This document shows, in pieces, positions 1 to 41,670 of a stretch of DNA of 41,670 nucleotides. Position numbers and translations under genes: made by a program. Source of the stretch: an uncultured Ignavibacteria bacterium (GTDB lineage: Bacteria > Bacteroidota > Ignavibacteria > Kapaibacteriales > UBA2268); contig CAIOZA010000083.1 in assembly GCA_903862655.1 (NCBI GenBank), positions 1 through 41,670 on the forward strand. Reading direction: 5' to 3'. A model generated the notes under the pieces. That model worked only from the letters and a program-made list of their open reading frames with translations, searched no databases and was not told the DNA's origin. Numbering within the stretch: the first letter of the stretch is position 1; each line of letters opens with the position of its first letter.

Positions 1-2074
1 CATTTGCTGTAAGGTTAACAAAACCATCGACAACATATAAATCAAAGAATCCAATGAAATATGATGTTAATCTTGTAACTGTTGCAGTTAAATTTACTAT
101 ACCATCTACGAATTTATTATCAAACCATCCAAACAGTTTAGCAATTCCTATGAATCCAGCAACTACTGTAGCATAATAAATTTCATCAAAATACCATTTT
201 CTTAAAGAGAAAGTATGTAATTTTTTAAAATGTTTTTCGAGATTATCAGCACTAATTAATTTGAACTGATATATTATAAACGCTAATAGTATTCCTAAAC
301 CAGCAATAGTCAATGATAAAAACATAGCCAAATAATGGAAGTGATGCGAAACTTCCTGGAATTTGTTTTTGTAATGGCTTGAAACGGCTGAATGTTCTCC
401 TGCTGATGATTGAGCCGCAGTTTCAGAATGTGAAGAGGTTTGAGCGTGAGTAGAAATCACAGCAACTTGACCTGATTCTTCTTTAGCTTCTGGTAAAAGA
501 AAATCCCATTGTAAATCTCCAGGAACTACTGATGCAGGCTGTTGTATGTTCTGATGGAACCAACCTTTAGTTGCATCAATTGGGTTCGGGGAATAAAAGA
601 ACCAGAAAGAAAGAGTCGCTAATAAAATCAGCGGGAAAATTATTACAAATTTATTTTCATGAGTATTTTTTGCAATCTCAGTTTTGGGTTTTCCATGGAA
701 TGCAACAATAGTAAGTCTGAACATATAAAAAGCCGTCATACCCGCTGCAGATATAGCAACAATTGGAATTGCCCAATGCCACCCGCCAGTAAGGCTTGCA
801 TAAGCAAGGGTGTTAGCAATAATACCATCTTTACTAAGGAAACCTGAAGTTAAGGGGACTCCTGCAATGGCAAGTGTTGCAAATAGAAATGTTCTGTAAG
901 TCCATGGCATGGTCTTTCTAAGACCACCCATATTATTTATATCCTGAGGATCGGAATGATGATCTTTCAAATGGTGCATTGCATGGTGCATTGCATGGAT
1001 AACAGATCCTGATGCAAGAAACAAAGCTGCTTTGAACCAAGCATGTGTAACGAGGTGCATAAAGCCGTTAGTATAGCCGCCAACACCTAAAGACATAATC
1101 ATAAAGCCAAGCTGACTAACTGTAGAATAAGCAAGAACTTTCTTGAAATCGACCTGAGTTATTGCGATAGTTGCGGCAACAAATGCTGTAATGGTTCCTA
1201 TTATTGAAATAAATGAAAGAGCATCAGCTGTTAGCATAGGAAATACTCTGGCAACCAGATATACACCTGCGGCAACCATTGTTGCTGCATGAATCAACGC
1301 ACTTACTGGCGTTGGACCTTCCATTGCATCGGGTAACCATACATGAAGAGGCCATTGAGCTGATTTACCTATTGCACCGAAGAAGATACCAATACCTGCT
1401 AATGTTAGGATTGTACCGCTGTCAAATGGAATGATACCTTTTCCAATACTAGCAAAAATATCATCAAACATGAAAGTACCATAAGCAAAATAAAGTATCA
1501 TTATGCCTATAAAAAACCCGAGATCACCAATACGGTTCGTAATAAAGGCTTTTTTACCCGCATCAGATGCACTTTGTTTTTCATACCAGAATCCGATTAG
1601 AAGATAAGAGCTTATTCCAACCAATTCCCAAAAGATATACATAAAGAGAAAATTGTTTGCAATGACTATTCCAAGCATTGAAAAAGTAAACAATCCCAAA
1701 TAAGCATAAAATCTAGGGAAACGCTTATCTCCATCCATATATTCAGTAGAAAAGAGATGAACAAGGAAGCTGATCAATGTCACTACAAGAAGCATAATTG
1801 ATGCTATATTATCAACTCCAAAACCAACTGTTACCTTAGAAGTTAGGAGATTAATCCAGTCAAATCTTGTCTGTATTATATTTGAAGTTGAATGAGTAAA
1901 GAATTTTGCATAAAAAACTACACCCGCGAGAATCAGGTCAATTCCGAGAATACTTGTTCCGATGACAGAACTGATTTTCCCAAGTTTTTTACCCCAGAAG
2001 ATATTAATAACAAAGCTTAGAAGCGGTAGCAATAGAATTATTATCAATAATTGGAGTACATTTTCCTGTGCCAT
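1..2074 (-). CDS. nuoL: NADH-quinone oxidoreductase subunit L (NuoL), 3' end outside window
   Basis: This is the distal proton-pumping, antiporter-like membrane subunit of respiratory complex I. The reading frame starts at 2074 (MAQENVLQLL) and is open for 691 residues to the window edge, so the C-terminus is missing. Multiple hydrophobic helices are visible, with typical family stretches such as FWELVGISSYLLIGFW and PLHVWLPDAMEGPTPVSAL, followed by the conserved HAWFKAALFL segment. A histidine-rich loop at residues 360-373 holds two exact copies of Ala-Met-His-His (361-368). A hydrophilic, Ser/His-rich insert near residues 540-590 precedes the last visible membrane helices. It is the last visible gene of the nuoABCDHIJKL operon, 69 bases after nuoK; nuoM and nuoN would be expected beyond the left edge. 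The family assignment is secure. Confidence 0.96.
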   Translation of the reverse strand, partial: MAQENVLQLLIIILLLPLLSFVINIFWGKKLGKISSVIGTSILGIDLILAGVVFYAKFFTHSTSNIIQTRFDWINLLTSKVTVGFGVDNIASIMLLVVTLISFLVHLFSTEYMDGDKRFPRFYAYLGLFTFSMLGIVIANNFLFMYIFWELVGISSYLLIGFWYEKQSASDAGKKAFITNRIGDLGFFIGIMILYFAYGTFMFDDIFASIGKGIIPFDSGTILTLAGIGIFFGAIGKSAQWPLHVWLPDAMEGPTPVSALIHAATMVAAGVYLVARVFPMLTADALSFISIIGTITAFVAATIAITQVDFKKVLAYSTVSQLGFMIMSLGVGGYTNGFMHLVTHAWFKAALFLASGSVIHAMHHAMHHLKDHHSDPQDINNMGGLRKTMPWTYRTFLFATLAIAGVPLTSGFLSKDGIIANTLAYASLTGGWHWAIPIVAISAAGMTAFYMFRLTIVAFHGKPKTEIAKNTHENKFVIIFPLILLATLSFWFFYSPNPIDATKGWFHQNIQQPASVVPGDLQWDFLLPEAKEESGQVAVISTHAQTSSHSETAAQSSAGEHSAVSSHYKNKFQEVSHHFHYLAMFLSLTIAGLGILLAFIIYQFKLISADNLEKHFKKLHTFSLRKWYFDEIYYATVVAGFIGIAKLFGWFDNKFVDGIVNLTATVTRLTSYFIGFFDLYVVDGFVNLTAN

Positions 2075-2143
2075 AGTTCTAATTTCTATTTAATTATTAA
2101 CTGATTACAATTTTTAAAATATTTACTATCAATTTAAAGAACC

Positions 2144-2452
2144 TTAATCCTTTAAATTATCAATCTCATCAACATTAACAGTCTTAAAATTCTGATAAAT
2201 ATTGAGGACAATAGCTAGAGCAACTGCAGCTTCTGCTGCTGCAAGTATAATTACAAATACTGCGGCAACTTGTCCCTCGATGTTCATGCCCCCATATTTA
2301 GCAAAAGCAACAAAGTTTATATTGGCCGAATTAAGAACTAATTCTAATCCCATCAAAACAAGTACTGCATGTTTTCTTACTATGATAGCGAATAAGCCTA
2401 ATGAAAACAGAATTGCACTTATGACCAAATAATGTGTTAAACCAATACCCAT
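2144..2452 (-). CDS. nuoK: NADH-quinone oxidoreductase subunit K (NuoK)
   Basis: Small membrane subunit of complex I that lies between NuoJ and the antiporter-like subunits and carries conserved glutamates used in proton transfer. The 102-residue product has the normal length for the family and three hydrophobic helices. The family signature is visible: GLELVLNSANINFVAF in helix 2 contains the first conserved glutamate (E37), and AAAEAAVALAIVLNIY in helix 3 contains the second. It starts 14 bases after the nuoJ stop and is clearly co-transcribed with it. The ATG at 2452 gives the usual short N-terminus. Confidence 0.97.
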   Translation of the reverse strand: MGIGLTHYLVISAILFSLGLFAIIVRKHAVLVLMGLELVLNSANINFVAFAKYGGMNIEGQVAAVFVIILAAAEAAVALAIVLNIYQNFKTVNVDEIDNLKD

Positions 2453-2466
2453 AATTCTTCCCTTTT

Positions 2467-2967
2467 TTACTTTCTTCTAGCTATAAATGCAGCACCGATG
2501 ATTGCTATAAGGAGCAATACAGAAGCAGCTTCAAATGCCAGAAGATAGTTAGTTAACAATTCGTTACCGATCAATTTGGTACTGTCACCAGACACTTTTG
2601 GTTCCGATAAAAACCATTTAGTGCTACTAAATACAACAATTAATGATATAGCAATTATTGTTGATAACAGTCCGGCAATTCCTACTTGAATCTTTCCTAG
2701 AGAATTCGACTTCACATCTACTCCAGTAATCCTTGTAGTAAGCATTACTCCGAAAATTATGAGAACCAATATACCGCCAATGTAAACCATAATCTGAGTT
2801 ACAGCTAAAAAGTCAGCATTGAGTAGTACATAAAGTCCGGCTACGCCAAAGAATGTAAACATTAGCGAAAAAGCCGAATACATGATATTCTTAGAGAACA
2901 CCACAATAGCTGCTGATATAACAATCAGTGCCGCGAGAAAATAAAATGCTAATCCAACTAAATCCAT
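2467..2967 (-). CDS. nuoJ: NADH-quinone oxidoreductase subunit J (NuoJ)
   Basis: Membrane subunit of complex I. The 166-residue product has five predicted hydrophobic helices. The family's conserved segment MYSAFSLMFTFFGVAGLYVL and the following FLAVTQIMVYIGGILVLIIFGVML-type helix are present; the latter forms the pi-bulge helix region that couples quinone reduction to proton pumping in known structures. It ends in a basic ARRK tail. It lies between nuoI (39 bases upstream) and nuoK (14 bases downstream) in the usual order. Start at 2967 (MDLVGLAFYFLAAL) gives the expected N-terminal helix. Confidence 0.96.
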   Translation of the reverse strand: MDLVGLAFYFLAALIVISAAIVVFSKNIMYSAFSLMFTFFGVAGLYVLLNADFLAVTQIMVYIGGILVLIIFGVMLTTRITGVDVKSNSLGKIQVGIAGLLSTIIAISLIVVFSSTKWFLSEPKVSGDSTKLIGNELLTNYLLAFEAASVLLLIAIIGAAFIARRK

Positions 2968-3006
2968 AACTATTATCTATTAGTTTTTTAATTTCAAATT
3001 AAATTT

Positions 3007-3630
3007 TTATTCAGTTTTTGCTTCAGTCTGTGCTTCTGGTTTTGCTACTGTTGCAGCAGCTTTTGCTGCGGCTTGTTGAGCTTTAAATTCAGCTAGTACT
3101 CTTTTCTTTTCTTCGATTTCTGCTTCAGTCAAATTTATAAAGCTAAATTTTAAGCCTCTGTCGTAATCCTTTTTGTCATCAAAATAGTAAGAGACTGTCC
3201 CAGAACGTTTGTATGATGAGTACTCGAATTCTGTTGTGTGCTTAATAGCATCAGTAGGACACACAGAAGTACACAACCCACAAAAACAACATTTAGCAAA
3301 ATCAATTTCATAAGATGGAACCCAAGCATTGCGTTTATCACCATTCTTTAATATTGGCTGTTCAACACCCTTTGCCACTTGTAAAATATCAAGCTCAATA
3401 CAATTTACAGGGCAAGCTCTTGAACATCTCTTGCAACCATCACACAAATCCATATCAAGCTCTAGGCGATTTCTTGCCATCGCAGTTCCGTTTGTGCCGT
3501 CTGGTATTGGGAATCTTTCTTTCGGGTATTGAATTGTTACGTTTCTTACAAATAAATGTAACAAGGTAATTCTCATACCAACAAGAACAGTCCATAAACC
3601 TTCCCAAATGCTCTTAATATAATTTATCAT
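3007..3630 (-). CDS. nuoI: NADH-quinone oxidoreductase subunit I (NuoI), 2x[4Fe-4S] ferredoxin subunit
   Basis: Peripheral-arm complex I subunit that passes electrons through clusters N6a and N6b to NuoB. Two CxxCxxCxxxCP cluster motifs are visible: C63/C66/C69/C73 and C114/C117/C120/C124, numbering from the ATG at 3630. That start (MINYIKSIWEG) is preferred over an in-frame ATG at 3654 because GGAG lies 8 bases upstream of it. The roughly 35 residues between the two motifs include a short insert with the sequence KNGDKRNAWVPSYEIDF. The C-terminus has an alanine- and glutamate-rich tail of about 30 residues (after EFKAQQ) that looks disordered. It follows nuoH, with no nuoE, F or G between nuoD and nuoH. 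Confidence 0.95.
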   Translation of the reverse strand: MINYIKSIWEGLWTVLVGMRITLLHLFVRNVTIQYPKERFPIPDGTNGTAMARNRLELDMDLCDGCKRCSRACPVNCIELDILQVAKGVEQPILKNGDKRNAWVPSYEIDFAKCCFCGLCTSVCPTDAIKHTTEFEYSSYKRSGTVSYYFDDKKDYDRGLKFSFINLTEAEIEEKKRVLAEFKAQQAAAKAAATVAKPEAQTEAKTE

Positions 3631-3686
3631 AACTATTACTCCAAAATCATTCAATTACTAACATCATACAAAAACAACTATGATGT

Positions 3687-4739
3687 TTAGTTCAACATTC
3701 TAAAAAGGCTAACAAACAAAAAACAAATAAAAGAAACAGGCAATAGAATTTTCCAACCTAAATACATCAGCTGATCAACTCTAAGTCTCGGCAATGTCCA
3801 CCTTAGCCAGATCTGAACAAAAATAACAAAAAATGATTTGCCAATAAACCAGAAAGCTCCCCAAAGTGGACCACTTAAAAATGATCCAAATGGTGAATTC
3901 CATCCACCCATAAATGCTGTGACTAATACAGCAGCTACAACAAACATATTAGCATATTCAGCAAAAAAGAACATTGCAAACTTCATACCTGAATACTCAG
4001 TATGGTATCCTGCAACAAGCTCCGATTCACCTTCCGGAATATCAAATGGTGTTCTGTTTGTTTCTGCTAAAGATGCTATCATATAAATTAAAGTTAATCC
4101 AAGTGTAAATGGAATAACCCATAATTTTTCATATGAACCAGGTCCTCCAAACATAAACCAGTTCCAGAACCAGCCTGTTTGAGCTTTATTTATTTCCTGC
4201 ATATTTAAACTTGAAGAAAGAACAGCTATTGAAAGGATTGCCATAGCTCCGGGAATTTCGTAAGAAATAAGCTGAGCAACAGAACGCATAGCTCCAAGCA
4301 ATGTATACTTATTGTTTGACGCCCATCCACCCATTACGATTCCAATTGCTCCAATTGAACCAACAGCAAAAATATAGAACAATCCTAAATTGATTCCAGA
4401 TGGTACGAAAAATTCACTGAAAGGAATGACAGCAAAAGCTGCATAAGCACCAGTGAATACAATATAAGGTGCTAAATTGTATAAAGGTTTGTTTGCTGCG
4501 TCAGGAGTGATGTCCTCTTTCTGGATAAGCTTTATTACTTCGGCTAAAGGCTGTAGTACACCCTTCCATCCAGTTCTCATAGGACCAACACGTTCCTGCA
4601 TCCAGGCGGAAATTTTCAACTCACCAAGAATAGCAAGAAGAGCATAAACAACCAAAAATCCAAGAGGTAACGCACTAATTAGCAGTACGGTGATTAGATT
4701 GTCCCCTAGTAATTTTATAAGAAAGTTTGTTTCACCCAT
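3687..4739 (-). CDS. nuoH: NADH-quinone oxidoreductase subunit H (NuoH)
   Basis: Membrane subunit of complex I that forms the quinone entry chamber with NuoB and NuoD. The 350-residue product has about eight hydrophobic helices. Family hallmarks are visible: QERVGPMRTGWKGVLQPLAE near the N-terminus, the loop EGESELVAGYHTEYSGMKFA with its acidic residues, and AETNRTPFDIPE just before it. The C-terminal part carries the arginine-rich segment IWLRWTLPRLRVDQLMYLGW, also typical. It is directly downstream of nuoD (44 bases) and upstream of nuoI, so nuoE-F-G are not inserted here. Confidence 0.97.
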   Translation of the reverse strand: MGETNFLIKLLGDNLITVLLISALPLGFLVVYALLAILGELKISAWMQERVGPMRTGWKGVLQPLAEVIKLIQKEDITPDAANKPLYNLAPYIVFTGAYAAFAVIPFSEFFVPSGINLGLFYIFAVGSIGAIGIVMGGWASNNKYTLLGAMRSVAQLISYEIPGAMAILSIAVLSSSLNMQEINKAQTGWFWNWFMFGGPGSYEKLWVIPFTLGLTLIYMIASLAETNRTPFDIPEGESELVAGYHTEYSGMKFAMFFFAEYANMFVVAAVLVTAFMGGWNSPFGSFLSGPLWGAFWFIGKSFFVIFVQIWLRWTLPRLRVDQLMYLGWKILLPVSFICFLFVSLFRMLN

Positions 4740-4783
4740 TATCGAAACCGTAATTTATTTTTAATTTTATTCACTATGTTAAA

Positions 4784-5938
4784 TTATCTGTCTACTTCGC
4801 CCAGCACAATATCTATACTACCTAGAATCAGAATTAAGTCGGCGAACATGTAACCCTTTGAGATTACAGGTAGCACTGAAAGATTTACAAAACTAGTACC
4901 TCTGGCTTTAATTCTATCAGGTTTTTCTGTTCCATTACTGACTACATAGAAACCTAATTCACCTTTAGGATTTTCAGCTCTCTGATAAATTTCAGCACCT
5001 TTCGGAGGACGAAGTTTTGCAGGAATTGCTTCTTTAACATCACCGGTATCAGGCATTTGTGCGACAGCCTGTTCGATAATTTTGCAACTCTCTTCCATTT
5101 CATACATTCTGACTATATTTCTATCCCAACAATCACCAAGCTGACCAACTTCACCTTTGCCAACGGGAATATTAAAGTCAAATCTGTTGTATATTGAGTA
5201 TGTGTCGTCTTTTCGTAAGTCCCATTTTACGCCTGAGCCTCTTAATGTTGGACCGCTACATGCATAATTAATGGCAACATCAGCGGGCAAGATACCTATA
5301 TTAGCTGTTCTGTCAATGAAAATTTTATTATATATCAAGAGGTTCATAACCTCAGCATTTGTCTTTCTAACTTGTTTAATTGCGTCTAGAACCTCCTGTT
5401 TAAAACTAGGATAAACATCATGGGCTAAACCACCAATCCAGAAATAGTTGAATAAAAGCCTGGCACCAGAACATTTTTCCATAATCCATAAAATGTATTC
5501 ACGATCACGGAAGAAGTAAAGGAATGGAGTAAAAGCACCAGCATCCAGACCGAATGTAGCAACGGCAATCTGATGGTTGGCTATTCTATTCAGTTCAGCC
5601 ATAATTACTCGAATATACTCAACCTTTTCAGGTACTTTGATTTCGAGAAGTTTTTCAACTGCCATTACGTAAGGCCATTCATTGTTCATTGCTGAAATGT
5701 AATCCAACCGGTCAACGTAAGGGATGACTTGAGGATAAGTCATCTTTTCGCAATGTTTCTCGAAACAGCGGTGAAGGTATCCAATATGCGGAATAACTTC
5801 GGTTACTATTTCACCGTCGATTTCAACTTCTAATCTTAATACACCATGAGTAGATGGATGTTGAGGACCAACATTCAGCCTCATTCTGTCAGATTCCATC
5901 TGACTATACTCTAATTGTATTTTTTTTGTCTCGTTCAT
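4784..5938 (-). CDS. nuoD: NADH-quinone oxidoreductase subunit D (NuoD, 49 kDa)
   Basis: Catalytic peripheral subunit that forms the quinone-binding site with NuoB; evolutionarily related to the large subunit of NiFe hydrogenase. The 384-residue product matches the family length. Visible hallmarks: NVGPQHPSTHGVLRLEVEIDGE at the N-terminus with the quinone-site histidines, GYLHRCFEKHCE, YVDRLDYISAMNNE, and the C-terminal ending GSIDIVLGEVDR, which is nearly invariant. It is a separate gene from nuoC (32 bases apart), unlike the fused nuoCD found in some relatives. Confidence 0.97.
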   Translation of the reverse strand: MNETKKIQLEYSQMESDRMRLNVGPQHPSTHGVLRLEVEIDGEIVTEVIPHIGYLHRCFEKHCEKMTYPQVIPYVDRLDYISAMNNEWPYVMAVEKLLEIKVPEKVEYIRVIMAELNRIANHQIAVATFGLDAGAFTPFLYFFRDREYILWIMEKCSGARLLFNYFWIGGLAHDVYPSFKQEVLDAIKQVRKTNAEVMNLLIYNKIFIDRTANIGILPADVAINYACSGPTLRGSGVKWDLRKDDTYSIYNRFDFNIPVGKGEVGQLGDCWDRNIVRMYEMEESCKIIEQAVAQMPDTGDVKEAIPAKLRPPKGAEIYQRAENPKGELGFYVVSNGTEKPDRIKARGTSFVNLSVLPVISKGYMFADLILILGSIDIVLGEVDR

Positions 5939-5970
5939 TTTTATTTAATGATAAATTAATATCTTAATAA

Positions 5971-6447
5971 TTAATAAGGAACTCTCATCCCGTGATATTC
6001 TTCAGGTTCATTATAATCTTTTCTCATTGGATATCCTTCCCAATCATAGGGAAGAAGAATTCTAATTAGATTGTCATGACCACTGAATATCATCCCATAA
6101 AGATCAAATGCTTCTCTTTCGTGCCAGTCAGCTGTTCTCCATAAATGCATTACCGATGGAAGAGTGGGTGTTTCCTTAGGAACAGTTGTCTTAATTACTA
6201 TTTTATGGGTATGTTTAAATGAATATAGATGATATACTATGCCTAATGATTCACCTAAGTCAAGACCACTCAGGCACATGAGATAGTCAAACATGAGTTC
6301 TGAAGAATCACGTAAAGTATGGCATATATCAAAAATTTTTGAAGGTTCTACAGAAATATAAGGATCTGACGGAGCTTCTTCTTTAAATTCAAGAATGCCA
6401 TCACCGAATTCCTTCTTCAATATTTCGTAAATTTCATTTGCTAACAT
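5971..6447 (-). CDS. nuoC: NADH-quinone oxidoreductase subunit C (NuoC, 30 kDa)
   Basis: Peripheral, non-redox subunit of complex I that contacts NuoD and NuoI. The 158-residue protein carries the family signature WHEREAFDLYGMIFSGHDNL followed by RILLPYDWEGYPMRKDY, both near the C-terminus. The N-terminal half is divergent, as is usual. It ends in YHGMRVPY. It sits 36 bases after nuoB and 32 before nuoD. The short length is normal for Bacteroidota-type NuoC that is not fused to NuoD. Confidence 0.95.
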   Translation of the reverse strand: MLANEIYEILKKEFGDGILEFKEEAPSDPYISVEPSKIFDICHTLRDSSELMFDYLMCLSGLDLGESLGIVYHLYSFKHTHKIVIKTTVPKETPTLPSVMHLWRTADWHEREAFDLYGMIFSGHDNLIRILLPYDWEGYPMRKDYNEPEEYHGMRVPY

Positions 6448-6483
6448 AATAATTTAATCCGATTCTATTTATTCTAAAATTGA

Positions 6484-7023
6484 TTATATTTTTAGGGCTT
6501 TTTTTGCTTCAAGCTCTTCAATTCTATCTTTACCATTGAATAAAGCTTGTTCCCTAATTAATTTCTGTAGTTTAATCATTCCTTCTTCCATCGCCTCAGG
6601 TCTTGGAGGACATCCGGGAACGTAAACGTCAACAGGGATAATTCTATCTATACCTTTAAGAACATGATAGCCATGCTCCCAATAAGGACCACCACAATTT
6701 GAACAAGAACCGATTGAAATAACATACTTAGGTTCAGACATCTGTTCATACAGAATTTTGATTCTGTCTGCCATTTTGAGGGTAACAGTACCGGTAATCA
6801 TAATAAAATCAGCCTGACGCGGACTAGTTCTTGGTATAGTTCCGAATCGCATAAAATCAAAATGAGATGCATTCAATGCCATAAATTCTATAGCACAACA
6901 TGCAAGTCCAAAGTGTAAATACCAATCTGATTTACTTCGACCCCAATTTAAAAGATCTTCAACTTTTCCGAGAATAATTCCACCACCCTCGAATGGATCG
7001 TCTAATCTATTAAGTAAACCCAT
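6484..7023 (-). CDS. nuoB: NADH-quinone oxidoreductase subunit B (NuoB), cluster N2
   Basis: Peripheral complex I subunit that holds [4Fe-4S] cluster N2, the last electron carrier before quinone. Cluster ligands are visible: the paired cysteines C42/C43 in [12 protein letters not shown]107 (with C110) in [11 protein letters not shown] and C138 in [10 protein letters not shown]. The segment [17 protein letters not shown] is typical. The 179-residue protein has a short lysine/glutamate-rich C-terminal tail ([12 protein letters not shown]). It begins 16 bases after the nuoA stop, consistent with one operon. Confidence 0.97.
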
Positions 7024-7039
7024 TTATTGCTCCGATTAA

Positions 7040-7450
7040 TTATTTCTTTTTACCAACTACTAAATCATCTATACTGGGAATGTATGGTTTTGGTTTTTCC
7101 CAATCAATATCACCTTTACCCCAGACATAAGCAAGTCCCATTACTAAAATAACAACAAAAACAATCATTTCAATAAAAGCAAACCAGCCTAACTGTTTAA
7201 AAACAAGAGCCCAAGGAAGTAAAAATACAACTTCTACATCGAATAACAGAAATACCAAGGCGATAACATAGAAACGAATATTGAATCTAATCCATGGTCC
7301 TCCTATTGGAATTTCTCCGCATTCATATGTAGAGTTCTTTATTGGATTGGGATGACTGGGCCTAATGAAGGCAGCGGCTACAAGACCAACACCGACAAAT
7401 ATAAAGCCGATGATGAAGAATAGAAGGATAACACCAAAATCTGATAACAT
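7040..7450 (-). CDS. nuoA: NADH-quinone oxidoreductase subunit A (NuoA)
   Basis: Small three-helix membrane subunit of complex I and the first gene of the operon. The ATG at 7450 (MLSDFGVILLFF) is chosen because AGGA lies 7 bases upstream and the product then begins at the first membrane helix; a frame-open ATG at 7555 would add 35 polar residues that are not typical of the family. The product is 136 residues. Visible hallmarks are YECGEIPIGGPWIRFNIRFY and the acidic helix FLLFDVEVVFLLPWA. The C-terminal helix is followed by KGDIDWEKPK and a basic tail. Confidence 0.95.
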   Translation of the reverse strand: MLSDFGVILLFFIIGFIFVGVGLVAAAFIRPSHPNPIKNSTYECGEIPIGGPWIRFNIRFYVIALVFLLFDVEVVFLLPWALVFKQLGWFAFIEMIVFVVILVMGLAYVWGKGDIDWEKPKPYIPSIDDLVVGKKK

Positions 7451-7631
7451 AATATATTCCTGTTTGAATTCAATTATGAACCTGTAATTTTTTGAATTTG
7501 TTCTATTTTGTTCAAAAAATCGTTGCAAATTATAAAATAAATTTGAACTGAACAAAAGATTAAAAGAAATTAATATTCAAATTATATTTAAAATGCAATT
7601 AATATTTAAAGGATATATTTATGTAAGGCTT

Positions 7632-7671
7632 TAATTATCAGGAAGATTTTAAAAATTAAAACTGATAATTA
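7632..7671. repeat. Inverted repeat / nested hairpin A
   Basis: The arms TAATTATCAG (7632-7641) and CTGATAATTA (7662-7671) are perfect 10-bp complements. Inside them TTTTAA (7647-7652) and TTAAAA (7656-7661) form a second 6-bp stem with an AAA loop, leaving a five-base bulge (7642-7646) on one side. No T tract follows on the plus strand within 10 bases, so it does not look like an ordinary terminator. It could be a protein-binding dyad or part of a structured leader. Confidence 0.55.
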
Positions 7672-7701
7672 TACATGATAAAACTTATCAACATACTCAT
7701 C

Positions 7702-7729
7702 TTAATCAATAATAAGCAAAATTGATTAA
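7702..7729. repeat. Inverted repeat B
   Basis: The arms TTAATCAAT (7702-7710) and ATTGATTAA (7721-7729) are perfect 9-bp complements separated by 10 bases. The centre-to-centre spacing of about 19 bp (roughly two helical turns) would suit a dimeric DNA-binding protein. Function is not known. Confidence 0.5.
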
Positions 7730-7837
7730 TCGTTAATAGATGAAATAAAAAAATAAATTTAACTTTAGTAACTTTATTTGATTATTCCCACTATTATGAG
7801 CTATCAAACGTCAAAATTATTTGTAATTGTACTGATT

Positions 7838-7860
7838 GCTTACTAAAGTGTTTGGTAAGC
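7838..7860. repeat. Inverted repeat C
   Basis: The sequence GCTTACTAAA / GTG / TTTGGTAAGC folds into a 10-bp stem with one T-G pair and a three-base loop. It lies 73 bases upstream of the DUF1573 start. It is not followed by a T tract until 7889, so a terminator is unlikely; an operator or a 5' leader hairpin fits better. Confidence 0.5.
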
Positions 7861-7932
7861 ATTGATTCTATGGAGTTTATTCACGTAGTTTTTTTTTTTT
7901 AACAATAGAATTAGTAGTAGAGAGGATAGAGT

Positions 7933-8661
7933 ATGTCTAAATTATTTTTTTTGCTTTTTGCTTTTGCAATTTTAAGTTTTGGTCTGTTTTCTCAACCACT
8001 AATGCAAATTGTTGGTGGAGATACGGTTAATTGGGGTAAAGTTAGAATGGAACAATCTCCATTGACTTATTCCTTGAAAATAACAAATATCGGAAATGAT
8101 AGGCTACACATCGCCTCAGTTAAACCAAGTTGTGGTTGTACGACAGCACCAATCGACAAGAAAGAATTGGAAAAGGGTGATACCGCAACAATTTTGATTT
8201 CTTTAAATGTTCCTGCTAATCCCGGCATTACTAACAAATCTATTAATATCAGCAGTAATGATCCTAGAGAAAACACAAAGGTTATATATTTGATTGCAGA
8301 TGTTTTTTTTCCATTGAAGTTCTTTCCTACCAAAATACTTGGTGCCCCAAATCTTATCATAGGTAAGGAAGATATTGCTAAAGTTGTGATTACAAACACA
8401 ACTGAAGAAGATATTACGATAAAAGAAGTAATAATGGATATACAAAATGCTGAAGTTAACATAAAGGATAATGACGTTATAAAGGCCCATGGGGATTTGA
8501 TAATAGAAGTTAAGTTCAAACCTAAAACTTTAGGTATGATAAATGGAGAACTGAAGTTTAAGACTACACATCCTGAAGTGCCTAGAGTATCCATACCTGT
8601 AAGAGGTATTGTAATTGGCGAAGTACCTAAAGAAGAATTCAAAGATGCACCAAAAAAATAA
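7933..8661 (+). CDS. DUF1573-domain exported protein
   Basis: Exported protein of 242 residues. Residues 1-20 form a signal peptide (hydrophobic core FFLLFAFAILSFGLFS). Residues of about 30-120 match the DUF1573 domain: an Ig-like beta fold with the family motif PSCGCTTAPIDKKELEKGD followed by ISLNVPANPGITNKSINI and SSNDP. A second, weaker Ig-like repeat follows (about 140-235), ending in a polar tail. DUF1573 proteins are common in Bacteroidota and Planctomycetes and are exported; their biochemical role is not established. GAGAGG precedes the ATG by about 7 bases. The gene is the first of a three-gene plus-strand cluster with a small anchor protein (8746) and a TonB receptor (9347). Confidence 0.9.
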   Translation: MSKLFFLLFAFAILSFGLFSQPLMQIVGGDTVNWGKVRMEQSPLTYSLKITNIGNDRLHIASVKPSCGCTTAPIDKKELEKGDTATILISLNVPANPGITNKSINISSNDPRENTKVIYLIADVFFPLKFFPTKILGAPNLIIGKEDIAKVVITNTTEEDITIKEVIMDIQNAEVNIKDNDVIKAHGDLIIEVKFKPKTLGMINGELKFKTTHPEVPRVSIPVRGIVIGEVPKEEFKDAPKK

Positions 8662-8768
8662 TATTGATATTCAAAGAGCAGATTATAGGGCTGTATTAAC
8701 CTGTGGATTAATGAAATGATGTTATTCTGAGATACTTAATAAAATTTGAAAAAAATATCAATATTATT
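8657..8768 (+). repeat. 15-bp perfect inverted repeat linking DUF1573 stop and next gene's start
   Basis: The left arm AATAATATTGATATT (8657-8671) overlaps the stop codon of the DUF1573 gene. The right arm AATATCAATATTATT (8754-8768) covers codons 3 to 8 of the next gene, whose TTG start is at 8746. The arms are exact reverse complements. In mRNA the pairing would put the start of the second gene next to a long stem, which a ribosome reaching the DUF1573 stop would melt. The stem is almost entirely A-U, so its stability is moderate. Confidence 0.5.
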
Positions 8769-9270
8769 GCTTCTAATTTTAATCCTGTTTCAAACAGCAG
8801 GGACATTATTGTTATACATTTTCCTTGTTAACTCAAATGCTGATCATATAAGAAATATAATTTTCAAGGATGAAAAGAAACTGATATCATTAAAGTTTTC
8901 TAAGAATGACATAAGTTCTGGTGCTATGAAGTTAAATTTTAAACATACAAAGGAATTCTCTTTCAATGGGAATATGTATGACATAAAAAATAAACATGAA
9001 ACTAGTGATTCAATTACTTATGTGTGTTATCAGGATAAAAGGGAAGATGAATTAAATGGTTCTTTAAAATCAAATCAGAATCATCAAAAATCTGAAAATC
9101 AAGGAAATCTCGAAAAATTATTTAATTTGCTATCTGCTAATTATCTTACTGAAACTAAATCAGATGAAAACTCATCATTTAAAATTAACAGTGAAATAAA
9201 TATTTCACAATTTGATCTTCTCATGGTATTTATTGACGATCCTTCACCTCCACCCAAACATATCCTTTAA
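8746..9270 (+). CDS. Small membrane-anchored protein of an unnamed family, upstream of TonB receptor
   Basis: The product is 174 residues with no family name that I recognise. It begins with KKISILLLLILILFQTAG and continues hydrophobic to about residue 30, which suggests a single N-terminal membrane anchor or uncleaved signal. A polar domain follows with the segment EFSFNGNMYDIKNKHE and then TYVCYQDKREDEL with one cysteine; the C-terminus is FIDDPSPPPKHIL. I recall similar small proteins (anchor, MYDI motif, tyrosine-cysteine strand, PPPK tail) next to TonB-dependent receptors in Bacteroidota; this is memory, not a search. No upstream in-frame ATG is open (the ATG at 8716 meets a stop at 8728), so TTG at 8746 is the start. 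It lies 84 bases after DUF1573 and 76 before the receptor. Confidence 0.75.
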   Translation: MKKISILLLLILILFQTAGTLLLYIFLVNSNADHIRNIIFKDEKKLISLKFSKNDISSGAMKLNFKHTKEFSFNGNMYDIKNKHETSDSITYVCYQDKREDELNGSLKSNQNHQKSENQGNLEKLFNLLSANYLTETKSDENSSFKINSEINISQFDLLMVFIDDPSPPPKHIL

Positions 9271-9296
9271 ATTTATATAAGAATTTTTTTATACTT

Positions 9297-9315
9297 TAGG
9301 GCAAAATTTGTCCTA
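9297..9315. promoter_or_regulatory. 19-bp dyad upstream of the TonB receptor
   Basis: TAGGGCAAA and TTTGTCCTA flank a single central A; eight of nine pairs are Watson-Crick and one is G-T. It is not followed by a T tract, lies 31 bases upstream of the receptor ATG at 9347, and could be an operator. It does not match the Fur-box pattern, and its outer TTAGG / CCTAG arms are spaced 2 bp wider than the DtxR pattern. Confidence 0.45.
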
Positions 9316-9346
9316 GAGAATTTTTCAATTAATTTAAGGATAATAG

Positions 9347-11491
9347 ATGAAAAAAATAATCATTTTATTCATATTTATTGTTTTTGCTTTTTCCATTCTA
9401 ATTGCTAAAGACAAAAAGAGAGATACATTAGAAGCAAAAACAAAAGAAGTTATAATTACTGGAATGAAGTATCCTGAAACAATTATGGAGATTCCATTCG
9501 CGGTAAGTTCCTTCAATAAAATAGATTTTCAATTTAATAAATCTGCTGGTATTGATGAAGCCTTGAATAATATACCAGGGGTACTGGCACAATCAAGATC
9601 AGGTTCAAGTGATGTGAAAATTACTATTCGTGGATTCGGTGCCAGGGGAGCGGGAGATCGTTCAAATGCAGGTACTAGCAGAGGAATTAAGTTTCTAATT
9701 AACGGCATACCTGAAACAGAGCCTGATGGAAGAACATCACTTGATTTGTTTGATATGTCATTCATTGAGAGATCTGAAATTCTTCGATCGAACTCCTCAT
9801 CATTATGGGGAAATGCTGCCGGTGGGGTTATCAATTACTTCTCACTACCGGAAAAAAATCAGAGCTTCATTGATGCCGGTTACTCCGGAGGAGCTTATGG
9901 ATACATGAAATACAATGTCAATGTCGCAGGTAAACTTGGTGATGGTATGATTAAAGGTTCGTATGTTCATTCAGAAACAGATGGATGGCGTCAAAACTCA
10001 AATGCCGAAAGAACTCTGGCTAATGTGAGTCTTAGAAGTTTTAGTGTTAGTGGCGTTAGTTCAACTAAATTAGGACTTCATATTACAGGCGTTATTAATA
10101 AGTTCAATATCCCTGGTCCCCAAACTAAGCAGATGTATGACAGTTCTGCTCAGCAAGCAAACCAAACTTACCTTAGCAGAAAAGAAAGACGCGAGAATCG
10201 CATTTTCAGAATCGGTTCAACTTTGGATCACAATTTTGATTTATCAAATTCAATTTCTGCTATGCTATTTGTTACACCGAAATACCTTCAAAGATCTGAA
10301 CGTAATACATACCGTGATTTTACAAGATATCATCTTGGTGGTTCAATTCATTATAAAAATGAATTGAAGCTATCTGAAAAAACCAAAAACACATTCTTAA
10401 TTGGTTTGGATGATCAGTTGCAGGATGGAGCAATACTATTTTATTCTTTGACTAAAGAGGCGGGCAGAAGCAATATTCTTCAACAAAATAAGGCAGAAGG
10501 GGCAAATTCCTTTGGTGCCTTTTTACAGAATGAAGTAGTTTTTGATAACTCTATTAGTGTTATATTTGGATTAAGATATGATGATATCATCTACAATACA
10601 CGTGATTTTACAAGTTTAGGCAAAAATCAACAGAGAGCATTTGAGCATTTCACCCCCAAATTAGCATTATCATATAAATTGAATGAAGAAAGTATGCTTT
10701 ATGCTAGTTATGGTGGAGGTGTTGAAGTTCCTGCAGGTAATGAAACTGACCCAAGTCCATATTTAGGTGCCGATACAGTCTATCTTATCAATCCTATGCT
10801 CGATCCGGTTGTATCGACAACTTATGAAATAGGTTACAAAAGTTCGATGCTGATAAATTCATTTGTAAATCTAGCAGACTTAGAGTTATCAACCTATTAC
10901 ATCGATGTTAAAAATGATATTATTCCATATGCCGGAGGAAAATATTATATGACAGCTGGAAAAACTTCAAGAATTGGTGTAGAAGCAGGTGTTAAGTTGA
11001 TGACTGAAGCTGGCCTTTATTTCAGAGCCAATTTCACAATGTTAGAAAGTAAATATAATGACTTTAAGATTGACTCTATACATATCGATCCCAATAAAGC
11101 CGGTAAATTTGCAGATTATTCCAATAACAAAGCAGCGGGAATCCCCGGTATGTTTTATAGACTAACATTAGGTTATCAACCTGCATTCATTGATAAATTG
11201 AGTATTGAATTGTTTGTGGACGGAATTGGATCATATTACGCGGATGATGCAAACACGATAGACGTTCCTTCAAATTCAACACTTAATGCAAAATTAAGCT
11301 ATGAGAAAAAATTGAATTTCAATAATCTTGGATTTTGTTTGTTTGTTGGAGCAAATAATTTGTTAAATTCTAAATATATAGCTTCTTCATTTATCAATCC
11401 TGAAGTTGATAAAGTAAGTAAGATGCCATATTTTATCGAACCAGGATTACCGATGAATATTTATGCAGGAATTTCTCTAAAATGGAATTAG
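9347..11491 (+). CDS. TonB-dependent outer-membrane receptor
   Basis: Outer-membrane active transporter of 714 residues, energised by TonB-ExbBD. Residues 1-20 are a signal peptide. KEVIITGMKYPETIMEIPFA (about 33-52) contains a TonB-box-like EVIITG. The plug domain follows, with IDEALNNIPGVLAQSRSGS, ITIRGFGARG, INGIPETEPDGRTSLD and IERSEILRSNSSSLWGNAAG visible, all typical. The remaining ~550 residues form the beta-barrel, with FGLRYDDI and NLLNSKYIASSF near the end and the protein terminating in aromatic-Asn (KWN). The substrate is unknown; the plug resembles siderophore/ferric-citrate type receptors more than SusC, and no SusD partner gene is present. AAGGA lies 6 bases upstream of the ATG. 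Confidence 0.92.
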   Translation: MKKIIILFIFIVFAFSILIAKDKKRDTLEAKTKEVIITGMKYPETIMEIPFAVSSFNKIDFQFNKSAGIDEALNNIPGVLAQSRSGSSDVKITIRGFGARGAGDRSNAGTSRGIKFLINGIPETEPDGRTSLDLFDMSFIERSEILRSNSSSLWGNAAGGVINYFSLPEKNQSFIDAGYSGGAYGYMKYNVNVAGKLGDGMIKGSYVHSETDGWRQNSNAERTLANVSLRSFSVSGVSSTKLGLHITGVINKFNIPGPQTKQMYDSSAQQANQTYLSRKERRENRIFRIGSTLDHNFDLSNSISAMLFVTPKYLQRSERNTYRDFTRYHLGGSIHYKNELKLSEKTKNTFLIGLDDQLQDGAILFYSLTKEAGRSNILQQNKAEGANSFGAFLQNEVVFDNSISVIFGLRYDDIIYNTRDFTSLGKNQQRAFEHFTPKLALSYKLNEESMLYASYGGGVEVPAGNETDPSPYLGADTVYLINPMLDPVVSTTYEIGYKSSMLINSFVNLADLELSTYYIDVKNDIIPYAGGKYYMTAGKTSRIGVEAGVKLMTEAGLYFRANFTMLESKYNDFKIDSIHIDPNKAGKFADYSNNKAAGIPGMFYRLTLGYQPAFIDKLSIELFVDGIGSYYADDANTIDVPSNSTLNAKLSYEKKLNFNNLGFCLFVGANNLLNSKYIASSFINPEVDKVSKMPYFIEPGLPMNIYAGISLKWN

Positions 11492-11500
11492 CCGATAATA

Positions 11501-11540
11501 AAAAAACTTCCCGTTCAATTATGATCGGGAAGTTTTATAT
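11501..11540. terminator. Bidirectional intrinsic terminator
   Basis: AAAACTTCCCG (11503-11513) and CGGGAAGTTTT (11526-11536) form a perfect 11-bp stem with a 12-base loop. The flanks are A-rich on the left and T-rich on the right, so it can end transcripts from both sides. It sits between the convergent TonB receptor and psd genes. Confidence 0.9.
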
Positions 11541-11554
11541 ATTCGAGAAAATTT

Positions 11555-12214
11555 CTATTTCAATCTGGCAATAATAGTTTCACCACCAACAACTTTGTCT
11601 CCAACCTTTACGAATATTTCAGTTCCAGGATCAAACATCACATCCATTCGGGATCCGAATTTCATCATACCTATCTGCTGTCCTACGGTTAATGAATCAC
11701 CCTGATTAACGACACAAACTATTCTTCTTGCTATAATTCCAACAATCTGTTTGAACATAACTTTGCCATGCGAAGTCATGACTCCGATCAAAGAGTGCTC
11801 ATTCAATTCAGATGATTTGGGATGATAAGCTACTAGATAATCACCCGGATTATATTTGAAGTATTCAACCCTCCCTGAAACCGGTGACCGGTTCACATGT
11901 ACATCAAGTGGAGAAAGAAAGATGCTTAATTGAGTGGCCTTTCCATGAATATACTTTTTCTCATCTATTGGGACAATCATAACAACTTTACCGTCAGCCG
12001 GAGCCACAATGTAAGAATTATCATTGATAGCTTTTTCAGGAACTTTTCTTGGTGGATCCCTAAAGAACCAGAAAGTGAAGACAGCTAATATTATTCCAAT
12101 ACCAGCTAGAGGATATGATAACCAACTTTTGGAAACAAAGAAAGATGAAATTATTAAAATTGCGCTAATGGCTAGCATGACAATTATATTATCGGTTCCG
12201 TATTTTGTGAACAT
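11555..12214 (-). CDS. psd: Phosphatidylserine decarboxylase (short type)
   Basis: Membrane enzyme that makes phosphatidylethanolamine from phosphatidylserine. The 219-residue product is the short form typical of Bacteroidota and archaea. Two N-terminal hydrophobic helices (about residues 11-27 and 32-52) precede the catalytic region. The self-cleavage site is in MKFGSRMDVMF; G187-S188 would give the pyruvoyl-serine alpha chain of about 32 residues. Also visible are VAPADGKVV and FLSPLDVHVNRSPVSG, which are characteristic. It is divergent from dnaN, with about 100 bases between, and no pssA lies next to it in this window. Confidence 0.95.
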   Translation of the reverse strand: MFTKYGTDNIIVMLAISAILIISSFFVSKSWLSYPLAGIGIILAVFTFWFFRDPPRKVPEKAINDNSYIVAPADGKVVMIVPIDEKKYIHGKATQLSIFLSPLDVHVNRSPVSGRVEYFKYNPGDYLVAYHPKSSELNEHSLIGVMTSHGKVMFKQIVGIIARRIVCVVNQGDSLTVGQQIGMMKFGSRMDVMFDPGTEIFVKVGDKVVGGETIIARLK

Positions 12215-12260
12215 TTTGTAGAAAACTTAATTATTAAAAGAAATATCATTTTTGTAATTT

Positions 12261-12272
12261 GTCTAATTAGAC
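12261..12272. promoter_or_regulatory. 12-bp perfect palindrome between psd and dnaN
   Basis: GTCTAATTAGAC is identical on both strands. It lies 43 bases upstream of the dnaN ATG and 46 bases upstream of the psd start, in the middle of the divergent promoter region and next to an AT-rich TATATAAA. It could be an operator for one or both genes. Confidence 0.4.
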
Positions 12273-12315
12273 TATATAAAATTAAGAATTTTTAAATTAT
12301 AATACAGGAACAAAA

Positions 12316-13503
12316 ATGAAATTCTCTGTAACTCTGACAGATTTGCATAAGGCATTGGACAAAACATCGCCCGCAATGCCCAAGAAATCTACATTGCCCA
12401 TTCTGGAACATTTTAATTTTCAGCTTAAAGGCAACGAGCTAAAGATCATTGCAACTGATCAGGACTTAACGATTATGTCCTTCCTTTTGGTGGATGGCAG
12501 TGAAGATGGACATGTCCTTTTGCCGGGAAAACGACTTAATGACATTGTTAGGGCTTTAAATCCTGATAATACAGCTGAATTCACAGTGTCCGAGAATTTT
12601 GAAATAAAAATTAAGACTTCCAATGGTAAATTCAGTATGAAGGGTATTGATCCTAATGAATATCTTGTTCTTCCGGAATTATTTGAGTCAGTCAAACCTG
12701 ACATGGATTCGATTCAGAATATGTCAGTTGTAGATCAGTCTGCTACTCCTATTGCTCTTTTCAAAAAAGAACAAATTAACAGAATTGCTGAAAGAACAGC
12801 CTCAGCCGTATCGAAAGATGAATATAGGCCAGCAATGACCGGTGTATATTTCCAATTCTGTGGAACTTATGTTAACTCTGTTTCAACTGACAGTTACCGA
12901 CTTGTTAAAACTACATATAAACCCGAAAATGGAGTTTTTCCAACAGATTTAAATGTCATAATCCCATCAAGAACCATTGAACAGTTAAAAAAAGCTGATA
13001 ATGATGTGGCGATGTCATTCATTAAGACTCAGATGAAAATCACTCATGTTAGATTAGACATCGGTGAAACAGTTTTAATATCAAGAATAATTGAAGAAAA
13101 GTTTCCACCTTATGAATCAGTTTTACCCAAAAACAATACAATTATAGCTAATCTGCCAAAGGCTGAAACTCTGACTGCTATTAAAAGAGCAGCTATTTTT
13201 GCAAATGCAACATCAAATCAGGTTAAGCTTAGCTTTGAAGCAAATCAGCTAACTATAATAGGGGAAGATGAAGATACTGGATCAATGGGGAGTGAAACAT
13301 TGTCATGTGAGTACAGTGCTGATCCAATGGTCATTGGCTTCAACCACAGATACTTATCCGAGGAAATTTCTAACATTGAAGATACTCAAGATTCAACAAT
13401 GTTTCAAATGACACTGTCAGAGCCCAACAGACCTGCTTTGATTAAACCATATCCTGAAAATGATGAACTATTAATGCTTCTCATGCCGGTACGTATTTCA
13501 TAA
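12316..13503 (+). CDS. dnaN: DNA polymerase III subunit beta (sliding clamp)
   Basis: Ring-shaped processivity factor that holds DNA polymerase III on DNA. The 395-residue product has the family length and the three repeated clamp domains. Typical stretches include LPILEHFNFQLKGNELKIIATDQD at the N-terminus, RPAMTGVYFQF in domain 2 and the C-terminal ending LLMLLMPVRIS, matching the usual LxMPxR(L/V) ending. AGGA lies 7 bases upstream of the start. A terminator (13524) and recF follow. No dnaA or gyrB is present beside it, so the classical dnaA-dnaN-recF origin arrangement is not intact here. Confidence 0.97.
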   Translation: MKFSVTLTDLHKALDKTSPAMPKKSTLPILEHFNFQLKGNELKIIATDQDLTIMSFLLVDGSEDGHVLLPGKRLNDIVRALNPDNTAEFTVSENFEIKIKTSNGKFSMKGIDPNEYLVLPELFESVKPDMDSIQNMSVVDQSATPIALFKKEQINRIAERTASAVSKDEYRPAMTGVYFQFCGTYVNSVSTDSYRLVKTTYKPENGVFPTDLNVIIPSRTIEQLKKADNDVAMSFIKTQMKITHVRLDIGETVLISRIIEEKFPPYESVLPKNNTIIANLPKAETLTAIKRAAIFANATSNQVKLSFEANQLTIIGEDEDTGSMGSETLSCEYSADPMVIGFNHRYLSEEISNIEDTQDSTMFQMTLSEPNRPALIKPYPENDELLMLLMPVRIS

Positions 13504-13523
13504 GTTCAGTCCATAAAATATAT

Positions 13524-13560
13524 AAGGTTGCCGGAAAAATTATTTCGAGGCAACCTTTTT
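13524..13560 (+). terminator. Intrinsic terminator after dnaN
   Basis: AAGGTTGCC (13524-13532) and GGCAACCTT (13549-13557) form a 9-bp stem with a 16-base loop, followed by T residues to 13560. It separates dnaN from recF, so recF is probably transcribed from its own promoter in the 50 bases that follow or by readthrough. Confidence 0.85.
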
Positions 13561-13611
13561 AATTTTTAAGATTTGATTAGCATAAATAGTAATTTGCAAA
13601 AGCTTTAAAAA

Positions 13612-14760
13612 ATGAAGATAAAAAAACTATATATTGAGAATTTAAGGAATCACACCACTACAAATCTCGAGTTTGGCGATGGTTTGAATATTTTCTATGG
13701 TTTGAATGGTTCTGGAAAAACTACTATTATTGAAGCAATTGCAATCACATCCTTTACTAAAAGCTTTCTTCCGGTTCAGGATTCTTCACTCATTAAATTC
13801 AATGAAGAATCATATAAGATATCATTAGAGGCAAAAAATGATTACGAAATTCCATATAAAATTTCTGTTAACTACACCGGAAAATCCAAAAAAGAGATTA
13901 ATTCAAACATAGGTTCCAATTTATCTCCAAAAGATGTTATCGGTGAAATGCCAACAATTGTATTGTCTCCGGATTTTAAATCTATAACTTTTGGTGCTCC
14001 TCAGGATAGAAGAGATTTTCTTGATAGATTGTTATCGCAAAGCAGTAAGGTTTATTTAGAAGATTTGATGCATTACAGGAGGATTCTGAAACAAAGGAAT
14101 AGTCTATTATATCAGGCAAAGATTGATTATCATTTTGACAAGAGTTCAGTTGAACATTGGTCAAACATACTTATTACTAAAGGTGCTGAGATCATCCTTA
14201 GAAGATTGAAATTCGCGAGTGAGTTTACTCCTTTTTTTGATGAAGTATATAAGTTCGTATCAAATGGAAGTGAAAAAGTTACTATAAATTATATGCCTTA
14301 TGGCTTCCCAGAAAATCAGGAATTAAAGAATCTTGATAAAGATAGAATATTAGAGATACTATCGGAGATTTCCCAAAAAAACTCAAAAGATGAGTTTAGA
14401 CGGGGAATTACTCTTTTCGGTCCTCAGAAAGATGACATTAAAATTACTGTCAATGGTGGTTTGGCAAAAGAAACAGCTTCGCAGGGTCAACACAAATCAT
14501 TGCTAATAGCTATCAAATTCGCTGAATTCAATTTTCTTAGGAACAAAAAGAATGAGACACCTATCGCCTTGCTTGATGATATCTTTTCAGAACTTGACAA
14601 AGAACGATCTGAGAAAGTCATCAAACTTGTCAACATGAATTATGCTCAGACTTTTATCACATTGACTGATATTAGTCATATTATAGACTTACTCCCGGAA
14701 GGTATTAATTATAGGATATTTGAAGTTTCCGGCGGTAAAGTTATCGATAAAAATTTATAG
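13612..14760 (+). CDS. recF: DNA replication/repair protein RecF
   Basis: SMC-like ATPase that loads RecA onto gapped DNA together with RecO and RecR. The 382-residue product has an N-terminal Walker A (Y29-GLNGSGKTT, K36), a signature loop ASQGQHKSLLIAIKFAEF, and Walker B with the D-loop ALLDDIFSELDKERSEK. Residues 100-290 form the lobe II coiled domain, with the typical DRRDFLDRLL segment. It ends with FEVSGGKVIDKNL. No strong Shine-Dalgarno is visible. It follows dnaN after a terminator, the normal neighbour for this gene. Confidence 0.96.
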   Translation: MKIKKLYIENLRNHTTTNLEFGDGLNIFYGLNGSGKTTIIEAIAITSFTKSFLPVQDSSLIKFNEESYKISLEAKNDYEIPYKISVNYTGKSKKEINSNIGSNLSPKDVIGEMPTIVLSPDFKSITFGAPQDRRDFLDRLLSQSSKVYLEDLMHYRRILKQRNSLLYQAKIDYHFDKSSVEHWSNILITKGAEIILRRLKFASEFTPFFDEVYKFVSNGSEKVTINYMPYGFPENQELKNLDKDRILEILSEISQKNSKDEFRRGITLFGPQKDDIKITVNGGLAKETASQGQHKSLLIAIKFAEFNFLRNKKNETPIALLDDIFSELDKERSEKVIKLVNMNYAQTFITLTDISHIIDLLPEGINYRIFEVSGGKVIDKNL

Positions 14761-14836
14761 TTTCTACAAACAAATGTAACTTAAATTTAGTAATTTCGTA
14801 TAATCAAAAAGTATTTTAAGGTTAAGCGGTTTTTTT

Positions 14837-16183
14837 ATGAAGAAATTTTTGATAGTATTATTGGTAATTGGTTTAGCAATAAACTTATATTCGCAAGAAA
14901 AAGGCGAAAATATAAAAGTTTATACCCTCAATGAATGTCTGAAAATTGCAGATCAAAATAATCCTGAAATTCGACAGATGCTAGCCAGAATGAGCTCAAC
15001 AAGTGCCGATGTTACAAGTGCATTCGGAGAGTTTCTACCATCCCTTTCAGTAAATATGGGATATAGGAGAACTTTTAGTCAGGTTGTAAATCCTTATGTT
15101 ACTGATTCTTCTTTAAAAGCAAACCCGTATTCAAATGCACCAAATTTATATAATATTGATGCTGGATTTCAGTATACACTATTTAACGGATTTGGAAGAG
15201 AAAATAATTATAACCGAGCAAAAGAAAATTTTAACAGTTTAACTCAATCAATTCAATACACGAGAAAAAAAGTTGTTCTGGATATTTATAGATCTTATGT
15301 TCAGGCAGTTTTGAATAAACAGATAATGATGATACGTCAGGAGAATTTCAATCTTGGACTCAAGGAATTAGAAAAAGTTAAGGCAAGATATGAAGCAGGT
15401 GTGACGCCCGTAAATTTTGTTTATTCTCAGGAAGCAGATCTGGGTACAAGAGAACTTGATGTTGTAAAGGCTCAAAATGACATGAGAATAGCCCAGTCCA
15501 ACCTTTTGATATATATGGGATTAACGCCTGAGTCCGATATCGATATTTCAATCGAAAGCCTTCCTGCTGAAATTAAAACTGGTGAAATTGAAGAATTTAG
15601 AAAAGAAATAAGTAATTACGAGTCTTCTTTAAAAACTGCTTTAGCAAAACGTTTCGACTATAAAGCAACTCAAAGTGCAATAAAATCTGCAGTATATCAA
15701 CTAAATTCTTCCGGTAGCACATACTGGCCCTCATTAACTGCAAATGGTGGTTGGTCATGGTCAAATTTTTATTTTCAGGACTTTTCTTCTAAGGGTTCTT
15801 CATTTATCGGATTGAATTTATCCATACCAATTTTCGAGAATTTCAGAACAAATCTAAATGTCGAAAATGCAAAACTACAGGTTGAATCCAGGCAAATCGA
15901 TTTATTTAATATTGAACAATCCATCAAACAGACTTTAAAAACTTCATTATTGAATCTTAATGCCTCAGAAAAACAATTAGAAATTACTGATCGTTCATTA
16001 AAATCAGCTGTGAAAAATTTCGATTATTCAAATGAAAGATTCAGAGCCGGAGCATCAAGTGTATCTGATTATTTCATTGCAAACAATTTACTTCTAACGA
16101 CACAAATCAATAGAATAACAGCTGTTTATTCTTATTTCATATCAAAAAAAGAAGTCCTCTATGCGCTTGGACTGCTTGATTAA
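14837..16183 (+). CDS. TolC-like outer-membrane efflux protein
   Basis: Trimeric outer-membrane channel that connects inner-membrane exporters to the outside. The 448-residue product has a signal peptide (1-19, FLIVLLVIGLAINLYSQ). It then shows two OEP repeats (about 30-220 and 250-440) with long helical stretches and typical motifs such as TLNECLKIADQNNPEI, AKARY-type helices (KVKARYEAGVTPVNF) and FENFRTNLNVENAKL. It is the first gene of a six-gene plus-strand operon ending in a MacAB-like ABC exporter, so it is the probable outer-membrane partner. The RDD protein starts 17 bases after its stop. Confidence 0.9.
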   Translation: MKKFLIVLLVIGLAINLYSQEKGENIKVYTLNECLKIADQNNPEIRQMLARMSSTSADVTSAFGEFLPSLSVNMGYRRTFSQVVNPYVTDSSLKANPYSNAPNLYNIDAGFQYTLFNGFGRENNYNRAKENFNSLTQSIQYTRKKVVLDIYRSYVQAVLNKQIMMIRQENFNLGLKELEKVKARYEAGVTPVNFVYSQEADLGTRELDVVKAQNDMRIAQSNLLIYMGLTPESDIDISIESLPAEIKTGEIEEFRKEISNYESSLKTALAKRFDYKATQSAIKSAVYQLNSSGSTYWPSLTANGGWSWSNFYFQDFSSKGSSFIGLNLSIPIFENFRTNLNVENAKLQVESRQIDLFNIEQSIKQTLKTSLLNLNASEKQLEITDRSLKSAVKNFDYSNERFRAGASSVSDYFIANNLLLTTQINRITAVYSYFISKKEVLYALGLLD

Positions 16184-16200
16184 TTTTCTTTGGAGGTACT

Positions 16201-16896
16201 ATGAAATGCGAAAAATGTGGTAATGAATATCCAACTCCTTATTACTTTCAGACACAAACTATTTGCAGGGAATGTTTCAATAAAATGACTCCTGAAGAAC
16301 AGCAATCACTATCTCCCCAATTCCTGAGTTATACTTCAGTAAATCCTATGGAGAAGAGAATAGGATTTGCAAAGAGATTTGGAGCCGGGTTAATCGATGT
16401 GTTGATTGTATTTGGCATTTCCTGGACTATACAGATGGTTACAGGCTATAATCAAGCTTCAAAAGAACTAGAATTGGCGATGAAGGATGCGGGCCAGGAT
16501 GTAGCTGTAATCATGCAGGTGGTAACAGAATTTTTTACTGCTCAAAGAAATAATCTGTTATTATCAACCATTGTACCAATGCTATACCTGTCAATGGAAA
16601 TATTTAATGGTGCAGCTGTCGGAAAGATGTTACTGAAGTTGAAAATTGGTGGTGATGATATGACTAAACCGATTACTTCATCACTCATTACTAGATACCT
16701 AATAAAGAATATAACCTATCTTGTGACTCTTATTGTAATTTTTTCAAAATCGCCTGTTGGGTTTGCAATAGTTGGTTTGATCGGTATTATTTCACTAGGA
16801 GGTTACTTATTTATGTTAGGGCAAAAACGTCAAGCTATTCACGATATGATAGCTGGTACAGCAATTTTTAATAAAGCGGATATTATTGCTGAATAA
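16201..16896 (+). CDS. RDD-family membrane protein with N-terminal zinc ribbon
   Basis: Inner-membrane protein of 231 residues. Residues 1-25 hold two CxxC pairs (C3/C6 and C22/C25) separated by a Tyr/Gln-rich loop, forming a probable zinc ribbon. An RDD domain follows from about residue 50, marked by FAKRFGAGLIDVLIVFGISW (arginine then aspartate in the first helix), a second helix near residue 120-135 and FNGAAVGKMLLKLKI after it. The segment QAIHDMIAGTAIF is the typical C-terminal RDD feature. RDD proteins have no agreed general function; ion transport has been reported for some. A strong GGAGG lies 5 bases upstream of the ATG. It is placed between the TolC and MacA genes. Confidence 0.88.
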   Translation: MKCEKCGNEYPTPYYFQTQTICRECFNKMTPEEQQSLSPQFLSYTSVNPMEKRIGFAKRFGAGLIDVLIVFGISWTIQMVTGYNQASKELELAMKDAGQDVAVIMQVVTEFFTAQRNNLLLSTIVPMLYLSMEIFNGAAVGKMLLKLKIGGDDMTKPITSSLITRYLIKNITYLVTLIVIFSKSPVGFAIVGLIGIISLGGYLFMLGQKRQAIHDMIAGTAIFNKADIIAE

Positions 16897-16930
16897 AGAA
16901 GAAATTATTATTTGATTATATAGGTTAGAA

Positions 16931-18208
16931 ATGGCTAAGAAAAAGTCGAAAAAAAAGTTATATATTACTATATCAATAATATTAACATTATTGATTGGTG
17001 GTATCATTATGGGGCTGTTAAATAAAGATGACGGTGAAATTTCAGTTGTTACTTCAAAAGTTCAGAAACGTACAATTATCCAAAGTGTTTCTGCTGTTGG
17101 AAAGATTGAACCAGAAACAGAAGTTAAGATTTCATCTGAAGCCAGTGGAGAAATTGTATTCCTTGGAGTTAAAGAAGGAGATACTGTAAGAGGCGGTGCT
17201 GTTTTGGTCAGGATAAAACCTGATATTATCGAAACACAATTAGAGCAGTATAAATCAGCAGCTGAAGCTACAAATCTTGAAATTGATGTGATGAAAACCG
17301 AGAAGGATAGAGCTGCTCAGGAGTTGAAACGTATAAGTGAATTATACCAGAAAGAATTCTCGTCAAAGCAGGAACTCGAAATGGCAAAAGCTAACTTCGA
17401 CAAATCTGTTTCAAATTATCAAGCATCTCTGTCACGTTATCAGCAATCATTATCTGCTCTTAAGCAAATCCAGAAGAGTGCAGATCGTACCACAGTTTAT
17501 TCTCCTATCAATGGCGTTGTAACAAAGCTAGATATTGAAAAAGGTGAAAAAGTTGTAGGTACATCGCAGTTCCAGGGAACTGAAATGATGCGTGTTTCAG
17601 ATTTGAACATTATGAATGCACTTGTCGATGTAGATGAAAATGACATTGTTCTTGTAAAGATTGGAGATACAACCAGAATTCAGGTTGATGCTATCAGAGA
17701 TGTTGTTTTTAAGGCTATTGTACTTGAAATTGGACATTCAGCTCAGGTTAATCAACTTGGAACTCAGGATCAAATAACAAATTTTAAGGTTAAAATCCGT
17801 TTTATTGATCAAGACGGAAGACTTCGTCCGGGTATGAGTTGTAATGTTGATATCGAAACCAACAGAAGAGAAAATGTTCTCTCAATACCTCTGACTTCAG
17901 TTACTGTAAGAGAAACAAAAACTGAAACAAATGTTAAAGAAGAGAGAATTCAGAAGAAGGAAGATGAAAAAGAAAAGATTAGAGTAAAAAGACCACCATC
18001 TGTAGTCTTCATGAAAAATGGATTAACAGCTAAAATGGTTGAAGTAAAAACTGGTATCAGCGATAAAGGATTTATAGAAATCCTTGAAGGCTTAAAAGAA
18101 GGCGATGAAATTATTAGTGGCAATTTTATGGCTGTGAGTAAGTTATTGAAAGATGGATCGAAAATAAAGTTTGATGTTGTTTCAAAGAAAAAATCAGAAA
18201 AGAAATAA
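16931..18208 (+). CDS. MacA/HlyD-like periplasmic adaptor of an ABC exporter
   Basis: Adaptor that links an inner-membrane ABC exporter to a TolC channel. The 425-residue product has an N-terminal membrane helix (about 9-28), a lipoyl-like beta region (EVKISSEASGEIVFLGVKEGD) and a helical hairpin (about 95-180). These are followed by the second half of the lipoyl domain (TVYSPINGVVTKLDIEKGE), a beta-barrel (DENDIVLVKIGDTTRIQVDA) and a membrane-proximal domain (LRPGMSCNVDIETN and ILEGLKEGDEIISGN). A lysine/glutamate-rich insert lies near residues 336-353, and the C-terminus is lysine-rich. It starts 34 bases after the RDD gene and precedes the ATPase by 11 bases. Confidence 0.92.
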   Translation: MAKKKSKKKLYITISIILTLLIGGIIMGLLNKDDGEISVVTSKVQKRTIIQSVSAVGKIEPETEVKISSEASGEIVFLGVKEGDTVRGGAVLVRIKPDIIETQLEQYKSAAEATNLEIDVMKTEKDRAAQELKRISELYQKEFSSKQELEMAKANFDKSVSNYQASLSRYQQSLSALKQIQKSADRTTVYSPINGVVTKLDIEKGEKVVGTSQFQGTEMMRVSDLNIMNALVDVDENDIVLVKIGDTTRIQVDAIRDVVFKAIVLEIGHSAQVNQLGTQDQITNFKVKIRFIDQDGRLRPGMSCNVDIETNRRENVLSIPLTSVTVRETKTETNVKEERIQKKEDEKEKIRVKRPPSVVFMKNGLTAKMVEVKTGISDKGFIEILEGLKEGDEIISGNFMAVSKLLKDGSKIKFDVVSKKKSEKK

Positions 18209-18219
18209 GGCATTAGCTA

Positions 18220-18927
18220 ATGGATAGTGAAATAATTATAGAAATTGAGCATATAGCAAAGATTTACGAAATGGGCGTAGAGCAGGTGTTTGCAATTAGA
18301 GACATCTCGCTTACTTTGAGAAGAAATGAATACATTGCTATTATGGGACCATCTGGATCAGGTAAATCAACTCTGATGAATATTATCGGATGTCTTGATA
18401 CACCTACATTTGGAAAGTACCATTTTAATAAAATGGCTGTTGAAGAAATGACTGACGATGAACTAGCTCAGATAAGAAATAAAGAAATTGGTTTTGTTTT
18501 TCAGACTTTTAATTTGTTACCCAGAGCTACTGCTCTAAAAAACGTAGAATTACCACTTGTTTATGGTGGGTATTCTTCTTCAGCCAGAGAAGAGATTGCA
18601 ATTAAAACTTTGGAACATGTTGGACTTGCCGACAGAATGATGCATAAACCTAATGAACTATCAGGCGGACAAAGACAAAGAGTTGCTATCGCCAGAGCAC
18701 TCGTTACTAATCCTTCAATCATTCTTGCAGATGAACCAACAGGCAATCTGGATACCAAAACAGGTGAAGAGATAATGAAATTGTTCAATGATTTGTGGAA
18801 ACAAGGCAATACTATCATCATTGTCACACACGAAGAGGATATTGCAAAGCATGCTCATAGGATTATTCGTTTAAGAGATGGTTTAGTTGAGCGAGATGAA
18901 ATCAATACTTCACCCATAGAATGGTAA
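18220..18927 (+). CDS. MacB/LolD-type ABC transporter ATP-binding protein
   Basis: ATPase of 235 residues that drives the exporter formed by the two following permeases. All nucleotide-binding motifs are present: Walker [10 protein letters not shown] (G43 to T51), Q-loop [10 protein letters not shown], signature [15 protein letters not shown] and Walker [12 protein letters not shown], then the H-loop ([10 protein letters not shown]). The LolD/MacB subfamily is indicated by [15 protein letters not shown] and the [19 protein letters not shown] segment. It is a stand-alone ATPase, unlike E. coli MacB where it is fused to the permease. Only three bases separate its stop from the next ATG. Confidence 0.95.
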
Positions 18928-18930
18928 AAT

Positions 18931-20187
18931 ATGAAATTTACTGAATTCATAGAAACCATAAAGTTAGCGGGCGAATCAATGAGAGGCAATAAAATGCGCT
19001 CATTCTTAGCTGCTTTGGGAGTAGTAATTGGAATCTCATTTGTTATTTTAACCGGATGGATAATTTCCGGATTAGATAACGCTCTTGAAGAAACAATCAA
19101 TTTGATAGGTCAGGATATGATCTATATAGACAAATGGGATTGGACAGGTGGAAAAAACTGGAAACTCTATGAAGCACGTAAGGACATTACTCTAAAGCAA
19201 GCTGAAGAGTTTTGTTCAAGAATGAAGGGAGCAGAATTAGCTGTTCCTTTAGTCAGGAAATGGTCCGTCACTATAAAGGCAGGCAATGACAGTTATGATG
19301 GAATTAGTGCATTAGGAACTAGATACTCATATTCACAGACTCCAGCAGCGTCAATTCAGGAAGGTAGATTTTTCTCTATATTTGAGGATCAGATTAATAC
19401 AAACGTTATTGTTCTGGGATCGAAAGTTGCTGAAACGCTATTTCCTGAAGGAAATGTATTAGAAAAAATAATCATAATCCGTGGGCAAAAATTTGAAGTA
19501 ATAGGAACCGTGAAGAAGCAGGGTACTATGTTGATGGATTTCGTTGACAATCAGGTTTTTATGCCTGTAGGAGCCTTTATGGATGTATTTGGCGGGCAAA
19601 TGTTAAGATCTGCTGAAGTTGGAATCAAGGTTGGCAATATGGACAATATCGATGAGATAAGGGAAGAAGCCAGAGGAATAATGAGGGAGATCCGAAATTT
19701 GCAATATTATCAAGATGATGATTTCTCTTTGAATGAGACAAAAGCATTTGAAGAAACAGTAGCATCACTCAGAGCTTATGTTTGGGGTATTGGAATTGGT
19801 CTTACTATGTTATCCTTTATTGTTGGGATTATTGGAATTATGAATATTATGTTTGTTTCAGTAGCAGAAAGAACCAGAGAAATTGGTATTCGTAAAGCAA
19901 TTGGAGCAAAAAAAGCATCAATTCTAATGCAGTTTATTGTAGAATCTGCCGCATTGTGTTTTTTTGGTGCCGTAATATCGTTTGTTTTATGTTCCACTGT
20001 TATCTTCCTTGCTGCAACATTTTTACCAAAAGTATGGGAAGCAACATCATTCTTGAAACCTGTAATGCCTTTTCAATTTTTGATTCTGGGTTCAGTAGTT
20101 TCAATTATCGTAGGTATTTTAGCAGGATTGATTCCTGCAATGAGAGCGGCAAAATTAGATCCGGTCGATTCTCTGAGATATGAATAA
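18931..20187 (+). CDS. MacB/FtsX-type ABC transporter permease 1
   Basis: Inner-membrane permease of 418 residues. An N-terminal helix (about 21-45, SFLAALGVVIGISFVILTGW) precedes a large periplasmic MacB core domain (about 50-270). Three C-terminal helices of the FtsX family follow, the first two joined by the conserved coupling segment SVAERTREIGIRKAIGAKK. The C-terminus is AGLIPAMRAAKLDPVDSLRYE, typical of MacB-type permeases. It shares the ERTREIGIRKA...GAKK block and the DP(V/I)DxLRYE ending with the next gene, so the two are paralogues and probably form a heterodimer. Confidence 0.93.
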   Translation: MKFTEFIETIKLAGESMRGNKMRSFLAALGVVIGISFVILTGWIISGLDNALEETINLIGQDMIYIDKWDWTGGKNWKLYEARKDITLKQAEEFCSRMKGAELAVPLVRKWSVTIKAGNDSYDGISALGTRYSYSQTPAASIQEGRFFSIFEDQINTNVIVLGSKVAETLFPEGNVLEKIIIIRGQKFEVIGTVKKQGTMLMDFVDNQVFMPVGAFMDVFGGQMLRSAEVGIKVGNMDNIDEIREEARGIMREIRNLQYYQDDDFSLNETKAFEETVASLRAYVWGIGIGLTMLSFIVGIIGIMNIMFVSVAERTREIGIRKAIGAKKASILMQFIVESAALCFFGAVISFVLCSTVIFLAATFLPKVWEATSFLKPVMPFQFLILGSVVSIIVGILAGLIPAMRAAKLDPVDSLRYE

Positions 20188-20202
20188 TCTTTTAGGTTTG
20201 AA

Positions 20203-21432
20203 ATGAACTTTTTTGAAAGTATTAAATTAGCATTCGACTCAGTCAGAGTAAATAAGCTCAGGGCTTTTCTTACGTTATTAAGTATATCTATCGGAGTTTT
20301 TGCTATAATTGGTGCCGGCACATTAACATCTTCTCTCGAAAGTGCTGTATCTGGCGAGTTAGATAAAATAGGTGAAACAACTTTCTGGATGGAAAGAATG
20401 CCCAAAATTCATACTGGAAATTCATTTCAAAAATACAGGAAAAGAAAACCAATTACTTATTCTCAATTCAATGAAGTCAAAAAGCAGATGACGCTTACAG
20501 ACTTGGTAACAGCATTTGGTGCAACATCAGGAATTACTTTAAAATATGCCAATCAATCAACGAATCCCGATGTTACATTGATTGGTACAGATGATAAGTA
20601 TTTCCCAATTTTTGCAGTTAATACAGAAACTGGTAGACCTTTAAATTTTGAAGATATTAATCTAAATCGAAAAGTTTGTGTGATTGGAAATGATGTAGTT
20701 AAGAAGTTATTCGAATCGGTTGATCCGATTGGTAAAACAATTAATATTAAAACTCAAAACTACTACATAATAGGTGTTTTGGAAACAAAAGGAGCAATAC
20801 TTGGGCAAAGTAAAGATAATCAGGTAATAGTTCCTATTACAAATTTTCTTCAATATTATGCTGATGAATGGGAGGAATCTCTTACTGTTGCTTTTAAAGC
20901 CAAAAGCAAACTGATGATAAGTCCTACCATCGATGAAGCAATTGGCGCAATGAGGGCGATCAGGAAGGTTGAACCATGGGAAGAGAATTCATTTGAACTT
21001 GAAACAAATGAATCGATATCTCAGCAATTCGGTGGTTTTGTCTCGTTTCTTTCAGCCATAGGCTGGATCTCAGGAGGTTTTGCTCTTATAGCTGCTGGAG
21101 TTGGTATCATGAACATTATGTTGGTCTCAGTTAAAGAAAGAACCCGGGAAATAGGCATTCGAAAAGCTGTCGGTGCAAAAAAGTCATGGATTTTAATGCA
21201 GTTCATTATTGAAACAATCACTTTATGTCAAATTGGATGCTTGATTGGAATTGGTATGGGTATCGGTGGAGCAACATTACTAAGTAAGCTAATTAATATT
21301 ACTGCTGTATTTCCGCTATATTGGGTCTTATTTAGCATTTTTATATGCACTGTGATCGGATTGGTATTTGGTGCCTACCCAGCATGGAAAGCTGCCAATC
21401 TCGATCCGATTGATGCACTTAGGTATGAATAA
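20203..21432 (+). CDS. MacB/FtsX-type ABC transporter permease 2
   Basis: Second permease of the same exporter, 409 residues, starting 15 bases after the first. It has an N-terminal helix (about 18-40, AFLTLLSISIGVFAIIGAG), a periplasmic MacB core domain and three C-terminal helices. SVKERTREIGIRKAVGAKK is the coupling segment, and GAYPAWKAANLDPIDALRYE the C-terminus. With one ATPase gene and two permease genes the likely exporter is an ATPase dimer with one copy of each permease. It ends 8 bases before the convergent aldehyde dehydrogenase gene, and no terminator hairpin is visible between them. Confidence 0.93.
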   Translation: MNFFESIKLAFDSVRVNKLRAFLTLLSISIGVFAIIGAGTLTSSLESAVSGELDKIGETTFWMERMPKIHTGNSFQKYRKRKPITYSQFNEVKKQMTLTDLVTAFGATSGITLKYANQSTNPDVTLIGTDDKYFPIFAVNTETGRPLNFEDINLNRKVCVIGNDVVKKLFESVDPIGKTINIKTQNYYIIGVLETKGAILGQSKDNQVIVPITNFLQYYADEWEESLTVAFKAKSKLMISPTIDEAIGAMRAIRKVEPWEENSFELETNESISQQFGGFVSFLSAIGWISGGFALIAAGVGIMNIMLVSVKERTREIGIRKAVGAKKSWILMQFIIETITLCQIGCLIGIGMGIGGATLLSKLINITAVFPLYWVLFSIFICTVIGLVFGAYPAWKAANLDPIDALRYE

Positions 21433-21440
21433 ATAGCTGA

Positions 21441-22820
21441 TTACTTAACAACTACTGTTTTAATATTAGCAAATTCTATGATGCCAAGTTCAGAAAGTTC
21501 TCTTCCGAATCCAGAACTTTTGATTCCCCCAAATGGCAATCTTGGATCAGATTTTACAAATTCATTTACAAAACAAGAACCGGCTTCAAGTTTTTCCTTT
21601 GCAATAAAATTTCCTTTTTCAATATCTTGAGTGAAAATTGCTGCTCCCAATCCAAAATCAGTTGAGTTAGCTAGTTGAATTGCTTCATTCTCATTATTGA
21701 AGGTGATTATTGAGGCAACAGGGCCAAAAATCTCTTCATGAAAAACTAATGAATTTGATTTGATATTTGTTAAAACTGTTGGAGGATAGAAAAAGCCCTT
21801 CTTTATGGGAATTTCTCCACCTAATTCCAGTTTTGCACCTTCTTTAATCGACCGAAGCACCTGATTGTGAACATTCATCTGTAAATCTCTTCTAGCCATC
21901 GGACCCATCATAACTGATTCATCTAGTGGATCTCCAGAAATTATTTTATTCGATTCTTCAACAAATAATCGAGTGAAATCATTAGCTATCGCTTGGTCAA
22001 CAATAAATCTTTTAGCTGCTATACAGGTTTGACCAGTATTGTTCATTCTTGAAGTTACACATTGCGGTACAGCTAAATTTAAATTAGCATCCTTAAGAAT
22101 AATATAAGCATCACTCCCACCAAGCTCCAGAACAGATTTTTTTAGGTGTTTGCCGGCTAAAGAAGCTACAAACGATCCTGCATTAGCACTTCCTGTCAGA
22201 GTTACACCAGAAATACGATTATCAGAGATGATATTTGAAACAATTGCTGATACATTTTCAGGTGAAATGAGTAAATTACTAAATACATGTGTTGAAAAAT
22301 CTGCTTCTCTGAAAAGATTTTCGATAAGTATCGAACAGTTACTTACGTTCGGGGCATGTTTAAGAATAATCGAATTACCTAACATCAAATTTGGCGCAAC
22401 AAAACGAAAGACCTGCCAAAAAGGAAAATTCCATGGCATAATCGCAAGTATTGGACCAATTGGTTGAAATGAAACATAACTCGCAGTCCTTTCTGTTTTT
22501 ATAGGTTTATCCGATAATATTTTCTCAGAATATTCTGCATAATATTCACATACTACCGCACATTTCTCAATCTCTGTAAGCCCCAGAGCAATAGGCTTTC
22601 CCATTTCAATAGCCATAGCATTACATAAAACATACTTATTTTTACGAAGTATTGATGCGATTTTAAATAATTTCTCGGCTCTGAAGTGAAAAGATTTGTT
22701 TCTCCATGATTTGAATGAAGTTTGGGCCTTCGTGAGAATTTTGTCAATCTCATCGTTCGTTGTCTGTTGATAAGTAAACAACTCATCTTCAGTTGTGGGG
22801 TTTATGGTTTTATATTTCAT
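21441..22820 (-). CDS. NAD(P)-dependent aldehyde dehydrogenase (succinate-semialdehyde dehydrogenase-like)
   Basis: Cytosolic aldehyde dehydrogenase of 459 residues. The start at 22820 (MKYKTINPTTEDE) is preferred over an ATG at 22847 because AGGA lies 5 bases upstream of it and the added residues (LRFFFRIE) are not family-like. The catalytic cysteine is C266 in NTGQTCIAAKRF and the general-base glutamate E232 in VLELGGSDAY. PWNFPFWQVFRFVAPNL and FGGIKSSGFGRE are typical. The protein resembles the SSADH (Sad/YneI) branch more than the longer P5C dehydrogenases. It follows a proline dehydrogenase gene, separated by a terminator-like hairpin at 22830-22863, so the physiological substrate is open. 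Confidence 0.88.
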   Translation of the reverse strand: MKYKTINPTTEDELFTYQQTTNDEIDKILTKAQTSFKSWRNKSFHFRAEKLFKIASILRKNKYVLCNAMAIEMGKPIALGLTEIEKCAVVCEYYAEYSEKILSDKPIKTERTASYVSFQPIGPILAIMPWNFPFWQVFRFVAPNLMLGNSIILKHAPNVSNCSILIENLFREADFSTHVFSNLLISPENVSAIVSNIISDNRISGVTLTGSANAGSFVASLAGKHLKKSVLELGGSDAYIILKDANLNLAVPQCVTSRMNNTGQTCIAAKRFIVDQAIANDFTRLFVEESNKIISGDPLDESVMMGPMARRDLQMNVHNQVLRSIKEGAKLELGGEIPIKKGFFYPPTVLTNIKSNSLVFHEEIFGPVASIITFNNENEAIQLANSTDFGLGAAIFTQDIEKGNFIAKEKLEAGSCFVNEFVKSDPRLPFGGIKSSGFGRELSELGIIEFANIKTVVVK

Positions 22821-22829
22821 TTCAATCCT

Positions 22830-22863
22830 AAAAAAAAACCGCAACAATACAGAATTGCTGCGG
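22830..22863 (-). terminator. Intrinsic terminator or attenuator between proline dehydrogenase and aldehyde dehydrogenase
   Basis: Read on the minus strand, CCGCA-G-CAAT and ATTG-T-TGCGG form a 10-bp stem (one G-U pair) with a five-base loop, followed by nine T. It fills most of the 62 bases between the stop of proline dehydrogenase and the ATG of the aldehyde dehydrogenase. The T tract ends about 9 bases before the ATG at 22820. Confidence 0.85.
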
Positions 22864-22882
22864 ATAAATAAAAATATACAAA

Positions 22883-23779
22883 CTATCCCTTAAAGAAAAT
22901 AGCTTTAAAAATGTGAGATGCCATGTCCGGATTTTCTTTGAGCCTTCTTGAAGAATATCCATACCAATCTTTTCCGAATGGAACATAAATTCTCATTCTA
23001 TGACCAGCGCGCATGATTTCATTTCTCTTTTCTTCTCTTACTCCAAGCAACATTTGGAACTCATAATCTTCTTTTTTTAAACCTCTGTTAGTTATTTCAT
23101 TCATCGCATCGTGGATCAGGATGTCGTCATGAGTTGCCACTCCGACATATAGCCCATTATCTAGAATCAGTCTCAATAATTTCTTGTAATTATCTCTTAC
23201 TTCATCTTTTCCTTGATATGCAATTTCAGATGATTCACGATATATACCTTTACATAGCCTTATAGCAGGTTTAAAATCCTTTAAGGATTCGATATCCTTG
23301 TAACTACGTCTCATGTAAGATTGAATAACTATACCTACATTTTCAAATCCTTCTGATCGAAATTTTTTGAAAAGCTCAAGAGTCATATCAGTATAAGGAG
23401 AATTCTCCATATCCAGACGTAAAAATGTTCCTTGTGCTTTTGCAATAGTTAAAATTTCCTTGATGTTTTCGTAACCGAATTGAGCATCAATACCCAATCC
23501 GAGTGAAGTTGGTTTTACTGATAAATACGTCGGAAGATTGTTTGTTTTAATTGCTTCAAGAACTAGTTTGCTTTGTTCCATTTCATGGAGAGCACGTTCT
23601 TTTGATGTGACAAATTCACCAAGAACATCAATAGTTGTCATTCCTCCTAGTGTGGAGAAATTCTTAGTAACGGCAACTGCATCGCTTAAATTATCTCCGG
23701 CAATATAGCGTTTTGCTACAGCATGAATAATTGCTTTCGGAATAAGCGGCATTGTTTTAATGATTAACTGATTAAGCAT
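22883..23779 (-). CDS. Proline dehydrogenase (monofunctional PRODH)
   Basis: FAD enzyme that oxidises proline to pyrroline-5-carboxylate, feeding electrons to quinone. The 298-residue product is the short, monofunctional type. Family hallmarks are visible: FLRLDMENSPYTDMTLELF, RLCKGIYRESSEIAY, VGVATHDD, and YEFQMLLGVREEKR, then YVPFGKDWYGYSSRRLKENP near the C-terminus, whose arginines bind the substrate carboxylate in known structures. It is transcribed ahead of an aldehyde dehydrogenase gene, the natural partner if that enzyme acts on P5C semialdehyde. A terminator-like hairpin follows its stop. Confidence 0.93.
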   Translation of the reverse strand: MLNQLIIKTMPLIPKAIIHAVAKRYIAGDNLSDAVAVTKNFSTLGGMTTIDVLGEFVTSKERALHEMEQSKLVLEAIKTNNLPTYLSVKPTSLGLGIDAQFGYENIKEILTIAKAQGTFLRLDMENSPYTDMTLELFKKFRSEGFENVGIVIQSYMRRSYKDIESLKDFKPAIRLCKGIYRESSEIAYQGKDEVRDNYKKLLRLILDNGLYVGVATHDDILIHDAMNEITNRGLKKEDYEFQMLLGVREEKRNEIMRAGHRMRIYVPFGKDWYGYSSRRLKENPDMASHIFKAIFFKG

Positions 23780-23872
23780 TTAACTATCCAAATTATAATT
23801 TTTAAAAAGATCAAAAAAATAAATATTAATATGTTATTTCAAAATTACGAACAGATTATGATTAAACAAATT

Positions 23873-26359
23873 CTATCTTGTTATTTTAATTACATTAGAC
23901 ATACAACCCATATTATTAATCAATTCAAGAAAGTAAATACCATGTGGCTTTCCTGATAAATCATATGGAAAGTAATAAATTTCGGATTCTAAATTAATTG
24001 AACCGATTTTTGAACGATTACCCAAAATATCAGTTAGGAATATCTCAACCAATCCGCTTTTTCCAGAATTATTTTGAATTTTTAGATCAATCAAATCCTC
24101 AGATTGAACTTTGTTGATTAATTCAAAAGTCAGATAGTTCCTTGTGGATTGTTCATCTGCTGAGGTATTGCAGTCGTAAATCCAGAAATTGTTTTCTGAT
24201 TGAGCAAGATAAATAATAGCATTGGTCTTTGTTGATATTCGTACTCTTCCCTCAGTCGTCGCTCTATCCGGTACCTTCCAATTATAATAACCCTTAATTG
24301 GATCAAGTGGTATGGGGGTGATTTTCTTCCAATTTTGCCCTCCATCGACTGAGTATTCAAGGTAACATATATTAATAAAATCACTACTCCATTGTATTCT
24401 GAACGTATCACCAATACAGAGTCTGTCAAAACCAATTGGAGTTGTTAATGATGCCTTCGGTAGTCCAATAGAAAATTTCCCACTTAATGACTGAAGATTT
24501 GTCCCATCTAAAGATGTGATCTTCAACAAATTATCATTGCTCTCAATAACAGGCAATGTCCATGAATATTCGGTTTTTATACCTTCAAATCCAATTGTTT
24601 CCCAACTATTACCATTATTACTACTAAAATCGATTTTGATTGAATCTACAAAAACTTTGTTCCAATTTAGCTTCAATATAGAATTCTGAGGGAATCTATC
24701 TCCTTCTTTGGGGTTTAGGATTGTTATCAATGGAGCTAAAACCGAGAAATTAACAAAGCTTCTGTCATTGATTGTAAGATCAGAAGAGGAATGAATAAGA
24801 ATCACAACTTCAGTACCTTGGATTTTATACGGTTTCCAAGTAAAAACTGAATCATTGGTATTTATATTGTCAGCAATGAGAATCCAGTCTGAACCAGCAT
24901 TTGTAGAGTATTTCAAACTTATCTTTGATACCAAACTGGATGTCCATCGGATAGGTATATTGTCGGTGCTACGGTATGTTACACCACCAAGAGGGGAAAG
25001 AAGTGAGACATAAGCTGATGAGACTTCCTTGGCGCATGTCGCATGCTCAACAGCTAATCTCATGCTTGGATATTCACGTGGATGAAAAATTAAATCAACA
25101 GAATGAGATTTATTAGTTAAGTGGCAATAACTCATTATAGTGCCTGAACGAGGTATTACATTGCCTGTTTTAATACAAGCATCGGAAACACCTGTTGCGG
25201 ATTCGGTAACGCAAGTATCAATCATATTTGGCTGATAATAACAACTGTGTGTATGCGGAGCACCGAAAAGATGACCAATTTCATGAGCCGCTACATTAAC
25301 ATCCCATGTATAAGCTGTTGTTGGATAAGTTACTCCGCCGCGGATACCCAAAACGCAATAACCATCATTCCTGCTGCAAAGATTGCCTTGACCAGGTTCA
25401 CCACCAAAAGCTATGCCTGCAACACTTACATTGCCCTGTTGTGCGGCTAAAGAAGCAAACAATACGACCATGGATCTCTCAATTGATTTGTTTTTCCACT
25501 GTTCAGGCATCGTGTATAATTTTTCACTTATAAGATTATCGTTTCTATAAGGATCAAGACTTGAATTTGTCCAAATTAAAAAATAGGAGATAACCAATCG
25601 AGTATTCAGAAATTCTTCGTATAATTTGGAAGTATGCTTGATTACTGATGTAATATACGCAGTGGCTTTTTCTTTGTCATTAAACAAAGCGAAAAATTCT
25701 GATGTTGCTTCACATGCTATGTTAACTTCCATCAATTTACTTGGAGAAAGTTGAATATTATTAGATTGTTTGGCCAAATCAAGTAATTCGCTGGATTCTA
25801 ATTCAATTTCTTTAGTTAAACAATTAAATTCATTCAATGAATTACTAGTAAAATTCGACGAAGTAAAATAATGAGCAATCGATTTGTCGGCTGCATTTAA
25901 AACAGGGCGAATTGAATATGCATCATTATTCCCCGTTTTAATGATACAAGTCATCATGCCATCACAATAACTAATATAAACCTTAGAGTCAGGGTCCGTT
26001 GTAATTTTACCAGAGAAGAAATATATTTTGGGTGCGGTAAAAGGTTCAATACCTCGACCTGCATTAAATTTAAATTGAGTGGTCTCGTTGAACGGTTCTG
26101 AGTCCTTCTTTAATTTCAAATTGAATGATGTATAGTTGTCGACTTTGAAATTAGTTATTAAAACTTCATCAGAATTCACATTAAAAATCTGATCAGCCTT
26201 TATTTTATTTAAATCAATTCTTGAAGTCGAGGATGTATTGCTAATATTTTGGTTGATTTTAATAAGAAAATTAGCATCAGTCTGAGTGATTTCCGCATTC
26301 AAATTTCGAGTTGAGATGATGCATAGAATCAGAAGAATATAGATCTTAAATTTTATCAT
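23873..26359 (-). CDS. Secreted reprolysin-like (M12B) metalloprotease with T9SS sorting domain
   Basis: Exported zinc protease of 828 residues. Residues 1-22 form a signal peptide, and residues 23-200 look like a propeptide region. The zinc site is HEIGHLFGAPH with H359, H363 and H369 as ligands and E360 as the catalytic base; a Met-turn follows in GTIMSYCHLTN. Several cysteines near the active site suggest disulfides. The segments after about residue 450 look like three Ig/fibronectin-like repeats. The last ~80 residues form a Type IX secretion (Por) C-terminal sorting domain, ending in GIYFLELINNMGCMSNVIKITR. Its ATG overlaps the tmk stop by four bases (ATGA at 26359-26356). It may be cell-surface attached; substrates are unknown. 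Confidence 0.9.
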   Translation of the reverse strand: MIKFKIYILLILCIISTRNLNAEITQTDANFLIKINQNISNTSSTSRIDLNKIKADQIFNVNSDEVLITNFKVDNYTSFNLKLKKDSEPFNETTQFKFNAGRGIEPFTAPKIYFFSGKITTDPDSKVYISYCDGMMTCIIKTGNNDAYSIRPVLNAADKSIAHYFTSSNFTSNSLNEFNCLTKEIELESSELLDLAKQSNNIQLSPSKLMEVNIACEATSEFFALFNDKEKATAYITSVIKHTSKLYEEFLNTRLVISYFLIWTNSSLDPYRNDNLISEKLYTMPEQWKNKSIERSMVVLFASLAAQQGNVSVAGIAFGGEPGQGNLCSRNDGYCVLGIRGGVTYPTTAYTWDVNVAAHEIGHLFGAPHTHSCYYQPNMIDTCVTESATGVSDACIKTGNVIPRSGTIMSYCHLTNKSHSVDLIFHPREYPSMRLAVEHATCAKEVSSAYVSLLSPLGGVTYRSTDNIPIRWTSSLVSKISLKYSTNAGSDWILIADNINTNDSVFTWKPYKIQGTEVVILIHSSSDLTINDRSFVNFSVLAPLITILNPKEGDRFPQNSILKLNWNKVFVDSIKIDFSSNNGNSWETIGFEGIKTEYSWTLPVIESNDNLLKITSLDGTNLQSLSGKFSIGLPKASLTTPIGFDRLCIGDTFRIQWSSDFINICYLEYSVDGGQNWKKITPIPLDPIKGYYNWKVPDRATTEGRVRISTKTNAIIYLAQSENNFWIYDCNTSADEQSTRNYLTFELINKVQSEDLIDLKIQNNSGKSGLVEIFLTDILGNRSKIGSINLESEIYYFPYDLSGKPHGIYFLELINNMGCMSNVIKITR

Positions 26360-26979
26360 GATAATAGGAAGATATTAGGGAACTTATCTGCTAATATTGA
26401 AAGTATATTATTGTGAGTTTTTTTTATGTCATTTTTAGCATTAATAACAATCATCCTCTCAGGTTCATTAACGGCAATTATGTGGAATCCCTTGATTACA
26501 TTTTCAAAAAATGAATCATCTGATAATTCGATTCTGTCAGAAATCCTGTAATTGGATCTTTTCTTTGATGTTTGGATATCAACATCAAGAAAGAAGGTCA
26601 GGTCAGGTTTTAATCCATTTGTTGCTATTGTATTGATTTGCGTTATATAATCAAGATTGATGCCCCTTCCATATCCCTGATAGGCTATTGTAGAATCATA
26701 AAACCTATCTGAGAGAACAATAAACCCATTATCAAGAGCTGGTCTTATTGTTTCTTGAATCAGATTGGCTCTGGCCGATTCAAAAAGAAGTAATTCTGTT
26801 ATAGGATCTATCACATTTTTTGAAGAAAGAAGAATTTTGCGAATTGCTTCAGATAAGTCATTTCCACCTGGTTCTCTAATAGTCAAGACTTTATTTCCTA
26901 GACTAATTAGATACTCAGATAATATTTTAATCTGAGTAGATTTACCACAGCCGTCAATACCTTCGAAACTAATAAACAT
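26356..26979 (-). CDS. tmk: Thymidylate kinase (dTMP kinase)
   Basis: Phosphorylates dTMP to dTDP in the dTTP pathway. The 207-residue product has the Walker A P-loop GIDGCGKST (K13, S14), the dTMP-binding motif DRFYDSTIAYQGYGRG containing the DR(Y/F) motif and the LID-region residues, and EPGG (REPGGNDLSE). The start at 26979 (MFISFEGIDG) is chosen because thymidylate kinases begin at this strand; an in-frame ATG at 26997 would add six residues. It overlaps the following protease gene by four bases, so the two are transcribed together. Confidence in the function is high. Confidence 0.95.
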   Translation of the reverse strand: MFISFEGIDGCGKSTQIKILSEYLISLGNKVLTIREPGGNDLSEAIRKILLSSKNVIDPITELLLFESARANLIQETIRPALDNGFIVLSDRFYDSTIAYQGYGRGINLDYITQINTIATNGLKPDLTFFLDVDIQTSKKRSNYRISDRIELSDDSFFENVIKGFHIIAVNEPERMIVINAKNDIKKTHNNILSILADKFPNIFLLS

Positions 26980-27125
26980 TAATAAAAAATTTAACATTTA
27001 ACAAGATACAAATTTAATTTATTTCAAAGTCATAAACACATTTATTTGTTAAGATGTTATTAATAAGATTGATTTTCTTAATTATTGATTATTTTTGTAT
27101 TCATTCTAAACCAAATAAAGAGATT

Positions 27126-29294
27126 ATGCCAAGAATAAAAAATGAAATTATCCCCACTGAGAATAAAGTGAAAGATAAGAATAAAGTAAAAGTCACAACT
27201 CCAACTGAAGTAGCTGTGATTGAACAGGAAAATGTTAGTCTTAATACTAAGAAAAAGCCATTGAATGCAACAACCCCTAAGAAGAAAGATACTCAAAAAC
27301 CTAAGAAAGTAATTAGCATTGAACAACCTTTAGAAGAGGAAAATTTTAATCGCAAACTACCTGAATTGATAATAAAAAAAGTAAAAAAATCTACACTAAA
27401 AAATGAAGTTAAAATCAATGTAGTACCCAAATCAAAACAAGTATTAAAATCTAATTCAAAATTAAGTAAGTTAAAAAAGTCAGAAACTATACCTATAACT
27501 GACAAACAACCCGATACTCCCAGAAAAATTATTGTATTAAAAAGGCATAGTGAACTTCCAGCACCTCAAGAGACAGAAGAAATAAAAATTGAAGTAATAG
27601 ATGAAATAAAGACTAAAAAAGCTAATCCTCCTTCTAAAAAAGCAAATAAACGTGTTGTTACTGATCTGCCAATACCAAAATCTGATTTACCAATCAAATC
27701 AGATATTAAGAAAGTAATTCCAAAAGCGGAAAAAGTAATTAGTGAAGAATTAACTAAAAAGATTGCTCAAACAAGTAAGAAATCAGAAAAAAAACAGAAC
27801 GACATTCCTCAAAAGGAAAAAAAGAAACACATTCAAAAGCCAATGCTGATTCAGCAGATAAATGAGAAATGTCTCTATTCTAAAGATGATTTGAAAGATA
27901 AACAAATATCGGATCTATATATTAAGTTCAAGAATAATCTTGAAAAGAATTTTGATCTTGCTGAAGGTTCAAAGATTTTGGTTGCCGTTAGTGGAGGAGT
28001 TGATTCAGTTGTGCTTTTGGATCTATTGGCTAATCTTGTTAAAGAAAAAAAAATCTTCTTATTGGTTTGTCATTTTAACCATAAACTAAGAGCTTTCAGT
28101 GCGGATAGTGACGAAAAGTTCGTAAATGAATTAGCTAAAAACTATGGTGTTAAGTTTTACACAGATTCTGGTAATGTTAAAGATTATGCAGAGAAAAATT
28201 CACAAAGTATTGAACAAGCTGCTAGAAATCTCAGGTATCAATTCTTTGAAAAATTGGGTAAATCAATGGATATTCCGTACATAACTTTAGCACACAACGC
28301 TGATGATTCAGCTGAAACATTTATTATCAATCTCATGCGAGGAACGGGTCTAACTGGATTATCTGGTATACCCGAACAAAGAACCGTCAGCAAAAAAACA
28401 CAGATAATCAGACCTTTACTAAAATATAAAAAGTCTGATTTATTGAATTATGCTATACAGAGAAAATTAAAATGGCATGAAGATGAGACTAATAGTCTGC
28501 TTCTTTATACTAGGAATAAAATTAGATTAGATCTAATTCCTAAGCTACAAAATGAATTTAATGAATCTATCATAGAAACAATTAATCGTACATCTTCTCT
28601 AATTAGATCTGCAGATGCTTTCATTAAAGATCATCTCGATATTTATATGAAATTCGTTAAATGGGATAAGAAGAGCGAATTGTTGACAATAAGAATTAGT
28701 CTATTAACAACATGTGATGAATATATTCAGGGTGAGATTATCCAAAAATCATTGGAGGATCATTTCCACACAAGAAACTTGTCGCTTAAAGTTATTGAAC
28801 GCATTATTAACCTGTCTGATCAATCTGTTGGGTCTGTTGTAGAGATAAATAAGAAAATTAGTGTTCTTAGAGATAGACTGAATCTCGTATTTTTTGCTCG
28901 TAAGGAAGAGTCAGAAACATATATTGAGATAGGTAGAATCGGCGAGTATAAGGTACATAATTATACTTTAGGAATGTCAGAAGTTAATAAAAATGACATT
29001 AAATTCTCTAATGACACTAATGTTGAGTTCATTGATCTCGATATGTTACCTATTAAATTAGTACTTAGGAATTGGAATCCCGGCGATAATTTTACCCCTT
29101 TGGGAATGGATGGAAGCGTTAAAATCAGTGATTTTCTTGTGAACAATAAAATTTCTCTTCTGGATAAAAGGAACATTCTTCTTTTGAGTACTAAAACTGA
29201 GATTATTTGGGTTTGTGGTCTAAGGATAAATGAAAAGTACAAAGTAAATCAAATGACTACAAGATATTTGAAATTAGAGTTGATAAAAGATTGA
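27126..29294 (+). CDS. tilS: tRNA(Ile)-lysidine synthase with long lysine-rich N-terminal extension
   Basis: Modifies cytidine-34 of tRNA(Ile) (CAU) to lysidine, allowing decoding of AUA. The PP-loop ATP-binding motif SGGVDS is at residues 289-294 counted from the ATG at 27126, and the catalytic lobe continues with HFNHKLR, EQAARNLRYQFF, LAHNADDSAETF and LMRGTGLTGLSGIP. The C-terminal TilS substrate domains end near NWNPGDNFTPLGMDG. The first ~260 residues are a repetitive, lysine- and proline-rich sequence that no typical TilS has (E. coli has the PP-loop near residue 20). An ATG at 27054 is also in frame but would add a hydrophobic segment (LLIRLIFLIIDYF), so 27126 (MPRIKNE) is preferred; this is a choice, not a certainty. 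hpt follows 10 bases later. Confidence 0.92.
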   Translation: MPRIKNEIIPTENKVKDKNKVKVTTPTEVAVIEQENVSLNTKKKPLNATTPKKKDTQKPKKVISIEQPLEEENFNRKLPELIIKKVKKSTLKNEVKINVVPKSKQVLKSNSKLSKLKKSETIPITDKQPDTPRKIIVLKRHSELPAPQETEEIKIEVIDEIKTKKANPPSKKANKRVVTDLPIPKSDLPIKSDIKKVIPKAEKVISEELTKKIAQTSKKSEKKQNDIPQKEKKKHIQKPMLIQQINEKCLYSKDDLKDKQISDLYIKFKNNLEKNFDLAEGSKILVAVSGGVDSVVLLDLLANLVKEKKIFLLVCHFNHKLRAFSADSDEKFVNELAKNYGVKFYTDSGNVKDYAEKNSQSIEQAARNLRYQFFEKLGKSMDIPYITLAHNADDSAETFIINLMRGTGLTGLSGIPEQRTVSKKTQIIRPLLKYKKSDLLNYAIQRKLKWHEDETNSLLLYTRNKIRLDLIPKLQNEFNESIIETINRTSSLIRSADAFIKDHLDIYMKFVKWDKKSELLTIRISLLTTCDEYIQGEIIQKSLEDHFHTRNLSLKVIERIINLSDQSVGSVVEINKKISVLRDRLNLVFFARKEESETYIEIGRIGEYKVHNYTLGMSEVNKNDIKFSNDTNVEFIDLDMLPIKLVLRNWNPGDNFTPLGMDGSVKISDFLVNNKISLLDKRNILLLSTKTEIIWVCGLRINEKYKVNQMTTRYLKLELIKD

Positions 29295-29304
29295 AGGATA
29301 GCTA

Positions 29305-29853
29305 ATGATTGAGCCCATTCATATTAAAGATAAATATTTTGAAAAATATATTTCAGAATCTGAAATATATTCTTTGTTGGTAGAAATGGCTAGCAAAATT
29401 AAATCGGATTACCAGTCAAAGGATATCGTTTATTTAGTGGTTCTTAAGGGTGCTTTCATTTTTGCCTCTGACATAATTCGCGAGATTGGTATAGAATCTG
29501 AAGTTTTTTTTATCAATGCTTCTAGCTATAAATCAGGTTTAATCAGTTCAGGTAATGTTGAATTGCAAATTGGACCAATTAATGTTGAACGTAGGGATAT
29601 ACTTATCATTGAAGACATAGTTGATTCTGGTCGTACTATGTCTGCTTTGATTAAAGATTTAGAGAAATATAAACCAAACAGTGTTGAAATTGCAACTTTC
29701 TTTTCTAAACCTGAAGAAAGAGTTGCTGATATACGGGTTAAATATATTGGAATCGAAATCCCATCAAAATTTGTAATTGGCTATGGCTTGGATTATGCTG
29801 AACAAGGAAGATACCTCAAAGATATATATGTTTTGACAAATCATTCAATTTAA
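29305..29853 (+). CDS. hpt: Hypoxanthine phosphoribosyltransferase
   Basis: Purine salvage enzyme that joins hypoxanthine or guanine to PRPP. The 182-residue product shows the PRPP-binding loop ILIIEDIVDSGRTMSAL with the adjacent acidic pair E103-D104, and the base-recognition segment EIPSKFVIGYGLDYAEQGR near the C-terminus. FLKGAF-type sequence (VVLKGAFIFASDI) holds the PPi loop. GAAGGA lies about 7 bases upstream of the ATG at 29305. tilS-hpt is a very common neighbour pair in bacteria, consistent with one operon. Confidence 0.95.
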   Translation: MIEPIHIKDKYFEKYISESEIYSLLVEMASKIKSDYQSKDIVYLVVLKGAFIFASDIIREIGIESEVFFINASSYKSGLISSGNVELQIGPINVERRDILIIEDIVDSGRTMSALIKDLEKYKPNSVEIATFFSKPEERVADIRVKYIGIEIPSKFVIGYGLDYAEQGRYLKDIYVLTNHSI

Positions 29854-29913
29854 AATATAAAAGTTATCTAACCGACTTAGCTTCGATATTAAACATCAAT
29901 TGAGATAATAAGA

Positions 29914-30360
29914 ATGAATACTGAGGAATTTATATCTTTATCCGAAGAAGATACAATAGCTTTAGGTGCTAAGTTTGCTGAACGATTAAATGTCGGTGAT
30001 GCCGTTGCACTAACCGGAGATCTAGGGTCGGGCAAAACAGAATTCATTAAAGGTATATGCGATTATTTCAATGTCGAGGATATTGTTAACAGTCCTACTT
30101 TTACAATCATTAACCAATATCATGGTGAAAAGAATAAAGAAGAAATTCATATTTATCATCTTGATTTATATAGGATAAAATCCCCTGCGGAACTTTCCGA
30201 GATTGGTTTTAGCGAATGTTTGCACTCTGATGAAATTATTAAGTTAATAGAGTGGGCTGAAAAAGCCGGAGATTTTCTTTGTAAATGGGATTACAAAGTT
30301 AATTTGAATCTTTCGGATGACGACGAAAACCTAAGACAGATCATAATAACTACAAATTAG
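29914..30360 (+). CDS. tsaE: tRNA threonylcarbamoyladenosine biosynthesis ATPase TsaE
   Basis: ATPase partner of TsaB and TsaD in making the t6A modification of ANN-decoding tRNAs. The 148-residue product contains the Walker A GDLGSGKTEF (G35, K41, T42), the switch segment SPTFTIINQYHG, IYHLDLYRIKSPAELSEIGF and the C-terminal IKLIEWAEKAGDF, all standard. It follows hpt by 60 bases. No Shine-Dalgarno is obvious. Confidence 0.95.
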   Translation: MNTEEFISLSEEDTIALGAKFAERLNVGDAVALTGDLGSGKTEFIKGICDYFNVEDIVNSPTFTIINQYHGEKNKEEIHIYHLDLYRIKSPAELSEIGFSECLHSDEIIKLIEWAEKAGDFLCKWDYKVNLNLSDDDENLRQIIITTN

Positions 30361-30661
30361 TTTAGAAATCCCAGATTAGTCATTAACAAATCTATCTTAA
30401 CCTCTGTAATAAATAGGCTTCCAAAATAGTTTATACCTTCGCGTGCTTGCAGGTGTCCAATAGCATTGAACCGCACTATAATGTATTAAATTTTTGGATT
30501 TCTGTCACCTTAAAATTAATAATCAATTAGAGTATAGGTCATGAAGCTAAAAATTCTAATGTCTCATTTGAGATAATTCATTGAATAGAATCTCATTTTT
30601 TACATAATAAAAAAGCCCTGCAGATAAATCTGCAGGGCTTTTTTTGATTTAAGATTGTTGT
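30361..30661. other. Intergenic region between tsaE and the large secreted protein
   Basis: No gene or tRNA is visible in these 301 bases. Near its right end lies the bidirectional terminator listed separately. A weaker hairpin, GAGAT / ATCTC with an inner ATTC / GAAT (30570-30594) followed by six T (30596-30601), could end tsaE transcripts. The first 200 bases hold no structure that I can name. Confidence 0.6.
30609..30645. terminator. Bidirectional intrinsic terminator
   Basis: GCCCTGCAGAT (30615-30625) and ATCTGCAGGGC (30628-30638) form a perfect 11-bp stem, extended by A6 on the left and T7 on the right. It serves the convergent tsaE and large secreted protein genes. Confidence 0.93.
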
Positions 30662-33600
30662 TTATTTAACAACCTGAATCTTATTCATATACTGATTGTC
30701 TCCAACCTTAAGAATGATAGTATAAGTGCCGCTTACTAGTTCTGAAGTGTTAATTCTCAAGTCCTGTAAACCAGCATTAGCAAAACCATTATAAACATTT
30801 GAAACGAATCTGCCATTCATGTCAATGATATTGATAGTGATTGATCCTGCTTCTGCTAAATTATACTCAATCTTAGTGTCGTTGATAGCTGGGTTAGGAA
30901 CTGGTAATCCAATCCAGTTTTCTGAACTGTTACCAATTTTAACTTCTTTGTTGTCGCTGTAAGAAGGTTCACCAGAATTATCAATCATCTTTAAACGATA
31001 TATGTATGTGCTACCAAATTCTACAGTTTTGTCAGAAATTGGTCCATAAACCTTTTCAGAAGAACTGAAACCTGTTGCTTTTTCTTCGGCTATTTTAACA
31101 AATGATGAAATTCCTGCATCGCTCTTGTATGCTCTTTCAATTTCAAATCTGTTTGTGTTGTATTCACTTGCTGTTGTCCAGCTCAAATCAACTCTCTTAC
31201 CTTTTGAAATTGCTTCAAAGCTAACAAGCTCAACTGGAATAATTGTTCCATTGTTCTTTTCAATAAAATCAATACTTCCACGGATGATATTGGTTAAATT
31301 GTCCCAATGTCTCCAATCAACTGCATAGTAGCAAACATTTCTTGTTAATGTCGAAGTTGCAACACCTACGATACTATCGCTAGTAGCGCCAGCATGTTGT
31401 GTGTAATAGAAAGCAGCAGTTGCCAAACCTTCACCAGTTGGAGCAACAGAGACTAATCCACAATAGGGTGCTGGATCATTTACTACTGTTGTTGCTTTGA
31501 TATTCTGTGCTATGTTTCTTCCTATTGTAATACCAACAGCTTGGTTACCATCATTACTTACTGATGCGCCTTTTGGATTGCCTGGTGCTTTATAAGCAGA
31601 ACGAAGTATGTTTGTTACAAAGTTAGCGTCTGGTGTTGGTCCACCTGTATAATGTCTGCGAACCATATCCTGTGAGCTGATAATCAAATTCTTCTTTTCT
31701 GTTTGATTTCCAAGATTTAACATATTTGTAATGTCTGTTCTCTGATATCTAGAAAGTGATTTGTCATCTGCATCTGACCAGAACATAGTTCTATAGTTAT
31801 TATAATTAACTGCTTTTTCTTCCCAGCCAGCTCTTTCGAATATATCAAAATCATACTGACCGTTTGCAATGTTTACTTTCCAGCCCAATGTACCAAGTGC
31901 ATTGATAAGGTTTGAATAATTCAATTTACCGGCGATTTCTGCTGGTGTTGAACTTACGCTAAGTGTTTTGTTACTGTTTTCGGCAGAGATAATCATTCTT
32001 AGGTTTGATTTAAGAACATAGAATCTGACTGTCTTTGACATAAGATTATTTGGAATATACTGGTCTGAACCTAATCCAATTTGAATCTTATACATAGGAG
32101 AAACATTTGCTTCCATAGTTAAGAATTGATCAGGAATAACATATCCCAAACCTCTTAGGTCACCATAAGCTTTTGGTGTGAAATCTGGAGCTAAACCATC
32201 TGCTAGACCAAATGAAACTTCAATTGATTCTGTTGTCTGGCAATTGAAAGTCTTAGTAATCTGAGGAATTTCAGGTGTTGTCGAGAAAGTACCATTTGGT
32301 AATTCACGATAAATATTTAAATAGATCTGAACGCCTGACTGATTTAAGTTTCCATTATTTCTTACTAATGCTTTAATTTCTACTGGAGCAGTAGTCATAA
32401 TGTATTCAGCATCAGAGAATTGACCGGAACCTGCTTTGTAGGAAGCCGGTGCAGTGATTGTTAGTGTTTCCATATCTGAAAGATATTGTTCGCCACTGAA
32501 TTCACTTGCACCAAGGTCATATCTCTGACCTGCGGATCCTCTTGGATTGCCATCGATATCAGTTGTTACCGAGCTAATTCTTTCACCTCTATTGTTCAAT
32601 ATTGAACCTTTAGGTGTAGGATTTGTCTTAACTCTTAAACTCTGTTTTGGTTCTGTTCCCAAGAAAGTAAGATCCTGTGTGAAATTGGATACTATTGAAT
32701 TTCTATCCTGTAATGTCCAATTCTGCCACTGGGATATTGCTTTATATTGATCTTTTGTTCCGTTATCAATAATTAGTCCGGCATTATCAAGTTCGATAAA
32801 GTGATAATAAGACGCATTTACATTTGGAGCAGAGTAGAATGCATTTCTGTCTGAAGTCAAAGAACCTGCATTTGGCATAATTCCCTGAAGCATAAATCCG
32901 GAATTTACTGGATTGGCCAGGTCAATATCTGGATCTAAAATTGAGACAGCGTTATTATAAATCTTTGCTGATTTTACCTGCTGTAATGCTATACCAGTCA
33001 CTACACCAGCGGCTGATAAGCCGTTATTGTCAGGTGTTACCATAACTGTATTGTTGATGATTTCATCATTGCGTGTATAGTAAGCATTTACCTTAGGAGT
33101 AATAAACTGTGTCCAAGCATTTACATTTGTTAATCTTTCAGTTAAAAAATGAATACCAAATTTTGATGCTGCTGTAGTTGTTGAATTTAAATTCCATACA
33201 GTATTGTTGATAACTTTTATGTTTTCAGCTACATCTGGGAAATAAATAAAGCTAGGTGTAGAAAATGGATATTCATTTCTGCACTGTTCTACTTCGATAC
33301 CAGTAGATCTCACTGCAGAATTAATTCCGCTTATTTCATTACCATTGATAAAGATGCTTACATTATTGTATCCAAAGTATGATCTGGCTGTCTGACCACC
33401 GGCCATAATACCAGCTGTAGCATTGCCGTTACTTCCAGTTACGCTATAAATACGGTTATCTCTAATTGACGAACTTTCTTCGTGACCAACTAAAATACCT
33501 GCGGTTGAAACATTGTAAATTTCGTTGCTGCTGATATCATTATTTTTATTATAGAATCTTTGATATCTTGAAGAACCTTCCTTAAACAATGGACCAATAC

Positions 33601-36229
33601 CTAAAGATGTAATACCATATCCAAATCCATGAATAACATTCCCGGTTAAGACGTTATTAGCATTTGGTAAAGTATCTAATCTAAACATATTTGAATTTTG
33701 TCCTTTATCCAAAGGTGGAAGACTTCTTAATAAAATTCCTGTAGAAAATGTTCCTGAAATTCTTTTATTGTCTTCGAATGAGAATATCGAATTGCCTGCA
33801 TCGTATCTTGTTAATGGAACCAAATCTGTATAAGATGGTGTTGATGATTCAATAAAGCAATTTTTAACACCACAATTAGATGCACCATTACCAAAATAAA
33901 CCACTGCATTAAATGTGTTGGTTGTATTCAATACCAATTTGATTGATTTTTGATTTCCACCATCTATTGTTATATAGCCGGCTGATGTTGAATATTTGTT
34001 CTTCAAGCTGGATGTTACAGAATTAACTGCAGCATACACATTTGAAGGAGCCAGATTCTGTGCTACATACATACCAATTCCACCACCTGATGTCATATTG
34101 ACTGTTATACCAGCTGAATAGATTGATCTGGCTTGTGATGGCTTGAAAGTAATAGTATTCTTTGAGTCAACTCCAATTATTCTTCCAGAAAGATCGATTG
34201 CTGGATTTGTTAATACTGGATCTCCGATAGAATAAGTTGCATCTGTTAATTCAAATGTTACGGGACCTGTTAATCCTTGTAGATAGAGTGCATTTAAAGC
34301 ATCTAAAATTGTTGCGAAATTTCTTGAACCGGAAGCTGTTGTTCCAATTGTATAAGTTCCTGCAAGAGCATCAACTACTTGGAATTCCTTACAGAATGAA
34401 TTATTAGATGTTATAGGATCATCCTGAGAAACTACACTAACGCATACTTTATAAGTACCTGCTGAAGGTGCAATAAAGTTACTACTGAATAGAATGTCAT
34501 TTGTGTTGTATCTTCCTGATGGAATGTCCTGAACAATAATGTTGTCTCTGTAAACTGTATCAAATGGTGTAACCATTTTAACAATGTACATTGAAGCAGG
34601 AATGTCTGAAATGTCGGATACGCCATTATTTCTGAAACGTGCTACAGGTAAAATTGGACGTCCAACATAAACACTTGCTCCGGGAACAATAATATCGAGA
34701 GCTTCGGCTTCAACTTCATGTGCTGTTGTGAATGTAAAGTTAGCATCTGCTGCTCTTGGCCAATAATTATTTTTCCATTCATCGTCCTGCATAGGAGTAC
34801 TTGGAATGAGATTTACCGTTAAGGTGAAATCACCGGCTCCGGTTGGATGGTAGTTAGCAAAATCAATCTGGACAGCAGCTCCAGGTGCTAATGTTTGAGG
34901 AGTAGTAGGCCAGTTGATTGTACTTCTGTAAATTGTATCACCATTTGCATTGCGAATGTAGGCATTTGCTACAAATTCTGCATAGCCATTAATTCCAAGA
35001 TTCTTTACTGTTATAGAAATAGGAATCTGTGATGTAAGAGGATATTTTTTGTCTGCAGTAGATTTAGGGGCGTTTAAAGATGTAATCGCCAAGTCAAAAT
35101 CCAATGCTATAAAAAATACTTTAGGATCAAGCTTTTGTACATAAGTGAATGATGGTAATTGCATTTCTGCTTCAACCATATATTCACCAGCAACTATCTG
35201 GCTCTGATTTGTCTGTAAATCAAGAGCTCCGGCTGTACCTGCAGCAATACCCTTAGCAAAAGGAATATTAACTACTGCAGCATTACCAATAGGTTGCGGA
35301 TTGAAGTAAATCAATTCATCACTTGGTGATGCATTGGTACCTGTATAAATAGTTTTGAAATCATGATTTCTCAATGGATCTGCTGGAAGTGGTCCGGATA
35401 TTTTATATTTTCCATAAACTTCTGCCTGTCCTGCAATTCTACCAAAAGTCATTGAAGGATGCTGTGAACCAGTATAAATAACACCGCGGCTTAAAATTGT
35501 ACCGGCTGTTGGATAAACTCCAACAAAAGTTGGGAATGCTGTTAATGAAACTGTTTTACCAACAGTTAAAAAAGCAGCAGTTGCTGATGTGATTTTGGCT
35601 GCTCCATCGGTTGAGGATTTTGACCAGGATGAAGAATTAGGTATCATATTGATATATGTACCTGTTTGACCTGTAAATCCAACATAATGATTCCAAGATG
35701 CGTAGCTACCATAACCCATGCTTCCATAGATAATCTCTACTTTGTTGGATGTTTCGTATAATTTAATTTGGAAGTTCATGTTAGCACTATAGCTGTAATA
35801 GAAATCGGTATTGCTCCACTGCATGATAAGTACACGATCGGGAGCGGAACCCATGGTCCCAACTATACAACTACCTCTAACATATAAATCGCCTCTAATA
35901 GCCTGTATTGATGAATATATAAGGGCTATCGGACCAGAGTAGTATGCCCCATAGTTAATATGAGGGGGCATTGTCATATAACCGTTACACGATACATAGA
36001 ATAAATCAGTAGTCGTATAACTCTTATTGTCGAATTTAAAGTTAAACGGGAAATTAAATGAATAAACATTATCATCCCCAGAAAAAGCATAACCACCACT
36101 CACACTTGTGTAAGTGTCATCGGTTACGTTGACGGTCATATCAACCAGTGCTTGTGCGTTGGCTCGACTGCCAACGACAAATAAAATCATCATCATAACA
36201 ATGATAGATTTTAGTAAATTATTTTTCAT
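30662..36229 (-). CDS. Very large secreted beta-helix protein with T9SS sorting domain
   Basis: Exported surface protein of 1855 residues, with no single function that I recognise. Residues 1-26 are a signal peptide (cleavage after ANAQ-like). Residues of about 30-230 are a jelly-roll-like domain. CARDB/Ig-like repeats follow (about 370-640). A right-handed parallel beta-helix follows (about 640-1230, with repeats such as NVLTGNVIHGFGYGI and SSSIRDNRIYSVTG), closing with NPRGSAGQRYDLGASEF. Further Ig-like segments lead to a region (about 1430-1680) that may have a glutamine-amidotransferase-like fold (low confidence). Then comes a fibronectin-like domain (VELVSFEAISKGKRVDLSW), and the last ~75 residues form a Type IX sorting domain (VPNPAINDTKIEYNLAEAGS to MNKIQVVK). 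Function is probably adhesion or polysaccharide binding. Confidence 0.85.
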   Translation of the reverse strand: MKNNLLKSIIVMMMILFVVGSRANAQALVDMTVNVTDDTYTSVSGGYAFSGDDNVYSFNFPFNFKFDNKSYTTTDLFYVSCNGYMTMPPHINYGAYYSGPIALIYSSIQAIRGDLYVRGSCIVGTMGSAPDRVLIMQWSNTDFYYSYSANMNFQIKLYETSNKVEIIYGSMGYGSYASWNHYVGFTGQTGTYINMIPNSSSWSKSSTDGAAKITSATAAFLTVGKTVSLTAFPTFVGVYPTAGTILSRGVIYTGSQHPSMTFGRIAGQAEVYGKYKISGPLPADPLRNHDFKTIYTGTNASPSDELIYFNPQPIGNAAVVNIPFAKGIAAGTAGALDLQTNQSQIVAGEYMVEAEMQLPSFTYVQKLDPKVFFIALDFDLAITSLNAPKSTADKKYPLTSQIPISITVKNLGINGYAEFVANAYIRNANGDTIYRSTINWPTTPQTLAPGAAVQIDFANYHPTGAGDFTLTVNLIPSTPMQDDEWKNNYWPRAADANFTFTTAHEVEAEALDIIVPGASVYVGRPILPVARFRNNGVSDISDIPASMYIVKMVTPFDTVYRDNIIVQDIPSGRYNTNDILFSSNFIAPSAGTYKVCVSVVSQDDPITSNNSFCKEFQVVDALAGTYTIGTTASGSRNFATILDALNALYLQGLTGPVTFELTDATYSIGDPVLTNPAIDLSGRIIGVDSKNTITFKPSQARSIYSAGITVNMTSGGGIGMYVAQNLAPSNVYAAVNSVTSSLKNKYSTSAGYITIDGGNQKSIKLVLNTTNTFNAVVYFGNGASNCGVKNCFIESSTPSYTDLVPLTRYDAGNSIFSFEDNKRISGTFSTGILLRSLPPLDKGQNSNMFRLDTLPNANNVLTGNVIHGFGYGITSLGIGPLFKEGSSRYQRFYNKNNDISSNEIYNVSTAGILVGHEESSSIRDNRIYSVTGSNGNATAGIMAGGQTARSYFGYNNVSIFINGNEISGINSAVRSTGIEVEQCRNEYPFSTPSFIYFPDVAENIKVINNTVWNLNSTTTAASKFGIHFLTERLTNVNAWTQFITPKVNAYYTRNDEIINNTVMVTPDNNGLSAAGVVTGIALQQVKSAKIYNNAVSILDPDIDLANPVNSGFMLQGIMPNAGSLTSDRNAFYSAPNVNASYYHFIELDNAGLIIDNGTKDQYKAISQWQNWTLQDRNSIVSNFTQDLTFLGTEPKQSLRVKTNPTPKGSILNNRGERISSVTTDIDGNPRGSAGQRYDLGASEFSGEQYLSDMETLTITAPASYKAGSGQFSDAEYIMTTAPVEIKALVRNNGNLNQSGVQIYLNIYRELPNGTFSTTPEIPQITKTFNCQTTESIEVSFGLADGLAPDFTPKAYGDLRGLGYVIPDQFLTMEANVSPMYKIQIGLGSDQYIPNNLMSKTVRFYVLKSNLRMIISAENSNKTLSVSSTPAEIAGKLNYSNLINALGTLGWKVNIANGQYDFDIFERAGWEEKAVNYNNYRTMFWSDADDKSLSRYQRTDITNMLNLGNQTEKKNLIISSQDMVRRHYTGGPTPDANFVTNILRSAYKAPGNPKGASVSNDGNQAVGITIGRNIAQNIKATTVVNDPAPYCGLVSVAPTGEGLATAAFYYTQHAGATSDSIVGVATSTLTRNVCYYAVDWRHWDNLTNIIRGSIDFIEKNNGTIIPVELVSFEAISKGKRVDLSWTTASEYNTNRFEIERAYKSDAGISSFVKIAEEKATGFSSSEKVYGPISDKTVEFGSTYIYRLKMIDNSGEPSYSDNKEVKIGNSSENWIGLPVPNPAINDTKIEYNLAEAGSITINIIDMNGRFVSNVYNGFANAGLQDLRINTSELVSGTYTIILKVGDNQYMNKIQVVK

Positions 36230-36556
36230 GAAACCCTCAAAAAAATTGAAAAAATTTAATTATTAACCAAAAATTAACTTATTATATACTATATTATATT
36301 TTAAAAAACTTTTCTCGTTTTATAACTTTTCAACTAAATAAAATAACAATTCATTTCATATTAAGTTTCTACAAAAAATTATATATTATGAAATAAATGG
36401 TACAATGTGGAAAAAAAATCACACAAAAATAACAAAAGTGTCAGATTATTTTAAGAGTGTGTAAAAAAATACACACTTATAATACTTTTTGTATTTCTTT
36501 TATCAGTTTTTCCATATTTTTACAAACACAAAAGAAGCAAAATACGGAAATATTAA
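36230..36556. other. Divergent intergenic region between the large secreted protein and ruvB
   Basis: This 327-base, very AT-rich stretch carries no gene. It must hold the promoters of both neighbours. A 22-bp dyad at 36456-36477 is immediately followed by TATAAT (36478-36483), described separately. No other signal could be named. Confidence 0.65.
36456..36483 (+). promoter_or_regulatory. Dyad overlapping a TATAAT box upstream of ruvB
   Basis: AGTGTGTA (36456-36463) and TACACACT (36470-36477) are perfect 8-bp complements with a six-A spacer. TATAAT at 36478-36483 abuts the dyad, 73 bases upstream of the ruvB ATG. No TTGACA lies at the expected -35 position. The arrangement looks like an operator over a promoter, but this is inference. 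Confidence 0.4.
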
Positions 36557-37582
36557 ATGAAAGAAAATTTACGAACAAATACAAGCACTGAAAATAAGGT
36601 TATTGTCGATGATGAGTTCGATTCATCATTAAGACCAAAATCATTTAGTGAATTTACAGGTCAGATAAAGATTATTGAAAACCTAAAAGTATTTATCACT
36701 GCAGCAAAGCAAAGAGGTGAAGCTCTAGATCACGTTCTGCTTACAGGACCACCTGGATTAGGGAAAACTACTCTAAGCTTCATTATTGCTAATGAACTTG
36801 GGAAAAGTATAAAAGTTACTTCAGGACCGGTATTAGATAAACCAGGAGATTTAGCAGGTATGCTAACAAGTTTGGAGGAAGGTGATATACTTTTTATAGA
36901 TGAAATTCATAGATTGTCCGCTGTAGTAGAAGAATATCTGTACTCAGCTATGGAAGATTTTCGATTGGATATTATGATTGATTCGGGACCTTCAGCCAGA
37001 AGTATTCAACTTACAATACCAAAATTTACATTAATTGGAGCCACCACCAGAGCCGGATTGCTAACTGCACCACTTAGATCAAGATTTGGAATAATTAACA
37101 GATTGGATTATTACGAAACGGAAGAATTAATAAAAGTAATCAAAAGATCCTCCAATTTATTAAACATAGATATTTTAGCTGATGGAGCATTAGAACTAGC
37201 TTCACGCTCGAGAGGGACACCCAGGATTGCCAATAGGTTACTGAGAAGAACCAGAGATTTTGCTCAGGTTAAAGGAGACGGAAAGATCACAAAAGAGATA
37301 GCCGAAATAGCATTGGAAGCTCTTGAGGTAGATGAGTTCGGTCTTGATGATATGGACAAAAGAATTATATTGACAATTATTGAAAAGTACAATGGCGGTC
37401 CAGTAGGATTGAATACGATTGCAATTGCAGTGAGTGAAGATCCGGGAACTATTGAAGAAGTTTACGAACCTTTCCTGATTAGAGAAGGGCTTATAAACAG
37501 AACTCCAAGAGGAAGAACTGCAACTGACAGAGCATTTGTACATTTTGGTTTACCTCGCAGAAGTGAGTCATCATTATTTTGA
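36557..37582 (+). CDS. ruvB: Holliday junction branch migration ATPase RuvB
   Basis: Hexameric AAA+ motor that drives branch migration with RuvA. The 341-residue product has Walker [10 protein letters not shown] (G64 to T72), Walker [11 protein letters not shown], sensor 1 in [11 protein letters not shown], the arginine finger segment APLRSRFGI, and sensor 2 ([14 protein letters not shown]). The C-terminal winged-helix DNA-binding domain ends with [17 protein letters not shown], typical of RuvB. The gene lies alone with a cupin gene 12 bases after it; ruvA is not adjacent. Confidence 0.97.
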
Positions 37583-37594
37583 AAGTTAAAAATT

Positions 37595-37909
37595 ATGAAT
37601 AAGGTAAACATATTCAGTCATCTTCCGGAATTCCCGCAAAAAGATGAATTATTAGAAAAAATTATTGATTGTGATATTACAATCGAAAGAATTGTTTCGA
37701 CAGGACAATCATCACCTGACGACTATTTTTATTGCCAGGAGACAAATGAATTTGTAATTCTTTTGAGCGGTTCTGCTACTTTAGATTTAAATGATAAAAT
37801 AATAGAACTACACCCCGGGGACTATCTTAGCATTCCAGCGTTGACTAAGCATAGAGTTTTGAAAACTGATCCTCTGGCACACACAGTTTGGTTGGCAGTA
37901 CATTATTGA
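37595..37909 (+). CDS. Cupin-domain protein
   Basis: Small single-domain cupin of 104 residues. The beta-barrel features are PDDYFYCQETNEFVILLSGSA (motif 1 region) and LHPGDYLSIPALTKHRVLKTD (motif 2 region), with the final segment TVWLAVHY. The usual HxH pair in motif 1 is replaced here by YFY-like sequence, though a glutamate (NEF) and one histidine (KHRV) remain, so the metal site is incomplete or different. Widespread relatives with the same TVWLAVHY ending are annotated only as cupins. It starts 12 bases after ruvB and overlaps the convergent cutA gene by seven bases. Confidence 0.85.
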   Translation: MNKVNIFSHLPEFPQKDELLEKIIDCDITIERIVSTGQSSPDDYFYCQETNEFVILLSGSATLDLNDKIIELHPGDYLSIPALTKHRVLKTDPLAHTVWLAVHY

Positions 37910-38223
37910 ACAGATTTATCAATCCAATCCAGATATTTATCAAATCCATTATCAATTTGCACCGAAATTACTTCCGGCAATTCATAAGGGTGAAGTGTTT
38001 TTATCATAGATTCAATGGCATCATATTTATCCTTAGATGTCTTAATAATCAACAATGATTCACTATCATTTCTTACATGACCTTCCCATAAATAAATTGA
38101 TTCTAAACCTGGAATGATGTTAACACATGCGGCTAGTCTATGCTCAACCAAAGAATTTGATATTATTTTTGATGTTTCAATATCCGGACAGGTTGTGAGA
38201 ATGACAATAGAATTTGAGTTCAT
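37903..38223 (-). CDS. cutA: Divalent-cation tolerance protein CutA
   Basis: Trimeric small cytosolic protein of 106 residues. The family pattern is clear: VILTTCPDIETSKIISNSLVEHRLAACVNIIPGLESIYLWEG, then HVRNDSESLLIIKTSKD and HPYELPEVISVQIDNG at the C-terminus. It is linked to divalent metal tolerance in E. coli, but its general role is not settled. It is divergent from ileS, with 127 bases between them, and its stop overlaps the cupin stop by seven bases. Confidence 0.95.
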   Translation of the reverse strand: MNSNSIVILTTCPDIETSKIISNSLVEHRLAACVNIIPGLESIYLWEGHVRNDSESLLIIKTSKDKYDAIESMIKTLHPYELPEVISVQIDNGFDKYLDWIDKSVQ

Positions 38224-38280
38224 AGCTCCTCCAAAATGATCTGTTTTGATCTTTTATATTTAAATAAAGTAAGTAAAATC

Positions 38281-38311
38281 TTTGTTATCTGCTTAAAAAG
38301 TAATAATTTTG
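38281..38311 (+). promoter_or_regulatory. Bacteroidota-type promoter for ileS
   Basis: TTTG at 38281-38284 and TAATTTTG at 38304-38311 match the -33 TTTG and -7 TAnnTTTG pattern with a 19-base spacing. The implied start of transcription would be near 38316, giving a 5' leader of about 35 bases to the ileS ATG at 38351. This is the only exact match of this kind that I found in the window. Confidence 0.55.
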
Positions 38312-38350
38312 CAACTTATTTATTACAAAATATAGATTTCAGATAAAAAA

Positions 38351-41300
38351 ATGTATAAGCCATTACCAGATAAATTTTCATACTCATCACTCGAACACGA
38401 TATACTGAAATTTTGGGAAGAAAGCAAAATTTTTGAGAAATCTAACGAGCTTCGTAAAGATAACGAATGGTTTAGTTTCTATGAAGGACCTCCTACTGTA
38501 AATGGAAAACCAGGTATTCATCACATGATGGCAAGAACGATAAAAGACACAATCTGCAGATACAAAACAATGAACGGTTTCTTTGTCAGGCGACAGGCCG
38601 GATGGGATACTCACGGCTTACCTGTTGAAATTGCTGTTGAAAAGGAGCTTGGATTAAAGGATAAGTCTGAAGTAGAAGCTTATGGAATTGAGAATTTTAA
38701 CCGTAAATGCAAAGAATTTGTTTATAAAAATATCGAAATGGATCTCGGCTGGAAATACCTGACAACAAGAATGGGGTATTGGCTTGATCTTGATACCGCA
38801 TATATAACCTGCACAACAAATTATGTTGAATCAGTTTGGTGGGCTTTAAAACAATATTTCGATAAAGGGCTAATCTATCGGGGATTCAAAGTTATTCCTC
38901 AATCTCCAACAATTGAAACACCTTTGTCATCACATGAATTATCGCTCGGCTACAAGGATGTAAAAGATCCTAACTGCTTTCTGAAATTGAAAATCAACGG
39001 AACAAAGTATTTCGAAATTAGTGATGCTTACTTAATGGTTTGGACAACCACTCCATGGACACTACTTGCTAATGTTGCATTAGCTGTGGGTGCTGATATC
39101 GATTATGTATTGGTAACCAATAAACGTGTAATCAAAGATGGTACGTTGGTAGAAAAATTAATTCTTGCTGAATCACGATTGAGTGTTTTAGATGGGGAAT
39201 ACGAAATACTTAAGAACTTTAAGGGCAAAGACCTTATAGGTACTTCTTATGAACAAATATTTGATTATTGCATAATAAATAAATCAGAATTTCCTGAAGC
39301 ATTGACTGTATTAGCTGGAGATTTTGTCTCTACAGAAGATGGCAGTGGTATTGTTCATCTGGCTCCAGCATTTGGTGAAGATGACTATGCTATGTCAAAA
39401 AAATATGCAATTCCATTTTTACAGCCTGTAACGCCAAATGGCCACTTTAAAAGTGATATGGGAGAGTTTGCCGGCAGAGCAATTAAGAATTTCACTTATG
39501 CTGAGCACACTGAAGAAGGAGCTGATAAAGATATAATAATTGCATTGAAGTATTCAGATAAAATATACCGTGTAACCAATGATTATCTTCATAGCTATCC
39601 TCATTGTTGGAGAACAGGTAATCCTGTTATGTACTACGCAAGGGAATCCTGGTTTATAAAATCTCCAGAATATAAGCATCGAATGATAGAACTCAATAAA
39701 ACTATAAACTGGCAACCAGAGGAGATCGGATCAGGAAGATTTGGTAATTGGCTGGAAGATGTTAAGGAATGGTCATTATCCAGAGATAGATTTTGGGGAA
39801 CACCCATTCCAATCTGGGTTGCAGAAGATGATTCCGATATGTTTGCCATTGGATCAGTTGGGGAATTAAAGCAAGGAAAATATGAAGATGAATCTGGAAA
39901 TTTGATTTCATTAGAAGAAAGTGGGCATGAAATTGATCTGCACAGACCATTTGTGGATCATATCGTATTCGAGAAAAATGGGAAAAAATATAGAAGGATT
40001 CCTGAAGTAGTAGACGTATGGTTTGATTCAGGGGCTATGCCTTTTGCGCAATTCCATTATCCATTCGAAAATCAGGAAATTTTCAAAAAGAGTTTCCCTG
40101 GTGATTTTATTGCTGAAGGAATCGACCAGACACGTGGTTGGTTCTATACATTGCACAATATTGCAGTGGCTCTTTTCGATAAACCGGCTTTCAAGAATAT
40201 TGTTGTCAATGAATTGATTCTTGATAAATTCGGTGTGAAAATGTCAAAATCAAAAGGAAACGTTATCGATCCGTTTACAGTTATGGACAAATTCGGCGCA
40301 GATGCTGTACGTTGGTATCTTTACGTTAACAACCCACCTTGGAAAGCGACTTTATTTAGCGAGGAAGATATTGCAAAAACGATCATATCAGATTTCTTCA
40401 GATCACTAACTAATATTTATGCATTTTTTGCACTATATGCTAACATTGATAATTACGATGGAACCGAAGAATTTATCCCATTGAATGAGAGAATGGAAAT
40501 TGACAGATGGATTATTTCTAGAACCAATTCTTTGATAGATGAATTCCGTAAGCAAATGGACGATTATGAATTGACTAAAGCTCACCGTGCTGTTCAAAGT
40601 TTTGTAATTTATGAGCTGTCAAATTGGTACATACGCCGCAACAGACGCAGATTCTGGAAGGGTGATAAAGACAATGAAAAAATAGCAGCATATCAGACTT
40701 TGAGAGAGGTGCTTATAGCAGTTTTTGCTTTGATGGCTCCCACTGCACCATTTTTAGCAGAGAATTTGTTCTTGAGAATTAGAACATCAAATGAACCTGA
40801 GTCGATTCACCTGATGGATTTTCCACAAGTGAATTATCAGCATATAGACAAAGAATTAGAATCTAAAATGTGGTTAGCTCAGCAGATAGTTTCATTGGCG
40901 AGATCGCTCAGGGAAAAAGCAAAAATAAGGGTAAGACAGCCATTAAGCAGAATTTTGATTCCTGTTCTCAATCCTCAGCAAAGAAGAAATATTCAGTACT
41001 TCGAAGAAATTATAAAAGAAGAATTGAACATAAAAAATATTGAATATGTTTCAGGAGAAACTGACATAGTTTCAAAGAAGGCTAAAGCTGATTTCAAAGT
41101 AATAGGGAAAAAATTCGGAAAAATTACTCAACTGGTAGCTAATGCAATAAAAGAGTTTACAAATGCTCAGATTAAAGAATTAGAGACAAAAAAACAAATA
41201 GTTATTAATATTGCAGATCTTGACATAGAGATAAACATTGAGGATGTTGAAATAGTAAGTGATAACATTGAAGGTTGGTTAGTGGCTTCAGAAGAAGGTG

Positions 41301-41590
41301 TTACTATCGCATTAGATACGAATATTGATGACGAACTTCTTAATGAAGGAATGGCAAGAGAGTTTGTTAGCAAAATTCAGAATCTTAGAAAGAGCCATGA
41401 CTATGAAGTTACAGATAGGATCAATATTAAATTTTCAGCTTCAAATGAATTTGCGAATGGAATTCTAAAATTAATTGATTATGTAACCGGAGAGACATTA
41501 GCCGACTCGGTATTGCATGAAGATAGCCTGGAAGGCGAAGATATAGAGATTGAAAATCAAATTATTAGAATTAGAATCGAAAAAGCATAG
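38351..41590 (+). CDS. ileS: Isoleucyl-tRNA synthetase (long, type 2)
   Basis: Class I aminoacyl-tRNA synthetase of 1079 residues. The HIGH-motif position reads PGIHH (G55-I56-H57-H58), the variant that I recall from Bacteroidota enzymes. The KMSKS loop is canonical (K630 to S634, in FGVKMSKSKGN). GWDTHGLPVEIAVEKELG and the editing-domain segment TTTPWTLLANVALAV are visible, and DVWFDSGAMPF and EGIDQTRGWFYTL precede KMSKS. The long C-terminal part (helical anticodon-binding domain plus about 200 extra residues) and the overall length fit the eukaryote-like type 2 branch; type 2 enzymes are often mupirocin-insensitive (family knowledge, not seen here). Confidence 0.97.
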   Translation: MYKPLPDKFSYSSLEHDILKFWEESKIFEKSNELRKDNEWFSFYEGPPTVNGKPGIHHMMARTIKDTICRYKTMNGFFVRRQAGWDTHGLPVEIAVEKELGLKDKSEVEAYGIENFNRKCKEFVYKNIEMDLGWKYLTTRMGYWLDLDTAYITCTTNYVESVWWALKQYFDKGLIYRGFKVIPQSPTIETPLSSHELSLGYKDVKDPNCFLKLKINGTKYFEISDAYLMVWTTTPWTLLANVALAVGADIDYVLVTNKRVIKDGTLVEKLILAESRLSVLDGEYEILKNFKGKDLIGTSYEQIFDYCIINKSEFPEALTVLAGDFVSTEDGSGIVHLAPAFGEDDYAMSKKYAIPFLQPVTPNGHFKSDMGEFAGRAIKNFTYAEHTEEGADKDIIIALKYSDKIYRVTNDYLHSYPHCWRTGNPVMYYARESWFIKSPEYKHRMIELNKTINWQPEEIGSGRFGNWLEDVKEWSLSRDRFWGTPIPIWVAEDDSDMFAIGSVGELKQGKYEDESGNLISLEESGHEIDLHRPFVDHIVFEKNGKKYRRIPEVVDVWFDSGAMPFAQFHYPFENQEIFKKSFPGDFIAEGIDQTRGWFYTLHNIAVALFDKPAFKNIVVNELILDKFGVKMSKSKGNVIDPFTVMDKFGADAVRWYLYVNNPPWKATLFSEEDIAKTIISDFFRSLTNIYAFFALYANIDNYDGTEEFIPLNERMEIDRWIISRTNSLIDEFRKQMDDYELTKAHRAVQSFVIYELSNWYIRRNRRRFWKGDKDNEKIAAYQTLREVLIAVFALMAPTAPFLAENLFLRIRTSNEPESIHLMDFPQVNYQHIDKELESKMWLAQQIVSLARSLREKAKIRVRQPLSRILIPVLNPQQRRNIQYFEEIIKEELNIKNIEYVSGETDIVSKKAKADFKVIGKKFGKITQLVANAIKEFTNAQIKELETKKQIVINIADLDIEINIEDVEIVSDNIEGWLVASEEGVTIALDTNIDDELLNEGMAREFVSKIQNLRKSHDYEVTDRINIKFSASNEFANGILKLIDYVTGETLADSVLHEDSLEGEDIEIENQIIRIRIEKA

Positions 41591-41670
41591 AAAATGTAAT
41601 AAAATATTTTTTTTAATTAATTAAAATTATTTATATCTTAGAAATTAAAATTCATACATTTGTTTTAACG
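41591..41670. other. Sequence after ileS to the window edge
   Basis: AT-rich tail with a 16-bp all-A/T palindrome (TTTTAATTAATTAAAA, 41611-41626) after a run of T. It could help end transcription of ileS, but with no G-C pair it is not a convincing terminator. The region beyond the window cannot be judged. Confidence 0.3.

Follow-up and report, generated by a model that had tools for sequence, protein, structure and literature searches.

TilS is the tRNA(Ile2)-lysidine synthetase, and the tRNA it modifies lets cells read the AUA codon. The bacterial enzyme solved together with tRNA (3a2k, presumably the protein of G. kaustophilus) is a chain of 464 residues. Among eukaryotic tRNA enzymes, the aminoacyl-tRNA synthetases are known for long appendages that are both disordered and basic. 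The N-terminal domain of human LysRS is disordered and basic and binds nucleic acids, tRNA among them, without specificity (excerpt of PMC6213541), and in hDus2 a short extension N-terminal to the dsRBD contributes further tRNA contacts (PMC6451096, in the section excerpted). In Bacteroides thetaiotaomicron, KE-rich disordered segments of the transcription terminator Rho control its condensation with RNA (excerpted account in PMC13269538), and TilS of Plasmodium falciparum carries an N-terminal extension of 180 residues, a predicted apicoplast transit peptide (partial text of PMC12069591). Among the matches listed in our literature searches on TilS and lysidine, on disorder in Kapabacteria and on the tails of tRNA- and RNA-modification enzymes, no bacterial TilS tail was reported, and Plasmodium was the only organism with a long N-terminal TilS extension.

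Here we describe a tilS gene in which an apparently ordinary catalytic core follows a long, lysine-rich tail. It lies in the window, by which we mean the whole 41,670-nucleotide stretch analysed, from an uncultured Ignavibacteria bacterium. The open reading frame listing gives a stop-free frame of 746 codons (27054–29294, plus strand), which from the ATG at 27126 encodes 722 residues and has the following features, with the evidence for each in brackets:

27054..27056, plus strand: alternative upstream ATG, which would add 24 residues (MLLIRLIFLIIDYF...) (open reading frame listing)
27126..27857, plus strand: N-terminal lysine-rich disordered extension, residues 1–244 (frame, pLDDT, composition, relatives)
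27843..27845, plus strand: internal ATG, 49 codons ahead of SGGVDS, a possible start of a tail-less isoform (sequence reading)
27858..27971, plus strand: junction and first TilS core helix, 259–275 in the model (AlphaFold2)
27972..28526, plus strand: PP-loop ATPase domain ATP_bind_3 (PF01171 E 1.8e-55; TIGR02432 E 9.7e-60; invariant motif columns)
27990–28007, plus strand: SGGVDS motif (within the PP-loop domain)
29061..29264, plus strand: TilS_C, the C-terminal substrate domain (PF11734 E 1.6e-05; model core matches 3a2k)

The ATG at 27126 appears a likelier start than that at 27054, because many tails in relatives begin with M-A/P/S-K/R. The neighbourhood is ordinary: in the surrounding 26356–30360, genes named by eye as HPRT-like and TsaE-like lie downstream on the same strand, and a divergent gene, named by eye as thymidylate-kinase-like, lies upstream.

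Both Pfam and NCBIfam place the start of the TilS domain at residue 283 of 722 (307 in the 746-codon frame), with scores of 201.7 bits for TIGR02432 against a curated cut-off of 93.6 and 188 for ATP_bind_3 against 27; the C-terminal TilS_C domain was matched closer to its cut-offs (PF11734, 24.6 bits against 22; TIGR02433, 23.3 against 20.2). An AlphaFold2 model based on 39 aligned TilS sequences found its best solved-structure match in the TilS-tRNA complex 3a2k_A (E 1.6e-32, TMt 0.78), and its TMt with 2e21_B was 0.90. Since the modelled core folds as the tRNA-bound enzyme, with query residues 275–718 aligned to 3a2k by phmmer, we regard this TilS core as ordinary and complete, with lysidine formation at C34 of tRNA(Ile2) as its predicted activity. 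It shares the core fold, the PP-loop SGGVDS and the TilS_C domain with 3a2k but, unlike that chain, is preceded by ~250 disordered residues.

This tail had been noticed in a first-pass annotation made from the DNA letters, which described a lysine/proline-rich extension of ~260 residues, basic and probably disordered, in a frame that stays open without any frameshift. Our analysis bears this description out. Counting from the ATG at 27126, SGGVDS begins at residue 289, and the first 267 residues contain 22.8% lysine, 8.2% proline, 13.9% glutamate plus aspartate and 0% glycine, with a net charge of +29 and a pI of 9.9. In the model, pLDDT is below 50 at residues 1–25, 27–203 and 212–244 and its mean rises from 51 (residues 241–250) to 92 (residues 261–270); 389 of the 722 residues reach at least 90 and, by block means, fall in the core. 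With a FoldIndex of –0.18, the tail is thus predicted to be disordered by pLDDT and FoldIndex alike, and it is basic by its net charge. The frame is stop-free from 27126 to 29294, whereas the other five frames of the extension DNA carry 7–41 stops. When this DNA was resampled 5000 times under a first-order Markov model, frame 0 never stayed open, and the longest open run over three frames was 137 codons. The open frame over the extension therefore exceeds chance. The region had also been called repetitive, which holds for its low complexity and not for the DNA: TRF found no tandem array in 27000–28000, unlike in many relatives. The suggestion that it might be an embedded segment of another protein had to be abandoned, as the extension has no family match and the genome contains a single TilS match. 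Pfam and NCBIfam searches at E up to 1 gave no family for the first 275 residues, sequence matches in the PDB (E up to 0.001) were confined to the core (query residues 275 onwards), and none of the three revealed homology of the extension to a known appended domain.

Long tails of this kind recur across the order, which is the Candidatus Kapabacteria lineage (NCBI places Kapaibacterium in Bacteroidota). TilS was matched in 113 of its 123 genomes, and we read the upstream frames at 93 loci; in the 20 other matched genomes the open frame does not exceed 517 aa. An extension was scored where at least 40 residues separate the first ATG (or the contig end, if cut) from the position 45 residues before SGG, and two loci (G031, G068) were entered as extended by eye. 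By this measure 60 of the 93 loci are extended, one of them (G046) doubtfully, 31 have no tail and 2 are cut by contig ends (G085, G103). The extended loci span 31 genera and 9 of the 10 families; dropping G046, the only case in its family and probably a GC-rich chance frame, brings the loci to 59, the genera to 30 and the families to 8. Family by family, extensions were found at 23/46 loci in f1, 1/8 in f2, 8/8 in f3, 3/3 in f4 (of 41 residues only), 0/2 in f5, 1/1 in f6, 9/10 in f7 (the tenth being contig-cut), 3/3 in f8, 11/11 in f9 and 1/1 in f10. Their length ranges from 41 to 779 residues with a median of 280, contig-cut ones counting as lower bounds.

Outside the order, the long frames that we re-read did not hold up as tails. 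A class-wide search matched TilS in 164 of 197 genomes and a phylum-wide control in 294 of 296. Among the class-wide matches listed, all three non-order frames longer than 600 aa failed: G135 and G153 (f13) have just 33 residues ahead of the match, so their length sits elsewhere, and that of G134 (f21), like that of L177, reads through what we take, from a peptide hallmark, to be tRNA-gene-like sequence. Among the phylum-wide matches listed, the longest non-order frames besides G134 measure 614 aa (G288, G292). In all 12 long non-order frames that were re-read, these two included, the first in-frame ATG stands 14–59 residues before the match start; the same stretches hold 44–173 open codons in total, with net charges of +3 to +19, and most are GC-rich. 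Of 80 named loci, 8 show an open stretch of 150 codons or more ahead of the match, and six of these belong to this lineage by contig or by sequence (L169, L171–L175). One of the six, L171 (JAGXRP010000035.1), is titled Desulfobulbaceae bacterium and shares its TilS coordinates with G094; the title looks wrong. The remaining two of the eight, the Alistipes loci L219 and L231, were rejected as extensions, being GC-rich frames that look like chance. Elsewhere in the class, the TilS frames of L105 and L106 (f13) run to 853 and 971 aa, but their excess is not upstream of the core, so that a C-terminal fusion is probable.

Because our searches found no same-genus genome for the window's organism, codon-level tests were run on relatives. 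Thirteen same-genus pairs from f1, f3, f4, f7 and f9, drawn from 60 pairs used for dN/dS, were aligned as DNA only. Third codon positions were the most changed in all 13. In eight close pairs (G081/G082, G019/G081, G019/G080, G116/G118, G115/G121, G104/G106, G029/G102 and G025/G066), every one of 23 indels is divisible by three; over all 13 pairs this holds for 46 of 62, the other 16 falling in four pairs that are rich in repeats or more divergent and in which DNA alignment is ambiguous (G093/G095, G094/G095, G104/G107, G106/G107). Nei-Gojobori dN/dS for the 60 pairs, where calculable and on a protein-guided alignment that lowers dN, was 0.13–0.63 in the extension and 0.01–0.19 in the core, several-fold higher in the extension in most pairs yet below 1. 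By these codon signatures the extension is translated and under weak purifying selection in related genera, and in the window's genome it is very probably made as protein. The first-pass annotation had named an internal start with no coding conservation upstream as the outcome that would undo its reading; in the relatives, the upstream stretch instead evolves as coding DNA.

What persists between tails is composition. All but one of the 60 tails carry a positive net charge, and the genus mean is positive in 30 of 31; K+R is higher than in the core in 58 tails and proline in 57, while hydrophobic residues are more frequent than in the core in 2, their share averaging 0.19 in tails against 0.37 in cores. 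At the 60 loci, FoldIndex is below zero for the tail in 56 and for the core in none. Of the 53 tails whose start is intact, 34 have at least two K/R within the first six residues, compared with 8 of 31 short TilS. As GC varies, lysine is exchanged for arginine in the tails (rho –0.75 for K and 0.82 for R) and K+R stays nearly flat (–0.28); the swap by itself is mutational bias, because the core shows it too (–0.88 and 0.88). The net charge of the core is likewise positive in 43 of 60 loci. In GC-rich families positive charge alone proves nothing, because chance open frames are basic too; of the GC-rich families f3, f7, f8 and f10, the coding test covered f3 and f7. A few tails are near neutral, with G012 at a net charge of –2 and G001, G032, G105, G112 and G117 at no more than 0.017 per residue.

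Sequence and length, by contrast with this composition, change fast. BLASTP of 59 tails against one another (G134 and 58 from the order), with low-complexity masking on and sensitivity lowered by it, detected no homology or shared motif between tails of different genera beyond two pairs at E <0.01, both core-proximal; shuffled tail queries gave 0 rows. Tandem repeats that keep the frame were found by TRF in 23 of the 55 extensions; they are a likely route of tail growth. In tails of the genus g50 (L045, L048, L051, L093), short motifs such as KLSYWQQRRLQKKLKQ and EKKILPVPADKLLP recur and resemble reiterated linear motifs. On a quick tree of 93 cores, which omitted G135, G153 and the short piece G113, the extended or short label needs at least 10 changes when G134 and G046 count as extended, 4 of them forced by starred branches; shuffled labels need 26 on average, and 0 of 500 shuffles were as low. 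The count falls to 8 without G134 and G046 as extended, and to 7 when tails shorter than 100 residues are also dropped. The sister row of the window's TilS is a short TilS (G021, support 86). The tail is thus clade-wide, predicted to be disordered and fast in sequence and length, with low hydrophobicity and positive charge persisting. Pooled over related genomes, ATA makes up 254 of 872 isoleucine codons in tails and 378 of 1933 in cores (OR 1.69, p 3e-8), and 27 of 38 tails have a higher share than their core. We do not claim autoregulation by AUA, whereby the tail would be translatable only once TilS had made lysidine, because the tail in the window (9 of 26) falls inside the range of five neighbouring genes (18–41%).

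Among 708 ORFs in 0.99 Mb of the genome, no basic stretch of low hydrophobicity is longer than the TilS tail, by a criterion fixed after the tail had been seen; the C-terminal tail of an RsmI-like methylase comes second. Comparable extensions were absent from two other enzymes searched in 51 genomes of the order: MnmA gave 47 matches above cut-off in frames of 352–487 aa against a 351-position profile, and TruB 50 in frames of 224–360 aa against 210 positions, leaving at most 136 and 150 residues beyond the profile, respectively. Most of the 51 genomes have a pair of RsmI matches, of which one is often long-framed (up to 646 aa). In the window's genome, a second RsmI-like methylase (L119; G000:C11 17126–18778, minus strand) has its TP_methylase domain at residues 16–215 and a disordered C-terminal tail of ~311 residues, rich in RG, DR and RRP. 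Two further proteins, named by eye, have basic C-terminal tails of low complexity: one has an RDxGRD-rich end (G000:C19 97823–99370), and the other, which resembles ribosomal protein L17, has a K/A-rich end (G000:C6 40008–40739).

We propose, with somewhat better than even confidence, that this is an ordinary TilS whose appended disordered basic tail acts as an electrostatic RNA tether. Charge, disorder and the analogy with eukaryotic tRNA enzymes all suggest that the tail may bind RNA. It would keep TilS near RNA non-specifically (tRNA, perhaps ribosomes or other RNA) and so raise the local substrate concentration, and the folded core, with the architecture of tRNA-bound TilS, would supply specificity and catalysis. 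Counting against such a tether are the 31 of 93 order loci that have no tail, so that TilS works there without one, and the near-neutral tails, which would be unexpected if charge alone did the tethering. The positive charge of most cores, the K-for-R swap shared with the core, the basic character of chance frames and the lack of a motif detected between tails of different genera (BLASTP with masking on) also weigh against it. Its main rival, which we judge unlikely though a serious contender, is that the tail is near-neutral, functionless filler, tolerated while it grows by replication slippage and kept soluble by its charge. The in-frame tandem repeats, the spread of lengths from 41 to 779 residues, the same tail-less third of loci, at least 7–10 gains or losses depending on labelling (4 forced by starred branches) and a dN/dS several-fold that of the core in most pairs all fit such an expansion. 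Yet dN/dS stays below 1, positive net charge is kept in 59 of 60 tails, the tail itself is kept throughout f3 (8/8) and f9 (11/11) and in f7 at every locus but the contig-cut tenth, and MnmA and TruB in the same order have no comparable extension. Another explanation, that the start is mis-annotated and TilS truly begins near 27843 behind a non-coding open frame, draws on the in-frame ATG 49 codons before SGGVDS, about where short TilS begin, and on the presence of some start codon (ATG, GTG or TTG) 25–60 codons before SGG in 45 of 60 extended loci. It is nevertheless very improbable: an ATG at that distance is missing in 33 of the 60, the Markov resamples do not lead one to expect the open frame by chance, and the stretch evolves as coding DNA in related genera, a result that concerns the relatives rather than this gene. 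Given internal starts in 27 of 60 loci (ATG) or 45 of 60 (ATG, GTG or TTG), an additional tail-less isoform is possible; an AAGGA-like stretch lies 26–30 bases upstream of the ATG at 27843.

The tail could also, by analogy, serve as a scaffold that drives TilS into RNA-rich condensates or assemblies, perhaps with the RG/DR-rich tail of the RsmI paralogue, an idea we consider improbable. Many relatives carry mixed-charge blocks of K/E or R/D/E, a disordered tail is also present on the second RsmI-like protein encoded in this genome, and the excerpted text of PMC13269538 describes KE-rich segments of BtRho as controlling condensation with RNA; against this, no shared motif was detected between tails of different genera by BLASTP with masking on. 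It is just as doubtful that rapidly evolving charged tails bring TilS, along with the RsmI paralogue, together with RNA in a condensate or in an assembly coupled to translation, as a convergent bacterial counterpart of the domains appended to eukaryotic tRNA enzymes. A targeting signal, as proposed for the Plasmodium extension at the same position of the same enzyme (PMC12069591, in part), is scarcely credible: a start at 27054 would place a hydrophobic stretch in front, but bacteria have no apicoplast, 34 of 53 tails begin with at least two K/R in the first six residues, and hydrophobic residues are half as frequent in tails (0.19) as in cores (0.37).

With natural tails of 0 to ~780 residues on a constant core, this one enzyme offers a ready test bed for tail function, the tail being open to truncation, exchange or charge reversal. 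Eukaryotic aminoacyl-tRNA synthetases such as LysRS share with this TilS a basic disordered N-terminal appendage on a tRNA enzyme, one that the excerpt of PMC6213541 describes as missing from the prokaryotic counterparts; LysRS is a different enzyme, we claim no sequence relation to it, and RNA binding by the TilS tail is a supposition. The hDus2 extension is likewise an appendage on a tRNA-modifying enzyme but is structured, adjoins a dsRBD and is human (PMC6451096, as excerpted). BtRho offers a K/E-rich disordered region on an RNA enzyme from the same phylum, whereas, in the part of PMC13269538 concerned, it terminates transcription and has a segment that Bacteroides species conserve; condensation was shown for Rho and is conjectural for TilS. 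The long N-terminal extension of P. falciparum TilS differs in being a predicted transit peptide (partial text of PMC12069591). The TilS tail resembles the LysRS, hDus2 and BtRho regions in physics, not in sequence.
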